64,000 nt of DNA from Bhargavaea cecembensis. Its GTDB lineage: Bacteria > Bacillota > Bacilli > Bacillales_A > Planococcaceae. The DNA lies in contig NZ_LN651372.1 of assembly GCF_000826125.2 (NCBI RefSeq), forward strand, positions 51,022-115,021, given 5' to 3'. The translations under genes and the position numbers were made by a program. The notes beneath the pieces are model-generated. The model had not been told where the DNA came from. It did not search any database and worked only from the letters and a program-made list of their open reading frames with translations. Shown here in pieces: positions 1-64,000 of this stretch (position 1 is the stretch's first letter; each line of letters opens with the position of its first letter).

Positions 1-1186
1 CGAACGCGACCGCGCGCACCCGGCCGAGTTCCTCGAGATGGACGCCGCCTTTGATCAGGACCCCGTTCCGCGCGGCGTTGCCGATTGCCGTCACGATGGC
101 CACCGGCGTCGAAATGACAAGCGCGCACGGGCAGCCGACGACGAGGACGGCGAGGCCCTGGTAAATCCATGTATGCCAGTCGGCACCGAACAGCGGCGGC
201 AGGACTCCGACGAGAAGCGCGACAAGCATGATCGCCGGCGTGTACCATTTTGCGAACCGGTCGACGAACTTCTGGGAAGGGGCCTTTTCCGCCTGCGCCT
301 CCTCGACGAGATGGATGATCTTCGCGATCGTCGTATCTTCCGAGCGCTTTGTCACCCGCACCTTCAGGGCGCCCTCCCCGTTCAGCGTCCCGGCAAACAC
401 TTCATCACCGTCCGCCTTGGCCGCCGGGATCGATTCGCCCGTAATGGCCGCTTCACTGACGGACGACCGGCCTTCGGCGACGATGCCGTCCATCGCAATC
501 TTCCCGCCCGGACGCACGAGCATGATGTCGCCGATCCGGATGTCCTCCGTCGCCACTTCTTCCGGATTTCCGTCCCGCATGATATCGGCCACGGGCGGAG
601 CGAGGTCCATGAGGCCCCGGATCGATTGGCGCGCCTTATCCATCGAGTATGCCTCAAGCGCTTCGGATATCGCGAACAGGAACACGACGACCGCCGCTTC
701 CCGCCATTCGCCGATAATCGCGGCGCCGATGACGGCGATGGTCATGAGCGTCTTGATGTCGAACTCGAGCCGGAAGAGGTTCGAGATGCCCGTCCGGAAG
801 ATGCCCGCCCCGCCGATCAGGATGGACAGGGCATACAGCAGGACCGTCAACGGACGCTCGTCTCCGGCAATGTAGGACGCCGTGAGCCCCGCCGCCAGGA
901 ACAGAAGCGATACCGCGGAGACAGCCGTCTCCCTTCTGCGGAAGAGCGGAGTTTTTTTCGTCTCCGGGCGCCGGCCTGCCGGCACGATCTTGATGCCGTC
1001 GAAGGCGCCGGCCGCTTCAAGCTCCTCGATGGTGGCGTCGCCTGTGACCGACAGTTTGGAAGCGCCGAAATTCACCTGTGCGCCGCTCACCCGTTCAATG
1101 GACCGGACGTTTTTCTCGAACTTCATCGCACAGTTGGCGCAGCTCAGGTTTTCAAGCCGGTACTCCTTCTTTGCCTCAGCCGCCAT
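1..1186 (-). CDS. cadA: Cadmium/zinc-exporting P1B-type ATPase CadA (N-terminal part, cut by window edge)
   Basis: ATP-driven efflux pump for Cd2+/Zn2+ (possibly Pb2+) in the cytoplasmic membrane. About 395 residues are visible: an N-terminal heavy-metal-associated domain with the metal-binding CANC pair (about residues 16-19), several membrane segments, the actuator-domain TGES motif and the metal-selective CPC motif in VVGCPCALVIST. The window ends just before the expected DKTGT phosphorylation site, so the catalytic half lies outside. I chose the ATG at 1186 because a GGAGGATGAAGGAA ribosome binding site precedes it at good spacing; an ATG at 1195 would overlap that site. The start overlaps the end of cadC by 11 bp, so the two are translationally coupled and share the cadC promoter and operators. 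The CPC motif plus the CadC partner favour Cd/Zn rather than Cu. Confidence 0.93.
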   Translation of the reverse strand, partial: MAAEAKKEYRLENLSCANCAMKFEKNVRSIERVSGAQVNFGASKLSVTGDATIEELEAAGAFDGIKIVPAGRRPETKKTPLFRRRETAVSAVSLLFLAAGLTASYIAGDERPLTVLLYALSILIGGAGIFRTGISNLFRLEFDIKTLMTIAVIGAAIIGEWREAAVVVFLFAISEALEAYSMDKARQSIRGLMDLAPPVADIMRDGNPEEVATEDIRIGDIMLVRPGGKIAMDGIVAEGRSSVSEAAITGESIPAAKADGDEVFAGTLNGEGALKVRVTKRSEDTTIAKIIHLVEEAQAEKAPSQKFVDRFAKWYTPAIMLVALLVGVLPPLFGADWHTWIYQGLAVLVVGCPCALVISTPVAIVTAIGNAARNGVLIKGGVHLEELGRVRAVAF

Positions 1187-1535
1187 TTCCTTCATCCTCC
1201 TCCGCGTGCTCTTGCGCAATTTTCACCAGGTCCCGCACGTGGTCGTCCTTCAGCGAATAGCAGACGAGCTTCCCCTCCCGCTCCGAAGAGGCGAGTCCGT
1301 GCTGCTTCAGATAACGGAGATGATGGGAAGCCGTCGCCGTCGAGGACCCGATGATCGCCGATACATCACACACGCAGAGCTTGCCGCCGAGCATGAGCGA
1401 ATAGGCGATCTTCAGTCGTGTTTCGTCTGCGAGCGCCTTGAAGATCGCGGCCATCCCGCGGAGTTCCGGAAGCCGGCCCCGGACGGCCTGCACCTCATCT
1501 TCATGGACAATCGTCACATCGCATGTATCTTTCAT
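1176..1535 (-). CDS. cadC: CadC-type ArsR/SmtB metal-sensing repressor
   Basis: Winged-helix repressor of 119 residues that releases DNA when it binds Cd2+, Pb2+ or Zn2+. Visible features are an N-terminal cysteine (Cys5), the sensing motif LCVCD (Cys54 and Cys56) at the start of the recognition region, a helix-turn-helix around SSTATASHHLRYLKQHGL, and an acidic/His-rich C-terminal helix (DDHVRDLVKIAQEH) that resembles the alpha-5 zinc site of this family. It is the first gene of the cadC-cadA operon and overlaps cadA. It probably autoregulates through the two inverted repeats upstream (1554-1569 and 1619-1634). The full set of cadmium ligands known from pI258 CadC includes a second N-terminal Cys, which I do not see. 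Confidence 0.92.
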   Translation of the reverse strand: MKDTCDVTIVHEDEVQAVRGRLPELRGMAAIFKALADETRLKIAYSLMLGGKLCVCDVSAIIGSSTATASHHLRYLKQHGLASSEREGKLVCYSLKDDHVRDLVKIAQEHAEEDEGNGG

Positions 1536-1553
1536 CCTGTCATTCCCCTTTAT

Positions 1554-1569
1554 TCAAACGGATGTTTGA
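1554..1569. promoter_or_regulatory. Candidate CadC operator 1
   Basis: TCAAACGGATGTTTGA is an inverted repeat (TCAAAC/GTTTGA) 19 bp upstream of the cadC start. It resembles the TCAAATAAATATTTGA-type operators known for CadC. Confidence 0.65.
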
Positions 1570-1618
1570 TTGTTGTTGGTTCCATTGTATGCATTGGCGC
1601 CGCAGGAAGCAAGGTCAT

Positions 1619-1634
1619 TCAAACGGGTATTTGA
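1619..1634. promoter_or_regulatory. Candidate CadC operator 2
   Basis: TCAAACGGGTATTTGA matches operator 1 in 14 of 16 positions and lies 65 bp away, between cadC and the start of the divergent uspA leader. It could let CadC influence both directions, or form a second site for cooperative repression. Confidence 0.55.
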
Positions 1635-1777
1635 TTTTATCGAAAACTTTTGTTCGGGAAGGTTTTTCGGTGGCCGGAGGGGAATAGAAAAGAGAGAAGA
1701 AGAGAAGAAGCGGGCCTATTCCGGCGCATACCGGGCAGTCGGCCTGCCCCGCCGGAAACCGAAGGAGTGACATACCG

Positions 1778-2194
1778 ATGTATAAAAAAATCCTCGTTGC
1801 CGTTGACGGATCCGACCATTCCAAGCGTGCCGCCGAGCACGTTGCCTCACTCGCCGCATCGACCGGCGCCTCAGCCGACATGCTGTACATCCTCGACTAC
1901 GACCAATCCCGGCCGAAGGAATTTGAAAATGTTCCGAAAGAAGAACTTGAAGGCAAAATCACCGACCGCCTGGACCATATCTTTGAAGTGTTCCGGAACG
2001 AGGGCATCGGACCCGGCCTCAAGATCCAGTACGGGGAACCCGGCCCGACCATCGTGAAATTCTGCAACGCCGAAGACTATGACCTCGTCGTCGTCGGCAG
2101 CCGCGGCCTGAATGCCTTCCAGGAGATGGTGCTGGGCAGCGTCAGCCACAAAGTCGCCAAGCGCGTCGAATGCCCCGTGCTCCTCGTCAAATGA
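1778..2194 (+). CDS. Universal stress protein (UspA family)
   Basis: Single-domain cytoplasmic USP of 138 residues, the usual length. It opens with the family signature MYKKILVAVDGSDHSKRA and carries the ATP-binding glycine pattern VVGSRGLNAFQEMVLGSVS near the C terminus, so it is probably an ATP-binding UspA-type (not MJ0531-null) member. A ribosome binding site (GAAGGAGTG) precedes the ATG. It is monocistronic: divergent from cadC and followed by its own terminator. The exact stress role cannot be read from the sequence. Confidence 0.92.
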   Translation: MYKKILVAVDGSDHSKRAAEHVASLAASTGASADMLYILDYDQSRPKEFENVPKEELEGKITDRLDHIFEVFRNEGIGPGLKIQYGEPGPTIVKFCNAEDYDLVVVGSRGLNAFQEMVLGSVSHKVAKRVECPVLLVK

Positions 2195-2196
2195 CC

Positions 2197-2227
2197 AAAC
2201 GCCCGTCCCGGCGCGGATGGGCGTTTT
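2197..2227 (+). terminator. Rho-independent terminator after the universal stress gene
   Basis: Stem AAACGCCC/GGGCGTTT followed by TTTT directly after the stop codon. Confidence 0.85.
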
Positions 2228-2265
2228 GAATGCAACGGATTTCTTCCCGGGGAGAGGGGTCGGCT

Positions 2266-2370
2266 GGTTCTATCTATTCATCGTGCGGTTCTATCTATTC
2301 ATCGCCCGGTTCTATCTATTCATCGCCCGGTTCTATCTATTCATCGCCGCTTACGATCTATTCGTACATA
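2266..2370. repeat. Array A: 21-bp direct repeats in the leader of the P1 peptidase gene
   Basis: Four near-identical 21-bp units start at 2266, 2287, 2308 and 2329, each beginning GGTTCTATCTATTCATCG and differing only in the last three bases. A degenerate fifth unit runs 2350-2370. The array fills the gap between the upstream terminator and the ribosome binding site of the next gene, so it must be in or next to that gene's promoter and leader. Confidence 0.95.
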
Positions 2371-2388
2371 TCCAGGAGGAGAGCCACC

Positions 2389-3432
2389 ATGAAAAAAGGA
2401 ACACTCAATGCCATCACCGACATCGAAGGAGTTGCAATCGGACACGTCACTCTCGACGGCCCTGCCGGCGGGGGCGACTACCACTGCACCGGCGTCACCG
2501 CCATCCTGCCTCACAGCGGCAATCTGTTCGAGGAAAAGGTGCCGGCGGCTTCATTCGTCCTGAACGGGTTCGGCAAGACGGCGGGGCTCATCCAGGTGGC
2601 CGAGCTCGGCGTCATCGAGTCGCCGATCATGCTGACGAACACGTTCAGTGTCGGTGCCGTGCTGGAAGGGACGCTTCAATACATGCTGGAGGAGAATCCG
2701 GCGATCGGCGACTCCGCAAGTTCTCTGAACGTCGTCGTCGGCGAATGCAACGACTCTTATCTGAACTCGATGCGCAACATGGCAGTCCGGCCCGAACACG
2801 CCATCGAAGCGATCCAAGCTGCGGCCGGCGGCACTTTCGCACAGGGGGCAACCGGCGCAGGCAAAGGGATGATCTGCTACGGGGCGAAAGGCGGGATCGG
2901 CAGCGCTTCCCGGCTCGTCGAGGCGCAGGGCCGGACGTTCACCGCCGGTGCGCTCGTGCTGACAAATTTCGGCCGAGGCCACGAGTGCTTATTCCCCGGC
3001 TGGGTCGTCCCCGAAGAGCCGGCACCGGAAACCCCGGTTGTAGGTGACAAAGACGACCGTGAAAAGCGTCCGGACGGCTCCGTCATCATCGTCGTCGCCA
3101 CCGACGCCCCGCTCGACAGCCGTCAGCTCGGGCGGCTCGCCAAGCGGGCGGCGATCGGCCTCGGCCGGACCGGGACGCATATCCACAACGGCAGCGGCGA
3201 CATCATCATCGCGTTCTCCACCGGCTTCACCGTCCCGCACGGCGGCGGGGAGATGACCGTCACCCGGGAAGTTCTGAAAGACGACCACCCGGTCATGAAC
3301 GACCTGTTCCAAGCCGTGATCGAATCAACCGAAGAAGCGATCCTCCAGTCGCTCCTCCACGCGGAGACGACGTTCGGCCGGAAAGGGCGCATCGTGAAGA
3401 AAGCCGTTTTCGAATCCGTTCCCGTAAAATAA
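2389..3432 (+). CDS. P1 family peptidase / DmpA-type aminopeptidase (S58)
   Basis: Self-processing N-terminal-nucleophile peptidase of the DmpA/ArgJ-like fold, 347 residues. Members cleave the chain before a Ser or Thr that becomes the new N-terminal nucleophile and then act as aminopeptidases on small or D-/beta-amino-acid peptides. Here the likely processing site is Gly171-Ser172 in GGIGSASR, after the conserved block GATGAGKGMICYGAKGG. The C-terminal part has the family stretch NGSGDIIIAFSTGF. No signal peptide, so cytoplasmic. The ATG at 2389 was chosen because AGGAGGAGAG precedes it; the frame is open far upstream, but that part only translates the array A repeats. Natural substrate unknown. 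Confidence 0.88.
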   Translation: MKKGTLNAITDIEGVAIGHVTLDGPAGGGDYHCTGVTAILPHSGNLFEEKVPAASFVLNGFGKTAGLIQVAELGVIESPIMLTNTFSVGAVLEGTLQYMLEENPAIGDSASSLNVVVGECNDSYLNSMRNMAVRPEHAIEAIQAAAGGTFAQGATGAGKGMICYGAKGGIGSASRLVEAQGRTFTAGALVLTNFGRGHECLFPGWVVPEEPAPETPVVGDKDDREKRPDGSVIIVVATDAPLDSRQLGRLAKRAAIGLGRTGTHIHNGSGDIIIAFSTGFTVPHGGGEMTVTREVLKDDHPVMNDLFQAVIESTEEAILQSLLHAETTFGRKGRIVKKAVFESVPVK

Positions 3433-3436
3433 AGAA

Positions 3437-3478
3437 GCAAGGGCAGGCCCTCCGTCCGGAAGGTCTGCCCTTGCTTTC
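3437..3478 (+). terminator. Terminator after the P1 peptidase
   Basis: Long stem GCAAGGGCAG/CTGCCCTTGC followed by TTTCGTTT. Array B begins inside its T-rich tail. Confidence 0.85.
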
Positions 3479-3591
3479 GTTTCGCTCGGTCCTGCTTTAG
3501 TTTCGGAGGCTCCTGCTTTAGTTTCGGAGGTCCCAGCTTTAGTTTCGAGGGCTCCTGCTTTAGTTTCGGGAGCCCCTGTTTTAGTTTCATG
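3470..3591. repeat. Array B: 21-bp direct repeats between convergent genes
   Basis: Units starting at 3491, 3512, 3533, 3554 and 3575 share CCTGCTTTAGTTTCG with variable 6-base tails; a degenerate unit precedes at 3470. All steps are exactly 21 bp. It separates the P1 peptidase terminator from the end of the penicillin acylase gene. Confidence 0.93.
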
Positions 3592-3603
3592 CCCGGCCGT
3601 CAC

Positions 3604-5967
3604 TCAAGGCTTGAGCTTCAGCACCTCCCCTTCCGATTTCCCGTCGATCCGCGTCTCGTGATAGTCGCCGTTCACCCAGTCCGGGGCCTGGTCGTGGAAC
3701 CATTTTGATTTCATGTGGCCGCTCTGGCCCGGGCCGACGAGGTGCCAGGATTTTGAGAGGTCGGACAGATCGGCGACGAACCGCCAGGAGGCGCCGTGGT
3801 CGGCGGAGCCGTCGTCTTTGAATCCGGCGGCCTGGACGGTGACGCCTGAGCCGCTCGTCGGCGTGCGCGGCGGGCTCAAGTACTTCTCGAAGATCGGCGA
3901 GGCACTGCCGAGCGGATGCGGGAAGACGAGCTGGTGGAAGTCGCCCCATCGCCAGCCGTCCGCATCTTTTCCGAATTCATCGGAAATGTCCGCGACCGCC
4001 TTCTCGAAAGCGTCTGTCACCCACCGGTCGACGCCGCCGTATTCCGTCACCCAGGCGCCCGGTTCGCCGGCGTATGCCTGGCGCATCATTTCATCGGTGA
4101 TATGGTTCTTGCCCGGCATGAGGGCATACACATCTTCCGGCATCGCCTGCCAGAACATCGTCTGCGGCAGCTGGCGCATCCATTTGTGGAAGATGAGCGG
4201 GGCGCTGAGGTCCTTGTCGTCTTCCTGATTCCACTCCTCAAGCAGCTTCACCGCTTTTCCGTACTCCTCGTCGGCCCCTGTAGCCCGCAGGGAGCCAAGC
4301 ATATCATCCAGGAACTCGCGGGCGTACAGGTTCTTCACATCCATCTGGAGCGCCATCATGTCTTCCGGCGTGAAGGAATCGCCTTCCTGCAAAACTTCGG
4401 CGATCCGCTCGTACCGGTACGGCTGCGCCCAGAAATCGGTGATATGGTAAGGATATTCCTCGCCGATGACCCGATTGTTCGCGGTCGCGATGAACCCTTC
4501 CTCCGGGTTGACGGTCCTTGGAAGCTCGTCGTACGGGATGAATCCTTCCCAGCCGTACTCGGATGAATCGCCCGGGACCGGAAGCTGGCCGTCGCCTTTT
4601 TTGCGGATCGGGATGTTGCCGTTCGCCTTGTAGGCGATCGTCCCGTCGGTGGAAGCGAAGACGAAGTTCTGGGCCGGCGCATTGAAGTTCTCGAGCGCCG
4701 TTTCGAACTCGTCCCAGTCGCCGGCCTTGTTCATCTTGAGGATCGCCTCGAGCTCGCGTGTCGGCTCAAGCGCCGTCCATTGCATCGACAGCACGTCCCC
4801 GCCCGTACCGGTGCTCTCCAGCATGACGTCCGAGATGACCGGACCGTGGCGGGTCGTGACGACTTCAAAGTCCACCGTCTCCCCGTCTTTCACTTTGATC
4901 GGCTCGTCGCGGACGGCCGCCCGCTCCCACTTGCCGTCAAAGCGGAATTCGGCCGGGTTATCCGGGTTCGGCGTCTCGATATACAGATCCTGCACATCCG
5001 GACCGACGTTCGTCACGCCCCAGGCCACGTCTTCGTTGTGGCCGAGGATGATGCCCGGGATGCCGCCGAAGATGACGCCCGTGACGTTCTGTTCGGGCGA
5101 CTCCAGATTCATTTCGTACCAGATCGACGGCGTCGTCAGGCCGAGGTGCGGGTCATCCGCAAGCAGCGGCTTGCCCGATGCCGTCTTGTCGCCCGCGACG
5201 ACCCAGTTGTTGCTTCCGTTGTGTTCCGGAGGGATGAGCGACGCATCAAACGCCCCTGCGATCGCCACCGGATTCGCCCGGTTCGCCTCGATGACCGACG
5301 GCGCGTCTTCCGGATAATGGATGAACAGTTCTTTCATCTTATTGCCATTGTACTCATTCACCGCCCAGTGACGGAATGCAAGCGCGGGCCAGTGCCCGCC
5401 GAGATCGTACGCCATGTATTTCCCGATCGTCAATGAATCGAGCGGCGTCCACTCCTCCGGCTCATAGCCGAGCAGCCGGAACTCGTAAGGCAGCTTCCCC
5501 TCTTCCTTCGCCTGGTCGATGAACGCGTTCACGCCTTCCGCAAACCATCCGAGCACCTGGCGGGCGTCTTCCCCGTAGCCGGACTCCGAATCGGCCGCGG
5601 CCTGCCTGAGGCTAAACGTGCGGAACAGCTTGTCCGTCGGCACGGCCGCCTCTCCCACGACTTCCGCCAGCCGGCCGGACGCCTGCCTGCGCGCCAAGTC
5701 CATCTGGAACAGGCGGTCCTGCGCCTGGACAAACCCCTGCGCCCTGTACAGATCCGCATCAGACTCCGCCCGGATATGCGGAACGCCTTTTTCATCACGG
5801 ACCACTGTCACTTCCCCTTCAAGCACCGGCACGGCCATCTCCCCTGACGTCACCGGCTTCGACTTCGATATGTAAGCGTTTACGAAAACCAGCGCGACAA
5901 TCGCCAGCACTGCGACCGTCCCGACAATCCCCAGAACGACCTTCAGCCATTTCGGCCATCTTCTCAT
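3604..5967 (-). CDS. Membrane-anchored penicillin acylase family Ntn hydrolase
   Basis: Member of the penicillin G acylase / acyl-homoserine-lactone acylase family (787 residues, the normal precursor length). The chain starts with a basic stretch and one hydrophobic segment (about residues 8-30), so it is exported and tethered outside the membrane. An alpha-chain region (about 40-210) is followed by the autoprocessing site and nucleophile Ser252 in HNGSNNWVVAG, then the beta chain with DDPHLGL. Such enzymes hydrolyse amide bonds of acylated amines (beta-lactams, acyl-homoserine lactones or peptides); the physiological substrate cannot be predicted here. It is transcribed alone, towards the P1 peptidase. 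A TGAATGA-type inverted repeat sits just upstream (5986-6007). Confidence 0.92.
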   Translation of the reverse strand: MRRWPKWLKVVLGIVGTVAVLAIVALVFVNAYISKSKPVTSGEMAVPVLEGEVTVVRDEKGVPHIRAESDADLYRAQGFVQAQDRLFQMDLARRQASGRLAEVVGEAAVPTDKLFRTFSLRQAAADSESGYGEDARQVLGWFAEGVNAFIDQAKEEGKLPYEFRLLGYEPEEWTPLDSLTIGKYMAYDLGGHWPALAFRHWAVNEYNGNKMKELFIHYPEDAPSVIEANRANPVAIAGAFDASLIPPEHNGSNNWVVAGDKTASGKPLLADDPHLGLTTPSIWYEMNLESPEQNVTGVIFGGIPGIILGHNEDVAWGVTNVGPDVQDLYIETPNPDNPAEFRFDGKWERAAVRDEPIKVKDGETVDFEVVTTRHGPVISDVMLESTGTGGDVLSMQWTALEPTRELEAILKMNKAGDWDEFETALENFNAPAQNFVFASTDGTIAYKANGNIPIRKKGDGQLPVPGDSSEYGWEGFIPYDELPRTVNPEEGFIATANNRVIGEEYPYHITDFWAQPYRYERIAEVLQEGDSFTPEDMMALQMDVKNLYAREFLDDMLGSLRATGADEEYGKAVKLLEEWNQEDDKDLSAPLIFHKWMRQLPQTMFWQAMPEDVYALMPGKNHITDEMMRQAYAGEPGAWVTEYGGVDRWVTDAFEKAVADISDEFGKDADGWRWGDFHQLVFPHPLGSASPIFEKYLSPPRTPTSGSGVTVQAAGFKDDGSADHGASWRFVADLSDLSKSWHLVGPGQSGHMKSKWFHDQAPDWVNGDYHETRIDGKSEGEVLKLKP

Positions 5968-5985
5968 CTGCCATCCCCCCTGCTA

Positions 5986-6007
5986 TGAATGATTCGCCAT
6001 TCATTCA
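5986..6007. promoter_or_regulatory. Candidate operator upstream of the penicillin acylase
   Basis: Inverted repeat TGAATGA-N8-TCATTCA ending about 19 bp before the start codon. The half-sites are those of the Bacillus FadR box (TGAATGAATANTCATTCA), but the spacing is longer, so a different TetR-type regulator is more likely. Confidence 0.35.
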
Positions 6008-6035
6008 AGAACTCCTTTATAGCCGTCCTCCGGAT

Positions 6036-6119
6036 GAGTGTCCATTTCGGCGGGCCGGGTGTTGACTTCCGGAAGACGAATGTCAACTTTCCACCTGCGA
6101 ATGTCAACTTCCAGATCAG
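6036..6119. repeat. Array C1: 21-bp repeats of the GAGTGTCAACTT family
   Basis: Four 21-bp units start at 6036, 6057, 6078 and 6099 with heads GAGTGTCCATTT, GGGTGTTGACTT, GAATGTCAACTT and GAATGTCAACTT. The remaining nine bases of each unit vary. Confidence 0.85.
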
Positions 6120-6157
6120 GACCGCAATTGCGGCGGACCGGCGGCGCCCGGTTCCTG

Positions 6158-6246
6158 AAAACGTTGCGTATCTTTGCTGAAACATTGTTTATCTTTGCTG
6201 AAACGTTGCGTATCTTTCCTTAAACGTTGCGTATCCAAGCTGAAAC
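6158..6246. repeat. Array C2: 21-bp repeats of the GAAACGTTGCGTATC family
   Basis: Units start at 6158, 6179, 6200 and 6221 with core AAACGTTGCGTATCTTTGCT or close variants, ending in a partial fifth copy. The same unit recurs at 18670-18732. Confidence 0.9.
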
Positions 6247-6294
6247 GCCCCCGCCGCCCGCCGCTACTCGCACAACCGGCCACCCTCTTCCCAC

Positions 6295-6323
6295 AATAAA
6301 GCCGCCCATCTTACTCGGGCGGC
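6295..6323 (-). terminator. Terminator of the mrp operon
   Basis: On the minus strand, stem GCCGCCC/GGGCGGC overlapping the mrpG stop codon, followed by TTTATT. Confidence 0.75.
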
Positions 6324-6694
6324 CTGCGTTCATTTTCTTCATTGCGTTGTTGGATGGCTTCGGCCAGTTCGTCCTTTTTCGAAATATCCGCCAGTCGCAC
6401 GCCGGACCGGTGGGCGGCCCGGATGATGACGTGGCCGGCGACCGGAGCGGTGAGGAAGACGAAGATGATCCCGAGGAGGAGCCGGACGCTGATGAACCGT
6501 TCCAGCGCCCAGAAATACAGGAACCCGCCGAGGAGCGTCAGCAAAACTGCGAGCGTGGAGCTTTTCGTGGCGGCGTGCGACCGGGTGTACACGTCCGGCA
6601 GCCGGATGAGGCCGATTGCGCTCACGAGGCTCATGAGTCCGCCGGTCACCATGAGGATGGCGGCGGCGTATTCAACGATTGTGTCGGCGTTCAA
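6311..6694 (-). CDS. mrpG: Na+/H+ antiporter subunit G (MrpG)
   Basis: Small membrane subunit of the Mrp (Sha/Mnh) multisubunit Na+/H+ antiporter, 127 residues with three predicted membrane helices (AAAILMVTGGLMSLVSAIGL, then VLLTLLGGFLYFW, then LLGIIFVFLTAPVAGHVI) and a charged C-terminal tail. It is the last gene of the operon; its TTG start, preceded by GAGGGGGGT, overlaps the end of mrpF by 23 bp. All seven Mrp proteins are needed for a functional complex in Bacillus. Confidence 0.95.
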   Translation of the reverse strand: MNADTIVEYAAAILMVTGGLMSLVSAIGLIRLPDVYTRSHAATKSSTLAVLLTLLGGFLYFWALERFISVRLLLGIIFVFLTAPVAGHVIIRAAHRSGVRLADISKKDELAEAIQQRNEENERRPPE

Positions 6695-6956
6695 CGATGA
6701 CCCCCCTCTCGATATACTTCGAGAAGGCGATCGTGCCGATGAAGCTCAGAATCCCGAGGATCAGGATCACTTCCATGAACGCCTTCGTCTGAAGCAGACA
6801 GGAGACGACCGCGATCGAGGCGAGCAGGTTGACGCCGATCATGTCGAGCGCGATGACGCGGTCCGGCCTGGACGGTCCCCGGATGATCCGGTAGACCGCG
6901 ATGAGAATCGTGAAGCTGAAAAGGATCAAAGCAATCAGCATGAGCGTATCGACCAT
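6672..6956 (-). CDS. mrpF: Na+/H+ antiporter subunit F (MrpF)
   Basis: 94-residue membrane subunit with three hydrophobic helices (MLIALILFSFTILIAVYRII, a central VIALDMIGVNLLASIAVVSC, and a third around ILILGILSFIGTIAF). The conserved acidic residue of the second helix (ALDMIG) is present. The ATG has GGAGGTGACGCGCTG just upstream, which lies in the end of mrpE; the genes abut by one base. Part of the Mrp operon. Confidence 0.95.
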   Translation of the reverse strand: MVDTLMLIALILFSFTILIAVYRIIRGPSRPDRVIALDMIGVNLLASIAVVSCLLQTKAFMEVILILGILSFIGTIAFSKYIERGVIVERRHNR

Positions 6957-7474
6957 CAGCGCGTCACCTCCATGATCGCTTTTTCAAAGTTTTTAAGCTG
7001 GCTGATCAGGGCTTCCTTGGAGTTCTCGATGTCCATCGCATGGATGTAGAGGCCCTGGCCGTCTTCGGTCACTTCCATGACGACCGAACCCGGCGTGAGC
7101 GTGACGAGGAGTGACAGGGTCGTCACTTCCCCGTCGCTCTCGAGCACCGTGTCGTACCGGAAGATGCCCGGGCGGATCGTGAGCTTCGGGCTCAGGATCT
7201 GGCCGATGACCGACCAGCTTGATTTCACGAGTTCGCGGTTGAAGATGAGGACGAGCTTGACGATCGCAAACAGCCGCCTCAAGTAAAACTGCGTGCCGAA
7301 GAACCGGTGCATGAAGAAGACGATGAAGATCCCGACGATGAATCCGGCGGCGAACGTCGTCACCCGGAACTCGTCTTCATCCAGAAGGAGCATCCAGAGG
7401 AACGCGATGAACAAGTTCAGGAGGAACTGGGCCGCCGTGGCGCCCGTGCCCCCGTTTTTCCTGAATCTATCCAC
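6956..7474 (-). CDS. mrpE: Na+/H+ antiporter subunit E (MrpE)
   Basis: 172-residue membrane subunit with two to three N-terminal helices (AAQFLLNLFIAFLWMLLL and TTFAAGFIVGIFIVFFM) and a cytoplasmic domain containing the family stretch LSPKLTIRPGIFRYDT and SLLVTLTPGSVVMEV. I used the GTG start, with GGGGAGGTGCAG upstream, which overlaps the end of mrpD by 8 bp. A few residues longer at the N terminus than the B. subtilis protein. Confidence 0.95.
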   Translation of the reverse strand: MDRFRKNGGTGATAAQFLLNLFIAFLWMLLLDEDEFRVTTFAAGFIVGIFIVFFMHRFFGTQFYLRRLFAIVKLVLIFNRELVKSSWSVIGQILSPKLTIRPGIFRYDTVLESDGEVTTLSLLVTLTPGSVVMEVTEDGQGLYIHAMDIENSKEALISQLKNFEKAIMEVTR

Positions 7475-8960
7475 CCGACTGCACCTCCCCGAGCACGGCT
7501 TCTATGTAGATCTCCGGATTTGCCATCACATGTGCGGCGTCCGCGACGAACGGGGCGAGCGCCTGTGCGCCGATGCCGATGCCGAGCGTGAGGGCGCCGA
7601 GCAAGGTAAGCGGGATGAGCTTCGACCGGCGGAGCGGCCGCTGCTCTTCGCGCGTGATCGTCGTCTCGCCCCAGAAGCAGTTCATGAAGATCCGCAGCAG
7701 CGAATACAGGACGAACAGACTGGAGAGGAAGCCGGCGAAGAGCAGCCAATAGTTCCCGCCCTCGACTGCGCCGAGGCCGGTGTACACCTTGCCGATAAAG
7801 CCGCTGAACGGCGGGATGCCGGCGAGCGACACCATCGTGATGAAGAACAGCCAGCCGAGAAGCGGATAGTTCCGGATGAGCCCGCTCATCCGGTCGATCC
7901 TCGATTCCCGGGTGAGGACGACCATCGCGCCGACCACGAGGAACAGGAGCGCCTTGATGACCATGTCGTGGATGAGGTACCAGACGGACCCTTGGAATGC
8001 ATGTTCATTGAAGACGGCGAGCCCGAGCATCATGAAACCGACCGCGATGACGACGTTGTAGGATGCAATCACCCGGATGTCCTTATAGGCGATCGCCCCG
8101 AAGCTTCCGCCCGCAAGCGTCAGCACCGCCATCGTGCCGATGATGCCGTGCGTGATCGCGGCGTCATGGTAGAAGATGAGCGTGAACGTCCGGAACATCG
8201 CATACACGCCGACTTTCGTCAGGAGCGCGCCGAACAGGGCAGCGACCGGACCGGGCGGGACGCTGTAGGAGCCCGGCAGCCAGAAGTACAGGAGCAGCCC
8301 CGCCTTCAAGGCGAAGACGATGAGGAAGATCACCGCGATCGCGCTGAGGAGCGGCCCCTGCCCCGCCTCTGCGACACGGACCGAAATATGGGCCATGTTG
8401 AGCGTGCCGACCGACCCGTACAGGAAGGCGAGCGCAACGAGGAAGAACCACGAAGCGACAACGTTGATGGCCACATAGACCATCGACTCCGCCAGCCGGA
8501 CCTTGCTGCCGCCGAGCGTAACGAGCACATACGAGGCGAGCAGCATCACTTCAAAGCAGACGAACAGGTTGAACAGGTCCCCCGTCAGGAACGACCCGTT
8601 CACACCAGCCACGAGGAAGAACGAGAATGGATAGAAGAACATGTTCTCATGCCGGCGTTCGGTCGCCGTGAAGGCATAGAAGAGGATGAGGCCGGAAACG
8701 ACCGAAGTCGTCAGGACGAGCAGCGCGGAAAATGAATCCCCGACGAACAAGATCCCGAACGGCGGCTTCCATCCCCCGAAGTCGAGCCGGATGATTCCTT
8801 CATCCCGGATGAGCAGGAGGATGCGCACGCTGATCGCGGTGAGCGACAGGATCGAGAGCGTGGCGACGATTTTTTGCGCCTTGACGGACGGACGCAGGAA
8901 GAACAGCACGAATCCGGTGAGCAGCGGGACGACCATCGGCAGGACGAGGATGTTATTCAC
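7467..8960 (-). CDS. mrpD: Na+/H+ antiporter subunit D (MrpD)
   Basis: NuoN/NuoM-like polytopic membrane subunit that probably forms one of the ion paths of the Mrp complex. It has about 14 helices and conserved segments such as GDLFNLFVCFEVMLLASYVL (proton-channel glutamate), LKAGLLLYFWLPGSY and the helix-breaking lysine region HDMVIKALLFL. I moved the start to the GTG at 8960 because GGAGGG lies 7 bases upstream and the result (497 residues) matches family length; the longer reading adds a non-hydrophobic extension from another frame of mrpC. It overlaps mrpC by 8 bp. Confidence 0.95.
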   Translation of the reverse strand: MNNILVLPMVVPLLTGFVLFFLRPSVKAQKIVATLSILSLTAISVRILLLIRDEGIIRLDFGGWKPPFGILFVGDSFSALLVLTTSVVSGLILFYAFTATERRHENMFFYPFSFFLVAGVNGSFLTGDLFNLFVCFEVMLLASYVLVTLGGSKVRLAESMVYVAINVVASWFFLVALAFLYGSVGTLNMAHISVRVAEAGQGPLLSAIAVIFLIVFALKAGLLLYFWLPGSYSVPPGPVAALFGALLTKVGVYAMFRTFTLIFYHDAAITHGIIGTMAVLTLAGGSFGAIAYKDIRVIASYNVVIAVGFMMLGLAVFNEHAFQGSVWYLIHDMVIKALLFLVVGAMVVLTRESRIDRMSGLIRNYPLLGWLFFITMVSLAGIPPFSGFIGKVYTGLGAVEGGNYWLLFAGFLSSLFVLYSLLRIFMNCFWGETTITREEQRPLRRSKLIPLTLLGALTLGIGIGAQALAPFVADAAHVMANPEIYIEAVLGEVQSGG

Positions 8961-9291
8961 GGCGCGCCCTCCGGATCTGGTCCAGGTCATCGGTGCCTGT
9001 TTCCTGATAAGTGCGGTAGGCGAGCACGAGAAGAAATGCCGTCGTCGCAAAGCTGATGACGATCGCCGTCAGGATGAGCGCCTGGGGCAGTGCATCGACA
9101 TACGGGCCGGCCGATTCCCCGAGCAGCGGGACATGTCCGTCCGCCGCGCCGCCCATCGTGATGAGCAGCAGGTGGACCGCATGGGAAAGCACCGCCGTCC
9201 CGAGGATCATCCGGATCATGTTCCGGGACAGCAGCAGATAGACCGCCACAGTCACGAGGACGCCTGTCAATATGATCATGTGAAGTTCCAT
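8953..9291 (-). CDS. mrpC: Na+/H+ antiporter subunit C (MrpC)
   Basis: 112-residue NuoK-like subunit with three helices and the conserved NMIRMILGTAVLSHAVHLLL segment followed by DALPQALILTAIVISFATTA, which is diagnostic of MrpC. It starts 3 bp after mrpB ends and overlaps mrpD. Confidence 0.95.
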   Translation of the reverse strand: MELHMIILTGVLVTVAVYLLLSRNMIRMILGTAVLSHAVHLLLITMGGAADGHVPLLGESAGPYVDALPQALILTAIVISFATTAFLLVLAYRTYQETGTDDLDQIRRARRE

Positions 9292-9294
9292 CTG

Positions 9295-9717
9295 CTACAC
9301 ATCCTTACTGATACTGAGAATGATGGTTTCGACGGTCCCGATGACGGTGAGCGCAACGCCCGCCTCGAAGATCGTCACGGTCGCAAGCTCCGTCACACCG
9401 AAGATCGGCAAGTCGAAATAGCCGAATGCCTGGGAAAGGAACGGCTTGCCGAGAACCGCCGCCCCGGTTCCGGACAGGACGGCGAGCATCGCCCCGAATG
9501 CTGCGACTTTCTTGAAATCGAGCGGCACGCCCTGATGAACCGTCTCGATGTCGTAGACGACATACAGGAGAACGAGCGCCGACGAGAGGACCAGGCCGCC
9601 GATGAACCCGCCGCCCGGATTGTTGTGGCCGGACAGGAACAATTCGACGCCGAACGTCAGGATGATGAAGACGACGATCCTGGAGACCGTCCGGAGGATC
9701 ACATCATTTCCCTTCAA
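9295..9717 (-). CDS. mrpB: Na+/H+ antiporter subunit B (MrpB)
   Basis: 140-residue membrane subunit with four helices and the family motif GHNNPGGGFIGGLVLSSALV. It begins with a TTG codon inside the end of mrpA (14 bp overlap). This separate MrpB shows a group 1, seven-gene operon like that of B. subtilis, rather than an MrpA-B fusion. Confidence 0.95.
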   Translation of the reverse strand: MKGNDVILRTVSRIVVFIILTFGVELFLSGHNNPGGGFIGGLVLSSALVLLYVVYDIETVHQGVPLDFKKVAAFGAMLAVLSGTGAAVLGKPFLSQAFGYFDLPIFGVTELATVTIFEAGVALTVIGTVETIILSISKDV

Positions 9718-12109
9718 TGTCCCCGCCCCCTTTCCTCGGCCTCAGCACGATGAGCGTGTAGACGCCGATCCCGGCAATGAACAGCACGACGACTTCGAGC
9801 ATCGTATCAAACGCCCGGAAGTCCCCGAGGATCGCGTTCACGATATTGCCGCCTCCGGCAAGCGTATAGGAATCCTCAAAGTAGCCGGATATCGTTTCGA
9901 AGATGTCATAGCCCCGGACTGTCAGCGCAAACCCGGTGACGAGCGCACCGGCGCCGAGTGCGATGATCGCATTGAAGATTTTCTTCCTTGCCGGTGCCCG
10001 CTCCGGCTTCCACTCGGGCAGGAAGCGGAAGCAGAGCAGAAACAGCACGGTCGTCACCGTCTCGATGACCGTCTGGGTGAGCGCGAGGTCCGGCGCCCGG
10101 AAGTAGATAAAGAAGATGGCGATCGAGTAACCGAGCACTCCGTTGAGCAAAGTCGCCGTGATCCGTGACTTCACGAACGGCATGGCGATCGCTGCGAACG
10201 ACATGATGAGGACGAAGGCAACCTCATAGACGGCGACCGGCCCCATCCGGAAATCGGGCTTGAACGCCCCCGTCAGGAACAGGCCGCTGCCCGCCGCAAC
10301 GAGAAAGAACACGTAGATATAAACGAAATAATCCCGCAGGCGGCCGGTCATGTACCTGTTTGTCAGCAGCGTCGAGCCGCCTTCCGCGACACCGAGGATG
10401 CGACGGTACACGATGTCCAGATTCCACCTGAACGGTGCCACCCGGTAAATGACGCGCCAGTGACGCAGCGTGATGAACAGGATCGCCCCCGCCGCAATGA
10501 CTCCAAGCGACATGAGAAGCGGCGTGTTGATCCCGTGCCAGGCGGCGATTTCCGGCACGAGGCCGGACTCTCCGGCAAGCGTCGGAAACACCGCCGGCAT
10601 GGCGGGACCGATCACATATTTTCCGGCAAGATTCGGAAAGAAGAAGATGCCGACGACGAAGATCCCCAGAATAACCGGCGGCAGCAGCATGCCTTTCGGC
10701 GCTTCATGCGGCACACGGTCCACCTTCTCCGGCTGGCGCGGCCCGAGAAACGTCCGGTAGACGATGATCGTGCAATAGACGAACGTGAAGACACTCGCCA
10801 CCCAGCCGATCACCGGGAACAGGACCGACACATCGGCCCCCGCAAACGGATTGCCCGAACCGATATCGACCGCGGATTCAAAGAACATCTCCTTGCCGAG
10901 GAAGCCGTTGAACGGCGGCAGGCCGGCCATCGAGAAACTGCCGATCACCGCCAGTGTGAACGTCACCGGCATGAGCGTCATCAGCCCGCCGAGCCGCCGG
11001 ATGTCCCGGGTCCCGAGCTCATGGTCGACGATGCCGACGACCATGAACAGGAGCCCCTTGAACGTCGAGTGGTTGACCATATAAAACAGCGCGGCAAACC
11101 CGGCCTGCGCGAACAAGACCTTCCCGGCATCCGTCCCTGCGGAAAGCGCGGCCGAACCGAAGCCGAGCAGGCTCATGATGAGGCCGAGCTGGCTGATCGT
11201 CGAATAAGCCAGCAGCGCCTTCAGGTCGTTCTGCTTCACCGCATTGAACGAACCCCAGAGAAGCGTGACGGTTCCGACGATGCTGACCGTCCAGAACCAT
11301 GTGTCCGTGCCGCCGAAGACGGGCGTGAACCGGGCGATGAGATAAATGCCCGCCTTCACCATCGTGGCGGAGTGGAGGTACGCGCTGACCGGCGTCGGCG
11401 CCTCCATCGCGTCCGGCAGCCAGATGTGGAACGGGAACTGGGCCGATTTTGTAAAGGCTCCAAGAAGCACGAGCACGAGCGCCGGGATGAACAGGGCCTC
11501 CCCGGACAATTCCGGTCGGAGCGCGATAATCTCCCGGATGCTGAACGTGCCGGTCATCGCGTAGAGCATCAGGAACCCGGCGAGCATCGCGATCCCGCCG
11601 AACACGGTGATGAGCATCGATTTCCGCGCCCCGTAGCGGGATCCTTTCCGGTGGTACCAGAACGCGATCAGCAGAAACGAGGAAATGCTCGTCAGCTCCC
11701 AGAACGCGTAAAGGACCATGAGGTTGTCCGAGAAGACGACCCCGAGCATCGACCCCATGAACATCAGAAGGTACGTGTAAAAATGGCCGAGCGACTCGCG
11801 TTCGGACAGATAATAGATGGAGTAAAGGACGACGAGCGCACCGACCCCGGTGATGAGGAGACCGAAGATCATGCTGAGCCCGTCGATGCGGAGCGACAGG
11901 TCGATCCCCGCCTCCGGGATCCACGGAACGGTGACATCCGCGGTTCTGCCGGAGGCGATCCGCGGCAAGATCCGCAAAAGCCCGGCGAACAGGACAAGCG
12001 GAACCGCCGCGACGAACCAGCCGATATGCCGGTTCGGGACAAGCCGGTACAGCAGCGGAATGACCGCCGCCACGGCAAAAGGAAAGATAATTCCGAGAAT
12101 GACAAGCAT
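9704..12109 (-). CDS. mrpA: Na+/H+ antiporter subunit A (MrpA)
   Basis: Largest Mrp subunit (801 residues), NuoL-like with a C-terminal extension related to MrpB/NuoJ. Visible signatures are YAFWELTSISSFLLIAFWY (channel glutamate), KSAQFPFHIWLPDAMEAPTP (lysine/His region) and SAYLHSATMVKAGIYLI. The start at 12109 was chosen by GGAGGG upstream and by homology of MLVILGIIFPFAVAA to the first helix; the open frame continues upstream but without hydrophobic character. It is the first gene of mrpABCDEFG. The complex exports Na+ in exchange for H+ and supports pH and salt tolerance. Confidence 0.96.
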   Translation of the reverse strand: MLVILGIIFPFAVAAVIPLLYRLVPNRHIGWFVAAVPLVLFAGLLRILPRIASGRTADVTVPWIPEAGIDLSLRIDGLSMIFGLLITGVGALVVLYSIYYLSERESLGHFYTYLLMFMGSMLGVVFSDNLMVLYAFWELTSISSFLLIAFWYHRKGSRYGARKSMLITVFGGIAMLAGFLMLYAMTGTFSIREIIALRPELSGEALFIPALVLVLLGAFTKSAQFPFHIWLPDAMEAPTPVSAYLHSATMVKAGIYLIARFTPVFGGTDTWFWTVSIVGTVTLLWGSFNAVKQNDLKALLAYSTISQLGLIMSLLGFGSAALSAGTDAGKVLFAQAGFAALFYMVNHSTFKGLLFMVVGIVDHELGTRDIRRLGGLMTLMPVTFTLAVIGSFSMAGLPPFNGFLGKEMFFESAVDIGSGNPFAGADVSVLFPVIGWVASVFTFVYCTIIVYRTFLGPRQPEKVDRVPHEAPKGMLLPPVILGIFVVGIFFFPNLAGKYVIGPAMPAVFPTLAGESGLVPEIAAWHGINTPLLMSLGVIAAGAILFITLRHWRVIYRVAPFRWNLDIVYRRILGVAEGGSTLLTNRYMTGRLRDYFVYIYVFFLVAAGSGLFLTGAFKPDFRMGPVAVYEVAFVLIMSFAAIAMPFVKSRITATLLNGVLGYSIAIFFIYFRAPDLALTQTVIETVTTVLFLLCFRFLPEWKPERAPARKKIFNAIIALGAGALVTGFALTVRGYDIFETISGYFEDSYTLAGGGNIVNAILGDFRAFDTMLEVVVLFIAGIGVYTLIVLRPRKGGGDIEGK

Positions 12110-12447
12110 AGAGACCCTCCAATGGTAGGCATGGCCATAAGTGCAGTGGCAAGGGAGACCTTGACGGACCGGCCGGCAGGGCGCATAATATGGGCGACAG
12201 GCCGGACTCCCGGACCCGAAGAATCCTGAGACCGGCATATGTACAAAAAGGGAGACCCTGTCCGCGACATGCGGGACGCCTGCCGTGCCGGTATTTCCCC
12301 AATCATCAATTATACAGGAAACAAGGCGCTCCTGCTAACATGCCCGCCCGGCATATTGCCTTCGCAGGGGCGATGTCTTATAATGTCTTGGTTCTCCGGG
12401 TGTTTGGCCCGTGACCACGCGATTATGAACAAGAGGTGAAATCCGCC
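12110..12447. promoter_or_regulatory. Divergent promoter region of mrp and the KdpD-like USP gene
   Basis: On the plus strand, TTGCCT (12356-12361) and TATAAT (12379-12384) are 17 bp apart and drive the USP-domain gene. On the minus strand, TATAAT (12309-12314) with TTAGCA 18 bp away could drive mrp, which would then have a leader of about 190 nt. The leader contains two similar AAGGGAGACC boxes (12152 and 12248 regions). No known riboswitch fold was recognised. Confidence 0.6.
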
Positions 12448-13131
12448 ATGATGAAAAAACCGGGGATGGACGAGCGCATCCTTGTATGTGTCTATTACGG
12501 ACCGAACGGCGAGCGGCTCATCCGCCGGGGACACCAGATGGCCAGCATGCTGGACTGCCCGTATTATATCCTGACGGTCGATCCGCTGCCGTTCGATGAA
12601 TTCGACGCCGACAAATCCGCCTACGTGGAAAGCTGGCAGGAGCTGGCCGATGAACTCGGTGCGGAAGCCTTCTTCCTCCGCGACGACGAAAAGCGCCCGT
12701 CCGCCAAAGTCATCAAGGAAGTGGCCTACGAACATAACATCACCCAAATCATCGTCGGACAGACTGCCCAGAGCCGCTGGGAGGAGATCACGAAAGGATC
12801 ATTCATCAACGTCCTCCTCCGTGAAATCCCCTTTGCCGACCTTCACGTCGTCTCCGTCGCCCGGACCGTCAAATCCGAAGAGGAAGGCATGTACGAAAAA
12901 GGCGTCCGCGCCTACCTCGTCAAGGAAAAGGACGGCTACCGCGTCAGCTTCACGATGTCGAAAGGCTGCGAATTCGAAGGCATCTTCTTCAAAGAGATCG
13001 GCACCGACTTCAACAACGGCATCTTCAAGTTCATGCACGACCACAAGATGTGCCAGGTCCACGTCCACGACGACCAAATCGAAGAGACGGGGACCGTCGA
13101 ACGGATCGCCGAAGAAAAACACGTCCAATAA
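12448..13131 (+). CDS. Orphan KdpD-type universal stress domain protein
   Basis: 227 residues. The first 140 or so look like the USP domain of the K+ sensor kinase KdpD: DERILVCVYYGPNGERLIRR, then AYEHNITQIIVGQTAQSRWE and KGSFINVLLREIPFADLHVV. No histidine kinase domain, membrane helix or KdpD N-terminal domain is present, so this is a stand-alone module followed by a C-terminal region of unknown fold (about 150-227). In KdpD this domain can bind nucleotides, in some species c-di-AMP; that is not proven here. It is divergent from mrpA, which suggests a link to cation homeostasis. Start: ATG 12448 with AGAGGTGA upstream; a GTG at 12436 is an alternative. Confidence 0.75.
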   Translation: MMKKPGMDERILVCVYYGPNGERLIRRGHQMASMLDCPYYILTVDPLPFDEFDADKSAYVESWQELADELGAEAFFLRDDEKRPSAKVIKEVAYEHNITQIIVGQTAQSRWEEITKGSFINVLLREIPFADLHVVSVARTVKSEEEGMYEKGVRAYLVKEKDGYRVSFTMSKGCEFEGIFFKEIGTDFNNGIFKFMHDHKMCQVHVHDDQIEETGTVERIAEEKHVQ

Positions 13132-13137
13132 TTCAAA

Positions 13138-13184
13138 GCCGCAGATTTTGGGGAGTCCATTCCCCTTGGATCTGCGGCTTTTTT
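13138..13184 (+). terminator. Terminator of the USP-domain gene
   Basis: Stem GCCGCAGAT/ATCTGCGGC with inner GGGGA/TCCCC pairing, followed by TTTTTT. Confidence 0.9.
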
Positions 13185-13230
13185 ATGAGCCGGGCCGGGG
13201 CAGGTTCTCTCAAAAACGGATTTCCTGAGG

Positions 13231-13335
13231 AGCGTTATCTTTATCCGGTAAAGCGTTATCTTTATCGCCGGAAGCGTTATCTTTATGCGGTAAAACGTTA
13301 TCTTTATCGCCGGGAGCGTTATCTTTATCCGAATA
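13231..13335. repeat. Array D: five 21-bp repeats between convergent genes
   Basis: Units start at 13231, 13252, 13273, 13294 and 13315 with the core AGCGTTATCTTTAT and 7-base tails that alternate between two types (CCGGTAA/GCGGTAA and CGCCGGA/CGCCGGG). Lies between the two terminators. Confidence 0.95.
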
Positions 13336-13342
13336 TGGACAC

Positions 13343-13383
13343 GAAAAAAGGATCAGAGGCCGCAGCCCCCGATCCGATCCTTT
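13343..13383 (-). terminator. Terminator of murB
   Basis: On the minus strand, stem AAAGGATC/GATCCTTT followed by TTTTC. Confidence 0.8.
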
Positions 13384-13385
13384 CC

Positions 13386-14300
13386 TTATCCTTCTTCCCC
13401 CACGATTTTCACTTCCAGCTCCAAATCGACGCCGAAGTTCTTTTTCACTTCCGCCTTCACCATTTCGATCGTCCGGATATAGTCGGTCGCGGTGGCGCCG
13501 TTTTTATTGACGATGAAGCCGGCGTGCTTCGTAGAAACTTCCGCGCCGCCGTAGCCTTTGCCCTGCATTCCGGAATCTTGGATCAGCTTTCCGGCGAAAT
13601 AGCCCGGAGGCCGCTTGAACACGCTGCCCGCGGACGGATATTCGAGCGGCTGCTTGGATTCCCTCTGATGGGTGAGGTCCGCGACTTTCGCGTCGATTTC
13701 CTCCTGGGCGCCTTCCTCGAGTTCGAATTCGGCGGACAGGACATAATAGCCGTTCCGCGCAATGATGCTCGTCCGGTACCCGAGGTCCAAGTCGTCTTTT
13801 GACAGCACGAGACGCTCGCCTTCCCTTGTCAGGACCGTACACCGGAGGATGATGTCCTTGATCTCTCCGCCGTAGGCACCGGCGTTCATCACCATTGCGC
13901 CCCCGACCGATCCCGGGATCCCGCAGGCAAACTCAAAGCCCGCAAGCCCGGCGGCCGCAGCCGCGCGGGAGACCGCGATGATATCCGCTCCGCTTTCGGC
14001 GTACACATGGCCCCCGTCGACCCGGATGTCATCGAGGTTCCCCAGATTCAGGACAATCCCCCTCACGCCGCCGTCCCGGACAACCATATTGGATCCGTTC
14101 CCGAGCAAGAGAAGCGGGATTTCGTTCCGGTATGCGAACCGGACGACTTCCTGCGTCTCCGCCTCCGTCCGGGGTGTGACGAACAGGTCGGCGCAGCCGC
14201 CCATCTTCGTTGCCGTGTGGAGCGACAGCGGCTCATCCACCTTGACGTCCTCTTCCCGCAGCATCGTTTTCAACTTATCGGCCCATTGCCGTTTATTCAT
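13386..14300 (-). CDS. murB: UDP-N-acetylenolpyruvoylglucosamine reductase MurB
   Basis: FAD/NADPH enzyme that makes UDP-N-acetylmuramate, second step of peptidoglycan precursor synthesis, cytoplasmic. 304 residues. The FAD-binding region carries HTATKMGGCADLFVTPRTEA and LLLGNGSNMVVRDGGVRGIV; ACGIPGSVGGAMVMNAGAYG is diagnostic. The substrate domain has the catalytic serine in YPSAGSVFKRP and STKHAGFIVN, which marks the type II (Gram-positive) form. Monocistronic with its own terminator. Confidence 0.97.
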   Translation of the reverse strand: MNKRQWADKLKTMLREEDVKVDEPLSLHTATKMGGCADLFVTPRTEAETQEVVRFAYRNEIPLLLLGNGSNMVVRDGGVRGIVLNLGNLDDIRVDGGHVYAESGADIIAVSRAAAAAGLAGFEFACGIPGSVGGAMVMNAGAYGGEIKDIILRCTVLTREGERLVLSKDDLDLGYRTSIIARNGYYVLSAEFELEEGAQEEIDAKVADLTHQRESKQPLEYPSAGSVFKRPPGYFAGKLIQDSGMQGKGYGGAEVSTKHAGFIVNKNGATATDYIRTIEMVKAEVKKNFGVDLELEVKIVGEEG

Positions 14301-14474
14301 GGAAATGCAGTCCTTTCATTGCCGGTCAGCGATGATCCGGACGGACTTCCCGCCTCAGGACGCATCGCTTTTCTTTAATCAGTTTCAAGTCCTTCACAAG
14401 TATATAGTATGCTTCGTGGCCGGCAATTTGACAAGTTCCACCGGGGCCTGTTTCCGGGAGTGACGGTGACGATG

Positions 14475-14513
14475 AAAAAGCCGCACGGCCGGGATTGCCC
14501 CAAGCCGTGCGGC
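14475..14513 (-). terminator. Terminator of the DsbA-family gene
   Basis: On the minus strand, stem GCCGCACGGC/GCCGTGCGGC followed by TTTTTC. Confidence 0.85.
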
Positions 14514-14521
14514 GTTCGTCA

Positions 14522-15160
14522 TTATTTCTCTTCGGAAGCCGCTTTTTCAAGTGCGGACCGGAACAGTTCGTCCGGCTGGGCGCCGGATATGGCATATTTC
14601 CGGTTCAGGACGAAGAACGGAACGCCCTGTACGCCGAGCGCGGCGGCTTCGCCGATATCTCCTTTGACATCGGCGCCGTAGCGGTTTGACTCAAGGACAT
14701 CCAGCGCACTTTGCCGGTCGAGGCCCGTCTCTTCAGCGATGTCGGCGAGCACTTCTTTTCGGCCGATTTCCCGGCCTTCGATGAAGTAGCCGCGGAGCAG
14801 GTTCTCAGTGATCTCCGCCCCCTTGCCGGATTCCTCCGCCCACTTGGCGAGGCGATGCGCATTGAATGTATTGCCGGGCCGCATCGCGTCGAAATTATAG
14901 TCGAGGCCGACTTCTTTTGCGGCCGCCGCGATGTTCGCATTCGAGGCTTTTGCCTCCTCGAGCGAGATGCCGTACTTGGCCGCCACTGCCGAGGCCATCG
15001 TGTGCTCGGATGTTTCGGGAGAGTTCGGGTCCAGCTGGAAGCTCTTGTAGACCACTTCAGCGCTGTCCTTCAGACCGGTTTCAATCAGGGCTTTCTCAAG
15101 TTTCCGTTTACCGATGTAGCAAAATGGGCAAACATAATCAGACCAGACTTCGATTTTCAT
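14522..15160 (-). CDS. DsbA family oxidoreductase (FrnE-like)
   Basis: Thioredoxin-fold protein of 212 residues of the FrnE/YwbO type. The N terminus holds the redox motif YVCPFCYIGK (Cys11, Cys14), the usual helical insertion follows (GNTFNAHRLAKWAEESGKG), and the cis-Pro loop is GVQGVPFFVLNRKYAISGAQ. No signal peptide, so it acts in the cytoplasm, unlike classical DsbA. The frame also allows an ATG 6 bases upstream, but AGAGGG would then touch the start codon, so I prefer MKIEVWSDY. Family members isomerise disulfides or act in polyketide pathways; substrate unknown. Confidence 0.88.
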   Translation of the reverse strand: MKIEVWSDYVCPFCYIGKRKLEKALIETGLKDSAEVVYKSFQLDPNSPETSEHTMASAVAAKYGISLEEAKASNANIAAAAKEVGLDYNFDAMRPGNTFNAHRLAKWAEESGKGAEITENLLRGYFIEGREIGRKEVLADIAEETGLDRQSALDVLESNRYGADVKGDIGEAAALGVQGVPFFVLNRKYAISGAQPDELFRSALEKAASEEK

Positions 15161-15275
15161 GTGCATCCCTCTTTCTTCTTTTTACCATTGTAGGGACATC
15201 GGCGGCCGCCGGACAACTAATTAGCCCACGCCGTCTGTTTTTGAGGACTTATTCACCGAAATGGAGGATGTCAAA

Positions 15276-16652
15276 TTGACTCAATCGCTATGGCTCGACA
15301 CCGGATATCCGCGAGACAAGTTCCCCCAGGCCCATGGCCGCATCCGCTGTGACGTCTGCATCGTCGGCGGAGGGCTGAGCGGCATCGCCGCCGCCGAACA
15401 GCTAGCCGCGGCCGGCAAGGATGTCGTCCTCGTCGAACGCGACCGCATCCTTGCCGGCACGACCGGAAACTCCACCGGGAAACTGACGGCCCAGCACGGC
15501 TACGTCTATTCCGATCTGCTCAAGCAATTCGGCAAGGACGGCGCGCGGACTTATTACGAGGCGAATGAAGAAGCCGTCCGCCGCGGAAGGGACATCGCCG
15601 GCGAGGGCGAGGCGAGGCCGTCCGATTCATACATCTTCTCGCAGACCCGGCACGGCACGGAGAAACTGAGACGGGAATGGGATGCTTACCGGGAGATCGG
15701 CATCCAGGGCTCGTTCGGCAAAGAGACCGAGCTGCCGTTCCCTGTCCAGGCCTCGCTCTCGATGGTCGACGAGCTCCAGATCCATCCGTTCCGTTTCGGC
15801 CAGCGGCTCGCCCGGATGGCAGCGGATCACGGGGCGCGGATCTATGAGATGACCGCCGTCCGGACGATGGACTTCAAGAAACGGACCGTCTCCTTGTCGA
15901 CCGGCGGGATGGTCGAATTCAAAGAGCTCGTCCTCGCGACCCACTATCCGATCAGGGGATTCCGCGGCCTGAACATCATCAAGCTGGCCGTCAACCGCTC
16001 TTACATCTCCGTCGCTCCGACCGACCGCGAACTGAAGGACCAGTATATCTCTGTCGATTCCCCTCAGCGGTCGATCCGGACGGCGAATATCGACGGGAAG
16101 ATCTATATGATGCTAGCGGGAAGCAACCATACGGCCGGCATGAAAAAGGAAACGGACGAAGAGTACGGACGGCTGGCGGAAGACTTGGAGAACCTGTTCC
16201 ACTTGAAAGGCATCACACACAGCTGGTCGGCGCAGGATCCCCAGACGCCGGATCTCGTGCCGTATGTCGGCCAGATCTCCGACAGTCTGCCGCATGTGTA
16301 TATCGCGACCGGTTTCCGCAAATGGGGGCTCTCCAACTCCCTGGCCGGCTCCAAAATCCTCCGCGACCTGATCACAGGGCGTGAAAATGCGGCGACCAAG
16401 CTGTATGACCCGGGACGCACCGGCTTCGGCGCCCTTCTCCTGCAGGGGCTGAAGATCAACGGGCTCGTCGCCGGCGAGCTGGCGACCGGCTACACCGTCC
16501 GCCTCGACTCTCCGACTTGCACGCATATGGGGTGCAAGACCCGGTGGAATGAAGGCGACCGGACATGGGATTGCCCGTGCCACGGCTCCCGTTTCCGCGA
16601 AGACGGATCGGTGCTGGAAGGCCCGGCCACAAAACCGCTGGATTTAAGCTGA
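15276..16652 (+). CDS. FAD-dependent oxidoreductase with C-terminal Rieske [2Fe-2S] domain
   Basis: 458-residue two-domain redox protein. The N-terminal DAO-type domain has the FAD-binding motif CIVGGGLSGIAAAEQLAAAG and RILAGTTGNSTGKLTAQHG. The C-terminal part (about 410-458) is a compact Rieske domain with the cluster ligands CTHMGC and CPCHGSRF. Bacillus members (YhfW-like) are annotated as putative Rieske oxidoreductases with unknown substrate. I chose a TTG start at 15276 because GGAGG ends 8 bases before it; the ATG at 15261 has no ribosome binding site and would place that site inside the gene. Transcribed alone, with a strong terminator after it. Confidence 0.9.
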   Translation: MTQSLWLDTGYPRDKFPQAHGRIRCDVCIVGGGLSGIAAAEQLAAAGKDVVLVERDRILAGTTGNSTGKLTAQHGYVYSDLLKQFGKDGARTYYEANEEAVRRGRDIAGEGEARPSDSYIFSQTRHGTEKLRREWDAYREIGIQGSFGKETELPFPVQASLSMVDELQIHPFRFGQRLARMAADHGARIYEMTAVRTMDFKKRTVSLSTGGMVEFKELVLATHYPIRGFRGLNIIKLAVNRSYISVAPTDRELKDQYISVDSPQRSIRTANIDGKIYMMLAGSNHTAGMKKETDEEYGRLAEDLENLFHLKGITHSWSAQDPQTPDLVPYVGQISDSLPHVYIATGFRKWGLSNSLAGSKILRDLITGRENAATKLYDPGRTGFGALLLQGLKINGLVAGELATGYTVRLDSPTCTHMGCKTRWNEGDRTWDCPCHGSRFREDGSVLEGPATKPLDLS

Positions 16653-16665
16653 ATGAGTTCTGACG

Positions 16666-16697
16666 ACAGGCGCGGGGTCCCCCTCCGCCTGTTTTTT
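16666..16697 (+). terminator. Terminator after the FAD/Rieske gene
   Basis: Stem ACAGGCG/CGCCTGT followed by TTTTT. Confidence 0.85.
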
Positions 16698-16764
16698 GCA
16701 TGCGGATTATCCGTGGAACCGCATGCCCCCTTCTGTTAGAGTGGGAGAAAAGGGGGCGGATCGG

Positions 16765-17553
16765 ATGATTTTAAAAAGAGTGAGCATGGCGGGGCCGTTG
16801 CCGGACATCGGACGCTTTCCGTTCAGCCTGCCTGTTATCCAAGAGTTCCGGGAGTTCACTTTCCGTGCCCCGGTCACCATCATCGCCGGCGACAATGGAA
16901 CCGGCAAGACGACACTGCTCGAAGGGATCGCGGCGGCAGCGGACAGCATCCTGATCAGCCGGCTGCCGATGGAAGGGAACCCGTCGCTCGCCCACGCGCA
17001 AGAATTGGCAGACCGGCTGTCCCTTTCCTGGTCGGTGAAGACGAGGAACGGATTTTTCTTCCGTGCCATGGATTTCATCACCTATACGATCGAAGTCGCC
17101 CGGATGCGGGAAGACGCGCGGGCCGCGGTGGAAGAGATTCAAGAGCGCAGCCCCGGCAGTCTTGAGGTCATGCCCCATGCCCGGACGTACGCGGAACTCC
17201 GCAACCTTTACGGGGACGGACTGGACAGGCGGTCACACGGCGAAAGTTTCCTGGACCTGTTCGGGGCGCGCTTCCGGCCCGGCGGCTTCTATATCCTCGA
17301 TGAGCCCGAAGCTCCGCTGTCTCCGTCCAACCAGCTCGCGCTCCTTGCGATGCTGCATGACATGGTCGGCCAAGGCGCCCAGTTCCTCATCTCCACCCAC
17401 TCCCCGATCCTCATGGCTTATCCGGGTGCGGATCTGTACGAGATCCGCGGCGGACGGCTTGAGCCGGCTGCATTCGGCGAAATTGAACACGTCCGGCTGA
17501 CAAAAGATTTTCTCGACAGCCCGGAACGATACTTGCGGCATCTGTTCGAATAA
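16765..17553 (+). CDS. AAA family ATPase (ABC/RecF-like, stand-alone)
   Basis: 262-residue P-loop protein with Walker A GDNGTGKTTLLEG (about residue 44), Walker B GFYILDEPEAPLS and the switch STHSPILMAYPGA, the order of single-gene AAA_21/AAA_23 ATPases. The gap between Walker A and B is short, with no coiled coil or zinc hook, and HGESFLDLF probably serves as the signature loop. No membrane partner or nuclease gene is next to it, so it is neither a transporter subunit nor an obvious OLD-type defence gene. Function unknown. Start by GGGGGCGGAT upstream. Confidence 0.85.
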   Translation: MILKRVSMAGPLPDIGRFPFSLPVIQEFREFTFRAPVTIIAGDNGTGKTTLLEGIAAAADSILISRLPMEGNPSLAHAQELADRLSLSWSVKTRNGFFFRAMDFITYTIEVARMREDARAAVEEIQERSPGSLEVMPHARTYAELRNLYGDGLDRRSHGESFLDLFGARFRPGGFYILDEPEAPLSPSNQLALLAMLHDMVGQGAQFLISTHSPILMAYPGADLYEIRGGRLEPAAFGEIEHVRLTKDFLDSPERYLRHLFE

Positions 17554-17557
17554 ACGA

Positions 17558-17595
17558 AAACCGGTCCCCCGCATGCAGGGAGCCGGTTTATTTTC
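17558..17595. terminator. Terminator between the AAA ATPase and yitT-like genes
   Basis: Stem AAACCGG/CCGGTTT with inner TCCC/GGGA pairing; T-rich on the plus strand (TTTATTTT) and usable from both sides. Confidence 0.75.
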
Positions 17596-18454
17596 ATTTT
17601 CCCGTGTCCATGAAGTTGCTGCCGGAGATTTCATTCACCCGCTGGACGACGACGAATGCTTCGGGGTCGACGTTTCGGATGACGGTCCGGAGCTGGGCCA
17701 TTTCCAAGCGGTCGACGACGGTGTAGATCACTTTCTTCGAATCGTTCGTGAAGGCGCCCTCCCCGTTGAGGAACGTGACCCCCCGGCCGACGGCTTCGAA
17801 AAAGCCATGGGCGAGTTCGTCCGCCCTTTCTGAAATGATCATGACGGACAGGGATTCATCGAGTCCCTCGACGACCATGTCGATCACCTTGGAGGCGATG
17901 AAATACGTGATCATTGAATAGAACGTCGTCTCCCACGTAAAGACGAGCAGCCCGGCGAGCGTGAAGATGAAGACGTTCATGATCATGACGATCTGGCCGA
18001 CTGAAATCGGCCGCCGCTTGCTGATCAGGATGGCGAGGATTTCCGTGCCGTCGAGCGCCCCGCCCGTCCGGATGACGAGGCCGACCCCGACGCCGAGCAC
18101 GACCGCCCCGATGATGGTCGAAAGGAACAGATCCTCGGTGACGACGGGGAATTGCTCAAAGAACTTCGTCGCGATGGAGAGGACCAGGATCCCGTAAAGC
18201 GCCTCGACCGTGAACTTGAGGCCCAGCCGCTTGTACCCGAGGAACAGGAACGGGACATTCAGCAGGACAATGAAGATACTGAGGGAAACCGGCGTCATCT
18301 CCGAGAGGATGATCGACAGGCCGATGACCCCGCCGTCGAGTATGGCGTTCGGCACGAGGAACAGCTGCAGGCCGATCGCCGCGATGACCGCTCCGATCGT
18401 GATCATGATGAACTGGGCGACCGGCGAATCCGCCACCCGTTTGTTTTTGTCCAT
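17594..18454 (-). CDS. YitT family membrane protein (DUF161/DUF2179)
   Basis: 286-residue protein with about five to six helices in the first 200 residues, including TIGAVIAAIGLQLFLVPNAI and DGGVIGLSIILSEMTP, the family's glycine-rich segment GVGLVIRTGGALDGTEILAI, and a C-terminal soluble DUF2179 domain (ESLSVMIISERADELAHGF onward). Widespread in Bacillales in many copies; transport has been suggested but no substrate is known. Confidence 0.9.
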   Translation of the reverse strand: MDKNKRVADSPVAQFIMITIGAVIAAIGLQLFLVPNAILDGGVIGLSIILSEMTPVSLSIFIVLLNVPFLFLGYKRLGLKFTVEALYGILVLSIATKFFEQFPVVTEDLFLSTIIGAVVLGVGVGLVIRTGGALDGTEILAILISKRRPISVGQIVMIMNVFIFTLAGLLVFTWETTFYSMITYFIASKVIDMVVEGLDESLSVMIISERADELAHGFFEAVGRGVTFLNGEGAFTNDSKKVIYTVVDRLEMAQLRTVIRNVDPEAFVVVQRVNEISGSNFMDTGK

Positions 18455-18543
18455 ATCCCTCCCCCTTCCGTTTATCCGATGCCTTCATTATTCCAAACCT
18501 GCCGCTCCGGGCGCAAGCAAGGCGGCCGAAACGGCAGGCGGGT

Positions 18544-18585
18544 GAATGTCAAGTTAGAGAGGGCGAGTGTCAACTCGCCCTCTCT
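18544..18585. repeat. Array E1: two 21-bp GAGTGTCAACT-family units forming a hairpin
   Basis: Units start at 18544 (GAATGTCAAGTT) and 18565 (GAGTGTCAACTC). Bases 18556-18585 form a perfect 12-bp stem, AGAGAGGGCGAG/CTCGCCCTCTCT, with TGTCAA as loop. Confidence 0.75.
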
Positions 18586-18669
18586 CCACCTAACCAGCGC
18601 TTTCCATGAGTGCCTCGCCCATTCCCGCGGCGCCTGCCAACTTCTTTACTCAGAGGGAGACACAATCGT

Positions 18670-18732
18670 GAAACGTTGTGTATCTTTGCTGAAACGTTGT
18701 GTATCTTCGTTGAAGCGTTGCGGATCTATATT
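18670..18732. repeat. Array E2: three 21-bp units of the GAAACGTTGTGTATC family
   Basis: Units start at 18670, 18691 and 18712; the first two share GAAACGTTGTGTATCTT, the third is GAAGCGTTGCGGATCT. Same family as array C2, about 12.5 kb away. Confidence 0.9.
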
Positions 18733-18753
18733 ATATCGACCAATACGTTAAAT

Positions 18754-18789
18754 AAAAAACAATCCCCGGGCACGCAGTCCGGAGATTGT
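18754..18789 (-). terminator. Terminator of ppaC
   Basis: On the minus strand, stem ACAATC-TCCGG/CCCGGGGATTGT followed by TTTTTTA. Confidence 0.8.
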
Positions 18790-18796
18790 CATGATT

Positions 18797-19726
18797 TTAT
18801 TCAGCGAGGGCTTCTGTCAGCACCGGAACGATCTGCTTTTTCCGGGAGACGACGCCTTTCAGCTTGGTGACGTTGTTCTCAAGCGGAGCGTGGAAGGCAC
18901 CGCTCGCGGCTTCGGCTTCGCTTCCGAGAATGAGGACCGTCGAGTCGTTCTCGAGGATGTCCGTGATCGCCAGCATATAGAGGGACAGCTCCCGCTCCGC
19001 AATCACGCGGTAAAGCAGGTCTTCCAGCTCTTCCTTGCGGCTGAGCACGTCGTCCACGTCGACCGTGTTCACCTGGGCGATGACGAACTTCTTGCCGCCG
19101 ACCTCGAACTCTTTCGCATCCATGTTGATGAGGTCATCGAGGGTTTTCTTGCTCAGATCGGCGCCCGCCTTCAGCATGGCGAGGCCGTATTCTTCCGCAT
19201 CCACACCGGCGATCGCCGCAAGCTCGTCCGCCGCTTTCCGGTCTTCTTCCGTGAACGTCGGCGACTTGAACAGCAGCGAGTCGGAGATGATCGCCGACAG
19301 CATGAGGCCCGCGATATCTTTCGGGATCTCGACACCGTTCTCCTTGTAGAGTTTGTTCAGGATCGTCGCCGTGCAGCCGACCGGCTCCGCCCGGTAATAA
19401 AGCGGATCGGCCGTTTCGAAGTTCGCGATCCGGTGATGGTCCACCACTTCGATGACGCGGACATCTTCAATGTCGTCCGCGCTCTGCTGGCGCTCATTGT
19501 GATCGACGAGGATGACCTGCCCGGCCTCAGCCGCCACTTTTTCCACGAAGCGCGGCGCCTCAAAACCGAATTTTTCGAGTGCGTACGCCGTTTCATCACT
19601 GACTTCTCCGAGACGGACCGCCTCTGCGTCCATGCCGAGTTCTTTCTTCAGATACGCATAGGCGATCGCCGCCGTGATGGAGTCCGTGTCAGGGTTTTTA
19701 TGTCCGAAAACAAGTGTTTTTGTCAT
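18797..19726 (-). CDS. ppaC: Manganese-dependent inorganic pyrophosphatase (family II)
   Basis: Hydrolyses pyrophosphate to phosphate in the cytoplasm and so pulls biosynthetic reactions forward. 309 residues, the same length as B. subtilis PpaC. DHH-family metal ligands are visible in [10 protein letters not shown] (His9, Asp13, Asp15), VDHNER and EVVDHHRI; the C-terminal DHHA2 domain carries the typical RKKQIVP near the end. I chose the ATG at 19726 because AGGAGGA lies at proper spacing; the ATG 9 bases upstream would touch that site. Monocistronic. Confidence 0.97.
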
Positions 19727-19777
19727 TGCAACCATTCCTCCTGCCCGTCTTGTTTCAAATTTTCCCTACCTAGTTTA

Positions 19778-20221
19778 TCATAATCCGCCAGTCGACAATA
19801 AGGCGGCGAGGTCATCTTTGTTGATGAGGAAATCGGCGAGCGTGTATTCGTCGAGAACGGCGAGATACGCGAGGAGGGCGCGGTTCAATGCACCCCGCAG
19901 GCCGCAGATCGGGCTCAGGATGCACTGGTTCGCCGTTGAACTGAAGCATTCGACGATATTGAAGTCATCTTCCGTCTGGCGGACGACCGCCCCGATATTG
20001 ATCTCCTCCGGCGGGACGGCGAGTTTCACCCCGCCGCCGCGTCCGCGTATGGTTTCGACGTACCCCATCTTCCCAAGCTCATGCGTCACTTTCATCAGGT
20101 GGTTTTTCGATATGCCGTACGCATCCGAAATCCCCTGGATCGTCGACAGCTCTCCCGGTCCTTTTGTCCCGAGATACATGAGGACGCGCAGGGAATAGTC
20201 GGTATACATCGTGAGTCTCAT
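19778..20221 (-). CDS. nsrR: Nitric-oxide-sensing Rrf2 repressor NsrR
   Basis: 147-residue Rrf2-family regulator. The N-terminal winged helix (MRLTMYTDYSLRVLMYLGTK) is followed by three cysteines at positions 92, 100 and 106 in ECFSSTANQCILSPIC, exactly the spacing of the [4Fe-4S] cluster ligands in Bacillus NsrR. Nitric oxide attacks the cluster and relieves repression. The gene is divergent from hmp, the classical NsrR target, which strongly supports the call. Confidence 0.95.
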   Translation of the reverse strand: MRLTMYTDYSLRVLMYLGTKGPGELSTIQGISDAYGISKNHLMKVTHELGKMGYVETIRGRGGGVKLAVPPEEINIGAVVRQTEDDFNIVECFSSTANQCILSPICGLRGALNRALLAYLAVLDEYTLADFLINKDDLAALLSTGGL

Positions 20222-20348
20222 GTATGGTCACTCGCCTTTCTATCCATATTATAAGCGCTGTGCCCCAATCCATAAAGAAAAGCGCCGCAGCCGAAAATTT
20301 GTCTTTTCTTTGAATGGCATGTGACTGAATTTCGACAGCCGCTTAAAC

Positions 20349-20391
20349 ATGTATTTTATATATTGCTTTAAAAACAAGACCGCAGTATTCT
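20349..20391 (+). promoter_or_regulatory. hmp promoter with candidate NsrR operator
   Basis: TTGCTT (20363-20368) and TATTCT (20386-20391) are 17 bp apart. The AT-rich partial dyad ATGTATTTTATATAT (20349-20363) abuts the -35 box and resembles the ATGTATTT-type NsrR sites of Bacillus. Confidence 0.55.
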
Positions 20392-20432
20392 TGAGTCAAG
20401 AACAAAACACACAGACGAAAGGTGAGAGTGCA

Positions 20433-21617
20433 ATGCTTTCCCAACAAACAATCGATATCGTAAAATCCACAGTTCCTGTCCTGGAGCAGCACGGCAAAAC
20501 GATTACGACCGTCTTCTATAAAAACATGTTTGAAGCTCATCCGGAGCTCCTGAATATCTTCAACCACGCGAACCAGTCCCGCGGACGCCAGCAGACGGCC
20601 CTGTCCAACACCGTCCTCGCAGCCGCCAAATACATCGACAACCTGGAAGCCATCGTGCCGGTCGTCGTCCAGATCGGCGAAAAGCACCGCGGCCTCAACG
20701 TGCGTCCTGAACACTACCCGATCGTCGGTTACCACCTCCTCGGCGCCATCAAGGAAGTGCTCGGCGACGCCGCCACTCCTGAGATCATCGGTGCATGGGG
20801 CGAAGCATACGAAGCCATCGCCGACGCGTTCATCGGCGTAGAGAAGAAAATGTATGAAGAAGCAGCCAACCAGGAAAACGGCTGGGACGGATTCAAGGAC
20901 TTCGTCGTGGCGAAAAAAGTGGAAGAAAGCGACGTCATCACTTCCTTCTACCTGAAGCCGGCTGACGGCAAAGGCGTTCCTTCGTATATTCCTGGCCAGT
21001 ACCTCACGATCCGTGTATCGATCCCCGGCGAAAAGTACACGATGATCCGCCAGTACAGCCTGTCCCGCGCACCTCAAGAAGACATGTTCCGCATTTCCGT
21101 GAAGCGTGAAGACGAGTGCAATCCTGAAGGCAAAGTGTCCACTTACCTGCACCGCCAAGTGAACGAAGGCGATAAGATCGAAGTAAGCGCACCGGCAGGC
21201 GTGTTCTACCTGGATACTGAAGGGACAACTCCGGTCACACTCATCTCCGGAGGCGTCGGCCTCACACCGATGATGTCGATGTTCGACCACATCACGAACA
21301 ACCAGCCTGAACGCGCAGTATCGTTCATCCACTCTGCCCGCAACCCGCAGCTCCAGGCATTTGACGGCGACCTCCGTGAAATGGCGGCCGGTCGCGAGAA
21401 CGTATCGTACTCAGTCCGCTACTCCGACACGGACGGGTTCCTCGACCGCGACTTCCTCGCAAGCCGCGTCCTCGACGGCAGCGATGTCTACGTCTGCGGC
21501 CCGGCACCGTTCATGAACGCCATGATCCGCGAACTGCGTGCCCTCGGCGTCTCGCTCGACAACATCCACTTCGAATTCTTCGGCCCTGCGGCTGAACTCG
21601 AAGCCGTCACCGCTTAA
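20433..21617 (+). CDS. hmp: Flavohemoglobin / nitric oxide dioxygenase Hmp
   Basis: Converts NO and O2 to nitrate using NAD(P)H, protecting against nitrosative stress; cytoplasmic. 394 residues. The globin domain (1-140) has the distal pair Tyr29 and Gln53 and the proximal His85, matching the E. coli numbering. A ferredoxin-reductase module follows: RQYSLSRAP (FAD binding), LISGGVGLTPMMSM (NAD(P)H binding) and YVCGPAPFM near the end. The start has AAAGGTGAG upstream. Codon use is more biased than in neighbours, consistent with strong expression. Confidence 0.98.
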   Translation: MLSQQTIDIVKSTVPVLEQHGKTITTVFYKNMFEAHPELLNIFNHANQSRGRQQTALSNTVLAAAKYIDNLEAIVPVVVQIGEKHRGLNVRPEHYPIVGYHLLGAIKEVLGDAATPEIIGAWGEAYEAIADAFIGVEKKMYEEAANQENGWDGFKDFVVAKKVEESDVITSFYLKPADGKGVPSYIPGQYLTIRVSIPGEKYTMIRQYSLSRAPQEDMFRISVKREDECNPEGKVSTYLHRQVNEGDKIEVSAPAGVFYLDTEGTTPVTLISGGVGLTPMMSMFDHITNNQPERAVSFIHSARNPQLQAFDGDLREMAAGRENVSYSVRYSDTDGFLDRDFLASRVLDGSDVYVCGPAPFMNAMIRELRALGVSLDNIHFEFFGPAAELEAVTA

Positions 21618-21630
21618 TCGAATGAACGGC

Positions 21631-21667
21631 AAAACCCCCGACCGGGAAACCGGATCGGGGGTTTTTT
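21631..21667 (+). terminator. Terminator of hmp
   Basis: Stem AAAACCCCCGA/TCGGGGGTTTT followed by TT; very strong. Confidence 0.92.
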
Positions 21668-21707
21668 AGATGAATGGGCCAGTCCGGACAGCGCCGGAGA
21701 CGTCTCC

Positions 21708-21786
21708 GATTACACTCGAGGCCCTCCGGATTACACTCAGGCGGCCTCCGATTACACCCGAAGCTTCCCGTCCCGGATCACACTCA
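21708..21786. repeat. Array F: 21-bp repeats with GATTACACTC core
   Basis: GATTACACTC or variants at 21708, 21729 and 21750 (21-bp steps) and GATCACACTC at 21776 (26-bp step). On the minus strand the core reads GAGTGTAATC, so it is close to the GAGTGTCAAC/GAGTGTCATC families of arrays C1, H1 and I. Confidence 0.85.
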
Positions 21787-23073
21787 CCATTCCAGCCACA
21801 AATAAAGCCCCGTCAGCGTCACAAACAGCACAGGGATCGTCAGCACCACTCCGACTTTGAAATAATAGCCCCAAGAAATCTTCACGCCCTTCAGCGACAG
21901 CACATGGAGCCAGAGGAGTGTGGCAAGCGAGCCGATCGGGGTCATTTTCGGGCCGAGGTCGGAACCGATGACGTTCGCGTAGATCAGGGCTTCACGCACC
22001 CGCTCCGGCACGTCCGCGTCCTGGATGGCGAGCGCGTCGATCATGACGGTCGGCATGTTGTTCATGACCGAAGACAGAATCGCCGCGATGAAACCCATGC
22101 CGACGGTCGCGGCGTACAGGCCGTGGCCCGCCGTCCATTCGATGAGCGAGGCGAGGACGTCGGTGAGGCCCGCGTTGCGGAGTCCGTACACGACGACGTA
22201 CATGCCGACCGAGAAGAAGACGATCGCCCAAGGGGCCCCTTTGATGACCGCCCTTCCGTCAACCGCCCGGCTCGGCGCGGAAATCGCCAGGAAGATCAGA
22301 GCGACCGCGCCGGCGATGAAGGAGACCGGAATGCCGAATGCCTCGCTCAGGAAATATCCGGCGAGAAGAACCGAGATGACCGCCCACGACAGACGGAACA
22401 GCTTCAGGTCTCTGATCGCCGTCCGGGGCTCCGCAAGCTTTGAGGCGTCGAATGTCTTTGGAATGCTGCGCCCGAAATACAAATACAGAACAAGCATGCT
22501 CGCAGCCAGGCTGAACAAGTTCGGCACGACCATCCGCACTGCATACTCCGTGAACCCGATGCCGAAAAAGTCCGCCGAGACGATGTTCACGAGGTTCGAG
22601 ATGACGAGCGGGAGCGACGTCGTATCCGCAATGAAGCCCGACGCCATGATGAACGGCAGGATGAGTTTGTCCTTGAAGTCGAGTGCGCGCATCATGGCGA
22701 GCACGATCGGCGTGATGATGAGCGCCGCCCCGTCATTTGCGAACAGCGCCGCGACGATCGCACCGAGGAGCGTGACGAGCAGGAACATCCGGACGCCGCT
22801 CCCTTTCGCAAACCGCGCCATATGCAGCGCCGCCCATTCAAAGAACCCGATTTCGTCGAGTATGAGTGAGATCAGGATCAGCGCAACGAACGTGAGCGTC
22901 GCGTTCCAGACGATGCCCGTCACGTCCCATACGTCCTGCAGGCTGACCACTCCGGCAAGAAGTGCGATGGCCGCTCCGGCAACCGCCGACCAGCCGATCG
23001 ACAGCCCCCTCGGCTGCCAGATGACGAACACGAGAGTAACGAGGAAAATGAGTGCCGCGAGCCAGGCCGTCAT
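21784..23073 (-). CDS. arsB: Arsenite efflux permease ArsB
   Basis: Polytopic membrane carrier of 429 residues that exports arsenite and antimonite. The family segments are present: [20 protein letters not shown] near the start, [40 protein letters not shown] and, near the C terminus, [20 protein letters not shown]. No arsA or arsC gene is nearby, so it works as a secondary carrier. It overlaps arsR by 4 bp and is cotranscribed. Confidence 0.95.
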
Positions 23074-23402
23074 GCGTCACAGCAACCTTTCATCCCGTCC
23101 TTCTCCAGGCCGGCGACCGTGCGCTCCGGAGCCGGCAGCCGGGAAATTAGGTCCACGAGGACGCCGTGGAGCGGATGCGTTTCTTCCAGCGACCAGAACG
23201 TCCACCGCCCCTTCTTTTCGCCTGTGACCATCCCTGCCTCTTTGAGCCGCTTGAGATGCTGGCTCACCGCCGGCTGCGTCAGGCCGACGAGCGGCGTCAG
23301 ATCGCAGATGCAGACCGGACCTCCCGCGATCTGCTGCAGGATTCTGAGCCGGGTCCCGTCCCCTGCCGCCTTCATGAATAATTCAAGTTCCGCAAGTTCC
23401 AC
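23070..23402 (-). CDS. arsR: Arsenic-responsive repressor ArsR
   Basis: 110-residue winged-helix repressor. The As(III) site is the CICDL motif (Cys31, Cys33) before the recognition helix [20 protein letters not shown]; a Cys-Cys pair near the C terminus (KGCCDA) may add a ligand. GTG start with GGAGGG upstream. First gene of the arsRB operon. Confidence 0.93.
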
Positions 23403-23435
23403 CGGAATCCCTCCAAAATAAAAGAATACCGGTTG

Positions 23436-23465
23436 ATTATATTAGCGGCGTCTTATATAAGTCAA
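23436..23465 (-). promoter_or_regulatory. arsRB promoter with overlapping dyad
   Basis: On the minus strand TTGACT and TATAAT are separated by 18 bp. The spacer is framed by TTATAT/ATATAA, an imperfect inverted repeat that may be the ArsR operator. Confidence 0.65.
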
Positions 23466-23518
23466 TGCTTATCTCCGGCAGTCGAAGAAATACCGGAAGC
23501 CATCGAATTTCCGCACGC

Positions 23519-23547
23519 AAAAAGCGCACCCACCAGGATGCGCTTTT
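23519..23547 (-). terminator. Terminator of the YfkM-like gene
   Basis: On the minus strand, stem AAAAGCGCA/TGCGCTTTT followed by T. Confidence 0.8.
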
Positions 23548-23557
23548 CATTTTACCC

Positions 23558-24076
23558 TTATTTCCCTTCGAGCAGTTTCACCGACTCGCGGTTGAACGCC
23601 GGGATGTCATCCGGCTGGCGGCTCGTGACGAGCTGATCCTGGCAGACGACGACTTCCTGGTCCGCGTAGTCCGCGCCGGCATAAATCATATCCTGCTTGA
23701 TCGATTTATAGCCCGTCGCATTGCGCCCTTCCAGCGCCTTGGCCGTGATGAGCAGCTGCGGGCCGTGGCAGATGGCGAACACGGGCTTCTTCGCGTCCAT
23801 GAATTCTTTTGCAAATTCCACGAAGCGCTCGTCCGCACGAAGCTGGTCCGGGGAGAAGCCGCCCGGGATGAAGAGGGCGTCGAAATCCTTGGCGCTGACG
23901 TCATCGATCCCTTTGTCGATCGTCACCGTCGCTTCGCCCTGCTTGCCCTTCACTTGCTTGCCCGCTTCTTTTTCGATCGTGACCACTTCATGGCCGGCAT
24001 CCTTGAACGCCTTTTCCGGATCCGTATACTCCACGTCCTCGAACAGGTTCGTAATTACCGTTGCAATCTTAGCCAA
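23558..24076 (-). CDS. DJ-1/PfpI family protein (YfkM-like general stress protein)
   Basis: 172-codon cytoplasmic member of the DJ-1/PfpI superfamily. The nucleophile elbow is FAICHGPQLL, with the Cys-His pair, and the fold's glutamate is in the IEKEAG/FIPGGF region. Family members act as deglycases, chaperones or proteases; B. subtilis YfkM (general stress protein 18) has the same length. The start is a TTG at 24076 with AAGGAGTGATCGGA before it; a GTG 9 bases upstream would overlap the ribosome binding site. A sigma-B-like promoter precedes it. Confidence 0.88.
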   Translation of the reverse strand: MAKIATVITNLFEDVEYTDPEKAFKDAGHEVVTIEKEAGKQVKGKQGEATVTIDKGIDDVSAKDFDALFIPGGFSPDQLRADERFVEFAKEFMDAKKPVFAICHGPQLLITAKALEGRNATGYKSIKQDMIYAGADYADQEVVVCQDQLVTSRQPDDIPAFNRESVKLLEGK

Positions 24077-24111
24077 TCCGATCACTCCTTAAAAATGTCT
24101 ACCTTCGTTTT

Positions 24112-24136
24112 ATTCCCTTTCGACATTCTTCCAAAC
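24112..24136 (-). promoter_or_regulatory. Candidate sigma-B promoter of the YfkM-like gene
   Basis: On the minus strand GTTTGG, 13 bp, GGGAAT; consensus is GTTTAA-N12-14-GGGTAT. The homologous B. subtilis gene is in the sigma-B regulon. Confidence 0.45.
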
Positions 24137-24137
24137 A

Positions 24138-24731
24138 TCAGCGATACTTCGAGACGAACGGATTGCCCGCTTCATAGAAACGCCACGGGTAGCCGACCGC
24201 CTCGCCGGTGTTCTGGATGCCGACACGGGGGCCCGTTTCCATCTCCCCGCCGAGACCGGGTCCCGGCGCGATGAACAGCGGCTCCTCGTACCAGCGGCTG
24301 CCGTAGTATTTCATCGTCACGCCGAGCGCCTTCGACAGCTTGCCCGGCCCGTTCGTCAAGTCGGGGATGCGATGCTGCTCCCCGCGGCGCTGCTGCATGA
24401 GCGCAAGCCCGTCCACCGGCTCGGCGCCCCGGAGGAGGACCGCATGGGGCGTCCCTTCAGGCCCGGCGACGACATTCATGAGCGTGTGGGTGTGCATCTG
24501 ATACGTATAGACGAGGCCGGGCGCTCCGAACATGATCTCAGTCCGCTTCGTCCGGCGATTATTGAAACTGTGGGCGGCCCGGTCTTCCGGCCCGTGATAC
24601 GCCTCCGTCTCAACGATCCGCGCCGCCGTCAAGCCTTCAGGCGTGGCATGGACGATATACTGGCCGAGCAGCGCCGGTGCCAGTTCCAGAACCGGCTGCC
24701 GGAAAAACCCGGGGTCGATCGGCTCGTACAT
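24138..24731 (-). CDS. 3-methyladenine DNA glycosylase (MPG/AAG family)
   Basis: 197-residue base-excision repair enzyme that removes alkylated purines; B. subtilis YxlJ is about the same size. Motifs seen are ARIVETEAYHGPEDRAAHSF (with the catalytic Glu), RRTKRTEIMFGAPGLVYTYQ, and NGPGKLSKALGVT. The start MYEPIDPGFF was chosen by GGAGGG 7 bases upstream; longer readings lack a site. Stands alone between the YfkM-like gene and the divergent MazG-like gene. Confidence 0.93.
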   Translation of the reverse strand: MYEPIDPGFFRQPVLELAPALLGQYIVHATPEGLTAARIVETEAYHGPEDRAAHSFNNRRTKRTEIMFGAPGLVYTYQMHTHTLMNVVAGPEGTPHAVLLRGAEPVDGLALMQQRRGEQHRIPDLTNGPGKLSKALGVTMKYYGSRWYEEPLFIAPGPGLGGEMETGPRVGIQNTGEAVGYPWRFYEAGNPFVSKYR

Positions 24732-24823
24732 GGTCATCCCTCCAAAATCCATACTTTCTTCCATTCATTGTCGCCCCGATCTGTTGTATACTCAAGGAAA
24801 ACGCGCACAGGGGGAAGCAGCAA

Positions 24824-25138
24824 GTGAAACAGCTCACAGAAGAAATCCTTGCATTCAATGAAGCGCGCGGTTGGTCCCGCGGCAACCGGGACGCCCGCAG
24901 CCTTTCCATATCCATATCGCTCGAAGCGGCCGAACTGCTGGAGCATTTCCAGTGGAGGTCCGGGGAAGAGGCGCTCAGGCAAGACCGCGAGGCCATCGAA
25001 GACGAGGCGGCGGACGTGTTCATCTATCTTCTTCAGTTCGCCGACGTGCTCGGCATCGACCTGGAAGAGGCGGCCCGGCGGAAAATGGCGAAAAACGCAT
25101 TGAAATACCCGGCACCCGAACGGGAGGACGTCCGATGA
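24824..25138 (+). CDS. MazG-like nucleotide pyrophosphohydrolase
   Basis: 104-residue all-alpha NTP-PPase (RS21-C6/dCTPase-like). The magnesium-binding ExxE and ExxD pairs are in EAAELLEHFQW and EDEAADVFIYLLQFAD. Likely cleans the nucleotide pool. GTG start with GGGGGAAG upstream. Its stop overlaps the next gene's ATG by 4 bp (ATGA), so the two are coupled. Confidence 0.88.
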   Translation: MKQLTEEILAFNEARGWSRGNRDARSLSISISLEAAELLEHFQWRSGEEALRQDREAIEDEAADVFIYLLQFADVLGIDLEEAARRKMAKNALKYPAPEREDVR

Positions 25139-25926
25139 GACGAATCAGATGGATCGTCATCATCGCAATCGCCGGCGCACTGCTCCTCCTGTTCAGGCCG
25201 GACGGACGCGGCGGCCGCGCAGCCGCCGACGTCCAGAAAATCGAATCGGTCGACCCGTTCCTGAATCCCGGACAGCCGGTCGCAGACTATCTTGTCTACC
25301 GGGCGCTTTCCGCAGGCGAAGCCCGGATGGCCGTCACCGGCAGCTCCGTCACGCGAGGCACCGGAGCCACCGCGCAGGCGAACACATGGCGGGGCCTCAC
25401 CGAGCAGCACCTCCGCCTCGCCTACCCCGCACTGAAGGGGCTGAAGATCGAAAACTTCGGGCATTCCGGCTACACGTCCGTCCGGCTGCTCGAAGACGAA
25501 GTGACCGCTCCGATCCTTGCATCGGAGCCGGACGTCCTGCTCATCGAGACATCCGTCATCAACAACCATAATAAGAATGTACCACTCGAGGAGACCTACC
25601 AATCACTCGAAAAGCTGCATGCGCTCTATTCAGCCGAACTGCCGGAAACGCGGATTGCCTTCCTGTCGCCGAACCCGTGCACGGACAATCAATTCGGACC
25701 GCCCGTCAACGCACTCGGCCTCCGCTTCACCGATTATGTATACGGCACGGAGGCCTTCATCAAGGAACAGGGCTGGGACTATGTAAACGTGCATGACGAA
25801 ATGCTCGCCGAAATGGACAGCCGCGCCATCGCACTGCCGGACACCCTGAAAGACGGCATCCACCCGAACGACCTCGGCTACTCAATCTGGGCAGATGTTC
25901 TTTGGCCGCATCTGACGACCCGCTGA
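25135..25926 (+). CDS. Exported SGNH/GDSL-type hydrolase
   Basis: 263 residues with an N-terminal signal or anchor (RRIRWIVIIAIAGALLLLF). SGNH block I is VTGSSVTRG, where the usual GDS is replaced by GSS but the nucleophile serine is kept. ENFGHSGYTS gives the block II Gly, SVINNHN the block III Asn, and DGIHPNDLGY the Asp-His pair of block V. Probably an esterase or carbohydrate deacetylase at the cell surface. Cotranscribed with the MazG-like gene. Confidence 0.85.
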   Translation: MRRIRWIVIIAIAGALLLLFRPDGRGGRAAADVQKIESVDPFLNPGQPVADYLVYRALSAGEARMAVTGSSVTRGTGATAQANTWRGLTEQHLRLAYPALKGLKIENFGHSGYTSVRLLEDEVTAPILASEPDVLLIETSVINNHNKNVPLEETYQSLEKLHALYSAELPETRIAFLSPNPCTDNQFGPPVNALGLRFTDYVYGTEAFIKEQGWDYVNVHDEMLAEMDSRAIALPDTLKDGIHPNDLGYSIWADVLWPHLTTR

Positions 25927-25958
25927 TCCCGTCGCGGACCTTAAGAGGAGGGGTTTGA

Positions 25959-26528
25959 ATGGATTTGAACGAACTGAGGCAAGACCTGGCCCTGCGGAAT
26001 AAAAACGGCCTGCCGTTTCTGCTGTCGGCCATGACTGTCTGGATACTGATCACCGCGCTGTTCACTCTGTCTCTCGAACTCCGGATCCAGAACATCGGAA
26101 TGCTCATGCTCACGGGAATCATGTTCCCGCTCTCGGTCGGACTGTCAACACTGCTGAAGACCGATTGGAAGTCGGAAGGAAATCCCCTCGCCGGACTCGG
26201 GCTCATCCTGAACATCGCCCAGTTCATGTACTTCCCGCTCGTTTTCTGGGCATTCGGCGTGCACCCGGAGGCGATGCTCCTCGTCTTCGCCGTCATCACG
26301 GGAGCCCATCTTTTCCCGTACGGCTGGATCTACAGGACGAAGGCGTATTACATCCTCGCGCCGGTCATGGCCGTCGCGGCCACCGCTATCGGATGGGGGG
26401 CCAACCCGTCCGGCCAGTGGCTGATCCCGCTCACGATGGTGTTTCTGCTCGCTGTTCTGAACGTCCTGCTCGTGCTGGACTACAAAGCCAAAACCGGACT
26501 TTCATCGCCCCAAAACAGAGCCGCCTGA
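25959..26528 (+). CDS. Membrane protein of unknown function (DUF7010-like)
   Basis: 189 residues with about six hydrophobic helices: a cytosolic N terminus (MDLNELRQDLALRNKNGL), paired helices around SAMTVWILITALFTL and IGMLMLTGIMFPLSVGLS, and later AYYILAPVMAVAATAIGW. From memory it resembles the DUF7010 family, which has no known function. It follows the SGNH gene by 32 bp, with AAGAGGAGGGG before the ATG, and ends at a terminator. Confidence 0.7.
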   Translation: MDLNELRQDLALRNKNGLPFLLSAMTVWILITALFTLSLELRIQNIGMLMLTGIMFPLSVGLSTLLKTDWKSEGNPLAGLGLILNIAQFMYFPLVFWAFGVHPEAMLLVFAVITGAHLFPYGWIYRTKAYYILAPVMAVAATAIGWGANPSGQWLIPLTMVFLLAVLNVLLVLDYKAKTGLSSPQNRAA

Positions 26529-26553
26529 CGGAAACACACAAAAATCATGCTCG

Positions 26554-26576
26554 GCACCCGCAACGGGTGCTTTTTT
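26554..26576 (+). terminator. Terminator after the DUF7010-like gene
   Basis: Stem GCACCC/GGGTGC followed by TTTTTT. Confidence 0.85.
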
Positions 26577-26633
26577 GATTGCCTGCAACAGGAAAGCTTG
26601 AATTCCGCGGTTCGCGCCGTCAAACGGTTTCGC

Positions 26634-27122
26634 TCACTTATGCCTGCTCAATACTTTTTTCGGAATGTGACAATAATCATCCGGAAACTTATCCAGGCGG
26701 TCTTGATGTTCTTCTGCGCTTCTCACGTAGTTTGCCAGCGGCAATACTTCGACGGCGATCCGGTCACGATCCGGCCTTTCATCAAGAAACGCCCTCGCTT
26801 CCTTCAAGTGTTCGGGCATCTCGCTATAAACTCCGGTCCTGTACTTCGGACCGACATCCTCTCCCTGTCTGTTCACACTGTAGGGATCGATAATTTCAAA
26901 CAGGTAGCCCATCAGGTCGTTGACCGTCACCACCGACGGATTAAATCTCGTTTTAACACATTCGGCGTATCCGTCGTACTCCCCTTCGAGCGTACAACCG
27001 GTTCCATTGGCCCTTCCTGCTTCTGTGAACTCGACTCCCGGCAACGTTTTGATAAAAGCCTGTACGCCCCATAAACAGCCGCCTGCGATATAAACAGTTT
27101 CCATTTCGACTCGCTTTTTCAT
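26634..27122 (-). CDS. MsrA-like peptide methionine sulfoxide reductase
   Basis: 162-residue protein of the MsrA fold. The catalytic cysteine sits in GGCLWG (classical MsrA has GCFWG) and the conserved acid in EYDGYAECVKTRFNP. It differs from housekeeping MsrA in several motifs, so it is a divergent paralog; substrate (Met-S-sulfoxide in proteins) is inferred. It begins immediately after the stop of the upstream gene, whose end supplies GGAGGG, so both are translationally coupled. Confidence 0.75.
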   Translation of the reverse strand: MKKRVEMETVYIAGGCLWGVQAFIKTLPGVEFTEAGRANGTGCTLEGEYDGYAECVKTRFNPSVVTVNDLMGYLFEIIDPYSVNRQGEDVGPKYRTGVYSEMPEHLKEARAFLDERPDRDRIAVEVLPLANYVRSAEEHQDRLDKFPDDYCHIPKKVLSRHK

Positions 27123-27482
27123 TCAGCCTTTCCCTCCTTGATCTCCAATGATCCTATAAGCCGCAAGCGCCCGCTCTCCCGTTTCGGCAAAGCTTGCGCC
27201 GGCCCCCCAGTCGAACCTCAGGAAAGCGCCCTCCCCGCCGCCGGATCCGATGAAACGGACTTTCGTCTTTCCTTCGAAGTCGTCGGCGACGAGTGTGAGC
27301 GTCGCCCGGCTGTTCGTGCGCATAAAGTATTTCTCCATCGTCAGCACGACCATCTTCCGTTCGCCGCAGTCCCGTTCGTAGCGGTCCACAAGCCGTCCGC
27401 TGAGAGAAACGGATATGGCTTCCATCGCGAGATCCGCCGCTCTTGCCGGGTCCACTTTCACATAGAAATTCCGGATGTCCAT
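27123..27482 (-). CDS. Small conserved hypothetical protein (possibly DUF6054)
   Basis: 119 residues, no membrane segment or signal. The pattern MEKYFMRTNSRATLTLVADD, followed by VRFIGSGGGEGAFLRFDWGA, recalls DUF6054 proteins of Bacillus; this match is from memory. Function unknown. Forms an operon with the MsrA-like gene. Confidence 0.6.
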   Translation of the reverse strand: MDIRNFYVKVDPARAADLAMEAISVSLSGRLVDRYERDCGERKMVVLTMEKYFMRTNSRATLTLVADDFEGKTKVRFIGSGGGEGAFLRFDWGAGASFAETGERALAAYRIIGDQGGKG

Positions 27483-27620
27483 CCAGCCATCCCTCCCCTT
27501 TTCCTTCTATACGGCTCCCGGCTGCTTCGGTTCCGTTCTATTTTTCAGAATCCACTTCACAACCCCCAAAAAGCATTTACAATGAAAGAGAGACTGTCTC
27601 TTTTCAAAGGGGTTGATTCG

Positions 27621-28145
27621 TTGAAAAAAGGATACCTGCTTGTCTTGCTGCTTGTCCTCTCGCTGGCCGCCTGTTCACCGGGCCATCCGGAAAAGGCCGA
27701 GTATGACGGCAAGCCATTAAAGATTGCATTTGCCGGCGAAAAACCGGAATACACAAACGAAAGAGTCACATTCGAAGAGATCCCGCTCGACGGAATTGCC
27801 GACAAAGCCGATGACTTGTCCGCCGATTATGATGCGCTGTTCGTCATGCCGGATGTTTTAGAAGAACTTTCCACCGACGAATACACCTCGTTCTTCCGCA
27901 GCCTGTCCATTCCTTCGGCGTTCGTGGATGCCGACAAAGGACATTTGCCGTTCATCACGGAAGGGGTCTCCTATCAAACCGGTTTCGACTTGGACAACGG
28001 CTCGCATTCGACGGTTTATCTGAACACGGACGGGCCCGAAAACCGGGAAGACGCCTGGTATTTTTATTTGGAAGATGAGAACGGTCACGATAAATCTTTG
28101 GAAGAAGTTTATACTGAGATCCTCCAGAGGGTCGAGGAGCTCTAA
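27621..28145 (+). CDS. Small lipoprotein of unknown function
   Basis: 174 residues. A TTG start at 27621, with AAAGGGG 11 bases upstream, gives a lipoprotein signal peptide (KKGYLLVLLLVLSLAACSPG) with lipobox LAAC and Cys18 as the acylated residue. An ATG at 27582 is in frame but would put 13 residues before the basic region. The mature part is acidic and lacks motifs I know. Ends at a terminator shared with the next gene on the other strand. Confidence 0.65.
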   Translation: MKKGYLLVLLLVLSLAACSPGHPEKAEYDGKPLKIAFAGEKPEYTNERVTFEEIPLDGIADKADDLSADYDALFVMPDVLEELSTDEYTSFFRSLSIPSAFVDADKGHLPFITEGVSYQTGFDLDNGSHSTVYLNTDGPENREDAWYFYLEDENGHDKSLEEVYTEILQRVEEL

Positions 28146-28157
28146 CCGCGCTGCGCG

Positions 28158-28196
28158 AAAAGGCGCCTGTCTCACGCAAGAGACCGGGCGCCTTTT
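28158..28196. terminator. Bidirectional terminator
   Basis: Stem AAAAGGCGCC/GGCGCCTTTT with inner GTCTC/GAGAC pairing, between convergent genes. Confidence 0.85.
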
Positions 28197-28210
28197 CCAT
28201 TGGGGGCATC

Positions 28211-28656
28211 CTATCCTTTTTTCATTACCTGCTCGCCCTTCGTGTCGTATTCATCCAGCAACACGAACCCGAGCTTCTCGTAAAGATGGATAGCTGCTTC
28301 ATTGTCCGGAAAAACGCTCAGATAAATCGGCTGTTCCCCGTACTCGTCCAGTACCTTCTCCATCAGCCTCTCCATGAAGCGCCGGCCGTACCCGCGGCGC
28401 TGGGCCTTTCATCGATGAGCAGACGGTCGATCCAAAGATTCCCGCCGCCTTTTCCGTCGCCTAGCCAGCCGTACATCGCAAATCCTACCGGCTGTCCGTC
28501 GGCGTACAGACCGACAGGCCGGTATTCCGTCCAAATCCGGGCTTCTTCCAGACATTGTTCAGGCGTCTCAATGAAATCCCTTTGATCTTCCCCCACCTTG
28601 AGACGGATGATCTCCGCCTCATTTTCTTTTGACACCTTTCTGATTTCCAATTTCAT
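28211..28656 (-). pseudogene. Frameshifted GNAT spermine/spermidine acetyltransferase (BltD-like)
   Basis: The first part (28656 to about 28409) reads MKLEIRKVSKENEAEIIRL, then RPVGLYADGQPVGFAMYGW and LWIDRLLIDE, close to B. subtilis BltD. After GATGAAAGGCCC the frame must shift by one to continue as AQRRGYGRRFMERLMEKV, then QPIYLSVFPDNEAAIHLYEK and LGFVLLDEY, ending at TAG 28211. The most economical explanation is loss of one A from GAAAAGG at plus positions 28407-28409. Without the shift the protein stops after 97 residues and loses half of the acetyl-CoA site. Sequencing error is possible. Confidence 0.85.
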
Positions 28657-28710
28657 GCGTCCCAGTCCTCTCTGATTTCCATTATAGAGAGGGGCGCCAT
28701 TCCGGCCAAA

Positions 28711-28746
28711 TCAAAACCCCTCTCCCGCCATTGCAGGAAAGGGGTT
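28711..28746 (-). terminator. Terminator of the NaiP-like transporter gene
   Basis: On the minus strand, stem AACCCCTTTCC/AGAGGGGTTTT with T tail. Confidence 0.75.
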
Positions 28747-28755
28747 GCCATCATG

Positions 28756-29991
28756 TCATTCCAGTTCCATCTGCTTCGTCTCCGTTCCGAGGAAGACGAC
28801 CGCCGCCACGCCGATCAAGATCGCCCCGCAGAAAATTGCGAAGATCGGGCCCAGGCCGACGCCCGCACCGACGAGCGAGCCGACGAGGAGCGGGCCGAAG
28901 ATGCCGCCGATCCGGCCGACCGCAGCGGCCGTGCCGGTCCCCGTTCCGCGGATGACGGTCGGGTACTGTTCAGGCGAGTAGGCGTACAGGGCGCCCCACG
29001 CCCCCAGATTGAAGAAGCTGAGGAACGCGCCTGCCGTGAGCAGGATCCACGTCTCATCGGCACTGCCGAAGACGAGCGCGCTCACCGCCGTGCCGATCAG
29101 GAAAACGCTCAGCACGAACTTCCTGCCGATCCTTTCGATGAACCAGGCGGCCGTGAAGTAGCCCGGCAGCTGGGCGAGCGTCATGAGGAGCACGTAGCCG
29201 AAGCTGTGGATGAGGTCAAAGCCTTTCATGACCATGACGCTCGGAAGCCAGAGGAACATGCCGTAGTAGGAGAAGACGACCGTGAACCAGACGATCCAGA
29301 GCATCACGGTCGGCTTGCGGTAACCGGCCGACCAAAGGGCCGCCACGTTCTGGCCGACCGTGCCCGTTTTCTCTTTTTTCGCCGTGAATTCGGGGGAGTC
29401 CGGCAAATGGAGCCGGAGGTAGATTGCATAGAACGCCGGCATGGCCGTCAGCACAAGCGCAATCCGCCAGCCGTATTCCGGAATCACGAAATAGGAGATC
29501 AGCGCGGCGATGAGCCAGCCGGCCGCCCAGAAGCTTTCCAGCAGGACGACCGTGCGGCCGCGCTCTTTTGCATCCACACTTTCGGAGACGAGCGTCGAGG
29601 CGACCGGCAGCTCTCCGCCGAGTCCCGCTCCGACGATGAACCGAAGCACGAGGAATGCGGCTAATCCTGTTGTGGCGGCGGAAAGTCCGCTCGCCACCGA
29701 GAACAGGACGAGTGTCATGATGAATACATTTTTACGGCCGATCCGGTCGGCGAGCAATCCGAATGCAAACGCGCCGACCGCCATGCCGACCGAGTTGATG
29801 CTGCCGATCCAGCCCATCTGCCCGGGTGTCAGTGCCCAGTCGGCGGCAAGCGCCGCAATGACGAACGACAGAATGCCGACGTCCATCGCGTCGAACATCC
29901 AGGCGAGCCCCGCCGTGCCGAGCAGTTTATTCTTGGAAATGGCGGATTCCGTCTTCCGCCGTGCTGTTGCTGTGGTTGCCAATTCATTCAC
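28756..29991 (-). CDS. MFS transporter, aromatic acid/niacin type (NaiP-like)
   Basis: 411-residue 12-helix major facilitator. Typical loops are seen between helices 2 and 3 (GLLADRIGRKNVFI) and in the second half (WFIERIGRKFVLSV), and helix 1 has LAWMFDAMDVGILSF, a pattern of the AAHS/NaiP group. B. subtilis YceI (NaiP) imports niacin and looks similar by eye. Monocistronic with its own terminator; no NAD-biosynthesis gene is next to it, so the substrate remains open. Confidence 0.8.
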   Translation of the reverse strand: MNELATTATARRKTESAISKNKLLGTAGLAWMFDAMDVGILSFVIAALAADWALTPGQMGWIGSINSVGMAVGAFAFGLLADRIGRKNVFIMTLVLFSVASGLSAATTGLAAFLVLRFIVGAGLGGELPVASTLVSESVDAKERGRTVVLLESFWAAGWLIAALISYFVIPEYGWRIALVLTAMPAFYAIYLRLHLPDSPEFTAKKEKTGTVGQNVAALWSAGYRKPTVMLWIVWFTVVFSYYGMFLWLPSVMVMKGFDLIHSFGYVLLMTLAQLPGYFTAAWFIERIGRKFVLSVFLIGTAVSALVFGSADETWILLTAGAFLSFFNLGAWGALYAYSPEQYPTVIRGTGTGTAAAVGRIGGIFGPLLVGSLVGAGVGLGPIFAIFCGAILIGVAAVVFLGTETKQMELE

Positions 29992-30063
29992 CTGTCTTTA
30001 CAGTTTTAGTAGTCATTCGACCTCCCTAACTATACAACTTCCCAGACAGGTTGACAACATGTG

Positions 30064-30873
30064 TCAAGACACGAGAACCAGGCTCACTGCCATGACCGCC
30101 ATGCCGGCGATCAAACCGTAGATCGATAGGTGGGCTTCGTCGAACTTCTGGGCGGCGGGCAACAGTTCATCCAACGAAATGAACACCATAATGCCGGCGA
30201 CCGCCGCGAAGATCACCCCGAACATGACGCCGTTCAGGAACGGCATGAGGATCAGGAATGCGATGACGGCCCCCGCCGGTTCGGCGAGCCCCGACAGGAA
30301 ACTCAGCTTGAACGCCTGCATCCGGTTGCCGGTCGCATAATAAATCGGAACAGCGACCGCAATGCCCTCAGGGATATTATGGATGGCGACGGCAATGGCG
30401 ATGGCCACGCCGAGCGCCGGATCTTGCAGGGCGGACGTGAACGTGGCAATCCCCTCGGGGAAGTTATGGATCGCAATGGCAAGCGCCGTGAACATGCCCA
30501 TTTTCCTCAACTTGGCGTATTCGTCGTTCGTCGGCCCGGCACCGACGTCTTCGACTCCTCTCACTTCATGCGGATTTCCCGCCGACGGGATGAAGTGGTC
30601 GATCAGCGCGATGAGAAGCATGCCGCCGAAGAACCCGGCGATCGTTGCCCAATACCCCGGCCTCATCCCGAGCTCTGCCGTCAGTTCGACCTTCGCTTTG
30701 ACGAATATTTCAACGAGCGAGACGTAAATCATCACTCCCGCCGAAAACCCGAGCGCCGCGGAAAGGAACTTCGTATTCGTTCTGGACGTAAAAAAAGCGA
30801 GCAGGCTGCCGATGCCCGTCGCAAGCCCCGCCAGTACTGTGAGACCGAGTGCCAGACCTACGTTTCCGTCCAT
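30064..30873 (-). CDS. zupT: ZIP family metal transporter ZupT
   Basis: 269-residue transporter with eight helices for uptake of Zn2+ and other divalent metals. The metal-site helices carry [14 protein letters not shown] and [13 protein letters not shown], the two HNxPEG motifs of the family, and the cytosolic loop between helices 3 and 4 is present ([17 protein letters not shown]). No Zur-type operator was recognised upstream. Confidence 0.93.
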
Positions 30874-30944
30874 TCATCCAACCACTTTCCTGTTTTGTTT
30901 AAGAACAGTATATTCACTGAGTTTCCCTCAAGCAACTTCATTCC

Positions 30945-30997
30945 AAAAAAAATTCGGCCCCTGCCGCCGTCTGTGTTGAAACGGCGATCCGGGGACC
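30945..30997 (-). terminator. Terminator of the GGDEF/EAL gene
   Basis: On the minus strand, stem GGTCCCC..CGCCGT/ACGGCG..GGGGCC followed by TTTTTTTT. Confidence 0.75.
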
Positions 30998-31001
30998 GGG
31001 C

Positions 31002-32723
31002 TCATTCCGGCTTCGCCAGCCGGCCTGCCAAATACTTCTCTTCAAACACTTCGAGCGAGAGCGGTTTGTCATAATAATAGCCCTGGACAAGGGGGCACCC
31101 TGCGGCAATGAGAAACCGGAGCTGCTCGTCCGTCTCGACGCCCTCTCCGATCACATCAAGACCGAGACCCTCGGCGAGCGTAATGATGGAAAGAAGGATC
31201 GCTTCGGACTTGTCCGAACGGCCGATGAGATTGATGAAGAACCGGTCGATTTTGATTTTATCGACCGGAAAGTTGGTCAGGTAAGACAAGCCCGAAAACC
31301 CGGTGCCGAAGTCATCGATCGAGACGGTCATCCCTGCATCCTGGCATTTCCTCAAGTTCGAGAGGATCAGATTGGATGTCAGCAGTTCGCTTTCCTCCGT
31401 AATCTCGACTTCCAGCTTGTCCGGGGAGATGCCATACATCTCCAGGTCATGGACCGTATTGGCATAGAATTCCTTGTCCTCAAGCAAGTGCGGCGTGACA
31501 TTCACGGCAATTTTGGGGATGTCGCCGTATTCCCGCAGCCACCTTTCCGCCTCGCTTAGAATCAGCTCGAGCAGATGGCCGGTCAGGCGATGGATGGCAC
31601 CGCTGTCCTCCGCCACCGGGATGAATTCAAACGGCGAAATCGGACCGAGGACGGGGTGCTCCCACCGGGACAGCACTTCGATGCCGGCCAGCCGGCCGTC
31701 GGAGCCGTCGATCTGAGGCTGCACCACGCAATAAAACCCTTTTTCCCTGAACTCTCCGGAAAACAGGTCATCTTCGATGATGCGGCGGCGTTCCAGCTTC
31801 GCCCTCATCTCGTCATGGTATATCGAGAAGCAGTTCCCCCTCTGCAGCTTCGATTCGAACATTGCGGTGTCCGCGGTGCTGAGCAGCTTGCCCACCGTTT
31901 CCCCGTCTTCCGGATGGCGGCTGATCCCGATGCTTGCCGTTGTGCTGAAGTTGAACGTGGCACTGAGTTTGACCGGATAGCTGATCGACTTCAGAATATC
32001 CTTTGCCCATCTGTCCAGATCCCCGGTCTCCGTGCGGTCTGACAGGAACATGAACTCGTCGCCGGCGGTCCGGACAATCACGTCTTCCGGGCCGGCAATC
32101 TCTTTCAGCCGCTTGGAGATCTCGAATATATAGCGGTCACCCGTGTCGTGCCCGTACAGATCGTTCAACTGCCTGAAACCGTCGATGTCGAGGAGGATGA
32201 CGGAAAATCGGTTGCCCTCCGTGATCATGGCTTCGGTCAGTTCCAATGCCGCACGGCGGTTCGGAAGGCCGGTCAGGTCATCCCGGTAGGCCATGTACTC
32301 CAGCTGGCTTTCAACGCTTTTGTATTGGCTGATGTCGCTGAAATAGACGGCGAGCCGGTCTTTTCCGACAGGCTGGGCCGTCACGCCGAACCAGGTGTTG
32401 AGCGGTTTATAGTAAATCTCTGTCTGGAGCCGCTCGCCGCTTTCAAGCGCCTGCCCGTAGGCGGACCGGAGACCGGCATCCACCGCCTCGGGGAACTCAT
32501 CCCAGGCGCTGCATCCGATCAGATCCTCCCCTTGCCTCCCGAGTATTTCATAGGCCCTTTCATTCAGGTAAATGAAGGTCCAATCATTCTCCAGCATGTA
32601 AAATCCGTCCGACATATGTTCCAGCAGATAGTAGGCATCAGAAGCACTGAATGGCCCGCTGTTGTTTCCACTTTGCGGGCAGGACGATGATGGCCGCTTC
32701 TTTTCATCCGAGTTGTGCGTCAT
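31002..32723 (-). CDS. PAS-GGDEF-EAL protein (cyclic-di-GMP turnover)
   Basis: 573-residue soluble protein: a PAS domain (about 25-140, MSDGFYMLENDWTFIYLNER), a diguanylate cyclase domain (about 145-305, DDLTGLPNRRAALEL) and a phosphodiesterase domain (about 320-565). The cyclase signature is AGDEF rather than GGDEF, and the EAL motif is EVLSRWEHP. The other phosphodiesterase residues look intact: NVTPHLLED, EITEES, DDFGTGFSGLSYL, KIDRFF and VIGEGVETDEQ. I infer a phosphodiesterase, with the cyclase part possibly a GTP sensor. No membrane segments. Transcribed alone. Confidence 0.9.
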   Translation of the reverse strand: MTHNSDEKKRPSSSCPQSGNNSGPFSASDAYYLLEHMSDGFYMLENDWTFIYLNERAYEILGRQGEDLIGCSAWDEFPEAVDAGLRSAYGQALESGERLQTEIYYKPLNTWFGVTAQPVGKDRLAVYFSDISQYKSVESQLEYMAYRDDLTGLPNRRAALELTEAMITEGNRFSVILLDIDGFRQLNDLYGHDTGDRYIFEISKRLKEIAGPEDVIVRTAGDEFMFLSDRTETGDLDRWAKDILKSISYPVKLSATFNFSTTASIGISRHPEDGETVGKLLSTADTAMFESKLQRGNCFSIYHDEMRAKLERRRIIEDDLFSGEFREKGFYCVVQPQIDGSDGRLAGIEVLSRWEHPVLGPISPFEFIPVAEDSGAIHRLTGHLLELILSEAERWLREYGDIPKIAVNVTPHLLEDKEFYANTVHDLEMYGISPDKLEVEITEESELLTSNLILSNLRKCQDAGMTVSIDDFGTGFSGLSYLTNFPVDKIKIDRFFINLIGRSDKSEAILLSIITLAEGLGLDVIGEGVETDEQLRFLIAAGCPLVQGYYYDKPLSLEVFEEKYLAGRLAKPE

Positions 32724-32753
32724 GCCGGCCCGCCTCCTTTTTACTGTCTATTG

Positions 32754-33425
32754 TTACTGCCGGTCAAAACCGGTTCCGCCGAACTGCCGGAGGGCCTCTC
32801 CGATCGCCTGCCAGTCCTGCTTCACCGCTTCCCGGAGCTTCGGGTTATAAAAAACGGAGGCCGGATGAAACGTCGGAATGATCGTCCTCGGGCTTTCCGT
32901 CAGGCTGTATTTTTTATCGGACAGATCGGCCAGGTGCTGGATCGGCGCCTGCAAAAGCTGTCCGTGCACGTCACCGACCTTGACGCTTTTTCCGAGCAGG
33001 CGCTGCAGGCCGATGTTCCCGAGGGTGACAATGATCTTCGGCCGGACGTTCGCCAGCTCATCGTCGAGCAGCGGGGCGTGCGCAAGGATTTCTCTCGCAT
33101 TCGGCGTCCGGTTGTATTTCCGCTCGGTCATCGTGCCGTCGCGCTCTCTTTTCGTGCCCCACCTGTACGGGCGGCTCCGGACGGCGCTCGTGATGTACAC
33201 GTCGTCCCGGGTGAGACCGATCGAATCAAGCGATGCCATCAGTTCGCGGCCCGCCCGTCCGATGAACGGAATTCCGTCGACGAGCTCAAATTCGCCCGGA
33301 GCCTCGCCGATCAGCATCAGCTCCGGCTCCCGCAGCCCCTGCCCGTAGACAAATCCTTCCACCGGCGCATCGCCCATCCGCTCCTGGCCAAGACGGACAA
33401 GTTCCTCATCGATCCGATATTTCAT
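32754..33425 (-). CDS. Uracil-DNA glycosylase superfamily protein
   Basis: 223 residues with the superfamily motifs LIGEAPGEFELVDGIPFIGR (motif A) and PTFHPASVFY (motif 3), as in family 4 and 5 enzymes that excise uracil from DNA. Family 4 enzymes carry four cysteines for a [4Fe-4S] cluster; this protein has no cysteine, so it belongs to a cluster-free branch. Whether it excises uracil is inferred. Monocistronic, just after the GGDEF/EAL gene in position but with its own start. Confidence 0.82.
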   Translation of the reverse strand: MKYRIDEELVRLGQERMGDAPVEGFVYGQGLREPELMLIGEAPGEFELVDGIPFIGRAGRELMASLDSIGLTRDDVYITSAVRSRPYRWGTKRERDGTMTERKYNRTPNAREILAHAPLLDDELANVRPKIIVTLGNIGLQRLLGKSVKVGDVHGQLLQAPIQHLADLSDKKYSLTESPRTIIPTFHPASVFYNPKLREAVKQDWQAIGEALRQFGGTGFDRQ

Positions 33426-33508
33426 ATGACCACAACCTTCTTGCCTGTTGCCTTCTCTATACCACTACGGGGCCGTCCTCTAACAGCAACCGCCCCGAAA
33501 AATGATTC

Positions 33509-34126
33509 TCAATTTTGTCCGCGTCGTCTCTCCGCCCTGCCGAACAGGAACAGCAGCAGGAAGAGCCAGGCCGCGGCGAGGAGCCATCCGCCCAGTACAT
33601 CCGTCGCAAAGTGTCTTCCGAGTGCGATCCTTGACGCTCCGACCAGCACGATCAGGACACCGGCCGAAATCCAGACCGCCAGCCGCATCGCTTGCGACCG
33701 GATCGACTTCGCCAGGAGCACGGCGATCGTCGCAAGATAAAGGAAGCTCATCTGAGAATGGCCCGACGGAAAGCTGAAGCTCGTCAGCTGATCGGCGATA
33801 TCCGGCCGCTGCCGTCCGAAGATCTGTTTCAGCCCCTGGTTGAGGACCGTGCCGCCTCCGAGAGAAAGGACGAGGAAAACGAGGCCCGTCCAGTTCCTTT
33901 TGAGGAAGATAATCAGCGCCGCCACGAACACGACGACCGCAATGAATCTCACGTCCCCGAACATCGTAAACCATCCGAGCACCCGGTTTCCTTCCAGCAG
34001 ATCCGCCATGCCGTTATCAAGCGCAATGGCGGGATTCGTGTACAAAGCGGAGGCGAGTCCGGCGGAGAGGACGACGGTGACGGCCGAAACGACGGCCATC
34101 CACCAATTTCTGTCCATGGTGTCCAC
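33509..34126 (-). CDS. PAP2 family membrane phosphatase
   Basis: 205 residues with six helices and the three-part phosphatase signature: KQIFGRQRP, FPSGHSQMSF and ASRIALGRHFATDVLGG, which contains the catalytic His. The active site faces outward in this family. Likely dephosphorylates undecaprenyl pyrophosphate or phosphatidylglycerol phosphate; the substrate cannot be told apart by sequence. Confidence 0.92.
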   Translation of the reverse strand: MDTMDRNWWMAVVSAVTVVLSAGLASALYTNPAIALDNGMADLLEGNRVLGWFTMFGDVRFIAVVVFVAALIIFLKRNWTGLVFLVLSLGGGTVLNQGLKQIFGRQRPDIADQLTSFSFPSGHSQMSFLYLATIAVLLAKSIRSQAMRLAVWISAGVLIVLVGASRIALGRHFATDVLGGWLLAAAWLFLLLFLFGRAERRRGQN

Positions 34127-34360
34127 CTCCGTTATCGATTATTCTTGCTCCATTGTATCATGTCCAAGACTTGCCAACATCCGGCAGCGTCGGTTTGGTC
34201 ATTATTTCCTATAACCAAGAACAAGAAGGGTGTGTTGATTGGCCTGATCCCTCTTTTTAAGAACATGGGCGCTAAGCGCCAGGAGCCTGATTTTGCATCT
34301 GCGTCCCTGGATCATTAACGTCTCAGCTATATAAGTTTAGGATAAGTTTTCAAGTCATTG

Positions 34361-34520
34361 TTGATTTCTGTTGCAGGCGGACGCTTTCCGCGGGCACGGC
34401 TTCAGTCGGCGCCAATACGGAGTTTGGCGCCTGCGTCCAAAAGCGAAGCGTTGGACAGCACATGCGGGGTCTTCAGCTCGCGCTGTTCCCGCAGGAGTCG
34501 CCGCCTTCCACTCCAATCAC
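34361..34520. repeat. Dispersed repeat element common in Bacillales genomes
   Basis: One end reads GCAGGCGGACGCTTTCCGCG and the other CCGCAGGAGTCGCCGCCTTC; these are imperfect inverted repeats of each other. The interior has GCTCGCGCTGTTCC and two small hairpins, around TTGGCGCC. I recognise the conserved ends from many Bacillaceae and Planococcaceae genomes, where the element is multicopy and intergenic. It has no transposase; its role is unknown to me. Confidence 0.65.
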
Positions 34521-34603
34521 CACATACAATGCACAATATTTATTTCAACATATATAGCTAATTAACACTTCACGATTGGGTCCTTTATCATTTCCTCAGC
34601 AAC

Positions 34604-34642
34604 AAAAAAACACCGGCAGGCCCTTTGGGGACCCGCCGGCAT
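34604..34642 (-). terminator. Terminator of the siderophore uptake operon
   Basis: On the minus strand, stem GCCGGCGGG/CCTGCCGGT, followed by GTTTTTTT. Confidence 0.85.
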
Positions 34643-34656
34643 TTCATCTCTTCCAA

Positions 34657-35622
34657 TCAAAGGCTGTCTTCGATTTCCGTGATCATTTCTTTCATGGACT
34701 GGAGTCCGCCTCCGGCAAGGTACCAGACTTCACCGTTCAGGTAGACAATCTTATCATTCTTATAGGCGTTCGTCTTTTGAACGAGTTCATTCTCAAGGGA
34801 GGTCTTGACGCTTGAATCTTCGCCGATGGCAGCATCCCGGTCGATGACATACAGAATGTCCGGGTTCGTGTCGAGGATGTACTCGAACGTGATGTTCTGG
34901 CCGTGTGTCGATGCTTCGATCTTTTCATCAGCCGGCTTCACGCCGAACACGTCATGGATGAGGCCGAAGCGGGAGGCTGGGCCGTACGCGCTGACCTTGC
35001 CCTCTGTTCCGAGAACGATCAGGCCTTTTTCATCCATGTTGGACGTCTTTTCCTGAATACCGGCAACGCGTTCGTCGATGTCCGCAAGCTCTTGCTTCAT
35101 TTCATCTTCTTTGTCGAAGATCTTGGCAACCGTGTTCATGTTCTCTTTGAACGAGTTGAGGTAATCGGCTGTATCAAGCGGGATGTAGACTGTCGGTGCG
35201 ATTTCCGCAAACTGGTCATACAGGTCCGCCTGGCGGCCGGAGATGAAGATGACATCCGGCTTGAGCGCATGGATGGCTTCGAAGTCCGGCTCTTTCAGGC
35301 TGCCGACATTCGTATACTCATCGGATGCGTACTTCTCGAGATAAGAAGGGATATTCGCCTGCGGGACACCCTTCACGTCCACGCCGAGTTCGTCAAGTGT
35401 ATCGAGGATGCCGAAGTCGAACACGACGACGTTTTCAGGGTTTTTCTTGACGGGCGCTTCGCCGAGCTCATGCTTGATGGTGATCGTTTCGGTTTCTTCC
35501 GCTTTGTTGTCACCGGACGCATTGCCGCTGTCCGTCTCCTTGCTGCCGGCATCTTTATTGCCGCAGGCGCCAAGGACGAGGATAAACGCCATGAGGATGG
35601 CAAAAATCGAAAACTTTTTCAT
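34657..35622 (-). CDS. Iron-siderophore ABC transporter, substrate-binding lipoprotein (YclQ-like)
   Basis: 321-residue class III binding lipoprotein with signal peptide and lipobox (FILVLGAC, Cys20). FDFGILDTLDELGV followed by VPQANIPSYLEKYAS, and IFISGRQADLYDQF, match the YclQ/FatB/FpuA group that binds petrobactin and related catechol-carboxylate siderophores in Bacillus. Last gene of a four-gene operon controlled by Fur boxes upstream of the first permease. Confidence 0.92.
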   Translation of the reverse strand: MKKFSIFAILMAFILVLGACGNKDAGSKETDSGNASGDNKAEETETITIKHELGEAPVKKNPENVVVFDFGILDTLDELGVDVKGVPQANIPSYLEKYASDEYTNVGSLKEPDFEAIHALKPDVIFISGRQADLYDQFAEIAPTVYIPLDTADYLNSFKENMNTVAKIFDKEDEMKQELADIDERVAGIQEKTSNMDEKGLIVLGTEGKVSAYGPASRFGLIHDVFGVKPADEKIEASTHGQNITFEYILDTNPDILYVIDRDAAIGEDSSVKTSLENELVQKTNAYKNDKIVYLNGEVWYLAGGGLQSMKEMITEIEDSL

Positions 35623-35654
35623 CAGATTGACCTCTCTTGTCTTGTGGAATGTGA

Positions 35655-36416
35655 TCAGGAGTTGAAGTAGACGCAGATCCGGCAGTTGCTCATCTGCTTG
35701 ATCGGAATGTCCATGTCGTAGATTTCTTTCAGCGAATCCGAGTTGATGATGTCTTCGGTCGGCCCGTCTTTCACGACCCGCCCGTTTTTCAGCGCGACGA
35801 TGCGGTCCGAATAAACCGATGCAAAGTTGATGTCGTGCAGGACAATGACGACCGTCTTGCCGAGCTCATCGACGAGCCTGCGAAGGATCTTCATGATCTG
35901 GACGGAGTGCTTCATGTCAAGGTTGTTGAGCGGCTCATCGAGCAGGATGTACTCCGTATCCTGCGCAATGACCATGGAAATGAATGCACGCTGGCGCTGG
36001 CCGCCCGACAGCTCATCAAGGAAACTGTGCTGGATGTCGTCCAGGGCCATATAGTCGATCGCCTGGTCGATGATGCGCAGATCCTCTGCATTCAGCCGTC
36101 CCTTCGAGTGAGGGAACCGGCCGAACGACACAAGTTCGCGCACCGTCAAGCGGACGTTCATGAAGTTGGATTGCTTCAGGATGGAAACGCGCTTCGAGAA
36201 CTCATCGGATTTCATCTTGCGGACATCATCCTTGTCGACGAGCACTTCACCTGTATCCGCATCAAGCAGCCGGCTGACCATCGAGAGGAGCGTGGACTTC
36301 CCCGCTCCGTTCGGCCCGATGAACGAGGTGATCTTGCCGCGCTGGATATTGACAGAGACTTTTTCGACGACGGCTTTCTTGCCATAAAACTTGGACAGTT
36401 CACGGACTTGGATCAT
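35655..36416 (-). CDS. Iron-siderophore ABC transporter, ATP-binding protein (YclP-like)
   Basis: 253-residue ATPase: Walker A GPNGAGKSTLLSM, signature LSGGQRQRAFISMVIAQ, Walker B YILLDEPLNNLD, H-loop VIVLHDINFAS. Energises the two permeases upstream. Overlaps the preceding permease gene by 4 bp. Confidence 0.95.
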   Translation of the reverse strand: MIQVRELSKFYGKKAVVEKVSVNIQRGKITSFIGPNGAGKSTLLSMVSRLLDADTGEVLVDKDDVRKMKSDEFSKRVSILKQSNFMNVRLTVRELVSFGRFPHSKGRLNAEDLRIIDQAIDYMALDDIQHSFLDELSGGQRQRAFISMVIAQDTEYILLDEPLNNLDMKHSVQIMKILRRLVDELGKTVVIVLHDINFASVYSDRIVALKNGRVVKDGPTEDIINSDSLKEIYDMDIPIKQMSNCRICVYFNS

Positions 36417-37363
36417 GCGGATCGACTCTCCTTAAGTAGTAGATAGATGAAGTACACGCCGCCGACGAAGTTGATGATGACGCTCAGCGTCGTCGAGAAC
36501 GTGAAGACGCGTTCCACGATCCACTGGCCGCCGATCAGCATGAGCAGGCTCATGCCGACCGCGCCGGTGATCAGGATGGAGTGCTTGAAGGATCTGAGGA
36601 ACTGGTAACTCAAGTTGGCCACGATCAGGCCGAAGAACGTAATCGGCCCGACGAGCGCAGTGGAGACCGCGATCAGCACAGATGACAGGACGAGCGTCTG
36701 CTTGACGAGCCGGTCATACGGGACGCCGAGGTTGACGGCGATGTCCCGGCCGAGCGAAATGACGTCCATATAGCGGAGCTGGCGCCACCCGATCGCGATG
36801 CAGACGGCTACGACCGCCGCCGACAGCCAGACGAGGTCCGAGTTGACGTTATTGAAGCTTGCGAACATCCGGTCCTGCACCCGGAGGAACTCATTCGGAT
36901 CGATGAGCACTTGCAGGAAAGTCGATATGCTTCCGAAGAAAGTACCGACGATAATCCCGACGAGCAACAGGAAGTAGACCGGACGCTGCCCTTTTTTGAA
37001 TAGAAACTGATAAAGCAGCAGGGCGAAGATGATCATCACGGCCACCGACAGGACGAAGTTCACCTGTTTGTTGACGACCGTCACGTGGGTCGAGCCCAGG
37101 AAGAAGATGATCACCGTCTGGAGAAGCAGATAAAGCGAATCCAGCCCCATGATGCTCGGCGTCAGGATGCGGTTCTGCGTGATCGTCTGGAAGACGACCG
37201 TCGCATAGGCGATGGCGACGCCCGTGATGGCCATGGCTGCGACCTTCACGCCCCTTCTCGGGAGGGCGTAGTCGAAGCTGCCGTTCAGGCCGTGGAACAG
37301 ATACAGCCCGGCGAATATGGCGGCCGCCGCATAAAGGATGATCAGCTTGTAGGAGTCACGCAT
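36413..37363 (-). CDS. Iron-siderophore ABC transporter permease (YclO-like)
   Basis: 316-residue FecCD-type permease with nine to ten helices; the coupling region is GRDIAVNLGVPYDRLVKQ and the C terminus has GPITFFGLIVANLSYQFL. Pairs with the preceding gene's product to form the membrane channel. Overlaps both neighbours by 4 to 8 bp. Confidence 0.94.
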   Translation of the reverse strand: MRDSYKLIILYAAAAIFAGLYLFHGLNGSFDYALPRRGVKVAAMAITGVAIAYATVVFQTITQNRILTPSIMGLDSLYLLLQTVIIFFLGSTHVTVVNKQVNFVLSVAVMIIFALLLYQFLFKKGQRPVYFLLLVGIIVGTFFGSISTFLQVLIDPNEFLRVQDRMFASFNNVNSDLVWLSAAVVAVCIAIGWRQLRYMDVISLGRDIAVNLGVPYDRLVKQTLVLSSVLIAVSTALVGPITFFGLIVANLSYQFLRSFKHSILITGAVGMSLLMLIGGQWIVERVFTFSTTLSVIINFVGGVYFIYLLLKESRSA

Positions 37364-38306
37364 AGGCTTTCCCCCTGAACAGCAGGTAGAGGAAAATCCC
37401 GCTGCCGATGACCCCGACCATCAGGCTGATCGAGATTTCATATGGATAGATGAGCACACGTCCGAGAATGTCGCAGAGGAGCAGGAAAATCGCCCCGAGA
37501 AGCGCCGTGTGCGGCAATGTCTTCTGTAAATGGTCCCCTTTCATGATGGAGACGATGTTCGGGATGATGAGGCCAAGGAACGGAATCATGCCGACCGTGA
37601 GGACGACCGTCGTCGTGATCAACGCAACGAGGATCAGCCCAAAGTTGAGCACCCAGCGGTAGTTGAGTCCGAGGTTCTTCGAGAAGTCTTCTCCCATGCC
37701 CGCGACCGTGAACCGGTTGGCGTACAGGTAGGCGATGATCAGGACCGGGATGCTGATGTACAGCAGCTCGTAGCGTCCTTTCATGATCATCGAGAAATCC
37801 CCCTGCAGCCAGGCCGACATGTTTTGGATGACATTCGCCCGGTAGGCAAAGAATGTCGTCAGCGAGGAGAGGATATTCCCGAACATGAGACCGACGAGCG
37901 GGATGAAAATCGCGTCCTTGAACTTGATGCGCTCGAGGATCTGCATGAACAGCAGCGTGCCGGCAAGTGCGAATGCAAACGCGATGGCCATCTTCTCGAG
38001 GGTCGTCGCATTCGCGAAAAGCAGCATCGAGACGAGGATCCCCAGCCGCGTCGCATCAAGCGTCCCGGCTGTCGTCGGCGATACAAACTTATTGCGGCTC
38101 AGCTGCTGCATGATCAGTCCGGTAATGCTCATCCCTGCTCCTGCGAGCAAGATGGCGATGAGCCTCGGAAGCCGGCTGATCAGGAATATTTCCATTTCTT
38201 CGGATCCTGGATTCAGGAGATCCGCTGGTGTGATGCTGCTCGCCCCGACGAACAAAGAAAGGAACGACAGGACGAGGAGCCCGGCGAGCAAGTAACGTTT
38301 CTTCAT
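37356..38306 (-). CDS. Iron-siderophore ABC transporter permease (YclN-like)
   Basis: 316-residue FecCD permease, first gene of the operon. MKKRYLLAGLLVLSFLSLFV starts the first helix; LISRLPRLIAILLAGAGMSI and GMIPFLGLIIPNIVSIMKGD are family blocks. The ATG at 38306 gives the same length as its partner; the frame is open further upstream across the promoter and Fur box, which is clearly not coding. Operon order is N-O-P-Q as in B. subtilis. Confidence 0.94.
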   Translation of the reverse strand: MKKRYLLAGLLVLSFLSLFVGASSITPADLLNPGSEEMEIFLISRLPRLIAILLAGAGMSITGLIMQQLSRNKFVSPTTAGTLDATRLGILVSMLLFANATTLEKMAIAFAFALAGTLLFMQILERIKFKDAIFIPLVGLMFGNILSSLTTFFAYRANVIQNMSAWLQGDFSMIMKGRYELLYISIPVLIIAYLYANRFTVAGMGEDFSKNLGLNYRWVLNFGLILVALITTTVVLTVGMIPFLGLIIPNIVSIMKGDHLQKTLPHTALLGAIFLLLCDILGRVLIYPYEISISLMVGVIGSGIFLYLLFRGKAYA

Positions 38307-38353
38307 GGCTATCCCCGATGCATAACTATTTGAAAGGCGATTGAGAATGTTCC

Positions 38354-38372
38354 GTTGAAAATGATTATCAAC
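38354..38372. promoter_or_regulatory. Fur box 1
   Basis: GTTGAAAATGATTATCAAC, close to the TGATAATGATTATCA consensus and nearly palindromic; downstream of the -10 of the siderophore promoter. Confidence 0.85.
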
Positions 38373-38388
38373 GCCCTTCGCAATGCCT

Positions 38389-38416
38389 ATTATAGCACGG
38401 GCGCAAGTGATGTCAA
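38389..38416 (-). promoter_or_regulatory. Sigma-A promoter of the siderophore uptake operon
   Basis: On the minus strand TTGACA and TATAAT with a 16-bp spacer, flanked on both sides by Fur boxes. Confidence 0.85.
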
Positions 38417-38421
38417 AGGAT

Positions 38422-38441
38422 AATTGAAAATGATTATCAGT
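38422..38441. promoter_or_regulatory. Fur box 2
   Basis: AATTGAAAATGATTATCAGT, upstream of the -35 box. It shares the 15-base core TGAAAATGATTATCA with box 1, 68 bp away. Confidence 0.8.
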
Positions 38442-38554
38442 GAGAGCGGCGTTTGATGAGATTGTCATGGAAATGTGCGAGGATTTGGGAAATGTAGGGG
38501 CTTTGGGGGGCTTTGGGGGGATGTGCGTGGGGACTTAGAGGGACGTTTTTCGGC

Positions 38555-38690
38555 CGGGGATTTTCGAAGGCGCATGGCGGGGATTCAGAGGCGCGCGGAC
38601 CGTTTCTGGAGGCGTGTTCTTTGCCACGGATTTTTCGAAGGCGCACTATGCGTTTTCGGAGGCGCGATCGTCGTCCGTCAGGCGCGCCCT
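38555..38690. repeat. Array G: degenerate 21-bp repeats with TTTTCGAAGGCGC core
   Basis: The GGCGC landmark recurs at 38569, 38590, 38611, 38640, 38661 and 38681 (steps 21, 21, 29, 21, 20). Units resemble TTTTCGAAGGCGC or TTTTCGGAGGCGC with variable tails. Just upstream, GGGGCTTTGG is repeated with a 10-bp step. Lies between the Fur-box region and the truncated ABC gene. Confidence 0.7.
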
Positions 38691-38764
38691 GGCCCTCCCC
38701 CGGACCGACTCTTCATATTTATGCCCTTCTCCGGCCTGCACATTCTCCCGCAATCCGGACAAGG

Positions 38765-38792
38765 AAAAACCCGCGGCATCACGGCCGCGGGT
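38765..38792 (-). terminator. Orphan terminator-like hairpin at the ABC gene break
   Basis: On the minus strand, stem ACCCGCGG/CCGCGGGT followed by TTTTT. No minus-strand gene ends here. Confidence 0.6.
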
Positions 38793-38801
38793 GCACAGGT
38801 C

Positions 38802-39365
38802 TTATTGCTGGAGATCAACGGCGACGGCATCGATATCCGGGACATGACGATGCAGTCGCTCCGCGCCCAGATCGGCATCGTCCAGCAGGATGTCTTCCTG
38901 TTCACCGGAACGATTTTCGAAAACATCGCCTACGGAAAGCTCGGAGCCACCGAGGAAGAAGTGTATGAAGCGGCGCGCAAGGCCCACCTGGAAGAGTTCA
39001 TCGCTGATCTGCAGGACGGCTATGCAACCGAAATCGGCGAACGCGGACTGAAGCTGTCCGGCGGCCAGAAGCAACGGCTCGCCATCGCCCGCATGTTCCT
39101 CAAGAACCCTCCGATTTTGATCTTGGACGAAGCGACTTCCGCACTCGACACCGAAACCGAGCGCATCATCCAGCAGTCGCTCGCCGAACTGTCAGAAGAT
39201 CGGACGACGCTCGTCATCGCCCACCGGCTCGCGACCATCCGCGACGCCGACCGTGTCCTCGTCGTCACGAAAGACGGCATCGCCGAAGACGGAACGTATG
39301 ATGAACTCGTTCGAAAAGGCGGCCTGTTCGCCCGGCTGCATAATATCCAGTTCCAGGAAGTGTGA
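38802..39365 (+). pseudogene. ABC exporter remnant (C-terminal half of the ATPase domain)
   Basis: About 187 codons match the end of a fused ABC exporter: GIDIRDMTMQSLRAQIGIVQ, then QDVFLFTGTIFENIAYG (Q-loop region), signature LSGGQKQRLAIARMF, Walker B ILILDEATSALD and H-loop LVIAHRLATIRDADRV. The membrane domain and Walker A are missing; homology stops at about 38802 and no ribosome binding site is near. The open frame upstream is low-complexity repeat sequence. Remaining codons are intact and a terminator follows, so the deletion or rearrangement may be recent. Confidence 0.85.
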
Positions 39366-39372
39366 TCAGTGA

Positions 39373-39403
39373 CCCCGTTCCTTTTGAGGAATGGGGCTTT
39401 TTT
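39373..39403 (+). terminator. Terminator of the former ABC exporter gene
   Basis: Stem CCCCGTTCC/GGAATGGGG followed by CTTTTTT. Confidence 0.88.
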
Positions 39404-39503
39404 GATGAGGCTCGGGGATGACTCCCGCCGGGTATGGACACATCGATAAATTTGCAGTACGATAAGTCGGTTGAATAAATCCATTTTTTCGGAGGTCCTG
39501 AAA

Positions 39504-40559
39504 GTGAACGACCCTGCAACAAGCCCGTCTTCTTCAAAACGGACGGTATTATATGTGGCCTTATTCCTGCTCGTCGCGGTGGCCGGCCTCGCCTATGTGA
39601 AGTGGATGCCCTATTACGGCAAGAGCCTCACGGCCGCGACCACTCATTCCATCGGTGACTCGATCCTCGGCGACCCGGCGGATTCCGGCTTCTCCTGGGC
39701 CGGCACTTGGTCATATGTCATCTCATACTTCAACGCCGTCTGGAAGGCCGCCATACTCGGGATCCTGCTCGGCTCGCTCGTCCAGGTGCTCATTCCGTCG
39801 AACTGGCTGATGCGCGTTCTTGGCAAAACATCATTTGGCAGCACAGCGATCGGCGGGCTGTCCTCGCTGCCGGGAATGATGTGCACATGCTGTGCAGCAC
39901 CGGTCGCAGCCGGCCTTCGCAAAAAGAATGTCTCGGTCGGCGCCGCGCTCGCATTCTGGCTCGGGAACCCTGTGCTTAATCCGGCAGTCCTCATTTTCAT
40001 GACATTCGTCCTGTCCTGGAAGTTCACGCTTCTGCGCGTCGGCTTCGGACTCCTGCTCGTCTTCGGGGTCAGCTATCTTGCCAACCGGTTCGCGCCGAAT
40101 GCGGTGCCCGCCGAAGTGGACCGGGTCGTGGAGAAAGCCGAGGAAGACGACGGCGGACCATTCTTCGCCCGTTGGATGAAGAGCCTCGGGACGATGGCAC
40201 TTTATGTCCTGCCGACCTACTTCCTCTCCGTCCTGGTCATCGCACTCGTCCGGCCGTGGCTGTTCCCGCTCGTCGCAGACGTTTCGCCGAATACTGTCCT
40301 GATGATCGTGCTTTTCGCGATCGGCGGCATGCTGTTCGTCATTCCGACAGCCGCCGAAATCCCGATCATCCAGACGTTCATGTCAGCAGGACTCGGCGCC
40401 GGCCCGGCCGGTGCACTGCTCCTCACGCTTCCCGCCATCAGCCTGCCGTCGCTGCTGCTCGTCGCCCGCTCCTTCCCGCGCAAAGTCCTGTGGTTCACCG
40501 CAGGCTCGGTTGTATTGCTCGGGATTGCGAGCGGTCTGACCGGACTATTGGTGCTATAG
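39504..40559 (+). CDS. Putative permease, UPF0718/YraQ type with CTCC motif
   Basis: 351 residues with about eight to ten helices in two inverted halves. The first half ends in SLPGMMCTCCAAPVAAGLRK; the second has FVIPTAAEIPIIQTFMSAGL. This is the YraQ/ArsP superfamily (old DUF318). ArsP members export trivalent methylarsenicals through cysteines; the CTCC cluster here suggests soft-metal or thiol chemistry, but the substrate is not known. GTG start with GGAGG upstream. Stands alone, terminated at 40563-40599. Confidence 0.82.
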   Translation: MNDPATSPSSSKRTVLYVALFLLVAVAGLAYVKWMPYYGKSLTAATTHSIGDSILGDPADSGFSWAGTWSYVISYFNAVWKAAILGILLGSLVQVLIPSNWLMRVLGKTSFGSTAIGGLSSLPGMMCTCCAAPVAAGLRKKNVSVGAALAFWLGNPVLNPAVLIFMTFVLSWKFTLLRVGFGLLLVFGVSYLANRFAPNAVPAEVDRVVEKAEEDDGGPFFARWMKSLGTMALYVLPTYFLSVLVIALVRPWLFPLVADVSPNTVLMIVLFAIGGMLFVIPTAAEIPIIQTFMSAGLGAGPAGALLLTLPAISLPSLLLVARSFPRKVLWFTAGSVVLLGIASGLTGLLVL

Positions 40560-40562
40560 TTG

Positions 40563-40599
40563 AAACCCCCTGTCCCTTTTTAGCGGGCGGGGGGTTTTT
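40563..40599 (+). terminator. Terminator of the CTCC permease gene
   Basis: Stem AAACCCCCTGTCCC/GGGCGGGGGGTTT followed by TT. Confidence 0.85.
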
Positions 40600-40640
40600 G
40601 ACTTTAGGAAGGGCCCGCTTCGCTTATTGGGCAAATGGGA

Positions 40641-40745
40641 GAGTGTCAACTTTGTTATGGCGAGTGTCAATCTTTTTATGTCGAGTGCTAATTTTAATCG
40701 GGTGAATGGCAACTTTGCGAGTGTAAGTGTCAACTTCGGCAAAGA
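40641..40745. repeat. Array H1: five 21-bp units of the GAGTGTCAACTT family
   Basis: Units start at 40641, 40662, 40683, 40704 and 40725 with heads GAGTGTCAACTT, GAGTGTCAATCT, GAGTGCTAATTT, GAATGGCAACTT and AAGTGTCAACTT. All steps are 21 bp. The same head occurs in arrays C1 and E1. Confidence 0.93.
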
Positions 40746-40796
40746 GTGGAGTGTGCTTCAATTGGTGAGCCGCCTGTGGAGGAACGTTTGGCTCAA

Positions 40797-41458
40797 TGTA
40801 TTGTAAACCTGCTCTCCATATTTCAAATCCCTCTCCCATATTGTAAATCTACTCTCCATATTTCAATTTCCCCTCTCATATTGTAATTCTGCCCTCCATG
40901 TTTTAAATTCCCTCTCCATATTGTAAATCCACTCTCCATGTTTCAAATCCCTCTCCCATATTGTAAATCTACTCTCCATATTTCAATTTCCCCTCTCCAT
41001 ATTGTAAATCCACTCTCCATATTTCAAATCCCTCTGCCATATTGTAAATCTGCTCTCCATGTTTTAAATTCTCTCTCCATATTGTAAATCCACTCTCCAT
41101 GTTTCAAATCCCTCTCCCATATTGTAAATCTACTCTCCATATTTCAATTTCCCCTCTCCATATTGTAAATCTGCTTTCCATATTTCAAATCCCTCTGCCA
41201 TATTGTAAACCTGCTCTCCATATTTCAAATCCCTCTCCCATATTATAAATCTACTCTCCATATTTCAATTTCCCCTCCCATATTGTAAATCTACTCTCCA
41301 TATTTTAAATTCCCTCTCCATATTATAATTCCGCTCTCTATGTTTCAATTTCCCCTCCCATATTGTAAATCCACTCTCCATATTTCAAATCCCTCTGCCA
41401 TATTGTAAATCCACTCTCCATATTTCAAATCCTGCCGCCCTATTGTAATTTCCACGCT
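40797..41458. repeat. Array H2: about 33 copies of an AT-rich 20-bp repeat
   Basis: CATATT landmarks recur every 20 bp from 40797 to 41439, with two 21-bp steps. Two unit types alternate, CATATTGTAAATCYACTCTC and CATATTTCAAATCCCTCTCC, giving a 40-bp dimer. A three-unit block recurs at 120 and 180 bp, showing later amplification. About 660 bp with no gene; much more AT-rich than its surroundings. Confidence 0.97.
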
Positions 41459-41484
41459 CCCCTTGCACCCCCAACTCCTCAATC

Positions 41485-41523
41485 AAAAAACCGGAAGCCC
41501 GCGATGACTGCGGGCTTCCGGTT
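41485..41523 (-). terminator. Terminator of the peptide transporter operon
   Basis: On the minus strand, stem ACCGGAAGCCCGC/GCGGGCTTCCGGT followed by TTTTT. Confidence 0.9.
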
Positions 41524-41531
41524 TGTTCTTA

Positions 41532-42534
41532 TTAAAATGCGGCGGTTTCCATGTAGTTCGGCTGCAGTTCGCCGCTTTCGATTTCTTCGACGAAGTGGCA
41601 GGCGGCTTCGTGGCCTTCTTTCATGCTGTCGTGGCGGTAGAGTTCCGGCACGTCGGTGCGGCATTTTTCCTGGGCGAACGGGCACCGGGTGTGGAACCGG
41701 CAGCCGGTCGGCGGGTCGATCGGAGACGGGACATCGCCGCGGAGGACGATGTGGTTCCGTTCACGGTCGGGATCCGGCACGGGAATGGCCGACAGGAGTG
41801 CCTTCGTGTATGGGTGTTTCGGGCTGTCGAAGATCGAGTGCTTGTCGCCGATCTCCATGATTTTCCCGAGATACATGACGATGACGCGGTCCGAGATGTG
41901 CCGGACGACGCCGAGGTCATGGGAGATGAACAGATAGGTCAAGTTGTATTCTTTCTGCAGTTCGGCGAGCAGGTTCAGCACCTGCGCCTGGATCGATACG
42001 TCAAGCGCCGAGACGGCCTCGTCGCAGATGATGAGCTTCGGGTCCACGGAAAGGGCGCGGGCAATGCCGATCCGCTGTCGCTGGCCGCCGGAAAATTCAT
42101 GGGGATAGCGGTCCGCCTGCGCGGCATTCAGCCCGACCGTTTCGAGCAGCTCGATGATCCGTTTTCGGCGGTCCTTTCTCGGGAGCACTTTCTGGATTTC
42201 CATCGCTTCATTCAGAACGTCCGAGACGGTCTGGCGAGGGTTGATCGACGCGTACGGGTCCTGGAAGATGATCTGCAGGTCCTTCCGGTGCTTCCGCATG
42301 TCGCCTTTCGATAAGGTTGTCAGGTCTTCCCCTTCAAAGAACACCTTTCCTTCGGTCGGTTCCTCAAGCCGCAGGATGGCGCGTCCGGTCGTCGACTTGC
42401 CGCAGCCGGATTCGCCGACGATGGAGACGGTTTCGCCTTCATGTACGGTGAAGCTGATGTCATCGACCGCTTTGACGTGGTTGACCGTCCGGCCGAGGAA
42501 GCCGCCCTTGATCGGGAAATACTGTTTCAGCCCG

Positions 42535-42563
<29 letters not shown>
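41532..42563 (-). CDS. Peptide ABC transporter ATP-binding protein (OppF/DppF type)
   Basis: 343-residue ATPase: Walker A GESGCGKSTTGRAIL, signature FSGGQRQRIGIARAL, Walker B LIICDEAVSALD, and the C-terminal oligopeptide-transporter domain with four cysteines expected for the Fe-S-like motif (CRFHTRCPFAQEKC). TTG start at 42563 with GGAGGTGG upstream; it overlaps oppD by 29 bp. Last gene of the C-B-D-F operon. Confidence 0.94.
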
Positions 42564-43560
<997 letters not shown>

Positions 43561-43596
43561 GTTGCTTCCCCCTTGGGCCCATTGGCCGGTTCTGAA

Positions 43597-44538
43597 TCAG
43601 CCGAGGTCGATCCGCTTGTTGAGCAATTTATATGAGATATCCACGATCAGGTTGACGAAGACGAACAGGACGGCGATCACGAGGACCGCTCCCTGGACGA
43701 TCGGGAAGTCCCGGGTGTTGATCGCCTGGACGGTGAGCCGCCCCATGCCGTTGATGGCGAAGATCGTCTCGGTGAGGACCGCCCCGCCGAGGAATCCGCC
43801 GAATTCGAGCCCGACGACGGTGACGACCGGGATGAGCGCATTTTTCAGCGCATGCCGGTACGTGACGATCCGGTCGGAAAGGCCCTTTGCCCGCGCCGTC
43901 CGGATATAATCCTGGCCGATGACTTCAAGCATCGAGGAACGGGTCATGCGGGCGATGATCGCCGCACCCCCGGTCCCGAGCGTGATGACCGGCAGGACGA
44001 CCTGACGCCAGCTGTCACCCCAGCCGGAAGGCCTCAGTTTCGCCCATTCCGGCAGCCAGTCCCCGCCGATCGCAAACCAGTCGATGAGCAGGAGCCCGAG
44101 CCAGAAGTTCGGCATCGAGAGGCCGAACAGGGCGACGACCATGATTGCCGTATCGGTGAATGTGTAATGGCGGACCGCCGAGATGATCCCTGCCATCAGG
44201 CCGATGAAGACGGCAAGGATCGTGGCATAGGCGGCAAGTTCCACCGTCACCCAGAAGCGCGTCTTGATCTCATCGACGACCGGGCGGCCGCTGCGGACCG
44301 AATTCCCGAGGTCGCCCTGAACGACGCCGCTCATATAGTTAAGGTACTGCTTGTGGATCGGGTCGTTCAGTCCGAGTCGCTCCCGGATCTGCTCGACCGT
44401 CTTCTCCGGTGCTCCTTCCCCCGCGATGATCTGCGCCGGGTCTCCCGGGATGAGGTGCATCAGGGAGAAGACGAGAATGGACACGCCGATGAGAACCGGG
44501 ATCGTCTGCAAAAGACGCCGGATGATATATTTGGTCAT
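43597..44538 (-). CDS. Peptide ABC transporter permease (OppB/DppB type)
   Basis: 313-residue permease with six helices; MTKYIIRRLLQTIPVLIGVS and LMHLIPGDPAQ are typical of the B subunit, and the ATPase-coupling EAA loop is VIGQDYIRTARAKGLSDRIV. In this operon it comes after the C-type permease, the reverse of the usual B-C order. Confidence 0.93.
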   Translation of the reverse strand: MTKYIIRRLLQTIPVLIGVSILVFSLMHLIPGDPAQIIAGEGAPEKTVEQIRERLGLNDPIHKQYLNYMSGVVQGDLGNSVRSGRPVVDEIKTRFWVTVELAAYATILAVFIGLMAGIISAVRHYTFTDTAIMVVALFGLSMPNFWLGLLLIDWFAIGGDWLPEWAKLRPSGWGDSWRQVVLPVITLGTGGAAIIARMTRSSMLEVIGQDYIRTARAKGLSDRIVTYRHALKNALIPVVTVVGLEFGGFLGGAVLTETIFAINGMGRLTVQAINTRDFPIVQGAVLVIAVLFVFVNLIVDISYKLLNKRIDLG

Positions 44539-44554
44539 TCTGTTTCCCCCTCAG

Positions 44555-45448
44555 TCAATTGTTCATTTTCGGATCGAGTGCATCGCGGAGTCCGTCGCCG
44601 AAGATGTTGAAGGCGAGAACGACGATGACGATCATGATCCCCGGGATGAGCACCATATGCGGCGCGTCATGCATGTAAGTCCGGCCGGCTGACAGCATCG
44701 CGCCCCATTCCGGTGCCGGCGGCTGTGCGCCGAGACCGAGGAATGACAGGCCGCTCGCCGTCAGGACGGCAGTCGCAATCCGCAGCGTCGCCTGCACGAT
44801 GATCGGCGATGTGACGTTCGGCAGGATATGCTTGAAGATGATCCGGACGTCAGACGCACCGAGTGCTTTCATGGCGTCTATGTATTCGAGCTTCCGGACC
44901 GACAGGGCGGACCCCCGCACAATCCGGGCGAATGCCGGCACGGAGAAGATCCCGATCGCGATGATCATGTTCGTCAGGCTTCCGCCGAGGACACTCACGA
45001 TCGCGAGGGCGAGAAGGATGCCCGGGAATGCGAGCAGGATGTCCATGATCCGCATGATGATCGTATCGACCCAGCCGCCGTAGTAGCCGGCGACGATGCC
45101 GAAAATGACGCCGACCACGCCGCCGATCGCCACGGACACGAATCCGACGATGAGCGTCAGCTTCGTCCCGTGGATGATGCGCGTGAACATATCCCGTCCG
45201 TAGTTGTCCGTTCCGAACCAGTGATCCGCGGACGGCGGCTGGTTCTTGTTTGTAATATCAGTTGCGTTTGGATCCACGGTCGTCAGCATCGGACCGAAAA
45301 TCGCCAGCAGGATGAAGAATACGACGATTCCCCCGCCGATGACGGCCGATTTGTTTTTCCTCAGCCGCCTCCAGATCCCCTTGTACATCTCAAGGCGGGG
45401 ATTATATTGCCTTTTTGGCCGTGCGGCTTCCGCTGCTTGCTGCGGCAT
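44555..45448 (-). CDS. Peptide ABC transporter permease (OppC/DppC type)
   Basis: 297-residue permease with a cytosolic N terminus and helix 1 (KSAVIGGGIVVFFILLAIFG), the C-type segment DHWFGTDNYGRDMFTRIIHG and EAA loop RKLEYIDAMKALGASDVRII. First gene of the operon; 16 bp from the next. Divergent from the first substrate-binding protein gene. Confidence 0.93.
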   Translation of the reverse strand: MPQQAAEAARPKRQYNPRLEMYKGIWRRLRKNKSAVIGGGIVVFFILLAIFGPMLTTVDPNATDITNKNQPPSADHWFGTDNYGRDMFTRIIHGTKLTLIVGFVSVAIGGVVGVIFGIVAGYYGGWVDTIIMRIMDILLAFPGILLALAIVSVLGGSLTNMIIAIGIFSVPAFARIVRGSALSVRKLEYIDAMKALGASDVRIIFKHILPNVTSPIIVQATLRIATAVLTASGLSFLGLGAQPPAPEWGAMLSAGRTYMHDAPHMVLIPGIMIVIVVLAFNIFGDGLRDALDPKMNN

Positions 45449-45638
45449 GCTACTATCCCTCTTTCCCCCTGGGGCGGAGGCATTTGCCCAGCCCCGTTTA
45501 TCAGATACTTAATCGTTACTATAACATGAACAATCTAAATTCTGAATGCGTTTTTGCAATTCAATTTTCGAAGGAAGGAATAATGCCCATCTTTGACTCT
45601 CATTTGCAGGTTTGCGCGTTCATTAAATGAAACTGCTA

Positions 45639-45680
45639 TTGTGTTCCATGCCGGTCTATGGTATATTTTTTCTGAATATT
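45639..45680 (+). promoter_or_regulatory. Promoter of peptide-binding gene 1 with CodY-like box
   Basis: TTGTGT (45639-45644), 17 bp, TATATT (45662-45667). TTTTTTCTGAATATT at 45666-45680 matches the CodY consensus AATTTTCWGAAAATT in 12 of 15 positions and overlaps the -10 box. Confidence 0.6.
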
Positions 45681-45730
45681 GCGGTCGGTTTTCGCCGTAA
45701 TAGTCAAAACAAATAGTAGGGGGAGACTGC

Positions 45731-47371
45731 ATGAAGAACAAACGCAGTACGCTGCTGCTGTTCATCCTGATGCTTGTCGTGTCCATGTTCCTCGCGGCAT
45801 GCGCCGGCGGAGGCAGCGACAATAACGCCTCGGACAGCGGAGACAAAAACAAGGATGACGACAAGACTACAGAAGAAGGCACTACGGATGAAGGTGCAGA
45901 AGGCGGAGACCTCGTCCTCGCGGTTCTGTCCGACGCATCCTCGCTTGACCCGCACGGATCCAACGATGTTCCGTCCTCCGTCGTACAGGATAATATTTTC
46001 GAAACACTCGTAACACGCAACGATGACAATGAGATCGAGCCAGGCCTCGCAACCGAATGGAATGCGATCGATGACACGACTTGGGAGTTCAAGCTCCAAG
46101 AAGGCGTCAAGTTCCATGACGGCGAAGACTTCAATGCCGAAGCCGTCAAGAAGAGCTTCGAGCGCGTACTCGATGAAAAAGTCGCTTCGCCGCGCTACTT
46201 CCTCTTCGAAATGGTCAACAGCGTCGATGTCATCGACGACTATACGGTCCAGTTCAAGACCGACTATCCGTTTGCCCCGCTGCTTGCCCACCTTTCCCAC
46301 AACGGCGGCAGCATCATCAGCCCGAAATCGATCGATGAAGATTATGCGGCGATGGAAGACGGCAAAGAGCCGGGCTCCGTCATTTCCGAGCATCCGGTCG
46401 GCACCGGCTTCTTCAAGTTCGACAGCTGGAGCCCGGGTTCGGAAATCAAGCTCGTGAAAAACGACGACTATTGGAACGGAACGGCAAAAGTCGATTCCGT
46501 CGCCTTCAAGGTTGTCCCTGAAAGCGCAACGCGTGTAGCCGAACTCGAAACCGGCAACGCGCACATCATCGATCCGGTCCAGCCGAACGAAGTCGCGCGC
46601 ATCAACGACTCCGGCAACGCAACGGTGGACCAGACACCGTCTTCCAGCCTCTCGTATATCGGCTTCAACACAGAGAAGGCACCATTTGACGACGTCCGCG
46701 TCCGTCAGGCCATCTCCATGGTCGTCAACAAGGACGAGATGATCGAAGGCGTTTACGAAGGATTCGGCGTTCCGGCCAAGGGCCCGCTCGCTCCCGGCAT
46801 CTTCGGCTATGACGAAGATCTGAAAGCGATCGAGCAAAATCCGGAAGAAGCCAAGAAGCTCCTTGAAGAAGCAGGCTACGGCGACGGCTTCTCGACAACT
46901 ATCTGGACAAACGACAACCCGCAGCGCGTTGATATGGCTGTCCTTCTCCAGCAAAAGCTGAAGGACCTGAACATCGACGTCAAGATCGAGCAGATGGAAT
47001 TCGGCACGTACCTCGAAAAGACGGCTGCCGGCGAGCATGACATGTTCATCCTCGGCTGGTCCAACCCGACGGGAGATGCAGACTATGGTCTCTATGCCCT
47101 CTTCCACTCGTCCCAGAAAGGCGACCCGGGCAACCGCTCGTTCTATGACAACGCCGAAGTCGACAAACTGCTCGATGAAGGCCGCAAAGAAACGGATCCT
47201 GATGCACGCGTAGACATCTATGCGAAGGCACAGGAACAGATCGTCGATGATGCTCCGATGATCTTCATCCATCACCAAGAGTACCTTGTCGGCGTCAGCG
47301 ACAAGGTCAAAGGATTCAGCATCGACCAGGCTGGTATCTACCAGCTCAAAGACGTCACACTTTCCGAGTAA
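45731..47371 (+). CDS. Peptide (possibly glutathione) ABC transporter, substrate-binding lipoprotein 1
   Basis: 546-residue SBP_bac_5 lipoprotein: signal peptide with lipobox FLAAC (Cys24), an acidic serine-poor linker, then the domain starting GDLVLAVLSDASSLDPHGSN and the family block AVKKSFERV. Sequences such as TTWEFKLQEGVKFHDGEDF and PMIFIHHQEYLVGVS resemble proteins annotated as glutathione-binding in Bacillus. It feeds the divergent C-B-D-F transporter. A close paralog lies 1.2 kb downstream (48608-50209). Confidence 0.92.
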   Translation: MKNKRSTLLLFILMLVVSMFLAACAGGGSDNNASDSGDKNKDDDKTTEEGTTDEGAEGGDLVLAVLSDASSLDPHGSNDVPSSVVQDNIFETLVTRNDDNEIEPGLATEWNAIDDTTWEFKLQEGVKFHDGEDFNAEAVKKSFERVLDEKVASPRYFLFEMVNSVDVIDDYTVQFKTDYPFAPLLAHLSHNGGSIISPKSIDEDYAAMEDGKEPGSVISEHPVGTGFFKFDSWSPGSEIKLVKNDDYWNGTAKVDSVAFKVVPESATRVAELETGNAHIIDPVQPNEVARINDSGNATVDQTPSSSLSYIGFNTEKAPFDDVRVRQAISMVVNKDEMIEGVYEGFGVPAKGPLAPGIFGYDEDLKAIEQNPEEAKKLLEEAGYGDGFSTTIWTNDNPQRVDMAVLLQQKLKDLNIDVKIEQMEFGTYLEKTAAGEHDMFILGWSNPTGDADYGLYALFHSSQKGDPGNRSFYDNAEVDKLLDEGRKETDPDARVDIYAKAQEQIVDDAPMIFIHHQEYLVGVSDKVKGFSIDQAGIYQLKDVTLSE

Positions 47372-47380
47372 TGAATGATG

Positions 47381-47419
47381 AAACCGGCTCCCGCTTTTTT
47401 TGGCGGGGGCCGGTTTTTT
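47381..47419 (+). terminator. Terminator of peptide-binding gene 1
   Basis: Stem AAACCGGCTCCCGC/GCGGGGGCCGGTTT followed by TTT. Confidence 0.9.
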
Positions 47420-47442
47420 GGATGTTCGGGGGGGAATCGGGT

Positions 47443-47547
47443 GAGTGTCATCGCAAGCCGGTCGAGTGTTATCGCAAGCCGATCGAGTGTCATCGCATAT
47501 GGCATGGGTGTCATCGCAAGCCGCGTGAGTGTCACCGGAACATCCGA
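47443..47547. repeat. Array I: five 21-bp units of the GAGTGTCATCGC family
   Basis: Units start at 47443, 47464, 47485, 47506 and 47527, all steps 21 bp, with core GAGTGTCATCGCAAGCC and small changes. Head GAGTGTCA is shared with arrays C1, E1 and H1. Confidence 0.94.
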
Positions 47548-47697
47548 GGACAATCGGCCGTCCTGATAGAAGACGCATCCGGGACCGGATCGGCGGCTAT
47601 AAGGAGTATCTCCGTCTCCCTTTTTCAGGTTCCCCGTGCTATAATTCCATACAACCGGCAGCCGTTCATGTGCTGCCATCACAGGAGGCCAATCCCT

Positions 47698-48423
47698 TTG
47701 CAATCCAATAACCCGATTTTAAAAAATGAAGAGTTCGACCGTTCCGCGTACGCCGGTGAACGGATGTCCGTCGCCGGCACCGTCAATAAGACGACGCTGT
47801 CCCTCTTGCTGTTGTTCGCTTCCGCCGCGTATGTCTGGTTCAAGTCGTTCGCGGGCGATCCCGTCTTCGGTCTCATGATCGGCGGGGCGATCGGCGCCCT
47901 CGTGCTCGTATTCGTGACGATGTTCTTCCAGGCGGCCGCTCCGGTCACCGTCCCGCTCTATGCCATCCTCGAAGGGCTGTTCGTCGGCGGGATCTCCGCC
48001 ATGTACCAGAACCTCTTCGACGGCATCGTCATGCAGGCGGTCCTCCTGACGATCGGCGTCATGGCGGTCATGCTCGTCCTTTACCGGACCGGCATCCTCA
48101 AGGCGACGCCGGCTTTCCGCAAGGGTGTCATCGTGGCGACACTGGCCATTCTCGTCGTGTATGTCATCGATATCCTGCTCCGATTGTTCGGCATGGCGAT
48201 GCCGTTCCTCCATGACGCCGGACCGGTCGGCATCATTATCAGCCTGGTGATCGTCGGAGTGGCGGCGCTGAACTTCATCATCGACTTTGACTCGATCGAG
48301 CACAGCGTCCGGATCGGCGCCCCGAAAAGTATGGAATGGATCGGCGCGCTCGGACTCATGACGACGCTCGTCTGGCTTTACCTGGAGATGCTCCGCCTTC
48401 TCTCCAAGTTCAACCGCGACTGA
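47698..48423 (+). CDS. Bax inhibitor-1 / YccA-like membrane protein
   Basis: 241 residues with seven predicted helices after a hydrophilic start (MQSNNPILKNEEFDRSAY). YAILEGLFVGGISAMYQNLF and the terminal block ALNFIIDFDSIE, with the paired aspartates of the BI-1 family, support the call. Bacterial relatives act as pH-sensitive calcium leaks or membrane-protease modulators; no role is shown here. TTG start with AGGAGG 9 bases upstream. It sits between the two paralogous peptide-binding genes. Confidence 0.88.
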   Translation: MQSNNPILKNEEFDRSAYAGERMSVAGTVNKTTLSLLLLFASAAYVWFKSFAGDPVFGLMIGGAIGALVLVFVTMFFQAAAPVTVPLYAILEGLFVGGISAMYQNLFDGIVMQAVLLTIGVMAVMLVLYRTGILKATPAFRKGVIVATLAILVVYVIDILLRLFGMAMPFLHDAGPVGIIISLVIVGVAALNFIIDFDSIEHSVRIGAPKSMEWIGALGLMTTLVWLYLEMLRLLSKFNRD

Positions 48424-48435
48424 GGGTTTTCCCGG

Positions 48436-48466
48436 CCGGTTCTGCCTACGCAGAACCGGTCTTTTC
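48436..48466 (+). terminator. Terminator of the BI-1-like gene
   Basis: Stem CCGGTTCTGC/GCAGAACCGG followed by TCTTTT. Confidence 0.88.
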
Positions 48467-48526
48467 ATTTTTTCCGGCGGATCTATCGCTTGTTTCCGTC
48501 TAACTTCCCATCTTTTCAGAAAACTA

Positions 48527-48566
48527 TTGCCGGCCTTCGACAAACGTGATATATTTTCTGAATATT
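48527..48566 (+). promoter_or_regulatory. Promoter of peptide-binding gene 2 with CodY-like box
   Basis: TTGCCG (48527-48532), 17 bp, TATATT (48550-48555). TATTTTCTGAATATT at 48552-48566 matches the CodY consensus in 13 of 15 positions. The layout copies that of gene 1. Confidence 0.65.
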
Positions 48567-48607
48567 ACGCGGTGGTAAATGGCGTGATGACAAAGGGGGA
48601 AATTCAC

Positions 48608-50209
48608 ATGAAGCAGAAAACCGGTTTGTTGCTGGCCCTGCTGCTCGTTCTGTCCGCGTTCCTCGCGGCCTGTGCGGGCGGCGGTTCGGCGGATGAGGGA
48701 ACAAAAGAGGACGGAACTGCGCCGGCGGCCGACGGGGAAGGCGGAGATCTTGTGCTCGCCGTCCTGTCGGATGCCTCCTCGCTCGATCCGCACGGCTCCA
48801 ACGACGTGCCGTCCAACAACATCCACGCCAATATTTACGATACGCTCGTCAGGCTCACGCCGGACAGCGAGATTGAGCCGAGCCTCGCGAAGGAGTGGGA
48901 GCAGGTTGACGACACAACCTGGGAGTTCAAGCTTCAGGAAGGCGTCAAATTCCACGACGGGGAAGATTTCAATGCGGAGGCCGTGAAGAAAAGCCTCGAC
49001 CGCGTACGCGACCCGGAAGTCGGCTCTCCGCGTTTCTATCTGTATGAAATGATCAACAGCGTGGAAGCCGTCGACGACTATACCGTCCGGATCAAGACGG
49101 ACTATCCGTTCGCCCCGCTCCTGTCGCATCTCGCGCATGACGGCGGCAGCATGATCAGCCCGAAATCGATCGATGCGGATTATGCCGCCATGAAGGAAGG
49201 CAAGGAACCGGGGTCGGTCATTTCCGCAGACCCGGTCGGCACCGGCTATTTCAAGTTCGAAAGCTGGGACCCGGGTTCGGAAATCAAGCTCGTGAAAAAC
49301 GAAGACTACTGGAACGGCGCACCGAAAGCCGACTCCGTCACATTCAAAGTCGTCCCGGAAAGCGCCACGCGCGTCGCGGAACTGGAAACCGGCAACGCCC
49401 ACATCATCGATCCGGTTCAGCCGAACGAAGTGGCGCAGATCAATGACTCCGGCAGCGCAGAGGTGAATCAGGAACTGTCCCGAAGCCTCAGCTATCTCGG
49501 CTTCAACACACAGAAAGCGCCATTTGATGATGTCCGCGTCCGCCAGGCGATCTCCCTGATGGTCGACAATGACGAGATCGTCGAGGGTATCTACGACGGA
49601 TTCGGCATCCCGGCGGAAGGCCCGCTGGCTCCGGGATCGTTCGGCTACGATGAGAACATCAAGGGCATCGAGCATAACCCGGAAAAAGCGAAAAAGCTCC
49701 TTGAGGAAGCAGGCTACGGGGACGGCTTCAAAGCCGAAATCTGGACGAACGACAACCCGCAGCGCGTCGACATCGCCGTCCTGCTGCAACAGAAGCTGAA
49801 AGACCTGAATATCGACATCAGCATCCAGCAGATGGAGTTCGGGGCCTATCTCAAGCAGACGGCGGCAGGCGATCATGACATGTTCATCCTCGGCTGGTCG
49901 AACTCGACTGGAGACGCGGACAACGGACTCTACTCCCTGTTCCACTCGTCCCAGCATGGGGATGCGGGCAACCGTTCCTTCTATGACAACCCCGAAGTGG
50001 ACAAACTGCTGGACGACGGACGCAAGGAGACCGATCCGGATGCCCGGTTCGCCATTTACGAAAAGATCCAGAAGACCTTGATCGAAGATGCCCCGATGGT
50101 CTATATCCATCACCAGGAGTACCTCACGGGCGTCGCCGGCAATGTCGAAGGCTTTACGATCGATCCGAGCGGCATCTATCAGCTCAAAGACGTTACAATC
50201 ACGCAATGA
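48608..50209 (+). CDS. Peptide (possibly glutathione) ABC transporter, substrate-binding lipoprotein 2
   Basis: 533-residue paralog of the protein at 45731-47371, aligned almost without gaps. Lipobox FLAAC (Cys22), then GDLVLAVLSDASSLDPHGSN again, and the same C-terminal HHQEYLTGV block. No permease gene follows, so it must use the divergent C-B-D-F transporter or another one. Differences concentrate in parts likely to line the pocket (LSYLGFNTQKAP against LSYIGFNTEKAP shows the close backbone). Start at 48608 with AAAGGGGGAA upstream. Confidence 0.92.
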   Translation: MKQKTGLLLALLLVLSAFLAACAGGGSADEGTKEDGTAPAADGEGGDLVLAVLSDASSLDPHGSNDVPSNNIHANIYDTLVRLTPDSEIEPSLAKEWEQVDDTTWEFKLQEGVKFHDGEDFNAEAVKKSLDRVRDPEVGSPRFYLYEMINSVEAVDDYTVRIKTDYPFAPLLSHLAHDGGSMISPKSIDADYAAMKEGKEPGSVISADPVGTGYFKFESWDPGSEIKLVKNEDYWNGAPKADSVTFKVVPESATRVAELETGNAHIIDPVQPNEVAQINDSGSAEVNQELSRSLSYLGFNTQKAPFDDVRVRQAISLMVDNDEIVEGIYDGFGIPAEGPLAPGSFGYDENIKGIEHNPEKAKKLLEEAGYGDGFKAEIWTNDNPQRVDIAVLLQQKLKDLNIDISIQQMEFGAYLKQTAAGDHDMFILGWSNSTGDADNGLYSLFHSSQHGDAGNRSFYDNPEVDKLLDDGRKETDPDARFAIYEKIQKTLIEDAPMVYIHHQEYLTGVAGNVEGFTIDPSGIYQLKDVTITQ

Positions 50210-50215
50210 CAACAA

Positions 50216-50259
50216 AAGCCTGCCGGGAAACCATCAATCGGTTTCCGGCAGGCTTTTTC
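50216..50259. terminator. Bidirectional terminator
   Basis: Stem AAGCCTGCCGGGAAACC/GGTTTCCGGCAGGCTT with T runs on both sides, between convergent genes. Confidence 0.92.
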
Positions 50260-50265
50260 ATTCGT

Positions 50266-51420
50266 TCACTGTCCGTCTTGGTCCCATTTCACGACCGGGC
50301 GCTGGTCGCTGTGAAGATGATTGTTGATGAAGTCGTCGCTCAGCGGCAGATGCTCTTTGAGCAGCTTCGGCGGTGTCTGCGACATCCAGCGGCTAAGGGA
50401 AATTTCCTCGAAGCGGTCGCTCCTGAACATCTCGAGGAATTTCAGCGTGGTGTCGCCGGTGTTCTGGATATAATGCCCCATCGCAAATGGCACGTATCCC
50501 GCGTCGCCTTCCCGGTAGTCATAGGTTCTCGCTTTTCCGGTCGCGGCGAACACCGTCATCCGGCCCTGGCCTTCAAGATAAAACTGCCACTCGGCTTGGT
50601 TCGGATGCCAGTGCATTTCGCGTATCCCGCCGGGTTCGACTTCAACGAGCGCCGCGGCGACCGTCTTGGACTGCTTGAAGTTGCTGGAGTCGGCAATACG
50701 GGCAGTGCCGCCTTTTGTCTTCACCGGCTCCACGTCATACAGGCTGAACGTGAACGGCGACTGGACTCCGCGGTTCGCGTCTTCCGGCAGTTCCTGGATG
50801 ATCGGTCCCGGCACTTCGCCCTGGAACATATAAAGCTCTCCGTCCAGGAAGTTGTCGAATGTCTCTTCCGGGACACCGAAATTCGCGGCAAGCACGTCTT
50901 TCGGCGTATGGGCGAACCAGTCGGCAATCGAGAATGTGCTGTTTTCGGAGAAATAGCCGTCATCAAAAACAAGAATGAATTCCGCCCCGTGCTCAAGACC
51001 CTTGATGGAGTGCGGGATGCCCGGCGGGAAGTACCAGAGGCCGCCTTCCTCGACGTCATCCACGAAAATCTGCCCTTCCTGGTCAATCGCCGTCACCCGG
51101 GCGGACCCTTTGATCATGAATGCCCATTCCGCCTCTTTATGCCAGTGAAGCTCCCGGACCCCGCCCGGTTCCAGGTGCATGTTCACGCCGGCAATCGTAT
51201 CCGACGCCGGCATTTCCCTGGCTGTCACTTCCCGCGACCAGCCGCCTTCCTGGATGCGCATATGGCTCAGTTCATAAGGGAACTTGAGGCTCGGCATCGT
51301 CCCATGGTCCGTCTCCGGCGAGACGATCGTGTCCGGGTTCTGGCGGTCAAGCTCCGGATTCCTTGCCCCCCCAGATGTCGCCTCCCTTGTTCCCTCTCCT
51401 CGGCTGCGGCAATTCTTCAT
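50266..51420 (-). CDS. oxdC: Bicupin oxalate decarboxylase (OxdC family)
   Basis: 384-residue manganese enzyme converting oxalate to formate and CO2. Cupin 1 has ELHWHKEAEWAFMIKG with Mn ligands, and cupin 2 EMHWHPNQAEWQFYLEG with GHYIQNTG. The lid loop carries SENST, with the glutamate required for decarboxylase rather than oxidase activity in B. subtilis OxdC. No signal peptide or twin-Arg motif, so cytoplasmic. It may help acid resistance by consuming protons. Monocistronic. Confidence 0.95.
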   Translation of the reverse strand: MKNCRSRGEGTREATSGGARNPELDRQNPDTIVSPETDHGTMPSLKFPYELSHMRIQEGGWSREVTAREMPASDTIAGVNMHLEPGGVRELHWHKEAEWAFMIKGSARVTAIDQEGQIFVDDVEEGGLWYFPPGIPHSIKGLEHGAEFILVFDDGYFSENSTFSIADWFAHTPKDVLAANFGVPEETFDNFLDGELYMFQGEVPGPIIQELPEDANRGVQSPFTFSLYDVEPVKTKGGTARIADSSNFKQSKTVAAALVEVEPGGIREMHWHPNQAEWQFYLEGQGRMTVFAATGKARTYDYREGDAGYVPFAMGHYIQNTGDTTLKFLEMFRSDRFEEISLSRWMSQTPPKLLKEHLPLSDDFINNHLHSDQRPVVKWDQDGQ

Positions 51421-51691
51421 TTTGAATTATGCGTGTTTTTTTATCCATTTAACTTTCCCCTCTCCTTCATGGTTGAACGGCTCTGCACCTGTCCGGAAAG
51501 CAAGAAATATGTTCCAAAACAGATGTACACATTCCACTTCTACCCGTTCCAGAAAGTAAAACACATCGAATCTCCTGCTCTCCCGGTAATCTGCCTGGTC
51601 ACGCCCGGAAAGCATAGGACCAATATAATGGGGTATTGGCATACTGCGTCCATATTTAGACAATCAGGACTGGGAGAAGGGAGGTGGACAG

Positions 51692-52369
51692 ATGGGAGAA
51701 AAATCCGATTACCGCAAAAGGACATTGAGCACACTGACTATCTTCGCCACGTTTCTGATGGGATTCATTGACGCTTACACCTACATGAAGCATGACGGGG
51801 TGTTCGTCAGCGCACAGACAGGCAACATCATTGTGTTCAGCGCCAAGCTGTTTTCCGGAGCCTGGCACGAAGCGGCGAAGCATATCACCGTCTTTGCCGG
51901 GTTCGCGGCAGGCGCGTTCGTCGGAGAGGCGACCATCGAAAAAGCGGAAGGGGATTCATTGAGAAGATACCGGGTATTCCTGATTTCCCAAGGCGCGCTC
52001 TTGCTTCTCCTGGCCTCTTTTCAAGATTCGATCGGAAACCCGGTCATGGTGTTTGCACTCGGGCTGCTCGCAGGCTATGAGCTGTCGATCTTCCGGAAAG
52101 TCGGAAATACGACCATCAACAATGGAATCATGACGGGGAATACGAAAAACATGATGAACAAGCTGTACCGGGCCATCGCCGACCGCGACCGGGAAGCGCG
52201 TCGGGATTTCTTCAATCTGCTCGCCGGTCTGGTCACTTTCATTTTCGGCGTCGGTGCCGGCGCCCTTGTCGTGGGTTTGGATGCCACGCTGATCCTCTGG
52301 TTTGCGTTCCTGTTCAATATCCTGCTCTTCGCCTGGCTGATCGTCGCCGGACGGAAAGAGAAAGCGTGA
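51692..52369 (+). CDS. YoaK family membrane protein (DUF1275)
   Basis: 225 residues with about six helices; the signature is FLMGFIDAYTYMKHDGVFVS, followed by AQTGNIIVFSAKLFSG and IMTGNTKNMMNKLYRA. Function unknown; common in Bacillales. GGGAGGTGG precedes the ATG. Confidence 0.9.
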   Translation: MGEKSDYRKRTLSTLTIFATFLMGFIDAYTYMKHDGVFVSAQTGNIIVFSAKLFSGAWHEAAKHITVFAGFAAGAFVGEATIEKAEGDSLRRYRVFLISQGALLLLLASFQDSIGNPVMVFALGLLAGYELSIFRKVGNTTINNGIMTGNTKNMMNKLYRAIADRDREARRDFFNLLAGLVTFIFGVGAGALVVGLDATLILWFAFLFNILLFAWLIVAGRKEKA

Positions 52370-52380
52370 TCGGCGAAAAA

Positions 52381-52416
52381 ATGCCCTCTCCACAGAAAGC
52401 GGAGAGGGCATTTCTT
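52381..52416. terminator. Bidirectional terminator
   Basis: Stem ATGCCCTCTCC/GGAGAGGGCAT with flanking T/A runs, between convergent yoaK-like and hflX genes. Confidence 0.88.
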
Positions 52417-53680
52417 ATTGGACAAATTCGGAAAACCGGTTCCGGTCCGCTTCTCTCATATCCACTTCCATGAGCGTTCCGTCCTCGGTATACTCGGTTT
52501 CCCGGACGTCGGCATGTTCGTTCACCCAGGACACGATGTCCCCGCGGTCGAACGGGACGAGAAGCCGGCAGCGGACATAATCGCCGAACACTTTCGAGGC
52601 GATCAGACGGGTGAGCACATGGATGTCCTCCTCGTCTTTTGCGGACATCCAGATGCTGCTGTCCTGGACCCTCGGATGTTCCAGGCCGGCGAGGTCCGAC
52701 TTGTTATAGACGAACAGTTCCGGGATGCCTTCGATGCCGATGTCGGAGAGGGTCTCTTCCGTGACTTCCATCATATACCGGTACTCCGGATGGGAAACGT
52801 CGACGACCTGCAGGAGCAGGTCCGCATCCGCCGCCTCCTCAAGCGTCGAGCGGAATGCCTTGACGAGGTGATGGGGCAGCCGGCCGACGAATCCGACCGT
52901 GTCGGTCAGCAGAAATTCCCGGTTGTCCTCCAGGTGGATGTTGCGGACAGACGTATCCAGCGTCGCGAACAGCATGTCCTTCTCCAGCACTTGCCGGCCT
53001 CCTTCTTCTCCGAGTCCCGACAGCATCCCATTCATGATCGTCGACTTTCCGGCGTTCGTGTAGCCGACGAGCGAGACGACCGGCACTTCCCGCTTCACCC
53101 GGCGTTTCCGCTGCGTTTCCCGGTGGACCTTGACGGATTCCAGTTCTCTTCGCAGGCGGGCGATCTGATCCTCGATTTTCCGCCGGTCGAGTTCAAGCTT
53201 CGTCTCCCCCGGCCCCCGGGTCGCGACTCCGCCGCCCGTTGATCCGGCCTGCCGGCTGAGCGAGGCGCGCAGACCGACGAGACGCGGCAGCATATATTGG
53301 AGCTGCGCCAGTTCGACCTGCATCTGCGCCTCTTTCGTCTTTGCCCGCCGGGCGAAAATATCCAAAATCAGCATCGTCCGGTCGATCACTTTCGTTTCAA
53401 GCTCCGTCTCCAGGTTTCTGATCTGGGACGGTGACAGTTCATCATTGAAAATGACGATATTCGAACCCGTCTCGTCATGGAAAGCCTTGATCTCCTTCAC
53501 TTTGCCCGAGCCGATGTAATGCGAAGGATTCACCCGGTCAAGTCCCTGCGTGACCGCTCCGGACACTTCGACCCCGCATGCTTCCGCGAGGCTGGCCAAC
53601 TCTTCCATCGAATAGTCAAACTGCTCGTCCCGGTCCAGTTCCACGCCGACGAGTACTGCACGTTCCTGCATTTCTTCCAT
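52415..53680 (-). CDS. hflX: GTPase HflX
   Basis: 421-residue ribosome-associated GTPase that splits or rescues stalled and hibernating 70S ribosomes. The N-terminal HflX domain includes GSGKVKEIKAFHDETGSNIV and a coiled linker with GGVATRGPGETKLELDRRKI. G motifs are GYTNAGKSTIMN (G1), DTVGFVGRLPHHL (G3) and YNKSDL (G4). Monocistronic. Confidence 0.96.
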   Translation of the reverse strand: MEEMQERAVLVGVELDRDEQFDYSMEELASLAEACGVEVSGAVTQGLDRVNPSHYIGSGKVKEIKAFHDETGSNIVIFNDELSPSQIRNLETELETKVIDRTMLILDIFARRAKTKEAQMQVELAQLQYMLPRLVGLRASLSRQAGSTGGGVATRGPGETKLELDRRKIEDQIARLRRELESVKVHRETQRKRRVKREVPVVSLVGYTNAGKSTIMNGMLSGLGEEGGRQVLEKDMLFATLDTSVRNIHLEDNREFLLTDTVGFVGRLPHHLVKAFRSTLEEAADADLLLQVVDVSHPEYRYMMEVTEETLSDIGIEGIPELFVYNKSDLAGLEHPRVQDSSIWMSAKDEEDIHVLTRLIASKVFGDYVRCRLLVPFDRGDIVSWVNEHADVRETEYTEDGTLMEVDMREADRNRFSEFVQ

Positions 53681-53729
53681 ATAGGCGTCCCTCCGTTCCT
53701 ACCTTCAGTATACCCTGAAACCACGCGGT

Positions 53730-54434
53730 TCAGCTCTCCGGCTCCCGGATGAGTGTCACATCCGCCAGCCGCTCCGGCCCCGTCCCGCCCCGGACAAAGA
53801 CGAGATCGACACCGTTCTCCAGCCTGATCCGGTCCGCTTCCGGCGCCTCGAGTCCGAGCACTTCCGACCAGCGGACAGCAGACCGGACCGGATCCTTCAC
53901 CTGGAATGTGCATTCCGTGATTTGGAAGGCCCGGTTCTCTTCCGGCATTGTCCCCGAACCGATCAGGCCGGCCAGCCGTTCCCCGTCCGGCATCCCCCAG
54001 TCGATGAAGAACGGAAACGGCAGCGACTCTCCCGGATCCTGGTCGATGAACAGCATCTGCCATTCCAGCAGTTCGCCCGAGGCGGTCCGCCTGGAGGCAT
54101 CCAGCACGCCCGATGTCCGGAAGCCGTGCTCTTTCAGCTGTTCCTCAAACCGGTGCAAATCCCCCGGTCTCAGGCAGACCGTTCCCCACCCCGGCCCCTG
54201 CCGGAGGTCATGGAGCAACAGGCGGGTGAGCGGATGCTCCGAACGTCCTGCGATTTCCGGTTTTTCCACGGACAGCGCTTCCAGGTAACCGTTTCCCGCA
54301 TAAAACAAAGCGTTTTGCGTGCCCCATGCCTCATGGCTTCCGCCGGGAGCGGCAGTCATCCCCTGCCTCGCCCAGCGCTCTGCCTCTTCCTCCGGCGTCC
54401 GGTCACTGAAATAAACGGCGTGATCAAATTTCAT
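53730..54434 (-). CDS. Glyoxalase-like (VOC) domain protein
   Basis: 234 residues with two beta-alpha-beta modules in the manner of PF13468-type proteins: an N-terminal KFDHAVYFSDRTPEEEAERW, then NALFYAGNGYLEALSVEKPE, and a second half with ITECTFQVKDPVRSAVRWSE. Metal ligands cannot be assigned with confidence. Function unknown. It lies 49 bp upstream of hflX on the same strand. Confidence 0.75.
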   Translation of the reverse strand: MKFDHAVYFSDRTPEEEAERWARQGMTAAPGGSHEAWGTQNALFYAGNGYLEALSVEKPEIAGRSEHPLTRLLLHDLRQGPGWGTVCLRPGDLHRFEEQLKEHGFRTSGVLDASRRTASGELLEWQMLFIDQDPGESLPFPFFIDWGMPDGERLAGLIGSGTMPEENRAFQITECTFQVKDPVRSAVRWSEVLGLEAPEADRIRLENGVDLVFVRGGTGPERLADVTLIREPES

Positions 54435-54512
54435 ATGGATCTTCCCCTTTCCCTGAACTCTTCCAATCTGGCCCTAAAGTCGCATCTTCCTTGCAAATAC
54501 CCGTTTTGCCCT

Positions 54513-54526
54513 TGAAAGCGCTGTCT
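54513..54526. promoter_or_regulatory. Candidate cre (CcpA) site upstream of the BCCT gene
   Basis: TGAAAGCGCTGTCT fits the consensus TGWAANCGNTNWCW at every position. It lies 67 bp before the start codon. Confidence 0.55.
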
Positions 54527-54592
54527 AACTTCGGTACCCTCGGGTATACACCATTATGACGGTAATTCTGTAAATATCAAAAGGAGAGTGGC

Positions 54593-56152
54593 ATGGTCAA
54601 GTCTTCGTGGAAAAATCCCGTATTCGTAGTTTCTTCGTTGTTTATTTTGGCGCTGGTGATCATCGGAGCTGTGTTTCCCAACCAATTTGCGGCGGGCGCT
54701 TCGGTCATCTATGACTTTACAATCGACAAATTCAGCTGGTTCTATCTGCTGACCGTATTTCTCATCATCGTGTTCCTGTTCGGCCTGGCCGTCAGCAAGT
54801 ACGGAAGCATCCGGCTCGGCGGTGAAGAAGAAAGACCGGAGTTTTCCTTCTTCTCCTGGATTGCGATGCTGTTCTCGGCCGGTTTCGGCGCGGGCCTCGT
54901 CTTCTGGGGAGTTGCCGAACCGATGAGCCATATTTTCAACCCGCCCTTCCGTGATCTCGAACCGATGACCACGGAAACCGCCCGCGTGGCGATGGGTTAT
55001 TCGTTCTTCCACTGGGGAATCAGCCAATGGTCGATGTTCGCCCTGACCGGCCTCGTCATCGCCTTCCTGCAGTTCAGGAAGAAAAAGAACGGACTCGTTT
55101 CGACCGCGCTGGAGCCGGTCGTCGGTTCGGCGAAGCCGGTGAAGACGACTATCGACATCCTTTCCGTCATTGCGACGATCATGGGGATGGCCACTTCGAT
55201 CGGCCTCGGGGTGTTGCAGATGAACGGCGGGCTCAATTCCGTATGGGGCATTCCGAATGAGCCGTATGTGCAGCTGATCATCATCGGAATCATGATGGTC
55301 GCTTATCTGCTGTCTTCGACGACCGGCCTGAACCGCGGCATCCGCTATTTGAGCAACCTGAACCTCGGCCTTGCTCTCGGACTTCTCTTATTCACCTTTT
55401 TCGCCGGGCCGACGGTCTTCATCATGGAGACATTCATTGTCGCACTTGGTGACTATATCACCCATTTCGTGGAATACAGCCTGAGACTCGAGCCGTACTC
55501 AGGCCGGGAATGGGTCCAGGACTGGACTGTCTTCTACTGGGCGTGGGTCATCGCCTGGTCTCCGTTCATCGGGGCCTTCGTCGCCCGCGTCTCCCGGGGC
55601 CGCACGATCCGGGAATTCATCGTCGGCGTGCTCATCATCCCGCCGATCATCGCCCTGTTCTGGGTGGCGACCTTCGGCGGAACCGCCATGTGGAACGACT
55701 TGAATGAGGGAACGCATATCGCCGAGATGGTCAACGACGATGTGACGACCGCCCTGTTCACGACATTCGACCAGACGCTCCCTCTTCCAGGGTTACTGTC
55801 GGTGCTGGCGATTCTGCTCATCTTTACATTCATCGTCACATCCGCGGATTCGGCGACCTATATTCTGGCGAGCATGACGTCCGGCGGCACGCTCAATCCG
55901 AAGATGCCCGCCAAGCTCATCTGGGGCGTGCTCATGGGTGCCATTGCAGGGGTGCTGCTGTTCACCGGAGGCATCAACGGGCTGGAAACCGCGTCGCTCG
56001 CTTCCGCCCTCCCGTTCGGCATCATTCTGCTCCTGCTGATCTGGTCGATGATCATCCTACTCAGGCGGGAGCCCGCACCAATCCGCAAACATGATATCCG
56101 GCGCTTCCAGCGGCTGGAGGCGGAGTCCAAGAAAGAGAAAATCAACCGATAA
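54593..56152 (+). CDS. BCCT family osmolyte transporter (OpuD/BetT type)
   Basis: 519-residue Na+-coupled carrier for glycine betaine or a related trimethylammonium compound. FFSWIAMLFSAGFGAGLVFW followed by GVAEPMSHI is the BCCT substrate and Na+ region, with the conserved GAGLVFWG. The tryptophan-rich segment VFYWAWVIAWSPFIGAFVAR is the substrate box of helix 8. Twelve helices, short C-terminal tail. GGAGAGTGGC upstream of the ATG. Osmoprotectant choice is not predictable. Confidence 0.93.
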   Translation: MVKSSWKNPVFVVSSLFILALVIIGAVFPNQFAAGASVIYDFTIDKFSWFYLLTVFLIIVFLFGLAVSKYGSIRLGGEEERPEFSFFSWIAMLFSAGFGAGLVFWGVAEPMSHIFNPPFRDLEPMTTETARVAMGYSFFHWGISQWSMFALTGLVIAFLQFRKKKNGLVSTALEPVVGSAKPVKTTIDILSVIATIMGMATSIGLGVLQMNGGLNSVWGIPNEPYVQLIIIGIMMVAYLLSSTTGLNRGIRYLSNLNLGLALGLLLFTFFAGPTVFIMETFIVALGDYITHFVEYSLRLEPYSGREWVQDWTVFYWAWVIAWSPFIGAFVARVSRGRTIREFIVGVLIIPPIIALFWVATFGGTAMWNDLNEGTHIAEMVNDDVTTALFTTFDQTLPLPGLLSVLAILLIFTFIVTSADSATYILASMTSGGTLNPKMPAKLIWGVLMGAIAGVLLFTGGINGLETASLASALPFGIILLLLIWSMIILLRREPAPIRKHDIRRFQRLEAESKKEKINR

Positions 56153-56168
56153 GAAATTACCGCACACG

Positions 56169-56204
56169 AAAAGAGGTTCCGGAGATGATCCGGAACCTCT
56201 TTTC
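56169..56204. terminator. Terminator between the BCCT gene and putP
   Basis: Stem AAGAGGTTCCGG/CCGGAACCTCTT with T tail; serves both convergent genes. Confidence 0.9.
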
Positions 56205-56214
56205 CATTGTCTGC

Positions 56215-57702
56215 TCAGCGGCGTTCCCGCGCGAGCGTCTGGAGCGTCTCATCGAATTCACTCTGAATTTCCGGGTTCGGCCGGTAAGTCATCAGGCTGA
56301 CGAGAATCGCCACGATCATGTTAAGGACGAACGCCGGGACGATTTCATACAAGTTATCTTTCAGGACATCGACGTTCCCCAAAATCATGACGGTGACTGC
56401 GCCGACGATCATCCCCGCGAGCGCCCCCTGCGAAGTGAGCTTGCGCCAGTAAAGCGACAGCAGGATGATCGGGCCGAACGCGCCGCCGAAACCGGCCCAC
56501 GCGAACGACACGAGCCCGAGGATCGTATCGTTCTGCTGCCAGGACAGGACGAACGCGATGATCGCGACTGCCAGCACGGCGAGTCTGCCGTACAGCACGT
56601 ACGTCTTGTCCGGCGCATCGGATTTGATGACCGCTTTATACAAGTCTTCAATCAATGCCGAAGAAGTGACGATAAGCTGGGACGAAATCGTACTCATGAC
56701 CGCAGCGAGCACGGCCGCCAGCATGATTCCCGCAATGAACGGGTGGAAGATGATCTGACCGAGCTCGATGAAGACGGCTTCCGGGTCCGTCAGCTTCAGC
56801 CCCGGGTTCTGATGGAAGTAAGCCACACCGACGAGTGCCGTCAAGGTCGCCCCGATCAGGCTGAGCAGCATCCAGCCGATCCCGATCCGCCGGGCGGATT
56901 TCGTTTCCTTGACCGAGCTGATCGCCATGAAACGGACAATGATATGAGGCTGTCCGAAGTACCCGAGACCCCAGGCGATCGAGGAGATCAGACCCGCGGC
57001 GGTCGTGCCGGCGAAAAGGCTCAAGTGAGTCGGATCCACTTCTTTGATGGACGCAATCGTCTCGGAAGGGCCGCCCGTAATGAACACACCGACAATCGGA
57101 ACGAGAATGAGCGCCAGGAACATGATGAGGCCCTGCACGAAATCCGTGTAGCTGACGGCGAGGAATCCGCCGAACAGCGTGTAGGCGAGCACGACCACCG
57201 AGACAACGATGAGGCCCGTGTGATATTCAAGACCGAACGAGCTCTCGAAGAACACGCCGCCTGCGACCATTCCAGAAGAGACGTAGAATGTAAAGAAGAT
57301 GAGAATGATGGCACCGCAGGCGATCCGCAGCAGCGGCGAAGGATCTTTCAGCCGGCTCTGCAGATAACTCGGAATCGTGATCGAATCACTCGAAACATGC
57401 GTGTAGACGCGAAGTCGCGGCGCCACGAACAGCCAGTTCAAATACGCACCGAGCGTCAGGCCGATTCCGATCCAGGCCTCCCCCATCCCGGTTAGATAAA
57501 TCGCGCCCGGAAATCCCATGAGGAGCCAGCCGGACATGTCGGCCGCCCCTGCGCTGAGCGCGGTGACCGCAGGTCCGAGCGACCGTCCGCCGAGCATGTA
57601 GTCGGTCAGATTGGACGTGCGGCGATAGGCATACCAGCCGATGAACAGCATCGCTGCCATGTAGATTAAGATTGCAATGAGCTTGAATGTAGATTCAGAC
57701 AT
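56215..57702 (-). CDS. putP: Sodium/proline symporter PutP
   Basis: 495-residue SSS-family transporter with 13 helices. ADMSGWLLMGFPGAIYLTGM is the PutP segment with proline- and Na+-site residues; GGFLAVSYTDFVQGLIMFLA and LGYFGQPHIIVRFMAI are also diagnostic. The ATG at 57702 has GGGAGGGGAACC upstream; the longer frame lacks a site. Next to the BCCT transporter, so together they make a local osmolyte-uptake pair, on opposite strands. Confidence 0.95.
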   Translation of the reverse strand: MSESTFKLIAILIYMAAMLFIGWYAYRRTSNLTDYMLGGRSLGPAVTALSAGAADMSGWLLMGFPGAIYLTGMGEAWIGIGLTLGAYLNWLFVAPRLRVYTHVSSDSITIPSYLQSRLKDPSPLLRIACGAIILIFFTFYVSSGMVAGGVFFESSFGLEYHTGLIVVSVVVLAYTLFGGFLAVSYTDFVQGLIMFLALILVPIVGVFITGGPSETIASIKEVDPTHLSLFAGTTAAGLISSIAWGLGYFGQPHIIVRFMAISSVKETKSARRIGIGWMLLSLIGATLTALVGVAYFHQNPGLKLTDPEAVFIELGQIIFHPFIAGIMLAAVLAAVMSTISSQLIVTSSALIEDLYKAVIKSDAPDKTYVLYGRLAVLAVAIIAFVLSWQQNDTILGLVSFAWAGFGGAFGPIILLSLYWRKLTSQGALAGMIVGAVTVMILGNVDVLKDNLYEIVPAFVLNMIVAILVSLMTYRPNPEIQSEFDETLQTLARERR

Positions 57703-57856
57703 GTTGGTTCCCCTCCCTTTGTGCCTATCGTACCATAAGAGATAATGTCGAAGATTCATTATTTCTGATTTGTCAGTTGCAATTTACTCCGAAAAACCGG
57801 CTGGAAATGTCGATTGGCAACGGAATATTTCCCGGGAAATCGACCGGGAAAGACAA

Positions 57857-57994
57857 ATGAGCGATCCGTGGCGGGGCATGGGATACGGCCGGGCGGGACC
57901 GAGCGGATGGCCTGAGAGAATGTACGGGCAGGCGACGGTGCGGCCGCAGTCGGCGGACAGGTTTATTCCCGGCCTGCAGGGGAACTCCTGTTAA
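57857..57994 (+). CDS. Possible small protein (45 residues), doubtful
   Basis: An ATG preceded by CGGGAAAG opens a 45-codon frame (SDPWRGMGYGRAGPSGWPER at its start, ending GLQGNSC) just before the DUF2188 gene. Glycine-, proline- and arginine-rich, no known match. A possible sigma-B promoter for the next gene (GTTTAT-N12-GGGGAA at about 57961) overlaps its end, which argues against it. Confidence 0.25.
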   Translation: MSDPWRGMGYGRAGPSGWPERMYGQATVRPQSADRFIPGLQGNSC

Positions 57995-58011
57995 TAAAAG
58001 GAGGGACCCGA

Positions 58012-58380
58012 ATGCCTTGGGATGAACACGACTATCCGGCTTCAATGAAAAATATGGATGAGAAAGTCCGGAGCAAAGCGATCGAGATTGCCAACGCACT
58101 CGTCCGGGAAGGATACTCCGACGACCACGCCATTCCGATTGCGATGGATCAGGCGAGGGATTATGTGGAAGGAGACTCCGGCGACCGGCCTGTTTTTGAA
58201 GTGAAAGAGAACGGCGAAGACTGGATTCTCCAAAAATCGGACTCCGACAAAGAGATCTATAAGGAGAAAACGAAAAAGGATTTGCTCGACAAAGCGAAGG
58301 ATTACGTCAATGAGAAGGATGGCATCCTGAAGATCTACAAGGGGAACGGAGATCTGGAAGACACCTTGTACGAGGGATGA
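58012..58380 (+). CDS. DUF2188 protein (YdaT-like, stress-associated)
   Basis: 122 residues, acidic and soluble. The N-terminal 50 residues (MPWDEHDYPASMKNMDEKVR, then AIEIANALVREGYSDDHAIP) match YdaT, a sigma-B general stress protein of B. subtilis, followed by a DUF2188 module with NGEDWILQKSDSDKEIYKEK. Function unknown. AAAAGGAGGGAC upstream of the ATG. Confidence 0.85.
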   Translation: MPWDEHDYPASMKNMDEKVRSKAIEIANALVREGYSDDHAIPIAMDQARDYVEGDSGDRPVFEVKENGEDWILQKSDSDKEIYKEKTKKDLLDKAKDYVNEKDGILKIYKGNGDLEDTLYEG

Positions 58381-58417
58381 CGATCGGATTTCCCGTTCCG
58401 ATTGATCCGCTGAACAG

Positions 58418-58450
58418 AAAGAAACCGTCCGGACCGGACGGTTTCTTTCT
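58418..58450. terminator. Terminator between the DUF2188 gene and the acyl-CoA synthetase
   Basis: Stem GAAACCGTCCGG/CCGGACGGTTTC with flanking T/A tracts, convergent genes. Confidence 0.88.
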
Positions 58451-58454
58451 CTTT

Positions 58455-60089
58455 TTACACTTCTGCGCGCTGCTCGGACATCTCCCGCAGCTTGAATTTC
58501 TGGATTTTCCCCGATGCGGTCATCGGGTACTCTTCGGTGAATTCGATGTAGCGCGGGATCTTGTGGTAGGAGATCTTCCCCTTGCAGAATTCACGGATGG
58601 ATTCTTCCGTTTCATTCGCGCCGTTCTTCAGGATGATCCACGCCATCAGCTCTTCCCCGTATTTCGGATCCGGCACACCGACGACCTGGACATCGCTCAC
58701 GGACGGATGGGTGTAGAGGAATTCCTCGATCTCGCGCGGGTAGATGTTTTCCCCGCCCCGGATGACCATGTCCTTGATGCGGCCGGTGATGTCGAGGTAG
58801 CCGTCCCCGTCCATGACGGCAATGTCGCCCGTATGGAGCCAGCCGTCCGCATCGATTGCGTTGCGTGTCGCTTCTTCATTGTTGTAATAGCCCTTCATGA
58901 CATGGTAGCCGCGGGTGCATAGCTCGCCCGGCTCGCCCTGCGGCACTTCTTTGCCGGTCGCCGGATCCACGACCTTCACTTCCACGTAAGGATGCGGCTT
59001 GCCGACGGTCGATGTGCGCTTTTCGATCGGGTCGTCCGTCCGCGTCTGCGTGATGACCGGCGAGGATTCGGTCTGCCCGTAGCAGATCGTAATTTCATCG
59101 GCGCCCATGTCATGGATGACTTTCTTCATGACTTCGATCGGGCAAGTGGACCCCGCCATGATGCCCGTCCGGAGCGAGGATGTATCGAAGTTCTTGAACT
59201 CCGGGTGCTCGAGCTCCGCAATGAACATCGTCGGCACGCCGTTGAGCGCCGTGCACTTCTCGTCCTGGACGGCCTGCAGCACGGTGAGCGGTTTGAACTG
59301 CTCGACGATGACGCTTGTCGAAGCGTGCGTGACGGCCGTCAGCGTGCTGAGCACGCAGCCGAAGCAGTGGAAAAACGGCACCGGAATGCAGAGCCGGTCC
59401 TTCTCGGTGAGCTTCATGAAGTCGCCGATGAGTTGAGCGTTGTTGACGACGTTATTGTGCGTCAGCATGACGCCCTTCGGAAAGCCGGTCGTGCCGGACG
59501 TGTACTGGATGTTGATCACATCATCCGGGTCGAGTGAGGAGAACCGCTCTTCGAGTGCGGCGTCCGATACACCGTCGGCCATCGCTTCCAGTTCCGACCA
59601 CTTGTACATCCCCGGCTCGTCCCGCTCCGTCATGAGGATGATCCGCTTCAGCTTCGGAAGCCCTTCGCAGCGGATCTCTCCCTTCTCTGATTCGGCAGAT
59701 TCGGGGCATACGGCACGGACGATGTCGATATAGCTTGTCCCCTTGAAGCTCTCATCGAGGATGAGTGTCGTCGCGTCGGATTGCCGGAGGAGATACTCCA
59801 GCTCCGCCGACTGGTAGTTCGTGTTCACCGTGACGAGCACGGCCCCCATCTTGCCTGTCGCGAACTGGCTCAGGAACCATTCCCGCTTGTTGTCGGACCA
59901 GATGGCGACATGTTCCCCCTTCTCGATCCCCATGCCGATGAACGCCTTCGCCAGCCGGTCGGTCTCCTCATCGAACTCACCGTACGTCTTCCGGATTCCA
60001 TGTTCCGGATATACATAGGCCTCGACGTCCGGGAACTGCTGTGCCTTTTCCCGGACGACCTGCCCGACTGTCTGATTCAAAAGTGCCAT
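58455..60089 (-). CDS. Acyl-CoA synthetase / AMP-binding protein (fatty acid type)
   Basis: 544-residue ANL-superfamily ligase that activates a carboxylic acid as acyl-AMP and then acyl-CoA. P-loop IQYTSGTTGFPKGVMLTHNN, ICYGQTESSP (A5), WLHTGDIAVMDGDGYLDITG, GRIKDMVIRGGENIYPREIE (hinge) and the C-terminal catalytic lysine in TASGKIQKFKLRE. Similar to B. subtilis YngI by eye; medium-chain or short-chain substrate is a guess. A cre-like site lies just upstream. Monocistronic. Confidence 0.93.
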   Translation of the reverse strand: MALLNQTVGQVVREKAQQFPDVEAYVYPEHGIRKTYGEFDEETDRLAKAFIGMGIEKGEHVAIWSDNKREWFLSQFATGKMGAVLVTVNTNYQSAELEYLLRQSDATTLILDESFKGTSYIDIVRAVCPESAESEKGEIRCEGLPKLKRIILMTERDEPGMYKWSELEAMADGVSDAALEERFSSLDPDDVINIQYTSGTTGFPKGVMLTHNNVVNNAQLIGDFMKLTEKDRLCIPVPFFHCFGCVLSTLTAVTHASTSVIVEQFKPLTVLQAVQDEKCTALNGVPTMFIAELEHPEFKNFDTSSLRTGIMAGSTCPIEVMKKVIHDMGADEITICYGQTESSPVITQTRTDDPIEKRTSTVGKPHPYVEVKVVDPATGKEVPQGEPGELCTRGYHVMKGYYNNEEATRNAIDADGWLHTGDIAVMDGDGYLDITGRIKDMVIRGGENIYPREIEEFLYTHPSVSDVQVVGVPDPKYGEELMAWIILKNGANETEESIREFCKGKISYHKIPRYIEFTEEYPMTASGKIQKFKLREMSEQRAEV

Positions 60090-60104
60090 CCGCCAATCCC
60101 CCTT

Positions 60105-60118
60105 TGAAATCGTTTTCA
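60105..60118. promoter_or_regulatory. Candidate cre (CcpA) site of the acyl-CoA synthetase gene
   Basis: TGAAATCGTTTTCA fits TGWAANCGNTNWCW at every position and is 15 bp before the start codon, in a position to block transcription. Confidence 0.65.
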
Positions 60119-60159
60119 GTTTAACTTTAACATATTTTTCAGACGGTTTCGAAAGGAAT

Positions 60160-60192
60160 TTGAAAGGCCGCCCGCAACCGGACGGCCTTTTC
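60160..60192 (-). terminator. Terminator of the YerD-like gene
   Basis: On the minus strand, stem AAAGGCCG/CGGCCTTT (with GGTTGCGG loop area) followed by T-rich sequence. Confidence 0.75.
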
Positions 60193-61782
60193 TTATTTGG
60201 AACTGACTTGATCGCGATAGGAAGCGACCGGATGTGCGCGGCCGCGTTCGTCCATGTAGACGAGGTGGCTGCGGTTGAACTTGGTCGGCGAGTCGAGCCC
60301 GGCCGCCGCGGCCATCCGGAACAGCCCTTCGCGCATCGTGAGGATGTAGTTGGTCACCCGGTATTTCTTCTCATCCACGACGAGCGCCTTCTGCAGGCTT
60401 TCATCGGTCGTCGCGACGCCGGCCGGGCACTCATTCGTGTGGCAGCGGAGAGCCATGATGCAGCCGACGGAAATCATGAAGCCGCGGGCGATCTGGACGA
60501 GGTCCGCCCCGAGCGCCAGGGCGACGGCCGCTTTGTCCGGCGTCGTGATCTTGCCTGAGGCGATGATCTTCACCCGGTCGCGCACGCCGTGTTCGCGGAG
60601 CGAATCGTCGAGAATCGTGAGCGCCGTCTTGATCGGCAGGCCAAGGCTGTCCGCCATGTCCCGGTAAGTCGCGCCGGACCCGCCTTCGGACCCATCGACG
60701 GTGATGAAGTCAGGGCCTTTTCCGGTCTTCTCCATCCAGGATGCCAGCTCGTCCGCCTCGCTTTTGCTGCCGATGACAACCTTGATGCCGACCGGCTTGC
60801 CGCCGGCTTCGCGGATCCGGCCGATAAAGTCGAACATCGACGGATAGTCGCTGAATTGATTGAACCGGTTCGGGCTGTTGATCGTGGTGTACGGCTGGAC
60901 GGTCCGGATTTGGGCGATCTCCTCGGTCACTTTCGCGCCTTCCACGTGGCCGCCGCGCATTTTCGCGCCTTGTGCGAGTTTCAGCTCGAACGCCCGCACG
61001 TTAGGAATGGCCGCTTTTTCACGGACTTTTTCAATGTCGAACTCGCCGTCTTCGGTCCGGAAGCCGAACAGCCCGGAACCGATCTGGGCAATGATCTCCG
61101 GCCCGCCGGACAGATGGTGATCGGACAAACCACCCTCTCCTGTGTTCATCCATGCACCTTTCGCCATGCCGATCCCCTTTGACAGCGCGGTGATGGCGTT
61201 TTTTCCGAGCGCCCCGTAGCTCATCCCCGACTGGCCGAGCAGGCTGCGCGCCTTGAACGGCTGTTCGCAGTCCGGCCCGATGACGACCGCCTCATCAGGC
61301 GGCAGCAGCCACGAAAGTGCCGGGATCTCTTCCATATGCTCCTTCCGGGTGAACAGGCCCTCGTCATCGATCACGTAGTGGCGGGTGTTGACGAGTTCCG
61401 TGTTATCGACCCGCATTTCTTCGTTCTGTTTTGTGAACATCGCGTTCTTGATGTAATAGCCCGGCTCTTCAAAATCGCGCTTGGAGCCGAAGCCGATCAG
61501 GTTGCTCTTGTACTTCCCCGGAAGCACCATGGCCAGATATTCCTCGCGGCTGAACGGCTTGCCTGCGTTGTCGTCCGAGAACAGGTACTGCCGGAACTCC
61601 GGCCCCGTCCGTTCCAGGAAATAGCGGACCCGTCCGAGAATCGGGAAATTCCGGAGGATCGAGTGCTGCTTCTGCCCCCGGTCATAGAAAAACAGATAAA
61701 TGAGTGTCACGACCGGCCCGACGACGAGCAGGATGAACAAAATCATGGCAGTCAACGAAATATGTTCAAAAAGATTGCCCAC
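60193..61782 (-). CDS. FMN-binding glutamate-synthase-family membrane protein (YerD-like)
   Basis: 529 residues. An N-terminal membrane helix (LTAMILFILLVVGPVVTLIY) is followed by a GltB-type FMN barrel: GQSGMSYGALGKNAITALSK, GEGGLSDHH, DFITVDGSEGGSGATYRDMA, IIASGKITTPDKAAVALALG and cysteines in CHTNECPAGVATTD. The glutaminase domain and the NADPH subunit of true glutamate synthase are absent, so its reaction is unknown; B. subtilis YerD has the same layout. Start: GTG 61782 with GGGGAG 7 bases upstream; the TTG before it is possible. Confidence 0.88.
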   Translation of the reverse strand: MGNLFEHISLTAMILFILLVVGPVVTLIYLFFYDRGQKQHSILRNFPILGRVRYFLERTGPEFRQYLFSDDNAGKPFSREEYLAMVLPGKYKSNLIGFGSKRDFEEPGYYIKNAMFTKQNEEMRVDNTELVNTRHYVIDDEGLFTRKEHMEEIPALSWLLPPDEAVVIGPDCEQPFKARSLLGQSGMSYGALGKNAITALSKGIGMAKGAWMNTGEGGLSDHHLSGGPEIIAQIGSGLFGFRTEDGEFDIEKVREKAAIPNVRAFELKLAQGAKMRGGHVEGAKVTEEIAQIRTVQPYTTINSPNRFNQFSDYPSMFDFIGRIREAGGKPVGIKVVIGSKSEADELASWMEKTGKGPDFITVDGSEGGSGATYRDMADSLGLPIKTALTILDDSLREHGVRDRVKIIASGKITTPDKAAVALALGADLVQIARGFMISVGCIMALRCHTNECPAGVATTDESLQKALVVDEKKYRVTNYILTMREGLFRMAAAAGLDSPTKFNRSHLVYMDERGRAHPVASYRDQVSSK

Positions 61783-61888
61783 CAAGCAACTCCCCTTTCA
61801 TTTATGTATGCTAAAAACTGTTTACCCCAAATCGGTTTTGATAAGCTAATAAGTACGACGAAAGACTTAGAAGACGGAGGGGTTTGCA

Positions 61889-62620
61889 TTGGCAATCGAA
61901 CTGTTGATGTCTCATTCATCGGTGAGGGACTATGAAGACAAGGAGCTCGACCGCATGACGGTCGCACGGCTCATCCGGGCCGGCCAGCACGCGGCGAGCT
62001 CCCATTTTGTACAGGCCTATTCGGTCATCCACGTGACGGACCGGGCCAAGCGGGAAGCACTCGCAGAACTATCGAAAAATCCGAAGCAATTCCTCGGTGC
62101 CGGCGCCGTGCTCATCTTCTGCATGGACTTCCGGCGGCTGGAGAAGGCTGCGGAACTCCACGGCGAGCGCATTGCGTATGCGAATGCGGAAGCCCTTGTC
62201 GTCGGCGTGACCGACACGGCGCTGTTCGCCCAGAACGTCGCGGTCGCCGCGGAATCCGAAGGCTACGGCATCTGCTATATCGGCGGCGTGCGGAACGCGC
62301 CCCAGAAGATCAGCGACCTGCTCGGCCTTCCCGACGGCGTCGCTCCGATGTACGGCATGACGATCGGCATTCCCGCTGTCCGGCATGAAGTGAAGCCGCG
62401 CCTGCCGGTCGAGGCGGTGCTCCACGAAAATGAATACGACGAGAGCAAATACGATGAGCTGCTCCCCGAGTACGACGGAACGATGCGCGAATATTACGCA
62501 GGCCGCAGCGCCAACACGAAAGAAGACGACTGGACATCCTCAATGTCCCGCTTCCTCCGGGGTCCGCGGCGGGAGCATATGAAGGAATTCCTCGAGAATC
62601 GCGGATTCCGGTTTGATTGA
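61889..62620 (+). CDS. NADPH-dependent nitroreductase/flavin reductase (NfsA/FRP type)
   Basis: 243-residue FMN oxidoreductase. HSSVRDYEDKELDRMTVARL is the phosphate-binding start of the FRP group, HAASSHFVQAYSVI and GICYIGGVRNAPQKISDLLG complete the FMN pocket, and VKPRLPVEAVLHENEYD is a C-terminal landmark. It may reduce nitroaromatics, quinones or FMN. TTG start with GGAGGGGT upstream. Confidence 0.9.
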   Translation: MAIELLMSHSSVRDYEDKELDRMTVARLIRAGQHAASSHFVQAYSVIHVTDRAKREALAELSKNPKQFLGAGAVLIFCMDFRRLEKAAELHGERIAYANAEALVVGVTDTALFAQNVAVAAESEGYGICYIGGVRNAPQKISDLLGLPDGVAPMYGMTIGIPAVRHEVKPRLPVEAVLHENEYDESKYDELLPEYDGTMREYYAGRSANTKEDDWTSSMSRFLRGPRREHMKEFLENRGFRFD

Positions 62621-62626
62621 GCGGGT

Positions 62627-62834
62627 GAGTGAGGAGAGTTTGAGCGTGAGTGACGCAAGTTTGGCCGCGAGTGACGCGAGTTTGGCTTCGAGTGACGCAA
62701 GTTTGGCCGCGAGTGACGCGAGTTTGGCCGCGAGTGAGCCAAGTCGGCGCGAGTGACGCAAGTTTGGATCCGAGTGACGCAAGTTTGGCCGCGAGTGACG
62801 CGAGTTTGGCCGCGAGTGACGCGAGTTTGGCCGC
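62627..62834. repeat. Array J: ten 21-bp units of the GAGTGACGCAAGTTTGG family
   Basis: Units start at 62627, 62648, 62669, 62690, 62711, 62732, 62751, 62772, 62793 and 62814; all steps are 21 bp except one of 19. Most read GAGTGACGCAAGTTTGGCC or GAGTGACGCGAGTTTGGCC. Begins 7 bp after the nitroreductase stop codon and ends 38 bp before the next start. Confidence 0.97.
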
Positions 62835-62872
62835 GGATGGCCGCGGTGAATCAGAAGAAAGCAGGGTGAATG

Positions 62873-64000
62873 ATGGAATTTGAAGAAATGCTGGACGAGC
62901 TCGCCGGGCGCATGGCGGACGGACATCTCATCAAGGCGACAATCAGCGGGCCACGGCGGAAGTCGGAGGGCCTGCAGCGCATCCGGCTGAAGCCGGTCGA
63001 GCTGCGCGGCGAGCTCTACATTCAGTTTGAGTATCAGTACGAGCGGATCCTCAAGCATGAGAACGTCCCGGCGGCCGGAATCCGCGAAGAGCTGGACCGC
63101 CGGCTGCGCGATTTCCGCCAGATGCAGGCTTCATTCACCGGCGAGGATGTACAGATCATGCTCTCCAAAAAGCTCAAAGTTGCCTGGAAGTCGAAGCAGA
63201 CCGGAAATCAGGCGGCTGCCGACTTGTCGCATGACCGAAAAAAACAGTACCTGCTCGAGGAAGGCAAACCGTATCCATTCCTCGTCCGGCTCGGCGTCCA
63301 GACGCCCGACGGCAAGGTGAAGAAAGGCAAGATGGACAAGTTCCGGCAGATCAACCGGTTCACCGAGTTCATCGCCGACAGTCTCCATCATCTGCCGAAA
63401 GACCGGACGATCCGGATTCTCGACTTCGGCTCCGGCAAATCGTATCTGACATTCGCACTTTATCATTATCTGAAGATCGAGCAGGGCCTCGACGTGCAGG
63501 TGACAGGACTTGACCTGAAAAAGGAAGTCATCGAGGAATGCCGGCAGATCGCGGCCGACCTCGGCTACGGGGACAGCCTCGAATTCCTCGTCGGCGACAT
63601 CAACGATTATAATGAAGAAACGCGGGTCGACATGGTCGTAACGCTCCACGCGTGTGACGTCGCGACCGACGCGGCGCTCGGACGCGCGGTCCGCTGGGGC
63701 GCCGAAGTGATCCTCAGCGTCCCGTGCTGCCAGCATGAACTGTTCGGCCAGCTGGATGCGCCGGAGCTCGGCGTCATGCTCCAGCACGGGCTCATCAAAG
63801 AACGGTTCGCCGCGCTCGCCACCGACTCGATCCGGGCGGAACTGCTCGGGCTGGCCGGGTACGATGCCCAGATCCTCGAGTTCATCGACATGGAACACAC
63901 GCCGAAGAACATCATGATCCGCGCCTACCGGACCGGCCGGAAACCCGGCGCCGACCGGATTCTCCGGTACAAGCAGTTCCGCGACCTCCTCGGCGCCGAA
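62873..64000 (+). CDS. Class I SAM-dependent methyltransferase (METTL25-like, cut by window edge)
   Basis: At least 376 residues, continuing past the window. Positions about 170-290 hold a Rossmann methyltransferase: IRILDFGSGKSYLTFALYHY (SAM motif I), VTGLDLKKEVIEECR, FLVGDINDYNE and the SVPCCQHEL motif. The last one is typical of the Methyltransf_32 / METTL25 group, whose substrate in bacteria is unknown. Starts at ATG 62873 with GCAGGGTG upstream; an in-frame ATG is 3 bases earlier. No stop in the window. Confidence 0.85.
   Translation, partial: MEFEEMLDELAGRMADGHLIKATISGPRRKSEGLQRIRLKPVELRGELYIQFEYQYERILKHENVPAAGIREELDRRLRDFRQMQASFTGEDVQIMLSKKLKVAWKSKQTGNQAAADLSHDRKKQYLLEEGKPYPFLVRLGVQTPDGKVKKGKMDKFRQINRFTEFIADSLHHLPKDRTIRILDFGSGKSYLTFALYHYLKIEQGLDVQVTGLDLKKEVIEECRQIAADLGYGDSLEFLVGDINDYNEETRVDMVVTLHACDVATDAALGRAVRWGAEVILSVPCCQHELFGQLDAPELGVMLQHGLIKERFAALATDSIRAELLGLAGYDAQILEFIDMEHTPKNIMIRAYRTGRKPGADRILRYKQFRDLLGAE

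What the first reader, a model, noticed from the sequence alone, without database searches (positions are those of the whole stretch)
12448..13131. Stand-alone KdpD-type USP domain divergent from the Mrp antiporter
The domain is normally part of a K+-sensing kinase; here it is free and fused to an unknown 80-residue region. Its placement back to back with mrp, each with its own promoter in one shared gap, suggests a role in Na+/K+ or pH signalling, perhaps through nucleotide binding.
Basis: inference. Interest (0 to 1): 0.5.

Follow-up and report, generated by a model that had tools for sequence, protein, structure and literature searches.

The report
Stress-protein partner of the Mrp antiporter
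A small soluble protein, made of a potassium-sensor-type domain fused to a domain not found in the family libraries, is inherited together with one class of bacterial sodium/proton antiporter, which makes it a likely dedicated regulator of that antiporter.

Summary
The gene is real: a 227-aa protein at 12448-13131 (+), divergent from mrpA (12109-9704, -). Residues 8-138 have the KdpD USP fold; best structural match 7ji4, Z 15.4. The last 81 residues form a compact domain with no curated family and no fold match found; in 398 genomes of the class its 60 clear matches all lie in this fusion. The pairing is strongly conserved: mrpA is divergent in 140 of 140 loci checked. In 11 more distant loci the gene lies just ahead of mrpA on the same strand. 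The protein follows one MrpA clade (Mrp1): all 219 carriers in the order have Mrp1 (two after inspection), and none of 42 non-carriers has it. One distant relative stands by trkA/trkH-type genes. The published c-di-AMP motif and a complete ATP motif are absent. In 64 of 80 gaps the usp promoter match faces the mrp one, so leaders would overlap. Best reading: a cytoplasmic regulator acting post-translationally on Mrp1 in response to an adenine nucleotide. The link is near certain; ligand and mechanism are inferred.

The parts
12448..13131 (+). the gene: 227-aa stand-alone KdpD-type USP protein with C-terminal domain
   Evidence: full-length relatives
12469..12861 (+). USP domain, residues 8-138
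   Evidence: 7ji4 (S. aureus KdpD USP), Z 15.4, rmsd 2.9, 123 residues; Pfam Usp
12886..13128 (+). C-terminal domain, residues 147-227: five strands and a helix, signature G-x-F-(F/Y)-x4-T-(D/E)-F-x2-G
   Evidence: model mean pLDDT 86.6; alignment A5; Foldseek best E 0.98, VIA best Z 3.8; the 60 clear matches all lie in the USP fusion
12431..12438 (+). ribosome binding site AAGAGGTG
   Evidence: sequence; conserved in near relatives and seen upstream of many others
12161..12189 (+). distal usp promoter-like site P1, TTGACG-N17-CATAAT
   Evidence: pattern TTGACN-N17-NATAAT in 64 of 80 named gaps on this strand, 0 of 80 on the other, 100 shuffles mean 0.08, highest 2
12356..12384 (+). proximal usp promoter-like site TTGCCT-N17-TATAAT
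   Evidence: the -10 hexamer is kept in the six Bhargavaea rows and changed in Edaphobacillus L059
12309..12338 (-). mrp promoter-like site TTAGCA-N18-TATAAT
   Evidence: TGTATA(A/C)T on this strand in 74 of 80 gaps against 11 of 80 on the other, and on the usp side of P1 in 64 of 64
13135..13186 (+). inverted repeat followed by T run: likely terminator of usp, so probably monocistronic
   Evidence: read directly from the sequence; not listed, whose loop limit is 8
9704..12109 (-). mrpA (Mrp1 type)
   Evidence: PRK12645 over cut-off; class and tree, by near relatives
6311..9717 (-). mrpB to mrpG in order (B 9717-9295, C 9291-8953, D 8963-7467, E 7474-6956, F 6956-6672, G 6694-6311); starts chosen by eye
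   Evidence: ORFs; B, C, D as queries matched the other mrp loci; E, F, G named from order and recall only

Best explanation
The protein is a dedicated cytoplasmic regulator of one class of Mrp cation/proton antiporter (Mrp1). Its KdpD-type USP domain is a sensor that most likely binds an adenine nucleotide, and its C-terminal small beta domain is the output that contacts the Mrp complex or a partner. It probably changes antiport activity after synthesis, much as the Usp domain of short KdpD governs control of the Kdp pump and as TeaD is thought to act on TeaABC. Shown here: the protein, the predicted fold of its first domain, the conserved second domain, and the co-inheritance and adjacency with Mrp1. 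Inferred: nucleotide binding, the contact with Mrp, and the post-translational step.
For: Divergent from mrpA in 50/50 loci, 80/80 named loci and 10/10 more distant loci; all 140 rechecked by script. Just ahead of mrpA on the same strand, 31-130 bp, in 11 loci. In the order, 217 of 219 carriers have Mrp1 by E-value; the other two have Mrp1 right beside the gene, cut by a contig end in one and read in two frames in the other. 0 of 42 non-carriers have Mrp1. 0 of 41 other MrpA loci carry the gene within about 1.5 kb. Divergent-linked and operon-linked MrpA are each one clade, support 100. One relative stands between a double KdpD/USP gene and TrkA/TrkH-type genes. No kinase or other domain is found beside USP and no KdpD domain in the genome, so it must act without one. 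Fold as KdpD USP. A diadenylate cyclase domain is present. Precedents: PMC11018627 (passages), PMC5549992 (passage on TeaD).
Against: No binding, expression or mutant data. The c-di-AMP motif (A/G/C)XSXSX2N(Y/F) is not met (Tyr16 and Gly18 where Ser is expected), and the ATP motif G-X2-G-X9-G(S/T) has Ala107 for the second Gly. In seven of 29 gene copies outside the window's family there is no mrpA within the fetched 6 kb on either side (L180, L181, L183, L190, L195, and two tandem copies in L188). In 11 of the 140 divergent loci the gap exceeds 600 bp, and in five of these it holds ORFs of 61-90 aa that could be genes. Co-inheritance does not tell activity control from expression control or assembly.
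Confidence: 0.5

Rival explanations
1. It controls mrp expression rather than activity: either the protein acts on a transcription factor, or the usp transcript from P1 runs antisense through the mrp leader and promoter, so that each gene damps the other (an excludon-like switch).
For: P1 faces the mrp promoter element in 64 of 64 loci that have P1; predicted leaders overlap by about 105 bases in the window if each starts about 7 bases after its -10.
Against: No DNA-binding domain found. 16 of 80 loci lack P1, and in 11 distant loci the gene is co-directional with mrp, so the facing arrangement is not general. Promoters are consensus matches only.
Confidence: 0.2
2. It is an assembly or stability factor of the seven-subunit Mrp1 complex; the USP fold is a scaffold and nucleotide plays no signalling part.
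For: Strict linkage to one MrpA class; a conserved patch GIFFKE-GTDF--G-FKF in the C-terminal domain, of which several residues are invariant even in distant relatives, as expected for a conserved contact.
Against: The 41 other MrpA loci sampled lack such a neighbour; one relative stands by TrkA/TrkH-type genes; the gene is a separate divergent transcription unit in most loci.
Confidence: 0.15
3. Ligand question, not exclusive of the others: it is a c-di-AMP receptor that links K+/osmotic state to Mrp1.
For: Closest fold is the c-di-AMP-bound S. aureus KdpD USP; the genome has a diadenylate cyclase domain; Cys14 and Gly104 fit the inner adenosine pocket described in PMC8214093 (passages).
Against: By spacing, the equivalents of Ser244, Ser246 and Tyr271 are Tyr16, Gly18 and Thr43 or Val44 (placed by eye), and the motif is absent in all 20 rows of A1. 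The nine KdpD-type USPs aligned also lack SxS, so its absence is weak evidence either way.
Confidence: 0.25
4. A neighbour without functional relation, kept by slow rearrangement.
For: Many loci simply keep the same gene order, including murB downstream.
Against: Two different arrangements with mrp (divergent and co-directional), presence and absence together with Mrp1 in 219 and 42 genomes, and a clade-specific link.
Confidence: 0.03

Closest known systems
USP domain of KdpD (S. aureus KdpD, 7ji4)
   Same: same predicted fold over residues 8-138 (Z 15.4, rmsd 2.9); small residue at end of strand 1 (Cys14) and the first Walker Gly (Gly104)
   Different: stand-alone; no KdpD, membrane or kinase domain; c-di-AMP motif residues replaced; extra C-terminal domain
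Short KdpD / KdpD_non_kinase (NF038185; D. geothermalis KdpD)
   Same: USP domain without histidine kinase; linked to a cation transporter
   Different: lacks the PF02702 domain that carries out the control in short KdpD (PMC11018627, passages); 119.5 bits against cut-off 550; linked to Mrp, not Kdp
TeaD, USP of the TeaABC ectoine transporter (3hgm)
   Same: a USP said to possibly regulate a transporter (passage in PMC5549992); fold match Z 11.6
   Different: a plain USP (135 residues in chain 3hgm_C) without the C-terminal domain; different transporter class
ATP-binding stand-alone USPs (1mjh, 2z08)
   Same: fold (Z 10.7 and 11.9); Gly104, Gly117, Ser118 of G-X2-G-X9-G(S/T)
   Different: second Gly is Ala107; no Asp in the first loop

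Membership tests
Universal stress protein superfamily (PF00582) | profile score over the gathering cut-off | tested here: met
   25.8 bits, cut-off 24
Universal stress protein superfamily (PF00582) | USP fold | tested here: met
   predicted model: 7ji4 Z 15.4, 1jmv Z 14.7, 3tnj Z 13.8 over residues 6-139
KdpD sensor kinase | N-terminal KdpD domain PF02702 | tested here: not met
   absent from the protein; no match in the genome
KdpD sensor kinase | histidine kinase domain | tested here: not met
   none in the 227 residues
KdpD_non_kinase (NF038185) | score over the curated cut-off (550) | tested here: not met
   119.5 bits, residues 4-136 only
c-di-AMP-binding KdpD USPs | motif (A/G/C)XSXSX2N(Y/F) | tested here: not met
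   window C14-V-Y16-Y-G18-P-N-G-E; also absent in the 20 rows of A1 and the rows; motif from PMC8214093 (passages)
c-di-AMP-binding KdpD USPs | binding of c-di-AMP | not testable with these tools
   needs a binding assay
ATP-binding USPs | G-X2-G-X9-G(S/T) | tested here: not met
   G104-x2-A107-x9-G117-S118
Transporter-associated USP regulators (TeaD-like way of working) | gene linked to a transporter operon | tested here: met
Transporter-associated USP regulators (TeaD-like way of working) | changes transporter activity | not testable with these tools
   needs transport assays
Excludon-like divergent gene pair | overlapping antisense transcripts of the two genes | not testable with these tools
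   only facing promoter matches are seen; no RNA data
Any solved fold, for the C-terminal domain | significant structural match | tested here: inconclusive
   best Foldseek E 0.98 and VIA Z 3.8

The most novel reading that the evidence does not exclude
The protein is an undescribed eighth, regulatory component of a whole clade of Mrp antiporters. It defines a mobile regulator module (KdpD-type USP sensor plus a new beta domain as output) that was also attached to Ktr-type K+ uptake, and that in most divergent loci is wired to its transporter by two facing promoters with overlapping leaders.
Probability: 0.35. Interest if true: 0.75.

Novelty: new variant of a known kind. Interest (0 to 1): 0.55.

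Why it matters
Mrp antiporters serve Na+ and alkali tolerance in many bacteria (PMC5809693, passages). In the titles and abstract beginnings listed by the paper searches made here no dedicated regulatory protein for them appeared (open-access library, at most 12 rows listed in any of them, full texts not read). A protein inherited with one Mrp class and absent where that class is absent gives a direct, testable entry to how antiport is tuned to cytoplasmic K+, Na+, pH or nucleotide state. It would also extend the KdpD USP sensor from K+ uptake to Na+/H+ exchange and give the C-terminal domain its first function.

Tried and rejected
Sequence search of solved structures found nothing useful: one chance hit at E 0.6 for the whole protein, none with profile A1 at E 0.01, and two at E 0.45 and 0.6 with the C-terminal profile A5. 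Pfam and NCBIfam scans of the 22 members of A5 gave no hit for the window's domain and ten stray families, each in a single member at E 0.003 or worse. Rfam: no match at gathering scores in 1-30000; in 12050-12500 only sroE at E 0.83, 15.4 bits against a gathering score of 51. So a ydaO-type or Na+ riboswitch in the gap has no support from Rfam. The C-terminal domain resembles SH3-like small barrels (NusG, RfaH, L21e, NdhS), but only at VIA Z 2-3 and Foldseek E about 1 or worse; not used as evidence. NCBIfam NF009285 could not tell Mrp1 from Mrp2, since both pass its cut-off; BLAST E-values and the tree were used instead. In one search, 166 of 200 family genomes have some match, but G011, G072 and G171 match only over the USP part inside ORFs of 784 and 388 aa and are not counted as carriers. 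From, 169 of 398 genomes match at 1e-12, but many of these cover only the USP part inside longer ORFs; the C-terminal profile was used to count full-length carriers.

Limits of the counts. The 50 loci and the 80 overlap in genomes (for example L002-L008 with L059-L065), so they are not independent. The 80 named loci are the best 80 of 260 found. The 219/42 table was read by eye from the listings; one search does not name 19 of its 39 genomes without a match, and these were inferred by elimination. The split Mrp1/Mrp2 is by best E: Mrp1 at 1e-285 or lower, Mrp2 between 1e-199 and 1e-258. G218 and G232 fell on the Mrp2 side and were looked at one by one. G256 is one gene split over two contigs. 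Tree: 3 of 79 MrpA rows chosen were dropped for internal stops or short length (L131, L236, L239). The family code f3 is taken as Paenibacillaceae only because the f3 genome G616 groups with Paenibacillus ihumii in that tree.

Full report
What is there. The ORF at 12448-13131 encodes 227 residues and has a ribosome binding site AAGAGGTG nine bases upstream of the ATG. An inverted repeat with a T run follows the stop codon (13135-13186, read), so the gene is probably transcribed alone. On the other strand mrpA starts at 12109, followed by mrpB-G. MrpA scores over the cut-off of PRK12645. E, F and G are named from order and recall.

Domains. Pfam sees only Usp, 25.8 bits against cut-off 24. NCBIfam sees the USP part of KdpD_non_kinase (2e-34) and KdpD (5e-13), both far below their cut-offs. 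A model from 42 aligned sequences (mean pLDDT 75) matches the S. aureus KdpD USP bound to c-di-AMP best: 7ji4, Z 15.4, rmsd 2.9 over 123 residues, next to other USPs at Z 14.7 and below. The C-terminal 81 residues, predicted alone, form five strands and a helix at mean pLDDT 86.6. Neither Foldseek (best E 0.98) nor VIA (best Z 3.8) gives a clear match, and the window's own domain has no Pfam or NCBIfam hit. Across 22 aligned relatives six residues are invariant, five of them in the signature G-x-F-(F/Y)-x4-T-(D/E)-F-x2-G. In 398 genomes of the class the domain profile has 62 matches; two are at E about 0.007 and look like noise. The other 60, in 56 genomes, lie in open frames of 214-275 aa, and every one of them is also matched over its length by the whole-protein profile. 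So the domain was not seen apart from this kind of protein in that sample.

Conservation of the pair. In 200 genomes drawn from the family, 166 have a match. A scan of named genomes returned the best 80 of 260 relatives, among them Edaphobacillus, Bhargavaea, Sporosarcina, Psychrobacillus, Planococcus, Chryseomicrobium, Lederbergia, Halalkalibacterium and Paenibacillus; all 80 have mrpA divergent. In the class survey ten more distant carriers are divergent from mrpA (10 of 10). A script recheck of these 140 loci found all divergent, with 11 gaps over 600 bp, five of which hold ORFs of 61-90 aa; the sets overlap in genomes. In eleven other loci, all of family code f3 (probably Paenibacillaceae), the gene lies on the same strand 31-130 bp ahead of mrpA; other f3 genomes (G616, G364, G413, G600) have the divergent order. 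Outside the window's family the 29 gene copies divide into 10 divergent, 11 co-directional, 1 beside TrkA/TrkH-type genes, and 7 with no mrpA in the fetched 6 kb on either side.

Co-inheritance with one Mrp class. The window's genome has two mrpA genes, 52% identical. In the 261 genomes of the order, 222 match the protein. Three of these (G011, G072, G171) match only over the USP part inside longer ORFs, leaving 219 carriers. MrpA searched over the same genomes separates a close class (best E 1e-285 or lower, here Mrp1) from a distant one (1e-199 to 1e-258, Mrp2). 217 of 219 carriers have Mrp1. The two exceptions, G232 and G218, have Mrp1 sequence right beside the gene, cut by a contig end in one and read in two frames in the other (loci L209 and L210). 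None of the 42 genomes without the protein has Mrp1; 39 have Mrp2 only and three have neither. These counts were read from the listings by eye. None of 41 Mrp2 or other MrpA loci has the protein within the fetched flanks of about 1.5 kb. In a tree of 76 MrpA (3 of 79 dropped) the divergent-linked rows form one clade and the co-directional rows another, each with support 100. Three rows from genomes where the gene lies elsewhere (L232-L234) are sister to the co-directional clade. At class level all 56 carriers are among the 188 of 398 genomes with MrpA; 132 of the other 342 genomes also have MrpA, so MrpA as such does not need the protein.

K+ transport link. In L179 the relative follows a P-type ATPase gene, a chemoreceptor-type gene and a protein with the KdpD domain twice, and precedes TrkA-type and TrkH-type genes, which by recall is the pattern of KtrAB. 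This is one locus only.

Nucleotide. The published c-di-AMP motif (A/G/C)XSXSX2N(Y/F) (PMC8214093, passages) and SXS-X20-FTAXY (PMC4686210, passages) are not met: the window reads C14-V-Y16-Y-G18-P-N-G and strand 2 reads YYILTVD. The nine other KdpD-type USPs aligned also lack SxS. Control of a short KdpD by c-di-AMP is reported in PMC11018627 (passages); whether that protein has the motif was not seen. So a motif failure does not exclude binding. The ATP motif is G104-x2-A107-x9-G117-S118, one Gly short. The genome has a diadenylate cyclase domain and no KdpD domain match (E. coli rings in the control list).

The gap. One search found promoter-like sites on both strands, more than shuffles give. 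In 80 named gaps, TTGACN-N17-NATAAT occurs on the usp strand in 64 and on the other strand in none (100 shuffles: mean 0.08 of 80, highest 2). The element TGTATA(A/C)T occurs on the mrp strand in 74 and on the usp strand in 11; wherever the first site is present the second, on the mrp strand, lies on its usp side (64 of 64). The two promoters would therefore face each other and their leaders would overlap, by about 105 bases in the window if each transcript starts about 7 bases after its -10. Of the 16 loci without the first site (Planococcus, Chryseomicrobium, three Lederbergia and others), nine show a site of 10 or 11 of 12 matches within 100 bases of the usp start. Related sequences inflate these counts, and no RNA data exist here. 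No riboswitch was found.

How it most likely works. A soluble USP without kinase or DNA-binding domain, tied to one antiporter class in two gene arrangements and once to K+-transport-type genes, fits a ligand-sensing partner of the transporter. Known cases of this way of working are short KdpD, where the Usp domain governs a serine kinase domain that inhibits Kdp (PMC11018627), and TeaD, said in PMC5549992 to possibly regulate TeaABC. Here no kinase domain is present, so the C-terminal domain is the candidate output. The link is shown; sensing and contact are inferred.

Novelty. USPs that serve transporters are known in kind. The fusion, the second domain and the tie to Mrp did not appear in the paper searches (listings, beginnings of abstracts and, for five papers, passages; open-access library only).

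Noticed in passing
window 13231-13331; also 2266-2363, 3490-3588, 6159-6247, 18669-18727, 21697-21761, 40641-40687, 47442-47534, 62627-62835: Nine arrays of tandem repeats with a period of 21 bp but differing units, one of them in the gap between usp and murB. The core GCGTTATCTTTAT occurs 28 times forward and 27 times reverse in the 3.16-Mb genome, reversed control 0, often 21, 42 or 63 bp apart. Unexplained.
   Followed up: partly
window 40799-41432: A 634-bp tandem array with period 40 (15.8 copies) and higher-order period 161.
   Followed up: no
L188 5971-7313: Two tandem paralogs of the protein (223 and 221 aa) between other genes, in a genome that also has a copy divergent from mrpA (L173).
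   Followed up: partly
L179 3649-5970: A KdpD-like protein with the KdpD domain present twice and no kinase found by Pfam, followed by the USP relative and TrkA/TrkH-type genes. Two USP matches inside one long ORF also occur in G011 and G072.
   Followed up: partly
L181, L183, L190: In three genomes of family code f3 the USP gene lies away from mrp, beside a gene for an unknown protein with LALPD and HCGLL motifs; that protein has no Pfam hit in L183.
   Followed up: partly
L068, L113: Records titled Arthrobacter beigongshangensis and Bacillus subtilis DE0224 carry sequence that groups with Sporosarcina-type and Lederbergia-type relatives at this locus; probably wrong labels.
   Followed up: no
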